This document shows positions 1 through 48,305 of a DNA stretch of 48,305 bases, in pieces (the first letter of the stretch is position 1; the number at the start of each line of letters is the position of its first letter). The translations under genes were made by a program, and so were the position numbers. This DNA is from Pleurocapsa sp. CCALA 161 (lineage in GTDB: Bacteria > Cyanobacteriota > Cyanobacteriia > Cyanobacteriales > Xenococcaceae), in contig NZ_PVWF01000031.1 of the NCBI RefSeq assembly GCF_003003995.1, positions 1-48,305 of the forward strand. The letters run 5' to 3'. The notes beneath the pieces are model-generated. The model made no database searches. It was not told the DNA's origin and saw nothing but the letters and a program-made list of their open reading frames with translations.

Positions 1-482
1 AATAGTCAATTACTGCACCGACAAGCGGATGCAGCTTGTAACTACACCAAATGATGCGTTACGTTCGGACGATTGACAAGACAACCAAAGTTGCCACACC
101 GCGTGGTGTCACGCCCTGCTCTTCCGACCCAAAGGTAGAAGAGAGAATTAGAGTTTTTTACGCTCACGCTAAAGTTTTTACCTGTCGGACGTATTCTTCG
201 ACAGAACCTCTAACTTTAAGTTTTCATGGTTCGACTACAATATCGTTGTTACGCCTCTGTAAGGGAGCTACCCGTCGTCGCTTACAATTCCTCTTTCCCT
301 GTTGGGATGCCATGTATCAGAACGGACTCTTTCATTTGTAGTTATTGTATTATTTCAGATTTTGATTTTAAGTTCAAGTTCTCGATTTAAGCGGTATCCT
401 TCGGATGTTTGTTTCCTGGTCGGGCTTTCATCTCAAGGTACAAGACGCATGAGTTTTCAGCCCGACATTAATTTATAAAAAC
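1..482. other. Hairpin-rich non-coding stretch
   Basis: No convincing gene is visible in the first 480 bases. The only long open frame (51-341) has a composition unlike a protein. The stretch is rich in short perfect inverted repeats: ACACC/GGTGT at 96-100 and 105-109, CTGTCG/CGACAG at about 182-204, and an 8-bp stem GTCGGGCT/AGCCCGAC at about 419-466 enclosing a second small stem. This pattern is more like a structured RNA than plain spacer. On the minus strand it could be the leader of something lying before position 1. I do not recognise the family; a HEARO/omega RNA of an IscB gene is one possibility. Confidence 0.3.
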
Positions 483-1277
483 TTGACTTCTATTATCGTT
501 CGTTTAGCTTTTGCCAAAGGTGCAGATCAAATTCATGTAGGTTTAACTAAAAATGGAAATAAAACCTTTGTTGGTGAGATAGTTCATAGCGATGATTTAG
601 TAGTTAGTCACTACAACAAATTGTTCGAGGTAGATGGGAATAGCTGTGTAGGTAGTGTAGGAACTATTTGTATTGCTAGTGATGAAGTAGCCAATGATCT
701 AATAGAAGATATTGAAGCAATCCAAGCTGCCAGACCTGTTAATGCAAGAGGAAACAAATATCCTTTCGTATTCTTAAGAGTGCTGACGGAAGAAGATATT
801 ATCTTCAATAAAGGTGTGGGTGGTGCGCCCCATCGTCTAACATTCTTGGATGTAGAATGTATTAACGTAGAAGCTGATGCACCAGATGAAATAGTAGCTA
901 TAGAGCCACCTGCTACTCACAAGTTCGCAGAACGAAGTGCTGTAGTTGTTCCTCGTTCTTCCTATGGCACTGTAAAGTATCGCCCACAAGTGTTAGCTCC
1001 TCACTTCGCTCAGAGAAGTGCAGCCCGTAGAGGTTTAGAAGTAAGTAGTAGTGCTACTCAAAAGTTTGCAGAACGAAGTGCAGTCCCTTCCTTCAACAGA
1101 AATGTTGTAGAAACTCCTCAAGTAAATGCAGAAGGGGTGGTAGAGAAATCTCTTGAAGGAAAAGGACAATCTAGACAAGACAAATTAAATGCGATCGCAG
1201 TAGCAATGAAAGCTGCGGGTATGAGTAGTCTTGAAATTGCTCAGGCTCTAAAGGCTGAATTAGAACTTGTTTTCTAA
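483..1277 (+). CDS. Hypothetical protein with in-frame FAERSA repeats
   Basis: An unrecognised protein of 264 residues, starting at a TTG with no clear Shine-Dalgarno sequence; an upstream hairpin ends about 17 nt before the start. Residues 1-130 look like a compact alpha/beta domain without a motif I know. The middle (about 140-205) holds three copies of a short unit, HKFAERSA, HFAQRSA and QKFAERSA. At the DNA level these are copies of a short imperfect palindrome (TTCGCAGAACGAAGTGC type), so they look like a dispersed repeat that inserted in frame and became linker. The C-terminal 45 residues are predicted helical (QDKLNAIAVAMKAAG). It lies in the accessory island near IS remnants, so it may be plasmid- or phage-derived cargo. 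Function unknown. Confidence 0.6.
   Translation: MTSIIVRLAFAKGADQIHVGLTKNGNKTFVGEIVHSDDLVVSHYNKLFEVDGNSCVGSVGTICIASDEVANDLIEDIEAIQAARPVNARGNKYPFVFLRVLTEEDIIFNKGVGGAPHRLTFLDVECINVEADAPDEIVAIEPPATHKFAERSAVVVPRSSYGTVKYRPQVLAPHFAQRSAARRGLEVSSSATQKFAERSAVPSFNRNVVETPQVNAEGVVEKSLEGKGQSRQDKLNAIAVAMKAAGMSSLEIAQALKAELELVF
912..1084 (+). repeat. Three in-gene copies of a short palindromic repeat
   Basis: The DNA at about 913-944 and 1053-1084 is nearly identical (both read GCTACTCAnAAGTTnGCAGA followed by ACGAAGTGC). A third, more diverged copy at 1002-1020 forms a CACTTC/GAAGTG hairpin. All three lie in the same reading frame of the 483-1277 gene and encode the FAERSA-like units. Confidence 0.7.
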
Positions 1278-1372
1278 TTTAAACAGTTAAATAACTATAA
1301 ACCCAATAGCCCCTAATGTTTTAAAACTGATGGGGCTTTATTTATTAAACATTTTGTAAATAAGAAAGATAG

Positions 1373-1795
1373 ATGGAGAATGAACAAGTTATGCCTAATC
1401 CAAATTCAAGTAATTCAAATAGTAATGTCAATTCTCATGGAAGAGAGCGAATCAATATTGATGAGAGAATTGCTAAGAAACAATCTAGAGCTAATGGTGC
1501 AAATGATAAATTCAGGAATAATTTCAGAGCTTCAAATAAACAAATTGCTGTTAGCAGTGGGGAAGCTATTGAGGATAGATTACTCTATGAAGCCAGCAAG
1601 GATCTAGAAGAGCAACTATTAGACCAACAATATGAGGCAGTATTCAGAGCCAATAACAGATATGTAGAAATGGTTAATAATGCTGTGGCTCAGTTAGAAG
1701 CTGAAGAAGATGAAGAAGCCCGTCTGCTTATGGAAGTAGGCTTTATGATAGCAACGGAGAAATTTTGGTCGCTAAGGAAAAATCACATTCTGTAA
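1373..1795 (+). CDS. Hypothetical acidic helical protein, possibly 3'-frameshifted
   Basis: An unrecognised protein of 140 residues. The N-terminus is Asn/Ser-rich and disordered (residues 1-45). The remainder is charged and helical (LEEQLLDQQYEAVFRANN, then QLEAEEDEEARLL) with no membrane segment or known motif. The last residues change character. In another frame the DNA from about 1740 to 1819 reads LYDSNGEILVAKEKSH and on to VTLVNKGF before a stop, which looks more protein-like than the annotated tail. A single lost base near 1738 would join the two. The gene ends about 35 bp before an ISAs1 transposase remnant, so its 3' end may have been damaged with the IS. It is probably in one transcript with the gene at 483. 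Function unknown. Confidence 0.5.
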   Translation: MENEQVMPNPNSSNSNSNVNSHGRERINIDERIAKKQSRANGANDKFRNNFRASNKQIAVSSGEAIEDRLLYEASKDLEEQLLDQQYEAVFRANNRYVEMVNNAVAQLEAEEDEEARLLMEVGFMIATEKFWSLRKNHIL

Positions 1796-1830
1796 CCCTT
1801 GTAAACAAAGGGTTTTGATTTTTCTCTTAA

Positions 1831-2439
1831 AATCACAAAGCGATCGCCGAGCAAATTAAAGAAGTTGGGGCAGATTATGTTCTGACTCTCAAAGCCAACC
1901 ATCCTACTCTGGCAAAAGAAGCTCAGAATTGGTTTGAAAAGCACAAACATCAGATTGAGCAGACTCAAAGCATTAGAACAGAATCGTTCTGCGAAGCAGG
2001 ACATCATCGTATTGAGAAACGTTGCTTTTTCTCAGTTCCCGTCGAGCAGGTGTTTGAGAGAGCTAGTATCAAGCGTTGGACTGGACTTCAAACATTAATT
2101 GTAGAACAAAGTACTCGTCAGCTTTGGAATAAAACTACGGTAAGCTTAAGATTTTTTCTCAGTTCTCTCAATTCCAATTTTGCCGATTTTCCTGGTTCAA
2201 TTCGTAGCCACTGGGGAGTAGAGAATCAGTTACATTGGTGCCTGGATGTAGTTTTTTCGGAAGATGACTCTCGGATTCGCAAAGATCATGCTCCGCGAAA
2301 TATGACTATCCTTAGAAGATTGGCTCTCAATTTGCTACGCCAGGATAAATCTTCTGGCAGTTTGAAGATGAAACGCTACCATGCTGGATTGAATAATAAT
2401 TTCTTACTTCAGGTTTTGTCTAATTCTGGCATATTTTGA
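1831..2439 (+). pseudogene. ISAs1-family transposase, C-terminal remnant
   Basis: The open frame begins right after a stop at 1828-1830 and has no start codon near its front. It encodes about 202 residues that match the C-terminal half of ISAs1 (H-repeat type) DDE transposases: VLTLKANHP near the front, then IRSHWGVENQLHWCLDVVF, then DDSRIRKDHAPRNM with ILRRLALNLL. Complete ISAs1 transposases are roughly 370 residues, so the N-terminal half including the first catalytic Asp is gone. The right end of the element is still present just downstream. The remnant sits directly against an IS701-type remnant, so it was probably inserted into that element before both left parts were deleted. Confidence 0.85.
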
Positions 2440-2465
2440 CTTAATATTTTGATGCGATTACCCTG
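2440..2465 (+). repeat. Right terminal inverted repeat of the ISAs1 remnant
   Basis: After the transposase stop, the sequence ends in TTTTGATGCGATTACCCTG (to 2465). From memory, ISAs1-family ends in cyanobacteria typically look like this (CAGGGnAATCGCATCAAAA on the other strand). The next base starts the open frame of the interrupted IS701-type transposase. No left end is found, in agreement with a 5' deletion. Confidence 0.65.
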
Positions 2466-2466
2466 A

Positions 2467-3270
2467 CACGGTAATTCATTACCTGAAGGAAAAAAAGACC
2501 CAGAGTTTAAGAAAAAACCTCGCTTAGCCTTAGAATTAATTGATAAAAGTAGAGCGCGAGGATATCAACCAGAAATAGTCTTAGTCGATGCAGGGTACGG
2601 AAACAATACAAACTTTCTGCTTGAATTAGAAAAAAGAAAATTGAAATATTTAGGAGGACTGGCTAAAAACAGAAAGGTACAAGTTGTCAACTCGACCAAA
2701 CTAACACAAGAGATAAGATTAGATGTTCTAGCAGAGTCATTATCAGAAGAGGCTTTTACTAAAACTACAATCAATTTAGAACAAGCCAGAACAGTTTGGG
2801 TGGCAACTATTGAAGTAAAAATATCGCGTCTAATTGGTCATAGAAAAATAGCTATCGTAATGAATGCACCGACCTTTGGCGATGCAGATGATATAGATTA
2901 CTTCATTACCAATGTAGAACCATCTAAAGTAACATCTCAATGGATAGTAGATACTTATTCTGACAGAAATTGGGTAGAAGTATTTTACCGAGAAGCCAAA
3001 GGATGGTTAGGACTGAAAGAATATCAAACTAGAGGAATCAAAGCTTTAAAGAGGCATTTTATTCTGGTATTTTGTGCTTATACTTTTATCTTATGGCATA
3101 AGCTTACTGGCGGATTAAGACGGCGTTGGGCTAACAAGCCAATCACTACTTTTCCTGAAGCTTTGGAGGCATTTCGTACAGCTATGTCTTATCGTTTTGT
3201 TCAATGGCTTAACTATAATCAAGACGTGTTTGCTGCTTATAAAGCGAGCTTGGGGTTTGTTTGGGCTTAG
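2467..3270 (+). pseudogene. IS701-family transposase, C-terminal remnant
   Basis: An open frame of 267 residues without a proper start continues from the ISAs1 right end. Only a late in-frame TTG at 2641 could serve as a start. It reads like an IS701-type (IS4 superfamily) transposase: LVDAGYGNN carries a catalytic Asp, and SDRNWVEVFYREAKGWLGLKEYQ carries the conserved Glu near the C-terminus. Family members are around 400 residues, so the first third is missing, removed at the ISAs1 insertion. The stop is 8 bp from the end of the truncated hsdS gene on the other strand, so this element probably also destroyed hsdS. It is not expected to be active. Confidence 0.8.
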
Positions 3271-3277
3271 TTTTTGT

Positions 3278-3937
3278 TTAAGTCCCGTTATTTTGTTCCC
3301 GCCAGTCTTTAGTTAAATCACCACGAAAAGCAGCAGCCAGAACAGATTGACGGAATTGATTTAGTAGGGGTTTAATTGCTTTTAGTTCTTGTTTTACTGC
3401 GGTGCTTCTTGTTTGTAGGGCTTCTATTTTAGTGACTATGCGTTTCTGTTCGTTGAGGGGCGGTAGAGGAATTCGAGTAGATAAAATAAAATCTTTAGGA
3501 ACACGCCTTTGACCTACTACACCTGTCATGTTCATAGCAGCATTATGTATGTAGCTATTTTGACGCAAAAAAGAATGTAGATATTGGGGTGAAATTGCAC
3601 CATAACTACGCAAAGTATAAAACTCTGTAGAACCGCAAGCTAAACCATTGCAAAGATTTTTAGCAATAGCAGATTTTCCATTTTCCATACAAGGAGTTAT
3701 TTTGGCAAAAATTACATCTCCATCTGCGAAGTGGGTATATCCTTTTCTAACCTTTCCTAATTTTCTACACTCAACATCTGGTGAAATAGTTCCAGTCTTT
3801 TCGTCAACTGCTGCCATTGGTATAAAAGACACATCTAAATCATCTGACAAATTTTTGTCGTGTTTAGGATTTAATACACAAAGCTCACTTAAAGACTCAA
3901 CTTCCCATCTAATAGGTAACTTATCAGTGTCAATCAA
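3278..3937 (-). pseudogene. hsdS: Type I restriction specificity subunit HsdS, truncated to one half
   Basis: HsdS sets the DNA target of a type I restriction-modification complex. This frame has 219 residues: one target-recognition domain (about 8-150, with FIPMAAVDEKTG and DVIFAKITPCMENGK) and one conserved helical spacer (PLPPLNEQKRIVTKIEAL to FRQSVLAAAFRGDLTKDWREQN). Usual HsdS proteins have two such units and 400-450 residues, and DWREQN is normally followed by the second. Here the frame stops eight bases from the IS701 remnant, so the second half was probably lost to that insertion. Single-TRD subunits that pair up do exist, so residual methyltransferase activity with HsdM cannot be excluded. 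It is the last gene of the minus-strand hsd operon. Confidence 0.85.
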
Positions 3938-4028
3938 TCTAATTTCTCCTCAACCTTTAACAACAAAAATCTATCTTTCAAAACCTTGACCTATCCGAAA
4001 CTTATGACCCAGCGCAATAATCCAAAAT

Positions 4029-4175
4029 CTAAAATAGCCCACCTCTACAGTTAATAACTTCTTGCTCTATTTCCTCTCGATTTAATAGAGGTTTGCCTGA
4101 AGCTACAATCTTGGCTCTAATCTGGCGTAAGCATTGTCCTAACTCTGTTTGCTTGGGTTGTTTTTCTCTATTCAT
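4029..4175 (-). CDS. Small hypothetical protein (48 aa) between toxin and hsdS
   Basis: A short frame of 48 residues beginning MNREKQPKQTELGQCLRQIR, charged and probably helical, with ASGKPLLNREEIEQEV in its second half. The ATG is 2 bp after the stop of the PIN-toxin gene, so it is very likely translationally coupled to it. I recall similar short Arg/Glu-rich proteins (a LxxIRAxIVASGxPLL pattern) beside PIN and other toxin genes in cyanobacteria, but have no function for them. It might be a second small antitoxin-like partner or simply part of the cassette. Confidence 0.55.
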   Translation of the reverse strand: MNREKQPKQTELGQCLRQIRAKIVASGKPLLNREEIEQEVINCRGGLF

Positions 4176-4177
4176 CT

Positions 4178-4567
4178 TCAACTTAAAAAATTAACCATAG
4201 AATAAGCCAAAACTGCTTTATCTTCTGTGACCATAACTAAATCATTCTCCAAAGCCTGACACATCAAAAGACGGTCAAAGGGGTCACGGTGTAATGATGG
4301 TAGTTTAATCAATTGTGCAATAGTATTTTCATCAATAGTCAGACTATCAAAAGAGTGCCGTTTTCTTTGTTTGGGTAAATAGATTTCAGGAGATTCAGGA
4401 AAAGGTAGTTTTCCCAGTTGATATTTAATCGTGCATTCCCAAATAGAAATAACACTCACAAATACTTCGTTGTCTAAATTACTAATCTCTTGACGATATT
4501 TTTCTGATAGTCGTTCATTACCACTAATAAACCACAAGAATATATGAGTATCTAAAAGAAGTTTCAT
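4178..4567 (-). CDS. PIN-domain toxin (VapC-like) of a type II toxin-antitoxin pair
   Basis: 129 residues, the normal length for a single-domain PIN ribonuclease. The acidic metal-binding positions are visible: D6 in LLLDTHIFLWF, E44 in SVISIWECTIKYQLGKL, D95/D98 in HRDPFDRLLMCQA and D116 in VTEDKAV. Proteins of this kind cleave RNA until neutralised by a cognate antitoxin. The gene overlaps the upstream antitoxin gene by 4 bp (ATGA type), the usual arrangement. The pair is embedded between hsdM and hsdS, so loss of the hsd operon would be selected against through release of the toxin. The frame appears intact. Confidence 0.88.
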   Translation of the reverse strand: MKLLLDTHIFLWFISGNERLSEKYRQEISNLDNEVFVSVISIWECTIKYQLGKLPFPESPEIYLPKQRKRHSFDSLTIDENTIAQLIKLPSLHRDPFDRLLMCQALENDLVMVTEDKAVLAYSMVNFLS

Positions 4568-4767
4568 TCAAATAAATCTAAAATATCGTCTGGTAATGGT
4601 TCATTAAAATCATCAGGAACAGTAAATTCATCTTTACATAATCCAAAGGGACGCTGTTCAATTTTTTGTTTATGCTGGTCAAGAGATTCTACAAATTGTA
4701 GAACCTGTTGTTGTTGGTCTAATGGCAAATTACGCCACTTTTCTATTAACTGTTGTTCTGTATTCAT
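4564..4767 (-). CDS. Antitoxin, DUF2281/VapB-like
   Basis: 67 residues with the pattern LIEKWRNLPLDQQQQVLQFVESL at the N-terminus, typical of the short DUF2281-type antitoxins that precede PIN toxins in cyanobacteria. The acidic tail (DDFNEPLPDDILDLFE) would wrap around the toxin active site. It lacks an obvious AbrB or ribbon-helix-helix DNA-binding fold, so autoregulation is not evident from sequence. It overlaps the toxin gene by 4 bp and starts 27 bp after hsdM, so the pair probably shares the hsd transcript. Assignment rests on size, the N-terminal motif and the neighbour. Confidence 0.8.
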   Translation of the reverse strand: MNTEQQLIEKWRNLPLDQQQQVLQFVESLDQHKQKIEQRPFGLCKDEFTVPDDFNEPLPDDILDLFE

Positions 4768-4794
4768 AATCCAAACTTTTTACTGTTTCCTCTA

Positions 4795-6240
4795 TTATCC
4801 TGCTTCTTCCTCAACTGCTGGACTATCCAACAACTCGGTTAAAGCTTCCATATCTTCCATTGCTGTTTGCAACCTCAGCATAATTTCTGCTGCTATTTCA
4901 TCTGGTTCGGGTAAATCATCAGCATTTTGTAAACTCTCATCCCGTAACCAAGATATATCTAGATTCTCACCCCGTTTAGTAATATCTTCCCGACTAAAAC
5001 ATCTAAACCTACCCTCTTCTCCTAAATCAGTCCGAGGACTCTTGCCATTAGGGTCATCACCATAGCATGACTCAAACTCGGCAAAATGCTTTCTAGTTAA
5101 AGGAGTACGTTTACCAAAGGAAGGCATATTAGTTCTGAGGTCATAAAACCAAACTTCCTTAGTATTCCCTTTCTCTGTTTTACCTCTTTGGAAAAATAGA
5201 ACATTAGTTTTAACCCCTGGAGCGTAGAAGATACCAGTAGGCAAACGCAAAATGGTATGCAGGTTACACTTATCCATCAAGTCAGCCCGAATATTGCGCC
5301 CCTGTCCATCTTCAAATAAAACATTATCTGGCAATACAACTGCTGCCCTACCTTCTGGTAATAGCCCTCGATAGATATGTTCTAAAAATGCCAACTGTTT
5401 GTTAGAAGTTTGGTAAGTAAAATCATCTCTAGTTGGTTTACCTCCTCCTTTCTTAGTGCCAAATGGCGGATTAGTTAGGATTACATTAGCCTTGGGTAAT
5501 CTTTGACCGTCTGCTGATAGGCTGTCTCCTAACTCTACATCTCCTTCAATGCCGTGTAACATCATATTCATCAGTAATAAACGATGAGCATCCTGTACTA
5601 ATTCAATACCGTAGAATGCTTTATCTCGTTGAAAGTTTTGCTCGTCTACTGATAGGTCAAATAAATTATCTGTTTGCTTTTTGATATATTTATCGGCAAT
5701 TGTCAGAAAACCTCCCGTTCCTGCTGCGGGGTCTTGTATTAGTTCTCCTGCTTGGGGTTTGATTAAAGAAACCATACAGTCAATTAAAGGACGTGGCGTA
5801 AAATATTGACCCGCACCTGATTTCTTTTCACTGGCATTCTTTTCTAGTAACCCTTCATATAAATCCCCTAAGCCTTCTTCCTTGGCTGAGTACCAATCAA
5901 GAGAATCCAGGCTAGTTACTATTGTTGCTAGATTCTTGGGTTTCTTCAAAGCAGTCTGAGCATTAGCAAAGATAGCCTGTATTCTTTCATTTGCGACTTC
6001 TGAACCAAGCTTTAACAGTAAAGCACGATAAAAGGTCAGTTGTTCGATACCTTCTTTAGTGACTAAATCATCCCACCGATATTCTTCTGGCAATATATCT
6101 TCTTTCCCTGTCTCCTGCATCATCTTCAGAAACAAGAGATAGGTTAACTCTGTAACATACTGTAGATAGGTAATCCCATCATCCCGCAGTACATTACAAA
6201 GACTCCAGAGTTTAGCAACAATATCGGTAGTAACGTTCAT
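4795..6240 (-). CDS. hsdM: Type I restriction-modification methyltransferase subunit HsdM
   Basis: 481 residues, a normal length for HsdM, an N6-adenine DNA methyltransferase that uses S-adenosylmethionine. The N-terminal helical HsdM domain spans about 1-130 (LWSLCNVLRDDGITYLQYVT). The catalytic domain then shows QYFTPR (145-150), the SAM-binding DPAAGTGGF (170-178) and the catalytic NPPF (257-260). All motifs are intact. With a complete HsdS it would methylate the target; with HsdR it would restrict. Here hsdR and hsdS on either side are both damaged, so hsdM may be an orphan that survives by chance or by pairing with HsdS subunits encoded elsewhere. It lies 90 bp downstream of hsdR. Confidence 0.93.
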   Translation of the reverse strand: MNVTTDIVAKLWSLCNVLRDDGITYLQYVTELTYLLFLKMMQETGKEDILPEEYRWDDLVTKEGIEQLTFYRALLLKLGSEVANERIQAIFANAQTALKKPKNLATIVTSLDSLDWYSAKEEGLGDLYEGLLEKNASEKKSGAGQYFTPRPLIDCMVSLIKPQAGELIQDPAAGTGGFLTIADKYIKKQTDNLFDLSVDEQNFQRDKAFYGIELVQDAHRLLLMNMMLHGIEGDVELGDSLSADGQRLPKANVILTNPPFGTKKGGGKPTRDDFTYQTSNKQLAFLEHIYRGLLPEGRAAVVLPDNVLFEDGQGRNIRADLMDKCNLHTILRLPTGIFYAPGVKTNVLFFQRGKTEKGNTKEVWFYDLRTNMPSFGKRTPLTRKHFAEFESCYGDDPNGKSPRTDLGEEGRFRCFSREDITKRGENLDISWLRDESLQNADDLPEPDEIAAEIMLRLQTAMEDMEALTELLDSPAVEEEAG

Positions 6241-6330
6241 TCAATCTCGGTTAAAAAGGCACTCAAACAAAGTAACACTTTAACCTATAAGGGTTTGGTA
6301 GTAGCGATATTTCTTACGATTTCTTTGTGG

Positions 6331-8928
6331 TTAAGCTTTCTCTTGCCACAACTCTTGATTAATCTCACTTAATACTGTTTCCAATTCCCCACCAAAAGTT
6401 TGATTAATCCTTTTAAAACCACCTTGAGCTTTAAACTGTCCTTGGTCAAAGGCATCTCTATCAACAATAGTTTCTTGCTTTAACTGCTTCCCTATACGTT
6501 CCAACCATTTACGCTGTGGTGGTTTCCAGTTTTTAGAAGCCAGTATCTTATTCATTGCCCTATCTACTCTCGTTTCATGACTGATTAGGGCATCTCCTAA
6601 AGCTGCTTGACGGACAAAGCCAATGATAGACGCTGCAATATCTTCATTAGTAGATTCTCGCCATGCTACTTGTAGATGCTTCTCTGGATAACCAGCAGTA
6701 TCAAGCTCTAGTTTTAATTCTTTAAGCTGACTGCGGGTTAAATCTCTGGGACGTTGAGTAACTAATAACAGTGCAGGAATCTTATTCATATTTTCCACAA
6801 TAAAGCTACGGAAGCTATTTAAATAATCCTCTGGTTTTTCTGCATTGCCATAACCAGTCTCAATACCAATTAATTCATCTTCATGATGAGAAATTAAGAC
6901 TGGTTTCCTACCACCGTCTTTTCTATCTAATATTTGAGCTATTAACTTTCTTTCTTTAAACCATTGGGAAATTGCTTCTGGCTGACTACCCTGTAAGTAA
7001 TCTCCGATATCTTCTACGGGCATTCCTGTAATACTTTCTATCTGTTCTTTGCTACTCTGACTAAGGTGTCTTCTTTTACTCTGTAGCTTGGCTAGTAATT
7101 GGTCGATGACTTCGGGTAGTGCTTCATCTTCTACAGTATCTAACTCATCTATCAACTGAGTAAAAGAAATATTAGGATTAACTACTACGGGTTTCATAGA
7201 CGAAACTGGGGCTATTCCTTCATAAAGCCTTACTGCATCATAGATTTTAAATACTTCTTTACCTATCTCATCACAAAGTCTTGTAGCTCTACCTAACATC
7301 TGTTCGTAGAGGATACGAGAATTAACCCGACGCAAAAAGACTAAATTACAAATAGCTGGAACATCTATACCAGTAGTTAATAAATCTACCGTAACTGCAA
7401 TCTTAGGTAAGACTTCATTTCTTAACTCTCTAATCTTCTGTAAGGGCTTATCTGCTTTACCCGTAATTTTAACCACTGCATCATCTTCTACATTGCCATA
7501 TAGTTTTTCTAACTCTTGCTTGAGTAGATTAACTACCATATCCGCATGGTCATCAGTAGCGCAGAAGATTAAAGTTTTCTCTGGAAGAATAGGGTCGATG
7601 TATTGTGCTAATACCTCACATACGACACGGTTAAAAGGTTCTGTAATTACCTGACGATTAAACTGTTGGACTTCTATCTTTACTTCGTCTGGTGCATGAA
7701 CTAAATCCAACTCACCTGTTAGGGGGTCAAAATATTCCATATTTTCCCCTTGTTCCCAAACTATCCCATTTTCAGATAGTTCGGTCTTAATCTTAATTGG
7801 TGGTTCGTGGTCAATTAACCAACCCTCAATTACTGCTTCTCTATAGCTATAGGTATATACGGGGTCGCCAAATATCTGAGTTGTGTGTAAAGCAGGAGTA
7901 GCGGTTAGTCCAATTTTAACGGCATCAAAATAATCCAATACCCGACGGTATTTAGAAATATAGTCTTTGAAGTCCCGATATACTAGCTCTGTCTCGCTTA
8001 GTTCTTTATCTAGTAAATAACCTCTGTGGCACTCATCGACAACAATACAGTCATAATCATCTACTGTTGGTATTTCTGTATTATCCCCTGGATAAAATAA
8101 TTTCTTGACGAAGCTTTGAACTGTAGCGATATTAACTTTAGTTTCCAGCTCTACACCATTCTCTTTCAGTTCTCTAATTTCAAAGATATCGGCAAAAGTT
8201 TGTAAGTTTTCTATGCGAGTATCTTTAAAAGAATTAGCTGCTTGTTCCCCTAATGCGGTGCGGTCAACCAAAAACAAGATACGGTTAAATCTTTTAGCTT
8301 TTAACAGACGATAGACCAACAATATAGCGGTCTTAGTTTTACCCGTCCCTGTTGCCATTGCTAACAGTAATTGACGCTGATTATCTGCTAAGGCTGATTC
8401 TACTTTCTTAATTGCTTTTTTTTGATAGTCCCGTAGTTCGATATTGTAGTTAAAATCTTCTTGCTCTAATTTCTCATGGGCTTGCTCGTTATCCTGCTGA
8501 AGTAACTTAACTAGACCCTCTGGACTTTTCCAACCTTGTAACGGACGACGAAGATTATTGGGGTTACGAACATCACAAAACCAGATACCGCTTTTAGTAT
8601 GTAGCTGTTCTAAATATTCTCTGCCATTAGTAGCAAATACGAAAGGAACTTTATATTCTCTCCAAGGAGAACCATCAACAAAAGTTTCATCACCTTTAAT
8701 TTGATAGCCCTTGCTATACCTTTTAGCTTGGTCGATATCTCCCGATACATCTTTACTATGGCGTTTAGCTTCTACTACTCCTACTACTTCTAATCCTATA
8801 AACAGAGCATAATCAGCCCGACCATTCTTAGTTGGATATTCGGCAATAGCTAGATTCTTTCCTTTTTCTGGTCTTGTTCCCTTGGAATAAGTTAAGTTAT
8901 CTGAATCTACTTCCCAACCAGCTTTTGA
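6331..8928 (-). pseudogene. hsdR: Type I restriction subunit HsdR, 5' end lost
   Basis: The motor and nuclease subunit of a type I system. The open frame covers 865 codons. It has the PD-(D/E)xK nuclease site (ADYALF then VVEAKR near 8760-8810), Walker A MATGTGKT at 8358, the DECH box (IVVDECHRGY), the helicase motif TGIDVPAI and QMLGRATRL. The ATG at 8358 is inside Walker A and cannot be the true start. Upstream the frame stays open for 190 more codons to a TAG at 8929-8931 without any ATG, GTG or TTG. The first residues, SKAGWEVDS, normally lie about 20 residues into the protein. The break coincides with a 100-bp inverted-repeat segment starting at 8931. Restriction is therefore probably lost. 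Confidence 0.85.
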
Positions 8929-8930
8929 CT

Positions 8931-9030
8931 AATTGGGTATCATGAACCCCTAAAAAAGCAAAGTTGGCTGAAACTGCCATGAATGAAATGCGATCGCTTA
9001 AATTATCTTACTCATTTAGATTACCCAATT
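8931..9030. repeat. ~100 bp segment bounded by 9-bp inverted repeats (MITE-like)
   Basis: AATTGGGTA at 8931-8939 is exactly the reverse complement of TACCCAATT at 9022-9030. The segment encodes nothing, contains one HIP1 site, and begins exactly where the hsdR frame is broken. No clear target-site duplication is visible (flanks end in GACT and begin with TGAA), so an old insertion followed by deletion, or chance, are both possible. Confidence 0.4.
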
Positions 9031-9138
9031 TGAAACTAATAAAAAATACTTAATCAGAATAAAATCATATCCGCCCTGAGCTATGGCGTAAAACTAGCTT
9101 TCTTTTTTACTTATTTATTTGACTAAAAAATCAATATT

Positions 9139-9648
9139 ATGACCAAAACAATTAAAGAATTAGTAGAGACTGAAGTAATTTATTGCGTATCCTCTCTTGT
9201 ACATACGCTGACGCAAGAAAACAAACTTGAAGAAGAACAAGCCTTAGAGCTATGGACTGCTCCTATTGATTATGGTGCAGCCAAATACGAATTAGAACTA
9301 GAACAGGATTATGTCTTTAAGCACTTCTGCACTGAAGATAATCAGTATTACTTTGGAGTAAGGAATAAAGACGCAGTATGGAGAATTGACCCAATTCATA
9401 ACGATGAAGAGACTGCTATCTATGAATGGTTTGAGATTTATAGAGGCGGTAGTTTAGATGATTATCGCCAAGAGATTTTCGAGCATTGGATAGTTAGTTC
9501 TTGGCTAGCAGATAAATTAGAAGCTAAAAGCGAGACTATTATTCGTGATTTTTACGGACTTACTATTTGGTGTAGGGCTACCACTGGCCAATCAATTGCG
9601 CTTGATTATGTTATTCAGAAAATCTACAAAGAATTAATTTCAAAATAA
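9139..9648 (+). CDS. Hypothetical protein (169 aa)
   Basis: An acidic soluble protein with no signal peptide, no membrane segment and no motif I recognise. It has aromatic-rich stretches (AIYEWFEIYRGGSLDDYRQEIFEHWIVSSW). The start is an ATG after an AT-rich leader without a good ribosome-binding site. It is followed after 69 bp by a second unrecognised gene on the same strand, so the two are likely co-transcribed. Both sit at the right-hand edge of the accessory island, between the hsd operon and the broken tRNA-Pro, a typical place for mobile cargo. Function unknown. Confidence 0.7.
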   Translation: MTKTIKELVETEVIYCVSSLVHTLTQENKLEEEQALELWTAPIDYGAAKYELELEQDYVFKHFCTEDNQYYFGVRNKDAVWRIDPIHNDEETAIYEWFEIYRGGSLDDYRQEIFEHWIVSSWLADKLEAKSETIIRDFYGLTIWCRATTGQSIALDYVIQKIYKELISK

Positions 9649-9716
9649 CTATTTAATTTTATCTACCACGTAGTTCTATCTCACTTCACTAATTAACTAC
9701 ATAAAGGTAAAAACAA

Positions 9717-10847
9717 ATGTTTCACGAAACAATATTACAGATTCAAGAAGAATTACATTACCATAAGACCCAACAGGAAAAACTTGAGCAGGAACTATAT
9801 ACACTCAAATCTTGTGAAGAGTTTTCTAGTCAAGCTTTTGACTATGTTAAGGAAACAATAGAACAAATCCAAGATCCTAAATATCTTGAGCTATTTAAAG
9901 AAAGTCTATTAAGTCTTTTTCCTTCAGAATCACCCATCTATCCCATCTATTTAGAGAAAAAGTTTGAGGAAGAAGATCCTGATACAGTAGTAGCCATCTT
10001 TCACTCAGAGGAACATACTAATGATTATGTTGAGAAGATAAATTCTTATCCTATTCCCACGAAACAAGTAGAAGAAAAGAAAGAGTTCGGCCCGTTATCT
10101 TATTATGAATTAACAGGTAAACCAGATACAAGACCTGATACGTTTACTGACTTAGCTCCTAACATCACTTACTCTTCTAGTGGTAGAGCCTACGTTGGCT
10201 TCCATGATCGGGTAGAGGCAGAAGAATTTAGAGATACTATTTCTGAGCCTTCTATGTTTAGTGATACCGACACTATGAACGGCTATGAGTATGAGGTTAA
10301 ATTCTATTGCGATCGCGAGTATCTACAACAATTTATAGGAGTTAAGCTTCAACTCGTCGAAGAGGAGCAAGTTGTTAATCCTAACTTTGAAAAGATTGAT
10401 GGCGAGATAATTTATAATCACGTAGATAGTATTTGCTATATAGCTTTTAGTGCTAAAGGACGGGCTGACAACTACGGTAGCTATCTTACTAGGATTTTAG
10501 ATATTGCTGAGAAATATACAGTAAGTAAAGACCCTCAGATTGTTGATGCCAAATACGAGCTAAGACTTGAAGGATGTTCTTTAGATGACGCACTACACTT
10601 ACAAAGCTTTAATCTCAAAAGGGATTGGGAACATCCCGACAATAAAGAAGTTAGCAAAGACTGGGAATTAAATAGAAAACGCCCTGCTCCTCAAGCATAC
10701 AAACCTGCCGCTAAACTTATTCCGCTTGAAGAAATAGAACTAGGTGAAATAGTTTATCTAAATAGTGTTAGTAACCAATACAAAGTTCTTAATAAAGTTG
10801 AATTAGATAACAAACTACATCTATGGCTAAGAAAATGTCAGATGTAG
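9717..10847 (+). CDS. Hypothetical protein with N-terminal coiled coil (376 aa)
   Basis: The first 45 residues form a probable coiled coil (ILQIQEELHYHKTQQEKLEQELYTLK). The rest is acidic and Tyr-rich, with two internally similar-looking segments around residues 150-190 and 230-270 (YVGFHDRVEAEEFRDTI; YIAFSAKGRADNYGSYL). The C-terminal 45 residues (IELGEIVYLNSVSNQYKVLNK) resemble a small beta-barrel such as a KOW/Tudor-like module, which is only an inference. An AAAGG ribosome-binding site lies 9 bp before the ATG. It probably forms an operon with the gene at 9139. No transposase, nuclease or ATPase motif is visible; function unknown. Confidence 0.7.
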   Translation: MFHETILQIQEELHYHKTQQEKLEQELYTLKSCEEFSSQAFDYVKETIEQIQDPKYLELFKESLLSLFPSESPIYPIYLEKKFEEEDPDTVVAIFHSEEHTNDYVEKINSYPIPTKQVEEKKEFGPLSYYELTGKPDTRPDTFTDLAPNITYSSSGRAYVGFHDRVEAEEFRDTISEPSMFSDTDTMNGYEYEVKFYCDREYLQQFIGVKLQLVEEEQVVNPNFEKIDGEIIYNHVDSICYIAFSAKGRADNYGSYLTRILDIAEKYTVSKDPQIVDAKYELRLEGCSLDDALHLQSFNLKRDWEHPDNKEVSKDWELNRKRPAPQAYKPAAKLIPLEEIELGEIVYLNSVSNQYKVLNKVELDNKLHLWLRKCQM

Positions 10848-11017
10848 CTTCGTCTCCACGAAGGAAAGCTTCCATCTGTAATGAAAGAACAGCTTCTTTT
10901 ATCGTCAAAGACGTAGCTTGATAATTTCGTTCCTACTGCTCCTTCGCTCCGCTTCGGAGAGAACGAACGTGTGAAGTGCAGTATTGTAAACCTTAAGTAA
11001 AATAAAATCTGGTGTGG

Positions 11018-11060
11018 AATTGGTGCGATAATTACTTTACGTACCTCGAAAGCACCAATT
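11018..11060. other. 9-bp inverted repeat next to the broken tRNA-Pro
   Basis: AATTGGTGC (11018-11026) and GCACCAATT (11052-11060) form a perfect 9-bp inverted repeat with a 25-nt spacer, 24 bp from the tRNA-Pro break. It has no T-tract, so it is not an obvious terminator. Recombinase arm or core sites often look like this, but no integrase is present in the window. Confidence 0.4.
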
Positions 11061-11083
11061 AGTAAGAGTTGAAAGCTGAAGAG

Positions 11084-11129
11084 ATCCTGCTCCCAAAGCA
11101 GGCGCGCTACCAAGCTGCGCTACATCCCG
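11084..11129 (-). pseudogene. Truncated tRNA-Pro (anticodon UGG), 5' 46 nt only
   Basis: Read on the minus strand from 11129: acceptor 5' strand CGGGATG, a D-arm with paired GCGC/GCGC around AGCTTGGTA, and the anticodon arm CCTGC-TTTGGGA-GCAGG with anticodon TGG. After GCAGGAT the match to a tRNA stops. No TTCGA-type T-loop follows, and no CATCCCG acceptor 3' strand exists to pair with the 5' strand. Only the 5' two-thirds is left. The break point is the boundary between the accessory island (lower coordinates) and conserved chromosome (higher coordinates). A functional tRNA-Pro(UGG) must exist elsewhere, since this is normally an essential species. Confidence 0.8.
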
Positions 11130-11223
11130 TTGCGTTTTTGCACTATGGACTAGAATAGCACAATTCGATTAAATTAAGCTCAGCAATATACGAGTATTGG
11201 TGGTGGAAGTAATACTTAAAAGA

Positions 11224-12831
11224 CTAAAAATCAAAATCAGGCATTAGCTTCAACACTCCCATACCTAAATCCTCACCGTTGATTGATTTAACTTCAAACC
11301 AAGCCAGCATATCTTTTGCTTGAGGATTACCTCGGTTTGCCCCTGTCGCTCCCATAGCGATTACTAAGCCACAGTAGCCTTTGGTTTTTTTACAACGTTG
11401 ATGCCATTTTTCTAAAGCTTTAGCTTGTTGTACTACATCCTGAGAATACTCCGCAAAGATATATAGTTCATCATCTTCGGTTTGCAGCATACCTAAGTCA
11501 TAAACCTCCCCATTAAAAGGATCGTGACCAGGATTGAAACAAACAGCTTTTAACCCCCCAGCATCTTGAATTCTGGTAATTAAACGATTTGCCTTAGAGC
11601 GAGTAGTTTGGATGAAAATCGTTGGTAGTTCCGCAGTTTTAGTCGTAACTTTTGCCGACTGACAGTAAGTTTTTGACTGGTGCTGAAGTTGTTTAATCAA
11701 TTCTCTAGGTATGCTGGCTAAACTGACCAATGCACCATCAGGAATTAAATCTTCTTGGAACGGCATATTTGTTTCTGGGGAAAAGCCAGTAAAATCGCTG
11801 TGTCCCATATCCAGCAATTCTGCTGATAATTCTGGTAAGGTAGAAACTTTGGTAGTAATTGTCCGTTTCTGCTCTGTTGTAGCTGGTAGAGCAATCCGAT
11901 AGGATTTAGTTACTGCTTCGATTGGCTCTTGAGCAAGAATGGCACGATGGCGATCGCAAAAACGTTGTAAAGATTCTAAAGTAGCGTAAACAATGCTGGT
12001 TTCGGCTTCGTCTAGAAAATGGCGCATTCCTTCAAAAGGATGCAGACTACCAAAAAAGGCTTCCATTGATGGCTCGTCTACAACACTGTTTTCGGGGTCT
12101 TCTACCTCTTCATAATTGAGAAACCAACAGTCTTGAGCTAAAAAGGCTTTTTCTAACTCTGCTGCTGAGTGATGATCGCCCAAAGCTGCTTGACGAAACT
12201 GTTTGAGGGAATCTAAAGAGCGATAAATCAACACTCCATATTCTGCCGACATCATGCCCATAACACAGATGTATACTCGTTCAATTTCACAGTCTTTTAA
12301 CTCCACCTGTAAAATATCGCTGTCGGCTAACAATTCCCAAGGAGCTTGTGACCAAATCTTGCTAGCAACCCGATCAATTGCCTCTTCATAGATAGCAGGC
12401 AATGGACTCGGCTGATCTTCTTCCATGACTGCAAAACCTTCAAACAGACGATCTATCAAAGGTAATTGAGGAGCATATTCAACGTTAATTCCCAAATCTT
12501 GCAGGACTCCTCGCAGGAAAAACTGAATTTCGCGATCGCGCACCACAATTTTTTGCGGGCGACAAGGCTGAGTTGGGTGGTGTGGCGATTCAATTGCTCG
12601 TAATAAAGTTCGTACCACTGCCTCCATACCCATATCTTCTGCTACCACATCCATGGCGCGGACAGCACCCTCAGAACCATCCACCCAGATGATACACTGG
12701 TCATCGGTGTTTTTTACCCCATCTAAATGTGATGCCATACTGCCTAGGGAACGGCGATCTCCTTCCCAAACAACACTTGCCAGGGGAATTTTTTGTAGTC
12801 TACTTCTAGTGGTGGGGGGAAGAGTGGTCAT
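11224..12831 (-). CDS. Conserved cyanobacterial protein (DUF6930-like), unknown function
   Basis: 535 residues, soluble, with no signal peptide or membrane helix. I recognise the overall type as a conserved cyanobacterial protein, tentatively DUF6930. The front third (ASVVWEGDRRSLGSMASHLDG, then VVRDREIQFFLRGVLQDLGI) and the last part (FNPGHDPFNGEVYDLGMLQTEDDELYIFAEY) look like separate alpha/beta domains joined by a variable acidic middle. No catalytic motif is evident. It starts 22 bp after the stop of cimA on the same strand, so the two are probably co-transcribed. Whether that link to isoleucine synthesis is functional is unknown. Confidence 0.8.
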   Translation of the reverse strand: MTTLPPTTRSRLQKIPLASVVWEGDRRSLGSMASHLDGVKNTDDQCIIWVDGSEGAVRAMDVVAEDMGMEAVVRTLLRAIESPHHPTQPCRPQKIVVRDREIQFFLRGVLQDLGINVEYAPQLPLIDRLFEGFAVMEEDQPSPLPAIYEEAIDRVASKIWSQAPWELLADSDILQVELKDCEIERVYICVMGMMSAEYGVLIYRSLDSLKQFRQAALGDHHSAAELEKAFLAQDCWFLNYEEVEDPENSVVDEPSMEAFFGSLHPFEGMRHFLDEAETSIVYATLESLQRFCDRHRAILAQEPIEAVTKSYRIALPATTEQKRTITTKVSTLPELSAELLDMGHSDFTGFSPETNMPFQEDLIPDGALVSLASIPRELIKQLQHQSKTYCQSAKVTTKTAELPTIFIQTTRSKANRLITRIQDAGGLKAVCFNPGHDPFNGEVYDLGMLQTEDDELYIFAEYSQDVVQQAKALEKWHQRCKKTKGYCGLVIAMGATGANRGNPQAKDMLAWFEVKSINGEDLGMGVLKLMPDFDF

Positions 12832-12853
12832 ATATATTTATCGCTATTTGTCG

Positions 12854-14512
12854 CTACGTTCTTTGTTTTATACTATCTGCTTTGTTTTCTTGGGCAGTTT
12901 GCAATAGTAAACCATACTCCATACCCTCAACAACTGCTTGGTAGGAAGCGTCTAAAATATTGGCAGATACGCCTACAGTTGTCCAGCGTTCAACCCCATT
13001 ACTTGATTCTACTAAAACACGAGTCTTGGCTGCTGTGCCTGCACTACCATCAAGAATACGAACTTTATAGTCTGCTAGATAGAAATCGGCGATTTGAGGA
13101 TAAAATTCAACTAAAGCTTTGCGTAAAGCGCTGTCCAAGGCTGCCACGGGTCCATTGCCTTCTGCTACCTCCAATAAGTTTTTGCCATCTACTTCTACTT
13201 TAATAGTCGCTAACGCTTTACTGGCAGGATTATCTTGTTCTTGATAAATATTACAGTGAACTTGAAAACCTTTGAGTAAAAACAATTGTTTGCCAGGAGT
13301 AAGAATTGAGCGCATTAATAATTCAAAGCTGGCTTCTGCTGCCTCAAATTGATAGCCTTCATTCTCTAAGATTTTAAGCTTGTCAAGAATCTGACGACAG
13401 GTAAGATCTTGTTTGCTTAAATTGATGCCAAACTTGGCGGCATAATGTAAGACATTGCTTAATCCTGACTGATCAGAAATGACAATTCTGCGTTCATTGC
13501 CCACTAATTCTGGCTGAATATGTTCGTAAGTTAAAGGATTTTTCTCAACCGCCGAAACGTGAACTCCTGCCTTATGAGCAAATGCCGATCGCCCGACAAA
13601 AGGAGCATGATCATTAGGAGCTAAATTAACAATCTCGCTAATCAAACGACTAGTAGGACTTAAGTCACTTAGCTGTTTTTGCCCTAAACAAGAGTAATTT
13701 AATTTTAACTGCAAATTCGGAATCAATGTACAAAGGTTGGCGTTCCCACATCTTTCACCATAACCATTCATTGTTCCCTGAATCATCGTTGCTCCAGACA
13801 TCACAGCAGCGATCGCATTGGCCACCGCCACTCCTGCATCGTTATGAGTATGAATACCTAATTTACCTTTGAGATCTGGTATGATCTGAATTACTTCTGT
13901 GACAATCTGAGTTACTTCGTGGGGCAATGTACCGCCGTTAGTATCGCACAGAGCTAGCCATTCTGCTCCTGCGGTTAAAGCTGTTCTTAGGGTTAAAACC
14001 GCATATTCAGGATTATGTTTGTAACCATCAAACCAGTGTTCAGCATCATAGATTACTCGTCTGCCTTGACTCCGCAAATACTCAATGGTGTCACGAATCA
14101 TCGCCAAGTTTTCAGCCTGACTGGTTTTGAGAGTTTCCGTAACGTGGAGATCCCAAGATTTGCCAAAAATTGTCACCCAAAGAGTACCTGCTGCCAAGAT
14201 CGCCTGGAGCATTTTATCTTCGCCTACTGCTAGATGAGGGCGACGAGTAGAGCAAAAAGCTACTATTTGCGAATTCTGCAAAGGTTCTTCCTTTAATTGC
14301 CAAAAAAACTGGACATCTTTAGGATTTGCTCCTGGCCATCCTCCTTCAATAAAAGGAACTCCCAAGCGATCAAGCTGTCGCGCAATTTTTAGCTTGTCAT
14401 CTAAAGACAAAGAAATACCTTCTCCTTGAGAGCCATCTCTAAGGGTGGTGTCATAAACCTGAATTACTGATTTTTGCTTCATTGAGTTAATTGGTGCAAC
14501 CATCATTAACAA
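12854..14512 (-). CDS. cimA: (R)-citramalate synthase
   Basis: CimA condenses pyruvate with acetyl-CoA to citramalate, the threonine-independent entry to isoleucine. The 552-residue protein has the usual architecture: a TIM-barrel catalytic domain with VYDTTLRDGSQ near the start, GIHTHNDAGVAVAN (metal-binding HxH) and GYGERCGNANL, then a linker and a C-terminal LeuA-type dimerisation/allosteric domain (about 400-535). The frame begins MLMMVAPINSMKQ; the family core starts at MKQKSVIQVYDTTLRDG, so the ATG 11 codons in is an equally good start. The QGEGISLSLDDKLKIARQLD stretch and the length distinguish it from 2-isopropylmalate synthase. It precedes the conserved gene at 11224-12831 in one transcription unit. 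Confidence 0.93.
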   Translation of the reverse strand: MLMMVAPINSMKQKSVIQVYDTTLRDGSQGEGISLSLDDKLKIARQLDRLGVPFIEGGWPGANPKDVQFFWQLKEEPLQNSQIVAFCSTRRPHLAVGEDKMLQAILAAGTLWVTIFGKSWDLHVTETLKTSQAENLAMIRDTIEYLRSQGRRVIYDAEHWFDGYKHNPEYAVLTLRTALTAGAEWLALCDTNGGTLPHEVTQIVTEVIQIIPDLKGKLGIHTHNDAGVAVANAIAAVMSGATMIQGTMNGYGERCGNANLCTLIPNLQLKLNYSCLGQKQLSDLSPTSRLISEIVNLAPNDHAPFVGRSAFAHKAGVHVSAVEKNPLTYEHIQPELVGNERRIVISDQSGLSNVLHYAAKFGINLSKQDLTCRQILDKLKILENEGYQFEAAEASFELLMRSILTPGKQLFLLKGFQVHCNIYQEQDNPASKALATIKVEVDGKNLLEVAEGNGPVAALDSALRKALVEFYPQIADFYLADYKVRILDGSAGTAAKTRVLVESSNGVERWTTVGVSANILDASYQAVVEGMEYGLLLQTAQENKADSIKQRT

Positions 14513-14584
14513 ATGTTAAGTTACTTAGAGAGAAATATTTTAATTACCCAAGCTTGAGATTTTTTTATGCCTACCGTAACTGTA

Positions 14585-14645
14585 CAGTGAACAATGAGCA
14601 GTGAGCAATGAGCAATCAGTAATCAGTAATCAGTAATCAGTAATC
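14585..14645 (+). repeat. Short tandem heptanucleotide repeat (AATCAGT)n
   Basis: Imperfect GAGCAAT/GAGCAGT units run into about four exact AATCAGT heptamers (14614-14641) directly before the ATG at 14649. This is the class of short tandemly repeated sequences common in cyanobacterial spacers. Confidence 0.85.
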
Positions 14646-14648
14646 AAA

Positions 14649-15185
14649 ATGAACATTTTTAAAATATCTCCGCTCATTCGTATCACTCTTTTATCACTTT
14701 ATGTTGGTTTAACAGTACCGCTGCCGTTTCTTGCCGACTTTACTGATGCCCCCATACCATCATGGCTGTTGTGGCTTGGTATTGCTTTGGGTGCGATCGC
14801 TGTATATGCTGCTCTCAGTGAACGGGTAATTTTAGATGATGACCAGATTCAGGTGACTTATCCCAACTGGGTGCCAGCGTTTTTCCGTAAAGGTTGGTCT
14901 TTGTCTTGGCAAGAAATCGATAACTTAAAAATGCGTACTACTGGACAGGGTGGCTTAGTTTATTATTTCACTTCTGCTACTGCTGAGAAAGCTTATTTAT
15001 TGCCAATGCGGGTAGCTGGATTTAACAAAATGGTCAATTTAGTCACAGATAAAACTGGCATTGATACGGTTGATATTCGTCCTCTGTCTCAACCCTGGAT
15101 GTATTTGATTCTGTTTGCCTGCACGATGATTTTATGGTTTTTAGACGGTTGGACAATCTGGACGGCAACTCAAATATCTGTCTGA
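14649..15185 (+). CDS. Small membrane protein, conserved in cyanobacteria
   Basis: 178 residues. Two N-terminal membrane helices (about 10-30 and 38-57) and one near the C-terminus (about 147-168) flank a soluble beta-rich part (60-145). The part with ERVILDDDQIQVTYPNWVPAFFRKGWSLSWQEIDNLK resembles the PH-like fold of bacterial PH-domain membrane proteins. No enzymatic motif is seen. The length is close to that of the photosystem I assembly factor Ycf4, but its N-terminal signature is absent. The heptamer array just upstream leaves little room for a promoter, and no good ribosome-binding site is present. Function unknown. Confidence 0.7.
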   Translation: MNIFKISPLIRITLLSLYVGLTVPLPFLADFTDAPIPSWLLWLGIALGAIAVYAALSERVILDDDQIQVTYPNWVPAFFRKGWSLSWQEIDNLKMRTTGQGGLVYYFTSATAEKAYLLPMRVAGFNKMVNLVTDKTGIDTVDIRPLSQPWMYLILFACTMILWFLDGWTIWTATQISV

Positions 15186-15228
15186 TAGATTTAAAGCCGT
15201 ACGTAAAAACGTTAGGACATTGTTGAAA

Positions 15229-15277
15229 TACTACTTTCTACTACCTATTTGCGAAGCTTATCCTTTAGGACTACTTT
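15229..15277. repeat. Dispersed repeat, TTTGCGAAGC/CCTTTAGGA module
   Basis: 28 bases at 15247-15274, containing TTTGCGAAGCTTATCC followed by TTTAGGACTAC, are identical to the reverse complement of 25644-25671. Related modules recur at 34,700-34,925. In both 28-nt copies the repeat is flanked by TACTACC-type heptamers. Confidence 0.75.
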
Positions 15278-15310
15278 CGATTTGTAGGCTAAGAGCTAGG
15301 GCAAAGCCCT

Positions 15311-17266
15311 TTACTGAATTATAGGATCTTGGGCATAGTTGAGACGTATTTGTTCTAGTTCCCTAATTTTTGCCACAGCGGTTTGGATTTCTTGACAGTA
15401 ATATTCCATTAGCTTGATATCTGTCGCTGGATTGAGGTTTTGTAGCTGTTCTGAACAGTAAATTTGTCGTCTTTGATAGTTTACCTGTTCTAAGGAGGCG
15501 ATCGCTTCTGCTACTCTAACCTGGGTGCGGAAAACATCTTCTTGAGTTTTTTCGTCAAGATGAAATAGTTTTGTCACAGCCATCATTGCTTTAGGGAAAC
15601 TAGCACTAAGATTGTGTAACTCACTGAGTAGCGGATTAATATTACTCATAGAGGAGTTTGGTATTGTTTCCTCTGCCATAATTATTTGTTGCCAGAGAAA
15701 GCGATGGGATGCCAAGTTAAATAGTAAGTCTTTGGTTTCTAGCTCTTCGATGATTGAATCACGATAGCGTGGGTAGTGGATATAGATACGTAAAAGTAGT
15801 GCTTCAGCTTGTTCTAATAATTCGCTTTCAGGATCGGTGGCGATCGCAAAAGCAGGTTTAGAGAAAGATTTTTTGTGCTGACTTAAATTGTTATTCTGAT
15901 AGCTTGAGCGGGTTGACTTTATTTGTGATTTAAGGGTAGCCAAATTTTGCAATACTAATCGACTATCCCCCTGACTTAGTAACTCAGCGCAGTGAGTCAA
16001 GTAATGATTGCGTTGGTTAGCATCCTGGAGCTTGTTGAGGAGTTTAATCATTCCTGCTGCTACCTGCTGCAATTCATCCGCAGCCTTGAGATTTTTGTCG
16101 GCTAAGAGACGAGCAATCAACCAGTCAAGCCATAAAGGAGCAGTTTCTAACGCCTGATGATAAAGTACTACGCCGTCTGCTCGGCTTTTGATAAATTCAT
16201 CGGCATCTTTGCCTTCAGGAAGATTGAGAATACGTAGCTGCACTACACCACCGTAAACTAGATCTTCAATCTCGGCGATCGCTCTTTCCGTAGCTTTTTT
16301 ACCTGCATTATCGGCATCAAAGTTAAGAATTACCTGTTTAGAAGCAGTAAAGCGCAGTAGCTGCTTGAGCTGTTCCTGAGTAAAGGCAGTACCTAAAGAA
16401 GCTACCACATGGTTGATTCCTGCTTCATGGAGAGCGATCGCATCAAAATAGCCTTCAACCACTACTGCACAATCTGCTTTACCAATAGCACTACGAGCCT
16501 GATCTAGGGCAAATAAAGTCTTGCTTTTATCAAACAGCGGGGTTTCAGGAGAATTAAGATACTTCGGCTGATCCTCTTCCTTCAGGCTACGACTGCCAAA
16601 GCCAATAATTCTCCCCTGAAGATCCATAATTGGAATGACTAGGCGATCGCGAAATACGTCATAGTAGCCACTCCCTGTCTTACGGGGTTTAATTAATCCC
16701 GCCTGTTCCACTAGGTTGACTGGATAGCGTTTTTGCTCGACTAAATAGCGATATAAAGTTTCCCATCCCAGGGGAGCATAACCAAGCTGGAAACGCTTAA
16801 TAGTATTCTCTTCAATGTTTCTTTGCTGACGGAGATAGGTTAATGCCACTTCTCCCTGAGACTGATAGAGAGCGTGCTGAAAAAAACTAGAAGCGATCGC
16901 TAATATTTCGTAAAGCTGCTCTTTTAAGGTAAATTGACGCTGAATTTCCTGTCTTTGCTCAGGCTCTACTGTTTTGATTTCAACCTGATAGCGCCGAGCC
17001 AAATCAAGAACCACTTCTGCAAAAGACTGCTTGCCAGTCTCCATCAAAAATTTATAGGCATTTCCCCCTTCTCCACAGCCAAAACAATAATACACTTGCT
17101 TGTCTTGACTAACGCTAAAGCTAGGTGTCTTTTCGTTATGGAAAGGACATAAGCCCAAAAAATCTTTGCCTCTTTTTCGTAGTACGATATGTTCTGAAAT
17201 TACATCAACAATATCGACTCGTTGCTGTACTTCTTCGATGGTGTCGGGATGCAGTCGGGGAATCAC
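15311..17266 (-). CDS. dnaG: DNA primase
   Basis: DnaG makes RNA primers for replication. The 651-residue protein has the CHC2 zinc-binding domain at the N-terminus (C40, H43, C61, C64 in CPFHNEKTPSF and CFGCGEGG). The catalytic core and TOPRIM domain follow (VVVEGYFDAIALHEAG, and ILNFDADNAGKKA with the metal-binding Asp pair). A C-terminal helical region would bind DnaB. The start is a GTG giving MIPRLHPDTIEEVQ, the usual DnaG beginning. The gene stands alone, between a repeat-bearing spacer and a divergent DUF3598 gene. Length and all motifs are normal. Confidence 0.96.
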   Translation of the reverse strand: MIPRLHPDTIEEVQQRVDIVDVISEHIVLRKRGKDFLGLCPFHNEKTPSFSVSQDKQVYYCFGCGEGGNAYKFLMETGKQSFAEVVLDLARRYQVEIKTVEPEQRQEIQRQFTLKEQLYEILAIASSFFQHALYQSQGEVALTYLRQQRNIEENTIKRFQLGYAPLGWETLYRYLVEQKRYPVNLVEQAGLIKPRKTGSGYYDVFRDRLVIPIMDLQGRIIGFGSRSLKEEDQPKYLNSPETPLFDKSKTLFALDQARSAIGKADCAVVVEGYFDAIALHEAGINHVVASLGTAFTQEQLKQLLRFTASKQVILNFDADNAGKKATERAIAEIEDLVYGGVVQLRILNLPEGKDADEFIKSRADGVVLYHQALETAPLWLDWLIARLLADKNLKAADELQQVAAGMIKLLNKLQDANQRNHYLTHCAELLSQGDSRLVLQNLATLKSQIKSTRSSYQNNNLSQHKKSFSKPAFAIATDPESELLEQAEALLLRIYIHYPRYRDSIIEELETKDLLFNLASHRFLWQQIIMAEETIPNSSMSNINPLLSELHNLSASFPKAMMAVTKLFHLDEKTQEDVFRTQVRVAEAIASLEQVNYQRRQIYCSEQLQNLNPATDIKLMEYYCQEIQTAVAKIRELEQIRLNYAQDPIIQ

Positions 17267-17405
17267 GCTTGAACAATCTCAATTTATTTAGTCTAAAATT
17301 GCCACAGTATTATTCTATCCTGTTATCTATAGCAATCTTAATAGTTATGCTCACAAGCAAAGATTGGATTGCTCATTGATAATTATTCACTGATAACTGA
17401 TAAAT

Positions 17406-18239
17406 ATGCTGGCACAATGGGATTGTTTTCTGAAAAACTTAGGAGAATGGCATGGTTCGTTTACGCGCTTTTCGCCTCAAGGGGAAGAAACAGCCGATAC
17501 TCCTACCTTAGTAACTTTAGAAGGGTTAAATAATAATCAAAATGTACATCAGGTAGTACGCTACTTGCCTCCAAATGAGCCATCGCGGGACGTGGTGGTA
17601 GATTATGATTCTCTCAACCGCAGTATCTTGTTCTTTGCCAACGGTGCTTTTTCCCAAGGAAGTATGCAGTGGGGACCCTACAGCACTTTTGGTGGTGAAT
17701 TTGGTCTGATTGATAATGAGTTTGGCGATGGTACTCGTCGGCTGCGAATGGTAGAGCTTTATAACAGTAATTCTCAGCTTGAGAGAGTGGTGTTGATTAG
17801 AGAAAAACTACCTCATAGTAATGTGCCAGAAAGACCAACCTTAACTGTAGATAGCTTAATCGGCGAATGGTCAGGAGAAGCAGTAACGTTATTTGCCGAT
17901 CTGAGTCAGCCAACGCAATTTTCTACTCATTTATCAATCAAACAAAAGGATAGTAATCAAATTGAACAGAGTCTATCTTTTGGACAACATACTATTAGTT
18001 CAAGTGCTAAAATAGAAGACACAAGATTATTATTCGACCAGAGCGATTTTCCAACCCAGGTAATGTTATTTCCTGATGGCGCATCCTGTAGTTGTCCTTT
18101 GCAAGTGGGTTTAGGCCATAATTTTGGCTTAGAAATGGGCTGGCTTTTGCAACCTAATATTAGACAGAGAATTATGCGTAGCTATAATGAAAAAGGTAAT
18201 TGGGTAAGCTGCACCTTAGTTACAGAAAAGAAAATATAA
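17406..18239 (+). CDS. DUF3598 family protein (lipocalin-like)
   Basis: 277 residues matching the DUF3598 pattern: an N-terminal WDCFLKNLGEWHGSFTRFSPQ start, then repeating beta-rich segments (SQGSMQWGPYSTFGGEFGLID) and a second half that repeats the fold from VDSLIGEWSGEAVTLF. The two-domain beta-barrel (calycin/lipocalin-like) suggests binding of a hydrophobic ligand or pigment, but no activity can be read from sequence. No signal peptide. It is divergent from dnaG with 139 bp between them. Found in cyanobacteria and plastid lineages as far as I recall. Confidence 0.82.
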   Translation: MLAQWDCFLKNLGEWHGSFTRFSPQGEETADTPTLVTLEGLNNNQNVHQVVRYLPPNEPSRDVVVDYDSLNRSILFFANGAFSQGSMQWGPYSTFGGEFGLIDNEFGDGTRRLRMVELYNSNSQLERVVLIREKLPHSNVPERPTLTVDSLIGEWSGEAVTLFADLSQPTQFSTHLSIKQKDSNQIEQSLSFGQHTISSSAKIEDTRLLFDQSDFPTQVMLFPDGASCSCPLQVGLGHNFGLEMGWLLQPNIRQRIMRSYNEKGNWVSCTLVTEKKI

Positions 18240-18293
18240 TCATACCAAATTCAATACATTTTGTTCAACAATAAGTATTGAATCCACTGCAAT

Positions 18294-19688
18294 TTAACCT
18301 AGCTCAACAGAACGGTAAATTATGCGATTACGACCTTTAACTTTGGCATCATATAAGGCACTGTCAGCAGCCGATATTAAATTGCGAGGTGAGGCTTGAG
18401 CATTAGGAATAATGCTCGATACACCAACGCTGAGGGTAATAATTTCATCAATTTTGGAAGCAGCATGGGCAAGATTAAGGTCTTGAATCTGCTTTTGAAT
18501 TTCTTCGGCTACTTTGATTGCACCCTCCCCATCGGTATGAGGCAAAATAACTGCAAACTCTTCTCCACCATAGCGGAATGCTAAGTCAGCAGGTCGCCTT
18601 ACAGCTCGTTCGATTCCTTTAGCTACCTCGTATAGACAACTATCTCCTGCCTGATGTCCATAGGTATCATTGTAGGCTTTAAAATAATCTACATCACACA
18701 ATAGAAGCGATAAATATTTTTGCTCACGATCGCATCGTGACCATTCTTGAGCAATATATTCGTCAAATCGACGACGGTTAGCTATTTGAGTCAGGCTATC
18801 GATGTTTGCCTCATAGGTTAGGCGCTGATTGGCATTTTTGAGGGTAGTTTCAATTTGCTTGCGATCGCTAATATCACGGAAAGTAATCGCTAAACCATCC
18901 CCTAATTTTACCGCCACGATTTGAAACCAAGTTTTGAGAGAGGAGGAGTTGTAATAGTATTCTTGTTCTAAAACTGCGCAGGTTTCTACCACCTGAACAA
19001 ATAGCTCGAATAGACCATAGAATAAGTGACCAGGAGAATTTTCGACAAACAGTCTTTTGCCTTTGAGATTCTCAATTTTTCCGCCGACGGTCATGGCGGC
19101 TACAGGGTTGGCAATCAACCAGCGAAAATCAACAATTTCACCTTGGCGATCGCGAATTGCTTCAAAGGCTGCTACTCCGTCTAAAGAACTGTCCAAAACC
19201 CCTGTAAGTAAAGCACGGGACTTATGTAATTCTTGTTCGGCAATTTTGCGCTCTGCTATCTGTTCTTCCAGCATGTGCTGAAATTTCTGTTGCTGGTGAA
19301 TGCTTGCTAGTTGAGCTTTGACCCGAAATACTACTTCTTCGACAAAGAATGGCTTAGTTATATAGTCCACTCCACCAACTTTAAAAGCCTCAATCTTATC
19401 AAGTTCTGAATCTAAACCACTTAAAAAAATGATCGGAATATGTTTAGTTTCTACTTCAGATTTTAGGTAACGACAAATTTGATAGCCATCTATTTGAGGA
19501 ATCATAATGTCTAGTAAAATCAAATCTGGACACTTTTGTTTGACAATTGCCAAAGCCATCTTGCCATCAGTAGCAGAGCTTACACCATAACCTTGCTCAC
19601 TTAATAGCGATGAGAGAAGTCTGACGTTTTCTGGTAAATCATCTACGATCAGTATTTGTTTTTGTAGTTTTTTGTAGTACTTCTTCAT
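18294..19688 (-). CDS. Response regulator with PAS-like and GGDEF domains (diguanylate cyclase)
   Basis: 464 residues in three parts. A receiver domain (about 10-130) has acidic D16/D17, phospho-acceptor D60 (LILLDIMIPQIDGY) and the conserved K of YITKPF. A middle PAS-like sensor (about 150-280) follows a short coiled coil. The C-terminal GGDEF domain carries the active-site motif GGEEF at 374-378 and an intact inhibitory site RPAD at 365-368, five residues before it. It should therefore make cyclic di-GMP and be product-inhibited, under control of an unidentified histidine kinase. No EAL domain. The gene is monocistronic, with a long AT-rich upstream region. Confidence 0.92.
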   Translation of the reverse strand: MKKYYKKLQKQILIVDDLPENVRLLSSLLSEQGYGVSSATDGKMALAIVKQKCPDLILLDIMIPQIDGYQICRYLKSEVETKHIPIIFLSGLDSELDKIEAFKVGGVDYITKPFFVEEVVFRVKAQLASIHQQQKFQHMLEEQIAERKIAEQELHKSRALLTGVLDSSLDGVAAFEAIRDRQGEIVDFRWLIANPVAAMTVGGKIENLKGKRLFVENSPGHLFYGLFELFVQVVETCAVLEQEYYYNSSSLKTWFQIVAVKLGDGLAITFRDISDRKQIETTLKNANQRLTYEANIDSLTQIANRRRFDEYIAQEWSRCDREQKYLSLLLCDVDYFKAYNDTYGHQAGDSCLYEVAKGIERAVRRPADLAFRYGGEEFAVILPHTDGEGAIKVAEEIQKQIQDLNLAHAASKIDEIITLSVGVSSIIPNAQASPRNLISAADSALYDAKVKGRNRIIYRSVELG

Positions 19689-20261
19689 CTACCATTAATT
19701 GGTAATGAGCAATAGTTAAATTGTGTAGTTACCAAAATTTTCAACCATTACCTGAACTTAAAATAGTTTCCTGAAAATTATTGCTTTAAAATTGGCAGTA
19801 AAACTATTAGACAATGATTCATTATTGAGTAAATCACCTCATCAATACATCAATAACTGATCGTTTTTTCGATTAAAAACTCAATTTTATTCAATTTGAT
19901 GCTAATTTAAACAAGAGCCAATTTAACAATAATGTGGGCTACAAAACACAAATAATTTAGCTGTCACCAAACTATAAGTCAGTTATATCATTTATTTTTG
20001 AGGACGCAAACAATAATGATCATTGCTTGATTTATTTAGCTCTGAAGTATTTTATATTTGCGTATACTCCTTGAGCTATCTAAGTATTTTTTAGCTCAAA
20101 GCTGCTAGCATTACAGAGACTTTGGTAATTTAGATAAAAACAGAGCAAGAGAATATAACAAGAACAGAGCTTGACATTTGTAGTCTATTTAAAAGAATTA
20201 TTAGTATAAATAAGTTTAAGTGAGGAGGAACTAGACTTATGGTGGCTATAGCTTAACAAGA
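19689..20261. other. Intergenic region, AT-rich
   Basis: 570 bases without a supported gene. It must hold the promoter of the REC-GGDEF gene on the minus strand. I see no tRNA, terminator hairpin or known riboswitch pattern here. Confidence 0.5.
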
Positions 20262-20462
20262 TTATAAAGATTGACGTGAAGCAAATTTTTCGGCGATCGC
20301 CTGAGTTTCCTGTAACATCTGCTGTCGGCTATTAGTCATCGTGGTGTTGGTGAGGCTGGGAATCAAATTGCGAGCTTGTAATGCCATATGAAGCTGTAAT
20401 TGAGCCACATATTCGCTAATATCTTCCCTGAGTAATTCTGGTGTTGTAGGTTGAATCTCCAA
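20262..20462 (-). CDS. Small hypothetical protein (about 66 aa)
   Basis: A short helical frame: QPTTPELLREDISEYVAQLQ, then an HMALQARNLIPSL segment and a Gln-rich tail. The open frame reaches back to a TTG at 20489, but an AGGAG at 20473-20477 lies 10 bp before a second TTG at 20462, which I prefer. No membrane segment or known motif. It is upstream-isolated and 124 bp from the end of cobI on the same strand, so it could be the last gene of that transcript. Possibly a small regulator; function unknown. Confidence 0.4.
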   Translation of the reverse strand: MEIQPTTPELLREDISEYVAQLQLHMALQARNLIPSLTNTTMTNSRQQMLQETQAIAEKFASRQSL

Positions 20463-20613
20463 GACGCTTCGACTCCTGCTATTTGTCAATTATGCTTAAC
20501 TTCTTGTCCCAAGCTAACATGGCGAGGCCTCGTCTCCCCTAGTTTAGGGCTGATTCAAAATAATTTGCAATGTTTTTGCAAGAAAAATTAACCAAGTTAC
20601 TCTTGACAAATAA

Positions 20614-21342
20614 TCATTGAAAGTCTTCTGGTTTTATTGTTTGATTAATTAACAAAACCGAAAAATAGGATAAATCTAGTTGGGGATAGTTGCGGAGATC
20701 GCGATAGATCTTTTGTTCAGGGAAAGTAGCCTTTTCTACGATCGCACTAGATGCCAATAAATTTCTTTGCTTAAGGATCTGCCACACTTGGGAATAAACA
20801 GAATTCACCTTGAGTAGTACCACAACTTCTGCCCAGTTTAAGGCTGTTTCTAATTCTTGAACCGAATACAAAGCTGGTAAAACTGCCATGCGCTGCTGAT
20901 TTACGGTTAGGGGAATTCCCAATACCGAAGCGATCGCCATGGGCGAACAAACTCCAGGAACAGTCTCAATAGTCACTTGAGGATGAGATTTACTTAAAGT
21001 TTGTGCTAAATAGGTAAAAGTCCCATAAAAATTGACGTCCCCTAAACAAGCAAAAGCGATCTTCTTGCCGAGGGTTAGTTCTTGTCCAACTTGCTGTGCG
21101 GCTTTTGACCAAGCTGTTTTGAGTTTTAATTCGTCTTGAACATAAGGAAATTCTAGGGGCAAGATCTGCTGATGTGGCTGAAGCCATGATTTAACGATGT
21201 TTTGAGCGGTTCCCCAACGATTATTTACTCCTGCGGGAAAGGCAACAATATCGCTCGATTGTAGGATACGCAATCCTTTAACAGTAATCAATTCAGGATC
21301 GCCTGTGCCGACACTTATGCCGTATAAAATGCCTGGTTTCAC
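20614..21342 (-). CDS. cobI: Precorrin-2 C20-methyltransferase
   Basis: CobI/CbiL methylates C-20 of (cobalt-)precorrin-2 in cobalamin synthesis, using S-adenosylmethionine. The 242 residues carry the SUMT-family motifs: ISVGTGDPELITVKGLRIL at 9-27, FACLGDVNFYGTFTYL, and VPGVCSPMAIASVLGIPL, with the variable C-terminal part of the family. The length is normal for CobI. The start is the ATG giving MKPGILYGISVGTGD. No other cobalamin gene is adjacent, as is usual in cyanobacteria where these genes are scattered, and I see no B12-box riboswitch in the 400 bp upstream. Confidence 0.92.
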   Translation of the reverse strand: MKPGILYGISVGTGDPELITVKGLRILQSSDIVAFPAGVNNRWGTAQNIVKSWLQPHQQILPLEFPYVQDELKLKTAWSKAAQQVGQELTLGKKIAFACLGDVNFYGTFTYLAQTLSKSHPQVTIETVPGVCSPMAIASVLGIPLTVNQQRMAVLPALYSVQELETALNWAEVVVLLKVNSVYSQVWQILKQRNLLASSAIVEKATFPEQKIYRDLRNYPQLDLSYFSVLLINQTIKPEDFQ

Positions 21343-21756
21343 TCTCTAAAAGTTCGCTTGATAATATTTCAGCCAATCCTTACCATAGCGCTAGTTTGCT
21401 CATCTGTGCAGAAGCAAAATTATAGATGTTACCCCAATTATGTCCGTGATCAATCAATTGCCGATTCCTGATTCACCTAAAGCTCAAAAGCGATCGCTGT
21501 ACTCAACTCAATACAGGGTGTAGATTCTACCGTTAGCATGCCCGATCAACGTGGCAGTCAACAAGATCTGTTTATTCTGTTTTCTGTTTAAAGGCAATTA
21601 AAATTTTCCCTCTTTAAATTTAAATATTGTATTGCTCACTTTTTAGTTTATTATGACTATAGTGTAATATCAATTAAAATAACTCAACGATAGCTTTTAA
21701 TCTATCTCAAACTTAAACAAGATATTTAACCTGTGTAATTCAATCTGTGTAATTCA
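21343..21756. other. Intergenic region with a tandem 14-bp repeat
   Basis: Nothing convincing is encoded here. At its right end, CTGTGTAATTCAAT occurs twice in tandem (21731-21744 and 21745-21758), overlapping the start codon of the next small gene. One HIP1 site is near 21490. Confidence 0.5.
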
Positions 21757-21969
21757 ATGGCGCACTGCATTTTATTTCTTTTAGGATTAGCAATACTTTG
21801 GGTTGCCAGCAAGACTACTGATGAAGTTCATCAAATAGCTTTAGCAGCAGCTGCTATTCTTCCCTTGAGTTGGGGATATTTTTCTACCCCATCTTTATGG
21901 CAGTGTTTAGGCGGCATCATCATTGCTTGCGCCTACGAAATTTATATTTCTTTTCTTATAGTTGAGTAA
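21757..21969 (+). CDS. Small membrane protein (70 aa), hypothetical
   Basis: Two or three predicted membrane helices in 70 residues (CILFLLGLAILWVAS; IALAAAAILPLSWGYF; CLGGIIIACAYEIYISFLIV). Composition and codon pattern look coding, but no ribosome-binding site is present; the start codon lies inside a tandem duplication of CTGTGTAATTCAAT. It lies upstream of the bicA remnant and the nhaS3-sbtAB cluster. I do not recognise the family. Confidence 0.55.
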   Translation: MAHCILFLLGLAILWVASKTTDEVHQIALAAAAILPLSWGYFSTPSLWQCLGGIIIACAYEIYISFLIVE

Positions 21970-22083
21970 GATCTATGATTTTGTTCGTTAACATAGTTTA
22001 TATTCTCTTGTCAAGATTCAAAGCTTAAAATAAGCTAAAAACATAGTAAAATTCCTGAATACGACCTTTGAAACTAGATAACA

Positions 22084-22182
22084 ATGACAATCACCAACAA
22101 AATACATTTTAGAAATGTAAAAGGAGATATCTTCGGCGGTGTTACCGCAGCAGTTATAGCTCTAAACGATCTGATAATTTAA
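22084..22182 (+). pseudogene. bicA: bicA remnant (first ~27 codons of a SulP bicarbonate transporter)
   Basis: The ATG at 22084 opens a 32-codon frame: MTITNKIHFRNVKGDIFGG, then VTAAVIAL, then five unrelated residues and a stop. From memory, the cyanobacterial BicA family starts almost identically (ITNKIHFRN..GD.FGG.TAAVIALPMAL). The match ends exactly where the first membrane helix should continue, so about 500 codons have been deleted. In other cyanobacteria bicA, a low-affinity high-flux sodium/bicarbonate symporter, is often followed by a sodium/proton antiporter gene; here the antiporter gene follows 69 bp after the scar. The start region, and perhaps the old bicA promoter, thus now sits in front of nhaS3. 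Confidence 0.75.
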
Positions 22183-22251
22183 AGCTGTTAGCTTGAACGG
22201 CCAAAAGCTGATAGCCAGATTTAATCTTCCTCTAACAAGTAAAAAATAATT

Positions 22252-23652
22252 ATGATGCCTCTAGAATCAATATTTCATAGTCAATTAGGTTTCCCATTGT
22301 TGGCAACCGCATCCGATACTGAAGCTGCACCGATGGTTTTAGCAGGAGTTTTACTAAGTCTTGTCTTTATCTATCTAGCAAGTAAACTAGGGGGAGAACT
22401 TTCCCAATTAGTCAATTTACCGCCAGTATTAGGGGAATTAGTAGCAGGGGTAATAGTTGGGGTTTCTGCATTACATCTTTTAGTCTTTCCTGAAGCAGGT
22501 GCAATTGCTAGTGATTCGGTTGTAATTACCATTTTGCAAAAAATTGCTGGTTTAAACCCCGAAAGTATTGGCGAAGTCTTTGCTTCTCAAAGTGAAGTTA
22601 TTTCTGTTTTAGCCGAATTAGGGGTAATTATTCTCTTATTTGAAATCGGTTTAGAATCGGATTTAAGGGAATTACAAAAAGTCGGAGTCAGAGCAGCGAT
22701 CGTTGCAACAGTAGGTGTTGTCGCTCCCTTTGTAGCTGGTACGTTAGGATTGATTTTAATCTTTGGAATGCCGACAATTCCTGCGGTGTTTGCTGGTGCT
22801 GCATTAACTGCTACCAGTATTGGCATTACTTCTAAAGTATTATCGGAGTTAGGACAACTTAAATCTACAGAAGGTCAGATTATTGTTGGTGCTGCGGTAA
22901 TTGATGATGTTCTCGGTATTATTGTTCTGGCTGTAGTAGCCAGTTTGGCAAAAACTGGAGAAGTAGATATTGCTAACGTAATTTACTTAATTATTAGTGC
23001 GACAGCCTTCTTGTTAGGTTCGATTTTTTTGGGTCAATTCTTTAATAAAAGCTTTGTGGCGATCGCCGAAAAATTACAAACTAGAGGTAATTTAGTTATT
23101 CCTGCTTTAATATTTGCTTTCTCGATGGCCTTTTTAGCCCATGCAATTCATCTAGAAGCAATTTTAGGTGCTTTTGCTGCTGGTTTAGTCTTGGATGAAA
23201 CTGACAAACGCAAGGAATTAGACCAACAAATTATTCCCATTGCTGATATTTTAGTTCCCATTTTCTTTGTCTGTGTCGGTGCAAGAGTTGATCTTAGTGT
23301 GCTGAACCCCAGTAGTGCTGATAATCGTCAAGGATTAGTCATTGCCGCCTTTTTAATTGTGGTGGCAATCATTGGCAAGATTATCACTGGTTGGGCGGTT
23401 TTTGGCAAAGAAAAAGTCAATCGTTTGGCGATCGGGATTGGCATGATTCCCCGTGGGGAAGTTGGTTTAGTCTTTGCGGGTATTGGAGCAGCCAGTGGTG
23501 TTCTGGATAAACCATTACAGGCAGCCATTATCATTATGGTAATTCTAACGACCTTTATTGCACCACCTTTATTACGTTTCGCCTTTGGCTCAGAGGAAAC
23601 AGCAGCCCAAGAAGCCGTCAAAGAAGCGGATTTAGCTTCGACTAATAATTAA
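22252..23652 (+). CDS. nhaS3: Na+/H+ antiporter, NhaS3-type (CPA2)
   Basis: 466 residues with about 12 membrane helices and no C-terminal regulatory domain. The CPA2 signature Asp pair is at 218-219 (GAAVIDDVLGII), preceded by the unwound-helix region TATSIGITSKVL, with LEAILGAFAAGLVLDE further on. In Synechocystis the NhaS3 homologue is a thylakoid antiporter. Exporting sodium sustains sodium-driven bicarbonate uptake, which fits the sbtA gene 70 bp downstream. Two consecutive ATG codons are possible starts. Base composition is AT-rich (22 of 60 bases G+C at 23221-23280), like the rest of the window and unlike sbtAB. Confidence 0.88.
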   Translation: MMPLESIFHSQLGFPLLATASDTEAAPMVLAGVLLSLVFIYLASKLGGELSQLVNLPPVLGELVAGVIVGVSALHLLVFPEAGAIASDSVVITILQKIAGLNPESIGEVFASQSEVISVLAELGVIILLFEIGLESDLRELQKVGVRAAIVATVGVVAPFVAGTLGLILIFGMPTIPAVFAGAALTATSIGITSKVLSELGQLKSTEGQIIVGAAVIDDVLGIIVLAVVASLAKTGEVDIANVIYLIISATAFLLGSIFLGQFFNKSFVAIAEKLQTRGNLVIPALIFAFSMAFLAHAIHLEAILGAFAAGLVLDETDKRKELDQQIIPIADILVPIFFVCVGARVDLSVLNPSSADNRQGLVIAAFLIVVAIIGKIITGWAVFGKEKVNRLAIGIGMIPRGEVGLVFAGIGAASGVLDKPLQAAIIIMVILTTFIAPPLLRFAFGSEETAAQEAVKEADLASTNN

Positions 23653-23722
23653 TTTAGAACATTAAATTTCAAATTTCATTTATTGTATTACTCCTCATCA
23701 GAGGAGACATAAGGAGGTATTC

Positions 23723-24853
23723 GTGGATTTTGTTTCTCTTTTCGTGAAGGACTTTATTCTCCAGTTGCAGTCCCCAACACTCGCCTTTTTGATTGGTGGG
23801 ATGATCATTGCAGCTCTCGGTAGCGAATTGGTAATTCCAGAGTCGATTTGTACAATCATCGTCTTCATGCTACTCACCAAAATCGGTCTGACCGGTGGAA
23901 TTGCGATCCGCAATTCCAACCTGCTGGATATGGTGTTACCCATGCTCTCTGCTGTAGCAATAGGGATTATTGTTGTCTTCCTCGCTCGCTATACATTGGC
24001 GAAGCTGCCAAATGTCAAAGTCGTGGATGCGATCGCGACTGGGGGGTTGTTTGGTGCCGTGAGTGGCTCTACTATGGCTGCCGGGCTGACGGTACTGGAA
24101 GAACAAAACATCCAATACGAGGCATGGGCAGGCGCACTATATCCCTTCATGGATATCCCAGCCCTCGTCACTGCGATTGTTATAGCCAACATTTATCTTA
24201 ACAAGAAAAAGCGTAGTGCAGCAGCCCAATCTATCAAGCAGGAATCTCTCAGCAAGCAGTCCGTTGCGCTAGGTGGTTATCCCGATCAGCAGGATTATCC
24301 CAGCACTCGGCAGGAGTATCGCAGCCAGCAGCAAGATCCTGACGATAATAAGGTCAAGGTATGGCCGATTATTCAGGAAAGCCTCCAGGGTTCTGCTTTA
24401 TCGGCAATGTTGTTAGGTCTCGCTCTTGGCATACTCACAAAGCCAGAAACTGTCTATGAAGAATTCTACGATCCTGCCTTTAAAGGCTTGCTTTCGATCT
24501 TGATGCTGGTCATGGGTATAGAGGCTTGGTCAAGGCTTGGCGAACTGCGTAAGGTAGCCCAGTGGTACGTCGTGTATAGCGTGGTAGCACCGTTTTTGCA
24601 TGGGTGCATCGCCTTCGGTCTTGGGCTGATTGCCCACTACACTGTGGGATTCAGCATGGGCGGGGTCGTGATCCTGGCCGTCATCGCCGCCTCTAGTTCA
24701 GACATCTCAGGCCCACCCACGTTACGAGCTGGTATCCCGTCGGCAAACCCCTCCGCCTACATTGGTGCCTCCACAGCCGTCGGTACACCAATTGCGATCG
24801 GCATCTGTATACCGTTCTTCATCGGGCTAGCCCAGGCGATAGGCGGCATCTAA
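23723..24853 (+). CDS. sbtA: Sodium-dependent bicarbonate transporter SbtA
   Basis: SbtA is the high-affinity, low-flux sodium/bicarbonate symporter of the cyanobacterial CO2-concentrating mechanism, in the plasma membrane. The 376 residues have two five-helix halves around a hydrophilic loop (about 160-215). Family stretches include LTKIGLTGGIAIRNSN, GGLFGAVSGSTMAAGLT and AVIAASSSDISGPPTLRAGI. The start is a GTG preceded by a perfect AAGGAGGT at 23713-23720-equivalent spacing, so translation should be strong. The gene is visibly richer in G+C (37 of 60 bases at 24721-24780) than nhaS3 next door, which suggests recent transfer together with sbtB. It precedes its regulator sbtB. Confidence 0.96.
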   Translation: MDFVSLFVKDFILQLQSPTLAFLIGGMIIAALGSELVIPESICTIIVFMLLTKIGLTGGIAIRNSNLLDMVLPMLSAVAIGIIVVFLARYTLAKLPNVKVVDAIATGGLFGAVSGSTMAAGLTVLEEQNIQYEAWAGALYPFMDIPALVTAIVIANIYLNKKKRSAAAQSIKQESLSKQSVALGGYPDQQDYPSTRQEYRSQQQDPDDNKVKVWPIIQESLQGSALSAMLLGLALGILTKPETVYEEFYDPAFKGLLSILMLVMGIEAWSRLGELRKVAQWYVVYSVVAPFLHGCIAFGLGLIAHYTVGFSMGGVVILAVIAASSSDISGPPTLRAGIPSANPSAYIGASTAVGTPIAIGICIPFFIGLAQAIGGI

Positions 24854-24854
24854 T

Positions 24855-24870
24855 CCCAGACGGGTCTGGG
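24855..24870 (+). other. Hairpin between sbtA and sbtB
   Basis: CCCAGA-CGGG-TCTGGG just after the sbtA stop. There is no T-tract, so it may attenuate or stabilise the sbtA message rather than end it, giving less SbtB than SbtA. Confidence 0.5.
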
Positions 24871-24925
24871 TCTGTCGGTGATCCCTTGACCTGGCAGACC
24901 AAGTAGATTATTGTACATCATTTAA

Positions 24926-25288
<363 letters not shown>

Positions 25289-25305
25289 ATCGAAACGATA
25301 CAGAC

Positions 25306-25326
25306 CCAAAGAGCCAAGCTCTTTGG
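25306..25326 (+). terminator. Probable terminator after sbtB
   Basis: A perfect 9-bp stem CCAAAGAGC/GCTCTTTGG with a 3-nt loop begins 17 bp after the sbtB stop. The downstream T-run is poor (TGGCTGTTACT), so termination may be partial. Confidence 0.6.
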
Positions 25327-25902
25327 TGGCTGTTACTCAAAACGTTAGTCGATTTAGATTATACCCAATACGTTTTCGGTACAGAGACTGAGGACAGGTT
25401 ACAATACTTCTCATTTAAGCCTTATTTATATTTGAGTTAAAAAATTCTTGCTCGATTAATTAATTTGATTAAGACAATAACTGACACAAAAACCTACATT
25501 AACTTGAAGAATTGTCTCATTGACTACCTTACAAAAAATCAAAACATTACATTAATAGTTAATAGTTGTTTGTACCAATTAATATAGTAAATAGCAGTCT
25601 TGTTTAATTGATGAAACTACATTGATTGGTTTTTAGGTAGTAGGTAGTCCTAAAGGATAAGCTTCGCAAATGGGTAGTAGGTAGTAGAAATTTTTCATTT
25701 CATTTAGGATTACTATATTTGCTATCAAAGAACTTGGATAAAAATTAGCATCTGGCGATTAATGATTTTCTAAGATAAGATTGACCATCGCTAGTAACTG
25801 TTCATGTTGCTTGATAGTCACAGTCACGGCAATTTGTTTTGCAGCGTTAAATTAGTCGAATCAGTCTAAATTTAGTCTAAACATTTTACTCCTGGTTTTT
25901 TG
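25327..25902. other. Intergenic region with a dispersed repeat
   Basis: No gene is supported. At 25635-25690, GGTAGTA heptamers flank the inverse copy of the 28-nt module also found at 15247-15274. HIP1 is absent here. The promoter of the TPR gene must be in the last 150 bases. Confidence 0.6.
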
Positions 25903-27321
25903 ATGAACACTACTTTAAAATCCGCCAATCTCATCTCTTTGAATAACAACCCTGAGAATAATATGCCAAATTCTCAGCCTTCGTTGGCGCTAATTAAACC
26001 TACTAATAAACTAAATCAATTAAATCAACAGCAAAAAAAAGCGATCGCCAAAATTTACGTTGAACAAGCCTGGATTTATTATCAGGGAAGCTGTTGGCAT
26101 GAAGCGATTTTAGCCTGTAAAAATTGTCTGCGTTTGAATCCTCACGATGCTGATGCCTATAAAATTTTGGGCAACATTTTAATCAAAAAAGGTAAGAAAG
26201 CCGAGGCATTGGGAGTATATGCTAAAGCATTAGAGATAAATCCCAATTCTGCACCTATCTATGCTAATTTAGGCAGTTTTTACGCTGAGCAAAAAAAATG
26301 GCAAGAGAGCTTAAACTATTATCAACAAGCGGTAATTATCGATCCTGATTTGGCTGGAGCATATCGCAGCTTGGCACGTATTTGGGAAGAATTAGGAGAT
26401 AGCAAGCAAGCTTTAGAATGTCTTTGTTTAGCCGTTAAGCTAGAACCAGAAAAGCTCTCTGCTTCAGAGTATTTTAGTTTTGGCGATCGCCTTTATCAAG
26501 AAGGAAAACTCGCAGAAGCCAGTATTTTTTATATTCATGGAATAGAGCTAAATCCTCATGCCCCAACCCAGCTAAGCAAACTAGTTAAAATTTTAGAAGA
26601 ATTGGGAGAATGGGAACAGGCAGTAGATTTCTATCATAGGTTGATGTCTATATCTAATCAACAGTCTGCCGATGAGAATTTAGCTTTAACTAAACCAATT
26701 AAACACCTATTATCCAAGTCTAAATCTACCACTAACAATAATCCAGTTGTTGAGCAACTTGCTCAAGTCCCACCATTACCGAACAACACACCTCAACCAG
26801 ACGCTAAATCAGCCAAAATTTTGCCATCATCACCAATAGCTAAACAGCCAAATTCGGCAGTTTCTTGGAATAATTTGGGTAACTCTTATGGGCAAAAACA
26901 GCAGTGGGTTAAAGCAATTAGCTGCTATCAAGAGTCAATTGCGCTTAATCCCCATCTTATTCAAACTCACCGTAATTTGGCTAAAGTTTACTCAAAAATT
27001 GGCAAAAAAGACCAGGCAATACTCTGTTGGTATGAAGCTTTTAATTTAGAACCAGATTTAGTCAAGCCACAAGAACATTTTAGTCTAGCAAAACATCTTG
27101 TACAGCTACGTCAAGTAGATAAAGCGATCGCTTGTTTACGCCATAGCATTCAACTAAATCCCAACTTTAATCAGGCTTATTTAGCTTTGGGCAAGCTCTT
27201 GACTAGTCAAGGCAAAACTGAGGAAGCAAAGGCTTGTTACGCTAAAGTTACGGGTCAAAAATCTCCTAGTTCTCAGTTGCAGATAGTCAAAAGTCAAGGG
27301 AAGCTTGTTGAGGAAAAATAA
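25903..27321 (+). CDS. Tetratricopeptide repeat protein
   Basis: 472 residues with two blocks of TPR helices: about 45-235 (AYKILGNILIKKGKKAEAL, APIYANLGSFYAEQKKWQES, AYRSLARIWEELGDSKQAL) and about 320-445 (SWNNLGNSYGQKQQWVKAIS, QAYLALGKLLTSQGKTEEA). A disordered Gln/Pro/Ser-rich linker (about 260-320) joins them. No methyltransferase, glycosyltransferase or signal peptide is attached. The ATG at 25903 is preferred over the TTG one codon before. TPRs bind other proteins; the partner is unknown. Convergent with vipp1 (64 bp between the stops). Confidence 0.85.
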   Translation: MNTTLKSANLISLNNNPENNMPNSQPSLALIKPTNKLNQLNQQQKKAIAKIYVEQAWIYYQGSCWHEAILACKNCLRLNPHDADAYKILGNILIKKGKKAEALGVYAKALEINPNSAPIYANLGSFYAEQKKWQESLNYYQQAVIIDPDLAGAYRSLARIWEELGDSKQALECLCLAVKLEPEKLSASEYFSFGDRLYQEGKLAEASIFYIHGIELNPHAPTQLSKLVKILEELGEWEQAVDFYHRLMSISNQQSADENLALTKPIKHLLSKSKSTTNNNPVVEQLAQVPPLPNNTPQPDAKSAKILPSSPIAKQPNSAVSWNNLGNSYGQKQQWVKAISCYQESIALNPHLIQTHRNLAKVYSKIGKKDQAILCWYEAFNLEPDLVKPQEHFSLAKHLVQLRQVDKAIACLRHSIQLNPNFNQAYLALGKLLTSQGKTEEAKACYAKVTGQKSPSSQLQIVKSQGKLVEEK

Positions 27322-27384
27322 AGACAAAAATAGCAGGTGGTGTAAATAACTACCTGCTGAATCAATAGGTTTAAAAATAGCCAA

Positions 27385-28146
27385 TTATTTATCAAGCTGA
27401 GAACGTAGTTCCTCTAGCTCGGCATCAATTACATCACTTTGAGGGTTGGCGGGTGCGGCAGGTTCTAATTTAGGAGTTTCCGCGGAAGTACCTGATAGTT
27501 GTGCTTTCATGGCGGCTAGCTCATCATCAACTCCACTCCCCGCTTCCAAGGCAGCAAACTGCTGTTCGATTCCGCTTCCACCCAATTCGCCTGCGGTTTC
27601 CGATTCCGCCTCTAAAGCCATGACCTTTTCTTCCATGCGCTCAAATGCACCCATGGCAGTACTAGTGCCAATATTGGTCATGGAATCCTGTAGCTGTTTA
27701 TTAGCTTTGGCTGCATTAGCTCTGGCGCGAAGCATGTCTTTTTTAGTTTTAGCTTCCGAGATTTTACTCTCAAGAGCAATCAAGTTGCGCTTTAAGGTTG
27801 TAACTTGACCGCTTTGCTGATCTAATTGAGTCTTGAGGCTACTAGCAGTGTCGGCAAATGACTTTTTACGAACTAGTGCTTCACGAGCTAAGTTCTCATC
27901 ACCTTTAGATAGTGCTAACTGCGCTCTTTGTTGCCAGTTATTAGCCTCTGATTGATTTTTATTATATTGTTGCTCGGTACGTTTTTGAGTGGCGATCGAT
28001 CTGGCAACAGCTTGACGCAGCTGCACTAGATCTTCTTGCATATCAATGACAGCTTGTTCTAAAACTTTTTCAGGATCTTCAGCTTTGCTAACTAGATCGT
28101 TAATATTGGCTCGAACAACTCTGCTAAGGCGATCAAATAATCCCAT
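27385..28146 (-). CDS. vipp1: Vipp1/IM30, PspA-family thylakoid membrane protein
   Basis: Vipp1 forms ESCRT-III-like rings and rods that maintain thylakoid membranes. The 253 residues begin with the amphipathic membrane-binding helix (MGLFDRLSRVVRANINDLV), continue as the long PspA coiled coil (about 25-215, with AEDPEKVLEQAVIDMQEDL) and end in an extra C-terminal helix (DVIDAELEELRSQLDK) behind an Ala/Pro-rich linker. That C-terminal helix distinguishes Vipp1 from bacterial PspA, which is about 220 residues long. It is monocistronic, with 308 bp upstream to the next gene. Confidence 0.93.
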   Translation of the reverse strand: MGLFDRLSRVVRANINDLVSKAEDPEKVLEQAVIDMQEDLVQLRQAVARSIATQKRTEQQYNKNQSEANNWQQRAQLALSKGDENLAREALVRKKSFADTASSLKTQLDQQSGQVTTLKRNLIALESKISEAKTKKDMLRARANAAKANKQLQDSMTNIGTSTAMGAFERMEEKVMALEAESETAGELGGSGIEQQFAALEAGSGVDDELAAMKAQLSGTSAETPKLEPAAPANPQSDVIDAELEELRSQLDK

Positions 28147-28454
28147 GACTTGTATATCCTTAATAACCGTTTACAAAAAAAATATTAGGTTTGGTAGACT
28201 CCAGGATACTAAAACCCACCACCAATTTTTGATTAAGAGAGTTAGACTGCTCTTTATGTTTCTAGTGTGACATATTCTTTTAGTGTACTGTTGATCGTCA
28301 AATAAAATGCTTGCTTAAGTCAAGTCTGGCTGTAAATTAGCTAAAAATATTAGCTAAAAATAAAATTAATTAGAGCTAATTGCTCCATAAACAAAACTAG
28401 TATGTATAATTTGGAGCAAAAAAGCAAAATTATTACAATTTAATTAACAGGGTA

Positions 28455-29303
28455 ATGATGGTCGATAAAAAATGCTTGACTGTTCTTAAACGCGGTGTTC
28501 AATACTGGAACAAGTGGCGCAAAAAAGATCGCTATCTTCAGTTAGATTTGAGAGGAATTAATTTAAGTGGCGAAATTTTACTAGGAATTAACTTTACTGG
28601 AGTCAATCTAGCAGGAGCAATACTAGTTAAATGTAATTTTTGTGGTGCAAATTTTGATGGAGCAAATTTAACAGGGGCTAATCTTAGCGAAGCTAATTTA
28701 AGCGGTGTTAGCCTATGTGGGGTAAATTTAACAGGTGCTATCCTGATTGGAACTAACTACCTTGGGGCAGAATCTACTAGCTCTAATTGGAGTTTAGCTA
28801 ATTTGACTGGTGCAGATTTGAGGGTTGTCGATTTTGCTAGAGCTGAGTTATCAGGAGCTAACTTTATCGGCGCTAATCTTAACGGAGCCAACTTTATCGG
28901 CGCTAATCTAACTAGAGCAAACTTGCAGCTAACAGAGTTGGAGGGTGCTAAGTTTAATCATGCTAATCTAGTTCAGGCTAATTTTGCGAGCGCTAATTTA
29001 ACCAGTGCTAACCTCAAGCAAGCAAATCTCAGTGAGGCAAACTTGACTCAAGCCAAGCTTTCCAAGACCAGCTTAACTCAAGCCGACTTAACAGAAGCAA
29101 ATCTAAGCCAGGCAAACTTGACTCAAGCCGATTTAACAGAAGCAAATCTAAGCCAGGCAAACTTGACTCAAGCTGATTTAACAGGTGCAAATCTAAGCCA
29201 GGCAAACTTGACTCAAGCCGATTTAACAGGTGCAAATCTAAGCCAGGCAAACTTAACCCAAGCCGATTTAATTCTTGCCAAAGCCTGGAATCTGATTGAC
29301 TGA
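28455..29303 (+). pseudogene. Pentapeptide-repeat protein, 5' part (split by an IS element)
   Basis: The frame encodes 276 residues before the IS target site: a short N-terminal helix (CLTVLKRGVQYWNKWRKKDRY) and then about 45 A(N/D)LxX pentapeptides forming a right-handed beta-helix. At 29283-29291 the codons for AWN are the 9-bp target duplication; from 29292 the frame runs into the IS and stops. Joining it to 30622-31116 gives a 443-residue protein whose C-terminal domain is of a kind found after pentapeptide repeats in other cyanobacteria. The present product, if made, lacks that domain. Function of the intact protein is unknown. Two ATG codons (28455, 28458) can serve as start. Confidence 0.85.
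29082..29261 (+). repeat. Four tandem 45-bp units in the pentapeptide gene
   Basis: Four near-identical 45-bp copies, each encoding ADLT(E/G)ANLSQANLTQ, with a fifth partial copy up to the IS target site. Such near-identity at DNA level indicates recent expansion. Confidence 0.85.
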
Positions 29304-30612
29304 CAAAACTTTTAAGAAACATTGTAGGAATAAGTCAGAACTTTGAACTCTAACTGATACGTTCGTCTCCAATGTTGCTTGAGTGATGCGATCGCAGGAT
29401 GAGGATCTTTATTAGCCAAGAAAGTAACATTATGAAGTAGTCTCCAACTATTGAAAAGCGCAGCTTTAACCCAATCCCAACCAATCCTAAAATAACTGTT
29501 CCCTCTGAACCAATGGGTATCAACCCATCTTCGCTTTCCAGCACTAACTACCTCGACACCTTGAGCGGTAACGTAGAGAGTAGCCACAGCTAAAATAAAC
29601 CACAAGCGAGACAAAGCACAAACATCGCGAATCATCGAACGCTGAACATTCCAACCAGCGGATTGATCGTCTAAAAAGTTTTCCTCGATATCAAAGCGCA
29701 ATCCGTATTCAGCAAAAGTCTGAAGAGTAGTTTTCTCATCGCTGACAATTGCCCATAGCTCTCCATTAACGCTGTTACGACCTAGAATTAAGTGAACTGC
29801 ACCATAAAATTCACCTTTATGAATCTGTACATTGTGTAAGCAAATTGCTTCTCCTAAGTGAAAGTGAAAGTTTTTAGGCTGACACCAGCTTCCACGCCAA
29901 ATCCAGGTATTGCTCTTAATTCGGATACGGTAATGCCATCCTAGTTGAGTTGTCAGCATGGTCATCAATTCAGTATGTATGAATCCTCTATCCGCCAGTA
30001 GAATTACCTTGACTGATTCTGGTAGCCTAGCTTGTGCCTGCTTAATCATCTCTCGATAATCGGTAAACGAAACGCTAGCACTTTCGTGCTTCATTACTCT
30101 CCACACCAACGGCAAGGCTCTCCCTCGATGAACAACTGAAAGACGCACAAGGCAATACTCATCCCAGAATAATGAAGTGTCTAATGCCAAAAATATCTTT
30201 GGTTCTGACCAATTAGAAAGTGCTGCTTTGACCAAGGACTTGTAAATTCGATGGACGTTGATTCGAGGATTGTTTAGCCAACGCTGAATACGTCTTTGCC
30301 TGCTCTGAGCAAACTGACCACGACAGGGGATGTACATCGACCATTTTGTTAGGTTGACATTGCCCGCGTGTATTAAAGCAATTATCATCCAAATACAAGT
30401 TTTAAGATGACATAAATGTAACCAGTCAGTAGGTTGACTCATCCATTGATTCAAGGCATTGTAGAGACGGGAGTTATGATTCACAGTATTCTGAAATTAT
30501 GAGTGGTATCTAATCTCAGAGTGCTGACTCCCCTTGCTTTTTGTCAATCCCTCAACTCTTTACTAACTCTCTATTCTCAGGTTTTTCTCTTCATCTTTTG
30601 TCAGTCAACCAG
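29292..30612 (-). mobile_element. IS4-type insertion sequence, 1321 bp, with 9-bp target duplication
   Basis: The left end CTGATTGACTGACAAAA (29292-29308) and the reverse complement of the right end CTGGTTGACTGACAAAA (30596-30612) match in 16 of 17 positions. The element is flanked by exact copies of GCCTGGAAT at 29283-29291 and 30613-30621. Its single gene is the transposase on the minus strand. The ends and the target duplication look intact, so the element may be young and active. Confidence 0.88.
29312..30484 (-). CDS. IS4-family DDE transposase
   Basis: 390 residues with an uninterrupted frame. The DDE residues can be placed: the first Asp in ALDTSLFWDEY, the second in VILLADRGFIHTE, and Glu in YGLRFDIEENFLDDQS, which fits the IS4 signature Y-(2)-R-(3)-E-(6)-K except that the final Lys is Gln. 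Arg-rich N-terminal helices (QSRQRRIQRWLNNPRI) would bind the ends. The stop at 29312 is 20 bp inside the left end and the start is 128 bp inside the right end. It interrupts the pentapeptide gene in the opposite orientation. Confidence 0.88.
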   Translation of the reverse strand: MNHNSRLYNALNQWMSQPTDWLHLCHLKTCIWMIIALIHAGNVNLTKWSMYIPCRGQFAQSRQRRIQRWLNNPRINVHRIYKSLVKAALSNWSEPKIFLALDTSLFWDEYCLVRLSVVHRGRALPLVWRVMKHESASVSFTDYREMIKQAQARLPESVKVILLADRGFIHTELMTMLTTQLGWHYRIRIKSNTWIWRGSWCQPKNFHFHLGEAICLHNVQIHKGEFYGAVHLILGRNSVNGELWAIVSDEKTTLQTFAEYGLRFDIEENFLDDQSAGWNVQRSMIRDVCALSRLWFILAVATLYVTAQGVEVVSAGKRRWVDTHWFRGNSYFRIGWDWVKAALFNSWRLLHNVTFLANKDPHPAIASLKQHWRRTYQLEFKVLTYSYNVS

Positions 30613-30621
30613 GCCTGGAAT

Positions 30622-31116
30622 ACCAATTTTAATCAATCAATTTTGACTGGTGCTTGTTTAGAAAATACTAAAATTGATGATCGGACTAGTTTTGCCCAGG
30701 TGATTTGCCAATATTTATATAAAAATCACGATCAGCAGCAGCGTTTGCCTGAAAATCAGCAGGACAGTCTTAGCTCCAGTGATTTTGAAACAATGCTGCA
30801 AGATTTAATGGATGCAATTGAAGTAACTTTTAATGAAGACATTAACTGGAAAATCATGCTCGATGCTTTTGAATCTCTACAGCAAAAATACCAGTCCCAT
30901 AAAATTCACTTAAAATCTGTTGAAGCCAATGCAAATTATCGGTTTGTGGTGAGAATTATAGTCAAGCCTAGCACTAAAACGGCAGCGATCGCCCAATCTT
31001 TTCGTCAAGAATACAATTTACTGGCTCTGGCAAAACAAAATTTTGCTACTCCTCAAGATATCCAAACAGAGCAAAAAATTAAACAGGAACTATCTAAATC
31101 CTATAAGCAAAATTAG
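30622..31116 (+). pseudogene. Pentapeptide-repeat protein, 3' part (after the IS)
   Basis: This is the continuation of the gene at 28455 after the IS. From TNFNQSILTGACLENTKID the last pentapeptides lead into a C-terminal alpha/beta domain (SSDFETMLQDLMDAIEVTF, then NWKIMLDAFESLQQKYQ and FVVRIIVKPSTK). I recognise it as the domain that follows pentapeptide repeats in related cyanobacterial proteins. A spurious start at the TTG 30541 lies within the IS right end, so a fragment could be translated from the IS. Its stop overlaps by 4 bp the stop of the convergent SPOR-like gene. Confidence 0.8.
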
Positions 31117-31850
31117 TCGGGAGGGTAAATGTGAGCTACAAAATTTTCTTGTTTTAAGTGAGTTATAAACTGCTCTGCCTGAGCGAGATCTTTATATGCA
31201 CCTAGGTAAATGTATACTCCTTGAGGCAAGTTTACCAAAGAAATTTGCTCAACTTTTTGCTTGGCTAAAGTGAGGGAGGAATCGCCATTATATTCAGTTA
31301 GTATGTAATAATATCGCTCCGCGATAGTTGATAGGGTGAGATTAATCGGCGCAAGAGCAGGACTAATCGGCGCAACCACAGGCTCTATTTCGCTTTCTGG
31401 CATTTTTAATCTGCTTAAAGTACTCAGGTTAAGAGGCATAAATTCCTCACTGGCGATATTTGCACTACCCAAAGTAGCTACGGCTTCAACTGACTTTACA
31501 CCTGCCCTTAAATGAGAATTGCGCCAAATCACTGCTCCTGAAATCAAATTAGCCAATACGACAATGGCGATCGCGCTAATGCTCCAGGGGTTGAGTAAAC
31601 GATCCAACCAATGAGAGGGCTGATATTTGACTTGAGCAGATTCATAGGTAGCTAATCGCTCAGATTCTAGTTGAGCATCCAAATAGAGCTTTGGTCCAGC
31701 TAATTGGTCTTTGGTTGGACTGCCCTTAGTTCGGTAAGGATTAAAAATATTGATTGTCCCTGTTGCAAAAGGTTTATGGACAATACTCGACTTTAATTGA
31801 GAATTGCTTTTCGACTCTTGAGAGCGATCGTCTTGATTCTTGGGCAACAT
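31113..31850 (-). CDS. Membrane protein with C-terminal SPOR-like domain
   Basis: 245 residues: a polar N-terminal region (1-85), one membrane helix (about 90-112, WSISAIAIVVLANLISGAVIW), a Pro/Ala-rich linker and a C-terminal domain (about 170-245, with VNLPQGVYIYLGAYKDLAQAEQFITHLKQ) that fits the SPOR fold, which binds denuded peptidoglycan. A type II membrane topology with the SPOR part in the periplasm suggests a cell-wall or division role. The 3' end overlaps the convergent pentapeptide gene by 4 bp. Similarity to SPOR is by pattern only. Confidence 0.65.
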   Translation of the reverse strand: MLPKNQDDRSQESKSNSQLKSSIVHKPFATGTINIFNPYRTKGSPTKDQLAGPKLYLDAQLESERLATYESAQVKYQPSHWLDRLLNPWSISAIAIVVLANLISGAVIWRNSHLRAGVKSVEAVATLGSANIASEEFMPLNLSTLSRLKMPESEIEPVVAPISPALAPINLTLSTIAERYYYILTEYNGDSSLTLAKQKVEQISLVNLPQGVYIYLGAYKDLAQAEQFITHLKQENFVAHIYPPD

Positions 31851-32154
31851 AGTTAAATAAAAACAAAGTCAAATAAAAAGTTAGTTTAATTGAAGTGTCT
31901 AGCTTAACCTTTGCACTAAAAAATTGCCCTATTCACAACCAACTTTCATGGAGTGAAAAGACCCTCATACATATTTATATTAACCTGCTCACAATAACAA
32001 TTAGTAATTACTCAGCTACCTTGATATCTATCTTTTCACCAGGTTTATTCACTGCAGTTGCTCAAGTCTGTAAATATACTGATGAGAAGTGTCCGAATCA
32101 GCGAGAGTTAAATTAAAATAATCTTAACATTTCTGAGATTAGCAGCAGAAAAAA
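31851..32154. other. Intergenic region
   Basis: A 73-codon open frame at 31895-32116 lacks a ribosome-binding site and protein-like composition; I do not support it. It presumably holds divergent promoters for the SPOR-like and hydroxylase genes. Confidence 0.5.
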
Positions 32155-32973
32155 ATGAATTTTGAGCAAGTAAAGACAACAATTAGGAACTTTGTAATTT
32201 ACAAAATTGGCAAGAAGACTATTAACTTTTTACAAAAAATAATTGCCAAATATTCAATAGTTGAAAACGATTATTTTCTAAATCCAGATTACTTTAATTG
32301 GGTATCAAAACTAGAGAATAACTGGCAAAGTATCAGAAAAGAACTAGATGGGATTTTAGAATCTATCGATTATTTACCTGGTTTTCATGATATCTCTCCA
32401 GACCAGGAGCGTATAAGTGGCGATGGTCTTTGGAAAACATTTGTTCTCTATGGATACGGCATCAAAATGAAGCAAAACTGCCAGTATTGTCCTGTAACTA
32501 CAAAACTGATTAAAAATATTCCTGGGATGAAAACCGCGTTCTTTTCAATTTTGCTCCCTGGAAAACACATCCCAGAACATTGTGGTCCTTATAAAGGGAT
32601 TTTACGTTATCAGTTAGCTTTAAAAGTTCCGCGAGAACGAGAAAAATGTTGTATTCGCGTTGGCGATAAGTTTCGTTATTGGTCGGAAGGAAAAAGTATG
32701 ATGTTTGACGATTCTTTTCCTCATGAAGCCTGGAATTTTAGTGACGAAATTCGAGTTGTCTTATTTATGGATATTGTCAGACCTGTCAAGTTTCCAATTT
32801 CGCTACTCAATAATTTAATCATTAATTTAATTCGTTGGTCGCCTTATGTTCAAGACGCATATAAAAATCAGCAGCAATGGGATCGACGTTTAGCGGAAAT
32901 TTTCAAAGATAAAAATCTCCAAAAATTTGCTGAGAAAAAACTATCACTCTCACAAAACCAAAGTATAGATTAA
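32155..32973 (+). CDS. Aspartyl/asparaginyl beta-hydroxylase family protein
   Basis: 272 residues with the Fe(II)/2-oxoglutarate dioxygenase core of the Asp/Asn hydroxylase (LpxO-like) family: H142 in PEHCGPYKGILRYQLAL, then D186 and H190 in SMMFDDSFPHEAWNFSDEIRV, which together should bind iron and the co-substrate. The N-terminal 75 residues are basic and helical with no clear signal peptide. Relatives hydroxylate peptides or lipid A; the substrate here is not evident. The tail is rich in Lys/Gln. A small SD-preceded ORF follows 21 bp downstream and could be co-expressed. Confidence 0.85.
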   Translation: MNFEQVKTTIRNFVIYKIGKKTINFLQKIIAKYSIVENDYFLNPDYFNWVSKLENNWQSIRKELDGILESIDYLPGFHDISPDQERISGDGLWKTFVLYGYGIKMKQNCQYCPVTTKLIKNIPGMKTAFFSILLPGKHIPEHCGPYKGILRYQLALKVPREREKCCIRVGDKFRYWSEGKSMMFDDSFPHEAWNFSDEIRVVLFMDIVRPVKFPISLLNNLIINLIRWSPYVQDAYKNQQQWDRRLAEIFKDKNLQKFAEKKLSLSQNQSID

Positions 32974-32994
32974 AGTCTATCAGGAGCAAGAATA

Positions 32995-33099
32995 ATGAAC
33001 TCTTTAAATTTCCCCTATCTGTCGCCTTCTTTGTTCTTTTTGGTATTACTTTGGATAATTCATATTATTTTAGGTAAATTTATTTATTTTCATCTTTAG
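32995..33099 (+). CDS. Putative 34-aa single-span membrane peptide
   Basis: MNSLNFPYLSPSLFFLVLLW, then an IIHIILGKFIYFHL tail: one strongly hydrophobic helix with a short polar N-terminus. AGGAG at 32982-32986 lies 8 bp before the ATG, a better ribosome-binding site than most large genes here have. The last 20 bases overlap the 3' end of the convergent DUF3493 gene. The size and design recall the tiny subunits of photosynthetic complexes (Psb, Pet and Ndh small subunits), but I cannot name it. Confidence 0.5.
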   Translation: MNSLNFPYLSPSLFFLVLLWIIHIILGKFIYFHL

Positions 33100-33370
33100 C
33101 CTTATCGATCCGAAACAGAAACACCATCAGCGCAACTACACCAATTTGCAGAGCAAAGTTAGGAAAGTTATTTGCCAAATCTTGACCTGCTGCTAATTTT
33201 GCTAAAAATACAAATGCACCAATTAAACCCGATGCGCCAAAAGCAAAATAAAAAAACTTGCGTAAGCCCCTGTAGGGTGCTTTAGATTCTGCTTTTAAAC
33301 GAGCATACTTTTCAGGAGAAAGATTGTTTTTTCTAGCTCTGGCTAATTCTTGTGGAGATAAATCTACCAT
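33080..33370 (-). CDS. DUF3493 family (Low PSII Accumulation 1-like) membrane protein
   Basis: 96 residues: a charged N-terminus with LSPEKYARLKAESKAPYRGLRKFFY, then two membrane helices (about 38-58 and 72-90). This matches DUF3493, the family of the chloroplast protein LPA1/REP27, which is involved in photosystem II assembly or repair; the cyanobacterial version has only the membrane part. The position 167 bp from plastocyanin fits a photosynthetic neighbourhood. The 3' end overlaps a tiny plus-strand ORF by 20 bp. Confidence 0.78.
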   Translation of the reverse strand: MVDLSPQELARARKNNLSPEKYARLKAESKAPYRGLRKFFYFAFGASGLIGAFVFLAKLAAGQDLANNFPNFALQIGVVALMVFLFRIDKAKDENK

Positions 33371-33537
33371 TATTGAGATTGGAAATAAATATTAAAGAAG
33401 TTTCAATAGTTGCTGTTAACATTCATTTTAACGAAAAAATAGAGGTAAGCTGGACTTTAGCTACCTCTACTCTCTCTTACTTGATAATTCTTAAGTTTGT
33501 AGCTTGCTATAAACGAGCAAACTAATATCTATTCTTG

Positions 33538-33897
33538 TTACTGAACTACAACCTTACCAACCATACCCGCGCCACGATGAGGCTCACAGTAGTAAGAATA
33601 TTCACCAGCTTCATTGAAAGTGCTTTCGTAACCCTCTCCAGGAGAAAATACCAAGTTTTTGTGGGACTTGTCAGTAGCTTTTTCAAATACTACGTTGTGA
33701 GGAGACATTTTATTGTTTTCCCACTTCACTGTATCCCCAGCTTTAATTGTCACGGTAGCAGGTTCAAACTTAAGCATTCCATTATCAGTACCCATTTTGA
33801 CAGAAACTGTTTCTGCTGCTGCGGGGTTAACGCCAAGCAAGAAAGTAGATACTACTAATACTAGTGCGGTCAATAACAAGCTTATTCTTTTAGTCAT
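33538..33897 (-). CDS. petE: Plastocyanin
   Basis: Plastocyanin carries electrons from cytochrome b6f to photosystem I in the thylakoid lumen. The 119-residue precursor has a Sec-type signal peptide (1-28, ending NPAAA) and a mature type I copper domain. The copper ligands are all present: H67 (SPHNVVF), C104, H107 and M112 ([11 protein letters not shown]). It is divergent from petJ with 273 bp between the starts; in cyanobacteria these two are reciprocal alternatives, with copper favouring petE. Confidence 0.97.
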
Positions 33898-34044
33898 TTT
33901 GTTGAACTCTCTGTTGTCAAATATGATTTTTTTTAAGGAGCAATTCCCAAAATCTGGATTTAAAACCCCAGCTCAAATCTAGTTGCTTTAATTAAAAATC
34001 TAGAATTTTAAGAAGGCTCAATTCCTACCTATATATATTACTAC

Positions 34045-34080
34045 ACAAGTTTGACGACTTGTAGAACTTCTACGACTTGT
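34045..34080. promoter_or_regulatory. Dyad/direct-repeat cluster between petE and petJ
   Basis: Three overlapping elements: ACAAGT-TTGACG-ACTTGT (34045-34062), the near-palindrome GTAGAA-C-TTCTAC (34061-34073), and CGACTTGT repeated at 34055 and 34073, 18 bp apart. This lies 90 bp upstream of petJ and about 150 bp from petE. In Synechocystis a BlaI-type repressor (PetR), controlled by the protease PetP, switches the two genes by copper. These sites are my candidate operator; no PetR consensus was checked. Confidence 0.5.
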
Positions 34081-34170
34081 CTTTTGACAATTTTGTGTGG
34101 ATCACCGAATATTAGCAGTTGACCACAATCAGCTTGTGATTTAAATCTATTTGTTTTAAGAGGAGAAACC

Positions 34171-34506
34171 ATGTTTGCCAAACTTTTATCGACGTTGTTA
34201 GTATTGTTGACTGCTGCAATGTTCACCCTCGCTACTCCTGCAATTGCGGGGGATGCTGCTAGCGGAGGTAAAATTTTTAGCGCTAACTGCGCTGCTTGTC
34301 ATGCAGGGGGAAGAAATGTAATTAACGGAGCTAAAACCCTGCAAAAAGATGCTCTCGATAAGTATGAAATGAATTCCCTTGAGGCCATTACCAATCAAAT
34401 CATTAATGGAAAAAATGCGATGCCAGCATTTAAAGGTCGTTTGACTGATGCTCAAATTGATGATGTAGCAACCTATGTCTTGTCTCAAGCGGAAAATGGT
34501 TGGTAG
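34171..34506 (+). CDS. petJ: Cytochrome c6
   Basis: Cytochrome c6 (c553) replaces plastocyanin under copper limitation. The 111-residue precursor has a signal peptide (1-26, ending TPAIA) and one class I c-type haem: CAACH at 40-44 and axial Met84 in [10 protein letters not shown]. The mature size of about 85 residues is normal. AGGAG lies 5 bp before the ATG. Divergent from petE. A strong hairpin downstream (34578-34604) probably ends the transcript. Confidence 0.97.
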
Positions 34507-34577
34507 TTTTAGTTACAGGCTTAATGAAAACCGCGAAGCTGTAAGCTATAAGCTACAAGCCATAAGCTGTTAGTTAA

Positions 34578-34604
34578 CATAGTAGGGGATTTTACCCCAC
34601 TATG
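34578..34604 (+). terminator. Probable petJ terminator
   Basis: CATAGTAGGGG and CCCCACTATG pair (one bulged A) around a 6-nt AT-rich loop; TCTTATT follows. It lies 72 bp after the petJ stop. Confidence 0.6.
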
Positions 34605-35066
34605 TCTTATTCCACTTGAAGAAGTGGAGGAATTAAACTGCGCGGAAGCTTGAATTCAATAATATTCTGAGAGTCAATGAAAAGGCTCAAATATCCATAA
34701 AAGCTATCCTAAAGGATTCCCTTCGGTCAGAGCTAAGAGCTAAGAGCTATATACGAAGCGGGACGCGATATGCGGAGCGGTGACGGGAGCGAAGCGAGCT
34801 AATCCTTTAGGAATCCTTTAGGACGTAAGGAGCTAATCCTTATGCGAAGCAGTACCCTTTAGGGTTAGGGCTTGCACTCTTGTCCTTAAGCCAATGAGGA
34901 TATCGCATTGAGTGTATCCTTTAGGAAAAGCTTAATCTGTCCTAAGTCTCTCATTATTTTCGAGAATTGGTATGAGGTACGAATTGCAGAAGCAGAATTA
35001 GGTTTAGAACTAAATCGGGTTAAAAATTACCTTCTGCAATAATTTTCTGCAATTTTCTGCTATTTC
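34605..35066. repeat. Non-coding region made of dispersed repeat modules
   Basis: 34661-34705 is a 45-bp repeat whose second copy is at 38389-38433 (43 of 45 identical). From 34700 to 34925 short palindromic modules follow one another: CCTTTAGGA and CCTAAAGGA, GCTAAGAGCT, GCGAAGCGAGCTAATCC, TTATGCGAAGC. No open frame of interest. This resembles an accretion site for miniature repeats. Confidence 0.75.
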
Positions 35067-35597
35067 CTAACCCGACCAACTAACCCAATTATGAGATGTA
35101 TGCTTCTGCTTTCTGAGAGATTCACCCCAATTTATACTGTTTAAAATTGCTCCTGCCATTTCGGCTACAGAAATATCAGTACCCGCTAGTTTTGCCTCGG
35201 TCAAGTTTGCATTGGTTAAATCTGCTCCCCCAAGATCGACATCTGTTAAATTAGCACTACTTAAATCTGCACCACTTAAGTTGGCACAGCGCAAATCTGC
35301 ACCGCTTAAGTCTGCTCCTTTAAGATCGGCATTTTCTAAGTCTGCACCAATTAAATTGACTTGTGATAAGTTTGCACCGACTAAACTAGCACGCACTAAA
35401 TTAACATTAGTTAAATTAGCCTGTTGTAAACAAGCTCCACTTAAATCTGCATCGTTTAAGTCCGCATCACTAAGATCTGCTTGAGTTAGATTGATCCTGG
35501 TTAAATCTGCTGCTTCAAGATGAACAGAGTGTAAGCTTGCACCTTGAAAATCCAAGATTCCATATCGATACTGACGAAGTAGTTGTGTCGCTTTCAT
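35067..35597 (-). CDS. Pentapeptide-repeat protein
   Basis: 176 residues from the ATG at 35597, which has an AAGGAGC 9 bp upstream; the frame can be extended nine codons to a TTG but without support. After a short N-terminal stretch (MKATQLLRQYRYGILDFQGA) come about 24 A(D/N)LxX pentapeptides that would fold as one right-handed quadrilateral beta-helix, and a Trp-containing tail (NWGESLRKQKHTSHNW). No signal peptide, so probably cytoplasmic. Function unknown, as for most cyanobacterial members. It is monocistronic with an AT-rich upstream region. Confidence 0.85.
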   Translation of the reverse strand: MKATQLLRQYRYGILDFQGASLHSVHLEAADLTRINLTQADLSDADLNDADLSGACLQQANLTNVNLVRASLVGANLSQVNLIGADLENADLKGADLSGADLRCANLSGADLSSANLTDVDLGGADLTNANLTEAKLAGTDISVAEMAGAILNSINWGESLRKQKHTSHNWVSWSG

Positions 35598-35624
35598 GGT
35601 TATTTTGCTCCTTTGGTTGATCAA

Positions 35625-36070
35625 TTAGCAGCTAGCTCGGATGACAAACTAATTATTCAAGTTAGCTATTTAACAAAATTGACAATTTGATCTTTAGACT
35701 CCTCAATTAAATTGTGTAAAACTGTGTAAAACTAAAAAAGTTTATAGTTATGTCTTGATAGCAGAATATTTTACAAGTAAAACTTGAGGAACTTGTGAGG
35801 AAAGCAAAAGACTAATAACTGAGGATTAAATTGCATTAGGTTGTCTTTTTTTAAATTATTAATAGCGCGATCGCTGATCAAATAGCTAAAATCAATAATT
35901 ATTTTAGAGAACCGTTATCATACTATTAATAATACACAGAATAATAGATATTTAACTAACATTAATGATTAATTAATCCCAAAAATAAAGTTAGTTGTAA
36001 GAAGACAATATATTGATTATTTTAAAGGATTGAGATCACAATTGAGATTGTCATTTTAAGTTATGCTATA
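35625..36070. other. AT-rich intergenic region
   Basis: No gene or recognisable RNA. One HIP1-like site near 35870 and TTAATTAAT-rich stretches. It must include the promoter of the pentapeptide gene on the minus strand. Confidence 0.5.
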
Positions 36071-36121
36071 GTGACAAGCGAGTTTAAAGGTTCTATTAAA
36101 TTATTATCCAAAGCTAAAATT

Positions 36122-36289
36122 ATGAGCAACCTAACTATTCAACAATACTGTCAACTAGAAAGCTTAAAAACCGATCTTAATCTTAAATCTAGTTATAATT
36201 TTCAGGAGCAATTTCAAGGAAACTTGACAGTGATTAAAATTACTGACTCTGAAGGAAATATGCTCCAGGAATTGATCATCGTACTTTAA
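36122..36289 (+). CDS. Small hypothetical protein (55 aa)
   Basis: Begins MSNLTIQQYCQLESLKTDLN and ends GNMLQELIIVL. A GTG at 36071 would add 17 residues, but the ATG at 36122 starts a more protein-like sequence. No ribosome-binding site. Not recognised; the stop is 26 bp from the end of the convergent cyclase gene. Confidence 0.35.
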   Translation: MSNLTIQQYCQLESLKTDLNLKSSYNFQEQFQGNLTVIKITDSEGNMLQELIIVL

Positions 36290-36314
36290 ATCATTTTAAA
36301 TTATATTTTCATTG

Positions 36315-37379
<1,065 letters not shown>

Positions 37380-37550
37380 TCAGCATAGCCACAGTTTTGT
37401 AGCGTTATTTAAACTTATAATGATAGAAATTTTAGCGAATTTTTTTAATAATCGCTTAATCTTGTATCTTTAAATTTCTAATAATTATTAACTATTCCAG
37501 TCGAGCAATTTAAAAACTCTAAGCGATTATTAACAATAATTTTATTTGTT

Positions 37551-38267
37551 GTGGACAGTAGCAATCAAGAGAATTCTCAACCAACAATTGACGAAAAGCT
37601 AGAAAATGCTCTTAAAGATATCTACTGTGTTAGCGGTTTGGGTGCAGACGAGCGAGTATTTCAAAAGTTGAAACTTCAAGGCTACCAGCCAATACATATT
37701 AAATGGTTAAAACCGAAAACAGGAGAAAGTATTGAGAATTATGCTCAACGCTTAACTAGTCAAATAAAAGCTGAAAAACCTATAATAATTGGTTTGTCTT
37801 TTGGAGGAATTATTGCTGTTGAAATGTCCAAGCAAATTGCTACCGAAAAAGTAATTTTAATTTCTAGTACAAAGAATTATCAGGAAGTACCTTTCTATTT
37901 TAAGATATTTCGTTGGCTGCCAATTTATTTGCTCTTACCTGCTAAATTTATACTCTGGATTGGACAATTTATTGCTAGCTGGTTTTTTAGCTTAAAATCT
38001 GTTGATGAACGTAAACTACTAAAAGCTATTTTGTTTGACACTGATGCTCAATTCGTAAAATGGGCAATTCATCAGATTGTTACCTGGAAAAACGAATTAA
38101 TTCCTGAAAATATTTACCATATTCATGGTGAACGCGATCGCATTTTTCCTTATCAGTTTGTTCATGAAGATTTCAACGTTAAATATGGCGGACATTTAAT
38201 GATCATGAGTCAGGCTGAACACATTTCTAATTTAATTCAAAAAATTGTTGATTTAGATAATAGATAA
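37551..38267 (+). CDS. Alpha/beta-hydrolase family protein
   Basis: 238 residues from a GTG start. The nucleophile elbow GLSFGG has Ser83; the acid is in HGERDRIFP and the His in SQAEHIS near the C-terminus, so the triad appears complete. The IYCVSGLGADERVF strand with its GLGAD oxyanion loop is common in small cyanobacterial esterase-like proteins. A hydrophobic cap region (about 115-150, FRWLPIYLLLPAKFILWIGQ) suggests a lipophilic substrate or membrane contact. Substrate unknown. Confidence 0.82.
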   Translation: MDSSNQENSQPTIDEKLENALKDIYCVSGLGADERVFQKLKLQGYQPIHIKWLKPKTGESIENYAQRLTSQIKAEKPIIIGLSFGGIIAVEMSKQIATEKVILISSTKNYQEVPFYFKIFRWLPIYLLLPAKFILWIGQFIASWFFSLKSVDERKLLKAILFDTDAQFVKWAIHQIVTWKNELIPENIYHIHGERDRIFPYQFVHEDFNVKYGGHLMIMSQAEHISNLIQKIVDLDNR

Positions 38268-38388
38268 TAAATATTTTAAAAATAATTTAATTAACTCGAT
38301 CTTAATTCTCAAAGTTCTTGTTGGTAATTTAAAGAATAATAAGAAGCTAAAATAATACCAATTCTTAAAAGTAGCTGGAAAGATCCAA

Positions 38389-38433
38389 AATATTCTAAGA
38401 GTCAATGAAAAGGCTCAAATATCCATGAAAGCT
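38389..38433 (+). repeat. Second copy of the 45-bp dispersed repeat
   Basis: Matches 34661-34705 in 43 of 45 bases (core GTCAATGAAAAGGCTCAAAT). Both copies are in non-coding DNA beside degraded sequence. Confidence 0.85.
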
Positions 38434-38507
38434 AAAATTAATCCTTTTATGTCACTTTCCGAGAACTAAAATAAAAAAACCATGAGTTAGCCAAGCAAGC
38501 AGTGTCT

Positions 38508-38696
38508 TCATTGAAAAGGAATTTGAATGCGAACGTATGTTCCTTTACCTGGTTCGCCGTTAATGGTTAACTTACCTCCGTGCTGTTTAAGGATCGCTTT
38601 GGTTAAAGTTAGTCCTACGCCAATATTATCTGATAAATTGTTTGAAGAATTGAAAACTTGTTCAACCAGGGGTTGTTCGATACCTTTACCAATGAG
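38508..38696 (-). pseudogene. Histidine kinase C-terminal fragment
   Basis: 63 codons on the minus strand encode the end of a HATPase domain: NLSDNIGVGLTLTKAILKQH, then GGKLTINGEPGKGTYVRIQIPF and a stop. GVGLTLTKAI corresponds to the G-box region that closes the ATP lid. Everything upstream (sensor, HisKA, N-box) is missing; the frame runs directly into a permease fragment. No function is expected. Confidence 0.75.
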
Positions 38697-38922
38697 AAGT
38701 CATGTAAATATGCGAAGTAAAGGAGATTAAAGACAATACCAACAAAATTAATAAGCGAGAATCAGCCCCAACAATACCACAAGCTGTAAACAGGCGCTCA
38801 ATAATCCATTGGGCTGCATCTGACTCGATTAACGCCTCTTTCAAGACTAAAGCTGCACCAACAAAGATAATTAGATTCCACGAAACTGTTTTTAATCCAT
38901 CCTTCCAAGCGATCGCTTTTAA
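38695..38922 (-). pseudogene. SLC13-type (DASS) permease fragment fused to the kinase scrap
   Basis: 76 codons without a start, preceded by a stop at 38923-38925. They read AIAWKDGLKTVSWNLIIFVG, then AALVLKEALIESDAAQW and LLILLVLSLISFTSHIYMTS. This resembles the middle-to-late membrane segments of divalent anion/sodium symporters, where the SLxSHIxxTS stretch includes substrate-binding residues. The match stops at TCTC on the exact border with the histidine-kinase scrap (about 38694-38697), so a deletion joined two neighbouring minus-strand genes. Confidence 0.6.
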
Positions 38923-39287
38923 TTAAAACGTGAATTTAGTTCTAATAGAGTTCTTGTTGGCAATATTATCTTGACTAAAAGAGTCTCCCTAATATGATTA
39001 GAAAGACTCTTGTTTTACTCATGAAATCAACAACACATGAGAATTTAATTTTTATTTGAATTAGAACTTTTAGTTAGAACCTTAAACTTAATATTTTGAG
39101 CTAGTGCTTTAGTGAATCTTTTAGGAAAAGCTTTTGTGACTTACAAGCACTAATACTCAACAGGTTTCACGACTAAACTAGAAGCTTTAAGACTAAATAA
39201 GAGCCTAGTACCGCTGCGCGTAAGTAATAAGTATTGATTTATTAGCTTTTACAGATTATTCGATGCTTACTTTATTTACGCCCTCGT
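38923..39287. other. Intergenic region with one hairpin
   Basis: No gene. AAGAGTCT (38980-38987) and AGACTCTT (39005-39012) form an 8-bp stem followed by GTTTT, a weak terminator-like structure in plus orientation. CTTTTAGGAAAAGCTT near 39118 is related to the module at 34910. Confidence 0.5.
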
Positions 39288-40718
39288 CTACTGGCTATTA
39301 TATTCCGCGGCAAACAACTCAAAACCAGCCTGTGATGGATCTTCAGTTGTGGCCACCAGTATTTCAGCTTGCTCATTGGCATAATAGTCTGTAGAACCAG
39401 TCTCTAGACTTGAAAATTCGTTGGTGTCAAGACTTTGCGTTTGAGTAGAAAATTCTGTGGAGTTAAAAGCTGTAAATCCATCAATAGCACTAATGTTGTT
39501 GTTACTAACATACGAATCTTCACTTTTTTCGTTATAAAGACCGTAAATAGGTAATCCTATACTCGAATTCGAGCCGTAACCAATATAGTCATTGCCAACA
39601 CCTTGGGCAGTATTGTTTTCAATTGTAGTGCCATGGGTGGTATCGTTCCATATGAAATGGGCATTAATATTAGAAAAACTGCTATCTCTAAGAGTAACGT
39701 CAGTAGTGTTAAAAAACTTAGCCCCACCAGCATCATGGTTTTGGGGATGTTGGGCAGCTAAATTAACACCCTGTACGGTAATGCCACTGATTGTACCTCC
39801 CCTAGTATCGCCAACGCCAATACCTTTTCTGCCTACATTACTGATGGTGGAATTGAGAACCTGAAATCCATCGGCACTGTCGAGGTTAATTCCAGTATTG
39901 TTTTGACCGTCTGTGTTTGGTTGGCTAATACCAATGTTATTAATATCTAAATTTTGTAAAGTTAGATCCGTTGCCCCATAACTGTTAATACCAATATTAG
40001 CATTGGTTAATTCCAGATCTTGGATCGTTGCACCATCAGCATCTTGAGTTATGTTTAAAATCGGTTCAGATGAGCCGCCACCATCAATTACCGTACCGTC
40101 TTGACCATCAAGTGTAATGTCCTTGTCGATGGTAACTCCTGAAGCAGAATAAGTATTGTTCCCTAACTCAACTATGTCGCCATCGCTAGCTGCTGCGATC
40201 GCACTTTTTAGATCGCCGCCAAAATCATTATCAACATTAATAACGTTGCCACCATTTTCTGCTACAACAGTCGTATCTTGATCGACCTCAGTTTGATCGG
40301 TAGTGGTTTGATCGACCTCAGTTTGATCGGTAGTGGTTTGATCGACCTCAGTTTGATCGGTAGTGGTTTGATCGACCTCAGTTTGATCGGTAGTGGTTTG
40401 ATCGACCTCAGTTTGATCGGTAGTGGTTTGATCAATCTCAGTTTGATCGGTAGTGGTTTGATCGACCTCAGTTTGATCGGTAGTGGTTTGATCAATCTCA
40501 GTTTGATCGGTAGTGGTTTGATCAATCTCAGTTTGATCGGTAGTGGTTTGATCAGTAGTCGTGTCGTAAAAGACCGAGTCGCTTACCTCACTTTCTGGAG
40601 TATTTGTATCTCCACTATATAAACTATCGTTAGTTCCTGAATTTTCCGTGCTGCCAGCATTGTCAACATAAGTTGAATCAACGTTTTCAGTAGTTTCAGT
40701 AGTTAAGGAATCTTGCAT
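39288..40718 (-). CDS. Right-handed beta-helix protein with DQTTTDQTE(V/I) tandem repeat
   Basis: 476 residues in three parts. 1-60 is Ser/Thr/Asp-rich and disordered. About 62-150 is a tandem decapeptide DQTTTDQTE(V/I). From about 160 a parallel beta-helix domain begins (GGDLKSAIAAASDGDIVELG, then ITLDGQDGTVIDGGG and NNTGINLDSADGFQVLNSTISN), as in pectate-lyase-like and surface polysaccharide-active proteins. No Sec signal, lipobox or RTX calcium repeats are present, so how it would be exported is unclear. The very acidic Thr-rich repeat looks like an extended stalk. Function probably at the cell surface, by analogy only. Confidence 0.75.
   Translation of the reverse strand: MQDSLTTETTENVDSTYVDNAGSTENSGTNDSLYSGDTNTPESEVSDSVFYDTTTDQTTTDQTEIDQTTTDQTEIDQTTTDQTEVDQTTTDQTEIDQTTTDQTEVDQTTTDQTEVDQTTTDQTEVDQTTTDQTEVDQTTTDQTEVDQDTTVVAENGGNVINVDNDFGGDLKSAIAAASDGDIVELGNNTYSASGVTIDKDITLDGQDGTVIDGGGSSEPILNITQDADGATIQDLELTNANIGINSYGATDLTLQNLDINNIGISQPNTDGQNNTGINLDSADGFQVLNSTISNVGRKGIGVGDTRGGTISGITVQGVNLAAQHPQNHDAGGAKFFNTTDVTLRDSSFSNINAHFIWNDTTHGTTIENNTAQGVGNDYIGYGSNSSIGLPIYGLYNEKSEDSYVSNNNISAIDGFTAFNSTEFSTQTQSLDTNEFSSLETGSTDYYANEQAEILVATTEDPSQAGFELFAAEYNSQ
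40281..40550 (+). repeat. Nine tandem 30-bp repeats in the beta-helix gene
   Basis: Nine units of exactly 30 bp. Six begin ATCGACCTCA and three ATCAATCTCA; the following 20 bases are identical in all. The unit length is a multiple of three, so long frames are open in other frames and on the other strand across the array. There are no spacers, so this is not a CRISPR array. Confidence 0.93.
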
Positions 40719-41163
40719 GTTTTTATTCTAAATTAAGATTTGTATTTTTTACGGTCAGAAACGGAAAATCAAGACTATTTTTGACGGTATGTCTTGCTGA
40801 TAATTCTGACCAGGGTGCTTTTGCACAATGTTCTGGCAATTTGTACACCTAGAAAACCTAGCAGGAGAAAGATAAAAATTCGGATAACTTCAAGGACACA
40901 TTGTGAAAAATTCGATCATAGATCGACAATATTTTGTATATTTTTGTGACATTGTAACTCGAAGAAAATGACCGAATTTAAGCGTTATTGCCCTAAATTG
41001 CTAGATATTTGTTTAAGCTTACCTTATGTCTATTTGTATCTATCCGAGTGTAGATATAGATTTCTGATAGTAACTCAAAGATTTATAATGTATCGTTATT
41101 CAATTGAGAATTAACTCTTGGCTTGGGCCAACAAAATCTTCAGAATTTGTTGGTTAGGCAGGA
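40719..41163. other. Intergenic region upstream of the beta-helix gene
   Basis: No gene visible. AT-rich, ending in the right end of the IS605-type element. It should contain the promoter for the beta-helix gene. Confidence 0.5.
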
Positions 41164-41330
41164 TTGACATCCTCCCCAGCCTAAAAGCGTGGGGATTCCT
41201 AAGACTCACGACTTAGGTTTCTGTTTCCTTCCCGCGTTGCGGGTTTTGCTCAACTGCCCTTTAGAACTATGTCTATTAGGTCTTATGTCCGATCCACAGA
41301 CGATCACTGCGAGTCCCGCAGCAAGTATGT
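41164..41330 (-). ncRNA. Probable omega (reRNA) guide RNA of TnpB
   Basis: TnpB elements make a guide RNA from the 3' end of tnpB and the right end; its guide is the flanking DNA just outside. Here the scaffold would run from within the tnpB 3' end to 41164. The guide would begin TCCTGCCTAACCAACA (minus strand from 41163). Extent inferred from known elements, not from a structure model. Confidence 0.5.
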
Positions 41331-42402
41331 TTTTTCCAGCATTGATATCTCTGTCGATGCCTATGGTTTTACAGCTAGGACAATCCCAACTGCGAATATC
41401 CAAGGGCAAGCTGTCCATCACGAAACCGCAATGGTTACATCGCTTACTGCTAGGGAAAAAGCGGTCAATCTTGACCAGTTTTCGCCCGTACCATTCACAC
41501 TTATACTCAAGTTGACGAAACATTTCGCCCCAAGCAGCATCGGAGATAGACCGAGCCAGCTTATGGTTTTTGACCATGTTTCTAATGGCAAGATCTTCAA
41601 TAGCAATTACGCCGTTGGCTCTTACCAAGCCTGTAGTCAACTTGTGCAAAAAATCAGTACGAGCATCTTTAATTTTGGCGTGTATCTTAGCTACTTCAAG
41701 TCTTGCTTTATATCGGTTGTTCGAGCCTTTGGTTTTCCGACTCAACAACTTTTGCGCGACTTTAAGCTTTTGATACAGCCGATTGAAATGCTTAGGATTG
41801 GCTATCTTTTCTCCATCGCTGGTAGTCAACAGACTAGAGATGCCAACATCAATACCAACTTTTTTATCAGTTGGTGGCAATGGTTGAACAGTTGGGTCAT
41901 CTATCAACAGAGAAACAAACCATCTACCAGATGGCTCAAGTTTGACTGTGACAGTAGAGGGACTAGTGCCATCGGGCAAAAGCCTAGACCAAACTATATG
42001 CAACGGTTCTTTGCACTTGGCAAGCCACAATTTCCCATCACGGTATTTGAAAGCTGCACGGGTAAATTCAGCATTACCTCCGTTTCGTTTTTTCTTGAAG
42101 TTGGGATACTTGGCTCGTTTTGCCCAGAAATTTTCAAACGCCTTGCTCAAATGGCGCAAGGTTTGCTGAAGTGGCACGGAGCTAACTTCATTCAGAAAAA
42201 CCAGATCTTCTTCTTTCTTCCAATCGGTAAGCATAGAAGAGGTTTGATTATAGCCAACCCTTTCTTGTCGCTGATACCATCCTTCAGTTTTGGCTGCCAA
42301 AGCCTTGTTGTAGACCAAGCGAACGCAGCCCATCGTCCGACGCAAGAGATTCTCTTGGGGGAGCGTTGGGTAAAACCTATATTTGTAGGCGCGTTCAGTC
42401 AT
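41206..42402 (-). CDS. tnpB: RNA-guided endonuclease TnpB
   Basis: 398 residues, within the usual range for TnpB, the ancestor of Cas12. The N-terminal helix-turn-helix part has KYRFYPTLPQENLLRRTMG. The RuvC residues are in place: D185 (VGIDVGISSLLT), E269 (VIAIEDLAIRNM) and D352 (GIDRDINAGKNI). A zinc ribbon has C322, C325, C341 and C344 (CNHCGF, CPSCK). All are intact, so nuclease activity is plausible. The C-terminal tail is basic. A long open frame on the opposite strand is a shadow of this gene. No tnpA is adjacent. Confidence 0.93.
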   Translation of the reverse strand: MTERAYKYRFYPTLPQENLLRRTMGCVRLVYNKALAAKTEGWYQRQERVGYNQTSSMLTDWKKEEDLVFLNEVSSVPLQQTLRHLSKAFENFWAKRAKYPNFKKKRNGGNAEFTRAAFKYRDGKLWLAKCKEPLHIVWSRLLPDGTSPSTVTVKLEPSGRWFVSLLIDDPTVQPLPPTDKKVGIDVGISSLLTTSDGEKIANPKHFNRLYQKLKVAQKLLSRKTKGSNNRYKARLEVAKIHAKIKDARTDFLHKLTTGLVRANGVIAIEDLAIRNMVKNHKLARSISDAAWGEMFRQLEYKCEWYGRKLVKIDRFFPSSKRCNHCGFVMDSLPLDIRSWDCPSCKTIGIDRDINAGKNILAAGLAVIVCGSDIRPNRHSSKGQLSKTRNAGRKQKPKS

Positions 42403-42580
42403 TTGTAATATTTGTCTAACAACTCTTACATTTTAACACAATGAACCTAAAATATAAAGTCCCCCTAGAAGGGGGAGGTCTTAAACCCAATTTCTCCTGA
42501 TAACTAAAAATGCACTACGGATAACTGCTATCCTGTTTAAACGATACGATACGGCAGTAAGCAGATCTCTTTTATGGTTT

Positions 42581-44722
42581 ATGGCTAATTTTTTGTTGGA
42601 AGTCGGTACAGAAGAATTACCCGCAGATTTTGTTAGTAGTGCGATCGCGCAATGGCAGACTAAAATTTCTCATAGTTTATCGGCGCAATTTCTTAATCCT
42701 GCCAAAGTTGAGTGTTATGGAACTCCTCGCCGTCTAGCCGTATTACTTCAGGACATTCCCGATCGCCAAGCAGATCGAGAAGAAGAAATTAAAGGCCCTC
42801 CAGCAACAGCAGCATTCAAAAATGGTCAGCCTACCAAAGCAGCCGAGGGTTTTGCCCGTAAGCAGGGGGTGAGCCTGGAAGATTTAGAAATTCGCGATAC
42901 TGACAAAGGCGAATTTGTCTTTATCCAAAAGCAGATTATAGGTCGTCAGACAACAGAGATTCTACCAGACCTATGCCTAGATTGGATTACTGGTTTAGAA
43001 GGTAAACGTTTTATGCGCTGGGGAGATGGTGACTTACGTTTTCCTCGCCCGATTCGCTGGCTGGTGGCGTTATGGAATAGCCAGATTCTACCCTTAGAAT
43101 TAGTTAATGGTTCAGCAAGTATTCAAAGCGATCGCATCTCTCGCGGACACAGAGTATTACATCCTGAGGCGATCGCAATTGCTCAAGCAACAGATTATGT
43201 TGCGACCATGCGTTCTGCTGCTGTAGAAGTAGACTCTAAGGTTAGACAGGAAAAGATTGAAGCAGACATCTTAGCGCGAGCTAAAGAAATAGGCGCACAG
43301 GCAGAAATATACCCAGATTTGCTGGCAGAAGTTGTTAATTTAGTTGAATATCCCACCGCAGTTACAGGTAAATTTGAGGCGGAATTTCTTACCTTACCAA
43401 CGGAAGTAATCAAGACAGTAATGGTTAGCCATCAGCGTTATTTTCCCCTTCATCAGGAGCAAGGTGGGGCTTTGTTGCCCAACTTTATTACTATTTCCAA
43501 TGGCGATCCCAAGAAGCAAAATATTATTGCCGAAGGAAATGGTAGAGTTATTCGCGCCCGACTCGCAGATGCACAATTCTTTTATCAGGCAGACTGTGAT
43601 GAGCATTTAGATACCTATTTGCCTGAGTTAGAGAACGTTACCTTTCAAGAAGATTTAGGTTCGATGCGGGACAAAGTTGACCGCATTATTGATATGGCAA
43701 GAATGATTGCCGAACAGTTAAGCGCCGATGAATCGCAGCAAAATGAGATTGAAAGCACTGCTTTACTGTGCAAAGCAGACTTAGTCACCCAGATGGTTTA
43801 TGAGTTTCCTGAACTACAGGGGGTGATGGGGGAAAAATATGCAATAGTTAGTGGTGAGTCGGTAACTGTAGCCAAGGGCATTTTTGAACACTATTTGCCT
43901 AAAGGCGCAGATGATATTATGCCCACCACCTTAAATGGTCAGGTGGTTGGTTTGGCGGATCGCCTGGATACTTTAATCGGGATTTTTGGTCTAGGGTTGA
44001 TTCCGACTGGTTCATCCGATCCTTTTGCCCTGCGTCGGGCAGCTAACGCCATCGTGAACATTATTTGGTCGGCAGATTTACCACTTAATCTTAATCAATT
44101 ATTAGAGCAGGGTTCAGCCGATTTTGTATCCGCCCATAGCGATCGCCAATCTCCCTTAACAGCTTTACAAGAATTCTTTTGGCAACGAATACGGACACTA
44201 CTGCAAGACGAATTGCAAGTAGATTACGATCTAGTCAATGGGGTGGTGGGCGATAATGATCCTGAATACACTCAAAGAGCTTTAGAAGATTTATTAGATG
44301 TTCGAGAGCGCGCTTTATTTTTACAATCAGCCCGCAAAAACGGCAGACTAAATGAGATCTACGCAACGATTAATCGTTCATCACGTCTGGCAAGTCAAGG
44401 AGATTTGGATACACAGACTCTAGATCCTCAAGGCTTAGTTAAGCCCGAACTGTTTGAAGAGTCTTCTGAACTAGAATTTTATCAAGCCCTCAGTGATTTA
44501 TTATCCCAGACAGAAGCAGCACAACAAGAGCGGAATTATCAATCATTAATTGAGGGTTTGACGACAATTGCTCCTGTAGTAAGTAACTTTTTTGATGGTG
44601 ACCATAGCGTATTAGTTATGGCAGAAAATCCTGATGTTAAACGCAATCGCTTGAATCTTTTGGCGCTGTTGCGGAATCACGCTAGAGTTTTAGCTGATTT
44701 TGGGGCGATCGTTAAAGAGTGA
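42581..44722 (+). CDS. glyS: Glycyl-tRNA synthetase beta subunit
   Basis: 713 residues, normal for the beta chain of the bacterial alpha2beta2 glycyl-tRNA synthetase. The N-terminal [25 protein letters not shown] and [26 protein letters not shown] stretches are diagnostic. The HD-like and body domains follow ([24 protein letters not shown]), and a DALR-type anticodon domain ends the protein (about 590-700). It charges tRNA-Gly together with GlyQ, whose gene is not in this window. Start ATG at 42581. The stop is followed by a heptamer array. Confidence 0.96.
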
Positions 44723-44760
44723 TTAACTGATGTTACGCACTAATCAATCTGCTAAGACTA

Positions 44761-44812
44761 GGTAGTGGGTAGTGGGTAGTGGGTAGTGGGTAGTGGGTAG
44801 TAGGTAGTGGGT
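44761..44812 (+). repeat. Heptanucleotide tandem repeat (GGTAGTG)n
   Basis: Six to seven copies of GGTAGTG/GGTAGTA directly after glyS; inverse TACTACC copies occur at 44940-44964 and 45591-45620. Confidence 0.9.
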
Positions 44813-44965
44813 TAATTTTCTTGAGCTTTTAATTTTTTGGTAATTGAAACTAATATTTTTATTTTTTCTAATTAAGAACTGAATTTATAGTTAAGATTAA
44901 GTTTCGCAACTCAATTTTAACATTAGGTATTATTTAAAACTTACTACCTACTACCTACTACCTAT

Positions 44966-45881
44966 TTATCTGCTGAAAGAATCGCGATCGCAAAATAAAG
45001 TTGCGTGAGGCAAAGTACGTAAGATAGTTGCGGGGAAATTAGGCGCGATCGCCTGTTTGAGAGTCTGTCTAACCACTTGTGTCTTATGACTTCCTCCCGC
45101 CAAACAAAATACTCGCTTGGCAGCGCAAATTGTAGGAATAGTTAAAGTGTAGGCATAGCTGGGGACAGCTGCTAAATCTCTGAAGTAGCCTCCGTTTACC
45201 TGTTGCTGGCGCGTCTTTGTTTCCAGCTTCACTAACTTTACTACTTGTGGATCGTTAAAATCGGCGACGCTAGGTTCATTAAAAGCTAGATGTCCGTTGT
45301 CTCCAATACCCAACATACAAAGGTCAATGGTTTGCTGCTGTAATAAATGACGATAGCGATCGCATTCTCTTAAGGGTTGTTGAGCATCTCCTGCGAGGTA
45401 ATAAAATTGCCGTGGCTTTAGCGGTTGTTCTACCTTGTGATATAAATAATAGCGAAAGCTACCAGGATGATCGGCAGCTATTCCCAGATACTCATCGAGA
45501 TGGAAAAAAATAATCCGCGACCAATCTAGTAGGGCATCAAATTTGTTTTGAGGGATAGTTAGTACAAAAGTCAAAAGTCAAGAGTTTTAACCTACTACTT
45601 ACTACCTACTACCTACTACCTGATCTCAACTCTTCAATTTAAAATTGTCAGACTACTAGTAGATTTCCTTGGGCGATCGCTGTTAAAAAGTCTAGCTGCG
45701 AATTGCCTGTTGCTAAGATGATCCTGACAGTTTCTTGTTGCTCAAGCAATGATTGAAGATAATCTTGTGCCAGTGTCGTTACATCTTGGGTTAATTCCAT
45801 CGCGTCAGCAGCAACCCTGACAGATAAGTCACCAATTTTGATAACCTGAGTATCGAGGGATGATAGAGTACGATCTGACAT
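44966..45881 (-). pseudogene. nagB: Glucosamine-6-phosphate deaminase, disrupted
   Basis: The 5' frame (45881-45648) encodes 77 residues ending ILATGNSQLDFLTAIAQGN, which includes the sugar-phosphate loop. The 3' frame (45574-44966) encodes FFHLDEYLGIAADHPGSF, LCMLGIGDNGHLAFNEP and the remaining core. Together they make a NagB-type deaminase, which converts glucosamine-6-phosphate to fructose-6-phosphate and ammonia. The two parts are in different frames (offset 307 nt), separated by about 70 bp of TACTACC heptamers and TTGACTT-type repeats that do not belong to the protein. The gene is therefore probably inactive. It is divergent from the peroxidase gene by 28 bp. Confidence 0.85.
45591..45620 (-). 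repeat. TACTACC heptamers inserted within nagB
   Basis: Four imperfect heptamers (CCTACTA/CTTACTA) flanked by AAAAGTCAAAAGTC and GATCTCAACTCTTC. The same heptamer family lies 600-800 bp away on the other side of the gene. Confidence 0.8.
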
Positions 45882-45909
45882 CTTTAATTAATCGAGTTTT
45901 TAGGAGAAT

Positions 45910-46392
45910 ATGAGCAATATATCCGATATAGCCGTCAAAAACATCCAAGGCAAATCTGAAACATTTGCTGACTATCAGGGTAAGGTATTGTTAATTGTCA
46001 ATGTTGCTTCTTATTGTGGCTATACTCCCCAATACAAAGGATTAGAGCAGCTAAACCAAGATTACCGCGAAAAGGGCTTAAGAGTGTTGGGCTTCCCCTG
46101 TAATGATTTTGGCGCACAAGAGCCTGGAACGAACGAAGAGATTGCTAAGTTTTGTGAAACTAGCTATGGTGTTAGTTTTGACATGATGGATAAGGTACAT
46201 GCTAAGGGGTCTGAGCAACATCCTTTATACCAAACTCTCACCAACGCTATAGAGCCAAAAGGCGATGTCGCCTGGAACTTTGAGAAATTTCTCATTAGCA
46301 AACAGGGTGATGTTGTCGCTCGCTTTGGTAGCGGTGTCGCTCCTACTTCTGCTGAGTTAATTCAGGCAGTTGAAGCGGAACTCGCCAAGTAA
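45910..46392 (+). CDS. Glutathione peroxidase (thioredoxin-type)
   Basis: 160 residues, normal for the family that reduces peroxides and lipid hydroperoxides. The catalytic tetrad is visible: C36 (NVASYCGYTPQY), Q70 (FGAQEPG), W122 and N123 (AWNFEKFLI). The selenocysteine position is Cys. C82 (KFCETSYGV) sits where the resolving Cys of thioredoxin-dependent plant-type enzymes lies, so thioredoxin is a more likely reductant than glutathione. AGGAG 3 bp before the ATG. Divergent from nagB. Confidence 0.93.
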   Translation: MSNISDIAVKNIQGKSETFADYQGKVLLIVNVASYCGYTPQYKGLEQLNQDYREKGLRVLGFPCNDFGAQEPGTNEEIAKFCETSYGVSFDMMDKVHAKGSEQHPLYQTLTNAIEPKGDVAWNFEKFLISKQGDVVARFGSGVAPTSAELIQAVEAELAK

Positions 46393-46467
46393 ATTTAGCG
46401 TTATTACCCAACTTGATGTCACTACGTAGCAGCTTAATGAAATGTATGTGACATGCAATCTATATAG

Positions 46468-46542
46468 TTAATTGCTGAAATCGATGGTCGTCCCATTGGA
46501 TTTATTCAGATTATCGATCCAGCCCTTGAAGATAGCAAATGA
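46468..46542 (+). pseudogene. GNAT acetyltransferase scrap
   Basis: 24 codons in frame, bounded by TAG (46465-46467) and TGA (46540-46542): LIAEIDGRPIGFIQIIDPAL then EDSK. AEIDGRPIGFIQIID fits the central strand pair of GNAT acetyltransferases of the AAC(6')-like type. Nothing of the rest of the fold is left in the flanks. Confidence 0.5.
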
Positions 46543-46599
46543 ATTCTATGTAGTTTTTGAGATAATTGCTGCCAGCTAACTATGTTTGATGTTTAATGA

Positions 46600-48162
46600 G
46601 TGAAACTATTTGAGTGTTTTGCGGTGTCAAACAATAATTTAAATCAAGTAAACTGGACTAAATTTGCTAATTATCTAGCTTTAGCGGTCATTTTCTGGGG
46701 TATTTTAGTTCGAACCGTTCAATATCTTAGTAATAGGTCGCTCTGGGGAGATGAACTTAGTTTAGTTGTCAACATTCTGGATCGCTCTTATGGAGAGTTA
46801 TCTCAAACCCTAGATTATAATCAGTCAGCACCTCTGGGTTTTCTCTGGATTGAGAAACTGGCGACGCAATTGTGGGGTAACAGCGAATATGCTCTCAGGT
46901 TATTGCCGTTTATTGCCAGCATTATATCTTTGGGAGTGTTTTATAGTTTGGTGCGCCGATATAGTTCAACTTGGGCTGCACCTATCGCTCTGTGTTTATT
47001 TGCCTGTACTAAGTTTACTGTTTACTTCTCCACCGAATTAAAACCTTACTCTAGCGATGTAGCGATCGCGCTAATTCTGTTTTGGTTTATAGTTGAAGCT
47101 CAACATCGAATTTTAAAAGTTAGAGAGATGCTGGGTTTTGCTGCTTTGGGTAGTTTAGCAATCTGGCTTTCTTATCCTGCGGTTTTAGTGATGGCAGGAA
47201 TGGAGGGATGGAATTTGGGCACAGCTTCGAGAAGATCCTGGGGCAAAATTATCATCAATCGTCTGGGAATTTATTCTGCCTGGTTGATTAGTTTCGGTTT
47301 GTTCTACTTAATTAATATTGCCGATGCTGTGAACAATGAAGATCTAAGTTCTTCTTGGGCAGGGCGATATCCAGATTCATTTGCTGATATTTTGTGGTTA
47401 TTCGATGTTTTAGCTAAGTTTTTCTATCATCCCATGGGATTTTTAGGTATAACCGATGCCATTGGTATTTTTGCTTTTATCATCGGCTGTATTGCCTGGT
47501 ATCGCCACAATCGGACGCTCTTTTTTGCCTTAATTGCTCCATTTGTCTCTACCATACTTGCTGCTTATCTTCATCAATATCCTTTTCAAGATCGTCTGAC
47601 TCTATTTTTAGCACCTTTCGGCATGATGATCGTAGCGGAAGGAATTGTCTTGATGCTGTCGCCAATAAATAAGCTAAATCGAGGCAAAAGCCCAAGAGGA
47701 ACTCGGTTGATGGCAATGTTAGGAATTATCTCTTTGGTTGCTTTAACGATCCTGCCAATTTATCGATCTAGTACCTTACTTGTTAAACCTGAATTAAAAC
47801 AGGAAGTTAAACCAGTGTTGGCATATGTTGCCCAGCAGAATCAACCAGGAGACAAAGTATACGTTTATGCAGAAGGGAATCTAGCTTTTACTTATTACAT
47901 GAAGTTAAAAAAATATAGCAATATAGACTATATTCTTGGCACAGTTAACTTTGATAGCGATGAGCCAAAGCAAGATTTACAGCAAGATTTGGGCAAAGAG
48001 TTACAACCGTTAAAAGATCATCGAGTTTGGTTTATTTTGCGTGCAAATGCCGAAAAAAAAGCAGAAATAATTGAATATCTCGATCGCATCGGTCAAAAAA
48101 GAGACTCGTTTGAGCAGACGGGAGCTTCTGCCTACCTTTATACTTTATCAGGGGCAAATTAA
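46600..48162 (+). CDS. Glycosyltransferase family 39-like integral membrane protein
   Basis: 520 residues with about 10-11 membrane helices followed by a soluble C-terminal part (about 395-520). The first extracytoplasmic loop has RSLWGDELSLVVNILDRSYGEL, the acidic Asp-Glu of GT-C fold enzymes that use polyprenyl-phosphate sugars, and LDYNQSAPLGFLWIEKL, a typical GT39/ArnT-like loop. Similar proteins transfer sugars to lipids or proteins on the outer face of the plasma membrane. The start is a GTG; an in-frame second GTG eight codons later is also possible. Donor and acceptor unknown. No neighbouring polysaccharide genes in the window. Confidence 0.8.
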   Translation: MKLFECFAVSNNNLNQVNWTKFANYLALAVIFWGILVRTVQYLSNRSLWGDELSLVVNILDRSYGELSQTLDYNQSAPLGFLWIEKLATQLWGNSEYALRLLPFIASIISLGVFYSLVRRYSSTWAAPIALCLFACTKFTVYFSTELKPYSSDVAIALILFWFIVEAQHRILKVREMLGFAALGSLAIWLSYPAVLVMAGMEGWNLGTASRRSWGKIIINRLGIYSAWLISFGLFYLINIADAVNNEDLSSSWAGRYPDSFADILWLFDVLAKFFYHPMGFLGITDAIGIFAFIIGCIAWYRHNRTLFFALIAPFVSTILAAYLHQYPFQDRLTLFLAPFGMMIVAEGIVLMLSPINKLNRGKSPRGTRLMAMLGIISLVALTILPIYRSSTLLVKPELKQEVKPVLAYVAQQNQPGDKVYVYAEGNLAFTYYMKLKKYSNIDYILGTVNFDSDEPKQDLQQDLGKELQPLKDHRVWFILRANAEKKAEIIEYLDRIGQKRDSFEQTGASAYLYTLSGAN

Positions 48163-48217
48163 GCACAGAGCAACAGGATGATACTAAATTCGTTTCATAT
48201 AGGTTACTTAAAAAATT

Positions 48218-48305
48218 GAGTAGCGAGTAGCGAGTAACAAGTAACAAGTAACAAGTAACAAGTAACAAGTAACAAGTAACAAGTAACAAGTAACAAGTAA
48301 CAAGT
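48218..48305 (+). repeat. Heptanucleotide array (AAGTAAC)n at the window end
   Basis: GAGTAGC units change into at least nine exact AAGTAAC heptamers that continue past the window end. There are no spacers. The minus-strand open frame over it (LLVTCYLL repeats) is an artefact of the array. Confidence 0.92.

Follow-up and report, generated by a model that had tools for sequence, protein, structure and literature searches.

A genotype of Microcystis aeruginosa with sbtA and no or incomplete bicA was reportedly described by Sandrini et al. in 2014. The set of bicarbonate transporters that a strain carries helps decide cyanobacterial competition at low versus high CO2. The accessible text of PMC4840274 reports a Microcystis genotype of sbtA with no or incomplete bicA, and it places both genes in one operon in the strains that carry bicA and sbtA. 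Variable bicA and sbt genes, plus a partial bicA2, are noted in the available part of PMC9120777. Homology-facilitated illegitimate recombination, as set out in the accessible portion of PMC3240628, involves one homologous junction, one short-homology junction and the loss of recipient DNA. Among the open-licence papers that our literature searches listed, we saw no description of the scar reported here or of a recurrent pattern of bicA stubs.

The scar lies in a stretch of 48,305 nucleotides from Pleurocapsa sp. CCALA 161 (the window), whose features are collected in Table 1. An earlier note had read a 32-residue frame (ATG at 22084, end at 22182) as the first 27 codons of a BicA-like transporter in front of an antiporter, SbtA and SbtB, and this observation of a bicA remnant is confirmed. 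In a profile search, residues 1 to 27 matched positions 1 to 27 of NF050096 (E 3.3e-10), and positions 1 to 27 of our own BicA HMM, built from 66 intact BicA sequences of which some come from one genome fetched twice, matched the stub as well (E 5.9e-11). The frame also matched PDB entry 6ki1 (E 1.7e-9), the sole PDB sequence at E <= 10, which we take to be the solved structure of BicA and whose file is titled "low affinity sulfate transporter"; a Pfam search with the 32 residues gave nothing at E <= 1. The stub scores 33.9 bits over positions 1 to 27 of 547, against a full-length criterion of 880 bits for NF050096. Residues 28 to 32 are not BicA and correspond to the leftover 3' end of bicA and the spacer read in another frame. 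The downstream genes proved to be what the note had called them. We call the antiporter nhaS3, following the name of the bicA-nhaS3 operon in the literature, and an nhaS3 match was present in 30 of the 30 genomes searched, that of the window included.

Table 1. Features of the bicA scar and its surroundings (positions in the window).
Feature	Position	Strand	Evidence
cobI, upstream neighbour of bicA in G012, G011 and G004	20614..21342	-	PF00590; NF004614 over cut-off; synteny
ORF70, short conserved reading frame just 5' of bicA	21757..21969	+	55-82% identical ORF in G003, G012, G011, G010, G007, G004, G016
Retained bicA upstream region with ~11-nt insertion near 22019-22029	21973..22083	+	9-genome alignment
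bicA 5' stub, codons 1-27, ATG intact	22084..22164	+	NF050096, 6ki1 and own-HMM matches
Stop and five non-BicA codons, product of the out-of-frame junction	22165..22182	+	Reading frame; alignment to bicA end
bicA 3' remnant, ~last three codons and original TAA at 22175-22177, in another frame	22165..22177	+	Alignment to G012 bicA end
Putative recombination tract, G012-like, with its right border at 22316-22335	22165..22335	+	Informative sites and identity
nhaS3-type CPA2 cation/proton antiporter	22252..23652	+	PF00999 7.8e-72
sbtA, clade A	23723..24853	+	PF05982 1.3e-91; tree
sbtB, PII-like regulator	24956..25288	+	PF00543 1e-14

The order cobI(-), ORF70(+), bicA(+), nhaS3(+) is found in G012, G011 and G004, and ORF70-bicA-nhaS3 is present on the stretches fetched from G007, G010 and G016. 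By sequence comparison, G007 is Waterburya agarophytonicola KI4, G011 a Myxosarcina MAG, G004 LEGE 10410 and G003, which enters below, the MAG Hyellaceae CSU_1_1. The window has the order of these relatives with bicA cut out and sbtAB added 3' of nhaS3. A chance match is ruled out, since the location, the gene order and the flanking cobI and ORF70 all agree with the relatives that have an intact bicA; ORF70 itself (70 residues), which recurs in several genomes of the genus, had no Pfam match over the cut-off and no NCBIfam match. The sequence beyond codon 27 aligns with the end of the 572-codon bicA of G012 and then with its spacer to nhaS3, so that about 540 codons (~1.6 kb) were lost from the inside of the gene while both ends survive. 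The abrupt stop reported after codon 27 is only part of the picture, because both bicA ends flank one ~1.6-kb deletion. By eye, CTC is common to both sides of the junction (window GCTCTAAACGATC, G012 end CCTCAAGCGATC), and the left border is vague by a few codons since bicA also carries GCTCTAAC at codons 31-32. Two marks of a pseudogene are present, namely a fragment at the syntenic place of the intact gene and remains of the far end beyond the break. We are highly confident that a lost bicA left its scar at 22084-22177, in an account that includes an internal deletion and, possibly, recombination and the arrival of SbtAB. The ancestral order was cobI-ORF70-bicA-nhaS3, and the alignment shows that a single internal deletion of ~540 codons joined codon 27 (plus or minus a few) directly to the 3' end of bicA.

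The claimed loss of bicA at its syntenic place stands: nhaS3 still adjoins, and a second BicA was looked for in the genome and not found. With the BicA model at E <= 0.001, the window genome (G000; 5.37 Mb, 249 contigs, 99.99% complete) returned only the stub and, from C201, a SulP protein of another kind (124.9 bits against the cut-off of 880). PF05982 matched two proteins, the SbtA of the window and a protein on C44 that is ~25% identical to it. CmpA is present, as a C120 protein matches 2i48 at 1.1e-226, and a protein on C17 fits NrtA better. Judged from this gene content, G000 keeps SbtA and probably BCT1 (the latter judged by CmpA) but not BicA, and its bicarbonate supply would now come from SbtA and a putative BCT1. 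The genome also has a second nhaS3 copy on C65 (L064:4383-5729), its protein 88% identical, beside a universal stress protein gene and with no bicA or sbtA match on the 12-kb stretch fetched.

An apparent deletion of this kind could also arise from a chimeric or collapsed contig in a strain that has a complete bicA. The 249 contigs, an estimated contamination of 2.13% and a 3' side of the scar that looks like another species would fit such an assembly artefact, yet we consider it very improbable: it would require two switches inside ~170 bp, the ~3 nt common to the two sides of the left junction (by eye) are too short for an assembler join, no other BicA fragment was found in the genome at E <= 0.001, and relatives have losses of their own. 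Somewhat less improbable, though still unlikely, is that the stub has been maintained as a small gene or leader, its 32-residue peptide or mRNA regulating nhaS3-sbtAB. The ATG and reading frame of the stub are intact, a 5' stub is retained in 10 of the 12 fragment loci among the best 80 of 491 nhaS3 loci (see below), and pN is 0.03-0.08 against a pS of 0.52-0.90 when the stub is compared with nine intact bicA genes, which makes past purifying selection on its sequence clear. A neutral stub would be expected, by rough estimate, to have gathered ~6 replacements on the G000 branch since the split from G003 (pS 0.15-0.22 between the two, five genes). Only 2-3 are seen against each of six relatives, and the stub is therefore either young or still constrained. 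At 10-17 of ~19 sites it differs synonymously from these six relatives, which differ from one another at 5-12, and this excess with few replacements could reflect remaining protein constraint. Stubs elsewhere, however, lose the start codon (Atlanticothrix, L122), lose the frame (G008) or vanish altogether, as in the sister G003, which makes a conserved peptide unlikely, and the Komarekiella stub (L125) has many replacements. Most likely, the 27-codon stub is non-functional and young.

Upstream of the stub, blocks conserved in the genus are kept in G000 and G003. These two, alone among nine aligned genomes, carry 11 inserted nucleotides between TTGTCA and CATAGT, and the insertion may predate the loss of bicA. 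A scan for sigma-70 consensus sites found 3 in this region against 2.7 expected, no excess, and a functional promoter called from that scan was dropped as unsupported. The suggestion that nhaS3 may now be under the control of the old bicA promoter remains plausible with the upstream region retained, but it need not describe new wiring: a bicA-nhaS3 operon is reported for Microcystis in the accessible part of PMC4419860, and by analogy nhaS3 probably used the bicA promoter already before bicA was lost.

The 3' side of the scar, together with the first ~65-85 bp of nhaS3, resembles G012 over a tract of ~155-170 bp, and most of the remaining nhaS3 is G003-like. Across 22171-22251 the window is 92% identical to G012 (72/78), compared with 72% between G012 and its sister G011 (57/79), and a 12-18-nt gap is common to the window and G012 against the others. 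Over its first 66 bases, nhaS3 is 92% identical to G012 and 56% to G003, and for the next 154 bases these values are 86% and 96%. Informative coding sites, G003-like versus G012-like, number 0 versus 26 in 22252-22330 and 28 versus 4 in 22331-22500. Further along nhaS3 the informative sites are 48 versus 3 (22501-22800) and 81 versus 11 (23201-23652), and upstream they are 69 versus 11 (21690-21972) and 20 versus 3 (21973-22083). Among the sites behind the script's p of 1.2e-26 are 18 non-coding ones at which G003 lacks true homology, and it is the coding sites that carry the point. By rpoB, G000 is 94.7% identical to G003 and 83.6% to G012, yet the tract is G012-like, so a piece must have passed between the G000 and G012 lines. 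Similarity to G003 also drops, to 86-88%, in a second nhaS3 stretch at 22801-23200 (30 versus 26 sites), and the nhaS3 of the window seems to be a mosaic.

Foreign bicA-nhaS3 DNA would have paired homologously in nhaS3 and been joined by microhomology at bicA codon 27. If the transfer went into G000, these two joins would together amount to a deletion in one step, and we infer that the recombination event may have made the deletion. Within the same overall explanation, the mechanism could instead have been a plain intragenic deletion without foreign DNA, the similarity being due to transfer from the G000 lineage to G012. The comparison of G012 with G011 fits either direction of exchange and so allows this as well, but the sister G003 has a different nhaS3 start, by eye like the form in G008, G010 and G004, and we rate the plain deletion a serious contender at somewhat below even chances.

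The loss in the window has counterparts among its relatives. An rpoB tree of 21 genomes pairs G000 with G003 as its sister and places G002 next (both splits 100/100), with G008 elsewhere at weak support. None of the four has an intact bicA at the locus, and the breaks differ. In G003, the whole bicA frame is gone and the upstream region is kept, and a full BicA, which shares 67% identity with its G012 counterpart, is encoded elsewhere, on C146. G008 keeps bicA codons 1-16 and 30-79 plus a piece of the end (by eye), frameshifted. The order in G002 is cobI-sbtA-sbtB-nhaS3, with no bicA detectable at the locus by tblastn or HMM; a remnant that we had seen by eye between cobI and sbtA (~residues 64-78) was dropped because both searches were negative. 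The best DNA alignment of this region to the G012 stretch exceeded 200 of 200 shuffles, but it lies upstream of bicA, outside the gene, and against five other relatives 10 to 63 of 200 shuffles scored as well. Because the breaks differ between genomes, these sequences argue for separate deletions, though an ancestor may already have carried a dead bicA that was shared.

A survey of 80 named nhaS3 loci, the best of 491 from one genome scan, was used to ask how bicA stands at this operon. By script, with bicA sought up to 4.5 kb upstream of nhaS3 in the same orientation, the gene was intact at 49 of the 80, in fragments at 12 (L102 among them, although its contig begins nearby), long but broken at five, absent at eight (including L119, which has an intact bicA upstream on the other strand, and L122, with a weak stub) and cut off by a contig end at six. 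The 5' end is kept in 10 of the 12 fragment loci and the 3' end in five. C-terminal or partial NF050096 matches in at least G003, G011, G012, G024 and G045 were not counted as scars. Where an sbtA more than 72% identical to that of the window lies within 5 kb, bicA was intact at 0 of 8 of these loci, against 49 of 66 otherwise, with a Fisher p of 7e-5 that ignores kinship among genomes that are not independent and is thus optimistic. Five of the surveyed loci (L118, L120, L133, L137 and L147) and, outside the 80, G037 (L206) have the order bicA stub, sbtA, sbtB, nhaS3. The window differs in that its sbtA sits behind nhaS3, so the statement that SbtA is carried at the spot of bicA does not hold for this genome. 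L125, L130 and L139 are window-like without sbtAB, a stub of 31-50 codons being followed by nhaS3. In L126:465-911, from a Phormidesmis MAG, bicA residues 1-35, 92-152 and 513-545 form one open 148-residue frame before nhaS3. The nhaS3-sbtAB contig of L121 looks cyanobacterial but belongs to a MAG labelled Candidatus Gracilibacteria, in which it was probably mis-binned.

A broken bicA at the operon goes with varied BicA content in the rest of the genome. Among the five fragment loci with sbtA in the best 80 of 491, only the genome of L120 has another near-full BicA (864 bits, below the cut-off). Another BicA over the cut-off is found in the genomes of L122, L125, L126, L130 and L139 and is absent in those of L112 and L132; G003, G036 and G037 likewise have one elsewhere in the genome. 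As judged from these sequences, bicA is broken repeatedly at the same operon in several cyanobacteria, often together with one SbtA clade, and the pattern merits a proper survey.

The clade in question emerged from a tree of 38 SbtA rows, 11 loci having been left out as repeats or partial copies, in which clades A and B split at 100/100. Clade A has 16 rows, two of them identical (L143 and G034, probably one genome counted twice), and contains the window, G002, G003, G008, G013, Nostocales and other lines. The 22 rows of clade B include seven same-genus relatives (G004, G006, G007, G009, G010, G011 and G012); G001, with no SbtA match, and G005, with fragments only, fall outside the tree. Since the window belongs to clade A and these seven to clade B, its SbtAB was probably acquired laterally and not inherited with the genus. 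The split into two SbtA clades, set against an rpoB tree that groups G000, G003 and G002, counts in favour of the overall account; the alternative to lateral acquisition is an old duplication followed by losses. Directly behind sbtB in G003 lies an nhaS3 3' fragment (L067:9295-9399). Across 86 bases it shares 88% identity with the nhaS3 located behind sbtB in G002, and this end fragment suggests that sbtAB came with its own nhaS3. The arrival of SbtAB by lateral transfer would have made BicA dispensable. Clade-A SbtA is not strictly tied to loss of bicA: G013 has it at another place and keeps an intact bicA-nhaS3. Clade-B sbtAB stands beside an intact bicA in G016 (directly behind bicA-nhaS3) and in L107. 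At the level of whole genomes, an association between clade-A SbtA and absence of BicA looked weak by eye, and we do not claim one.

Tentatively, and with more doubt than conviction, we suggest that bicA-nhaS3 is an exchange site, at which clade-A sbtAB moves between lineages and lands beside or inside bicA through recombination in nhaS3 or bicA, with bicA repeatedly lost and its upstream region and a 5' stub left behind. If so, a high-flux transporter would have given way to a high-affinity one within a single operon. The scar locates one loss of BicA, and the survey shows repeated loss at the same operon, often together with one SbtA clade, so that the reason why lineages trade flux for affinity becomes testable in comparisons of close relatives.

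The gene-loss scar is genuine, well supported and of an already known kind. Compared with BicA, the SulP-type bicarbonate transporter represented by NF050096 and 6ki1, the stub has the same genomic place and the same first 27 residues, but ~95% of the protein is absent and transporter function is impossible. Relative to homology-facilitated illegitimate recombination, as far as the accessible portion of PMC3240628 goes, the scar would be alike in both kinds of junction and in the loss of recipient DNA, but here it is a historical footprint only, compatible with either donor direction. To judge by the accessible text of PMC4840274, the window resembles the sbtA genotype of Microcystis aeruginosa in having sbtA and no intact bicA in the genome. 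It differs in belonging to another cyanobacterial lineage, in having ORF70 and a divergent cobI upstream where that genotype has ccmR2, and in carrying its sbtAB behind nhaS3.
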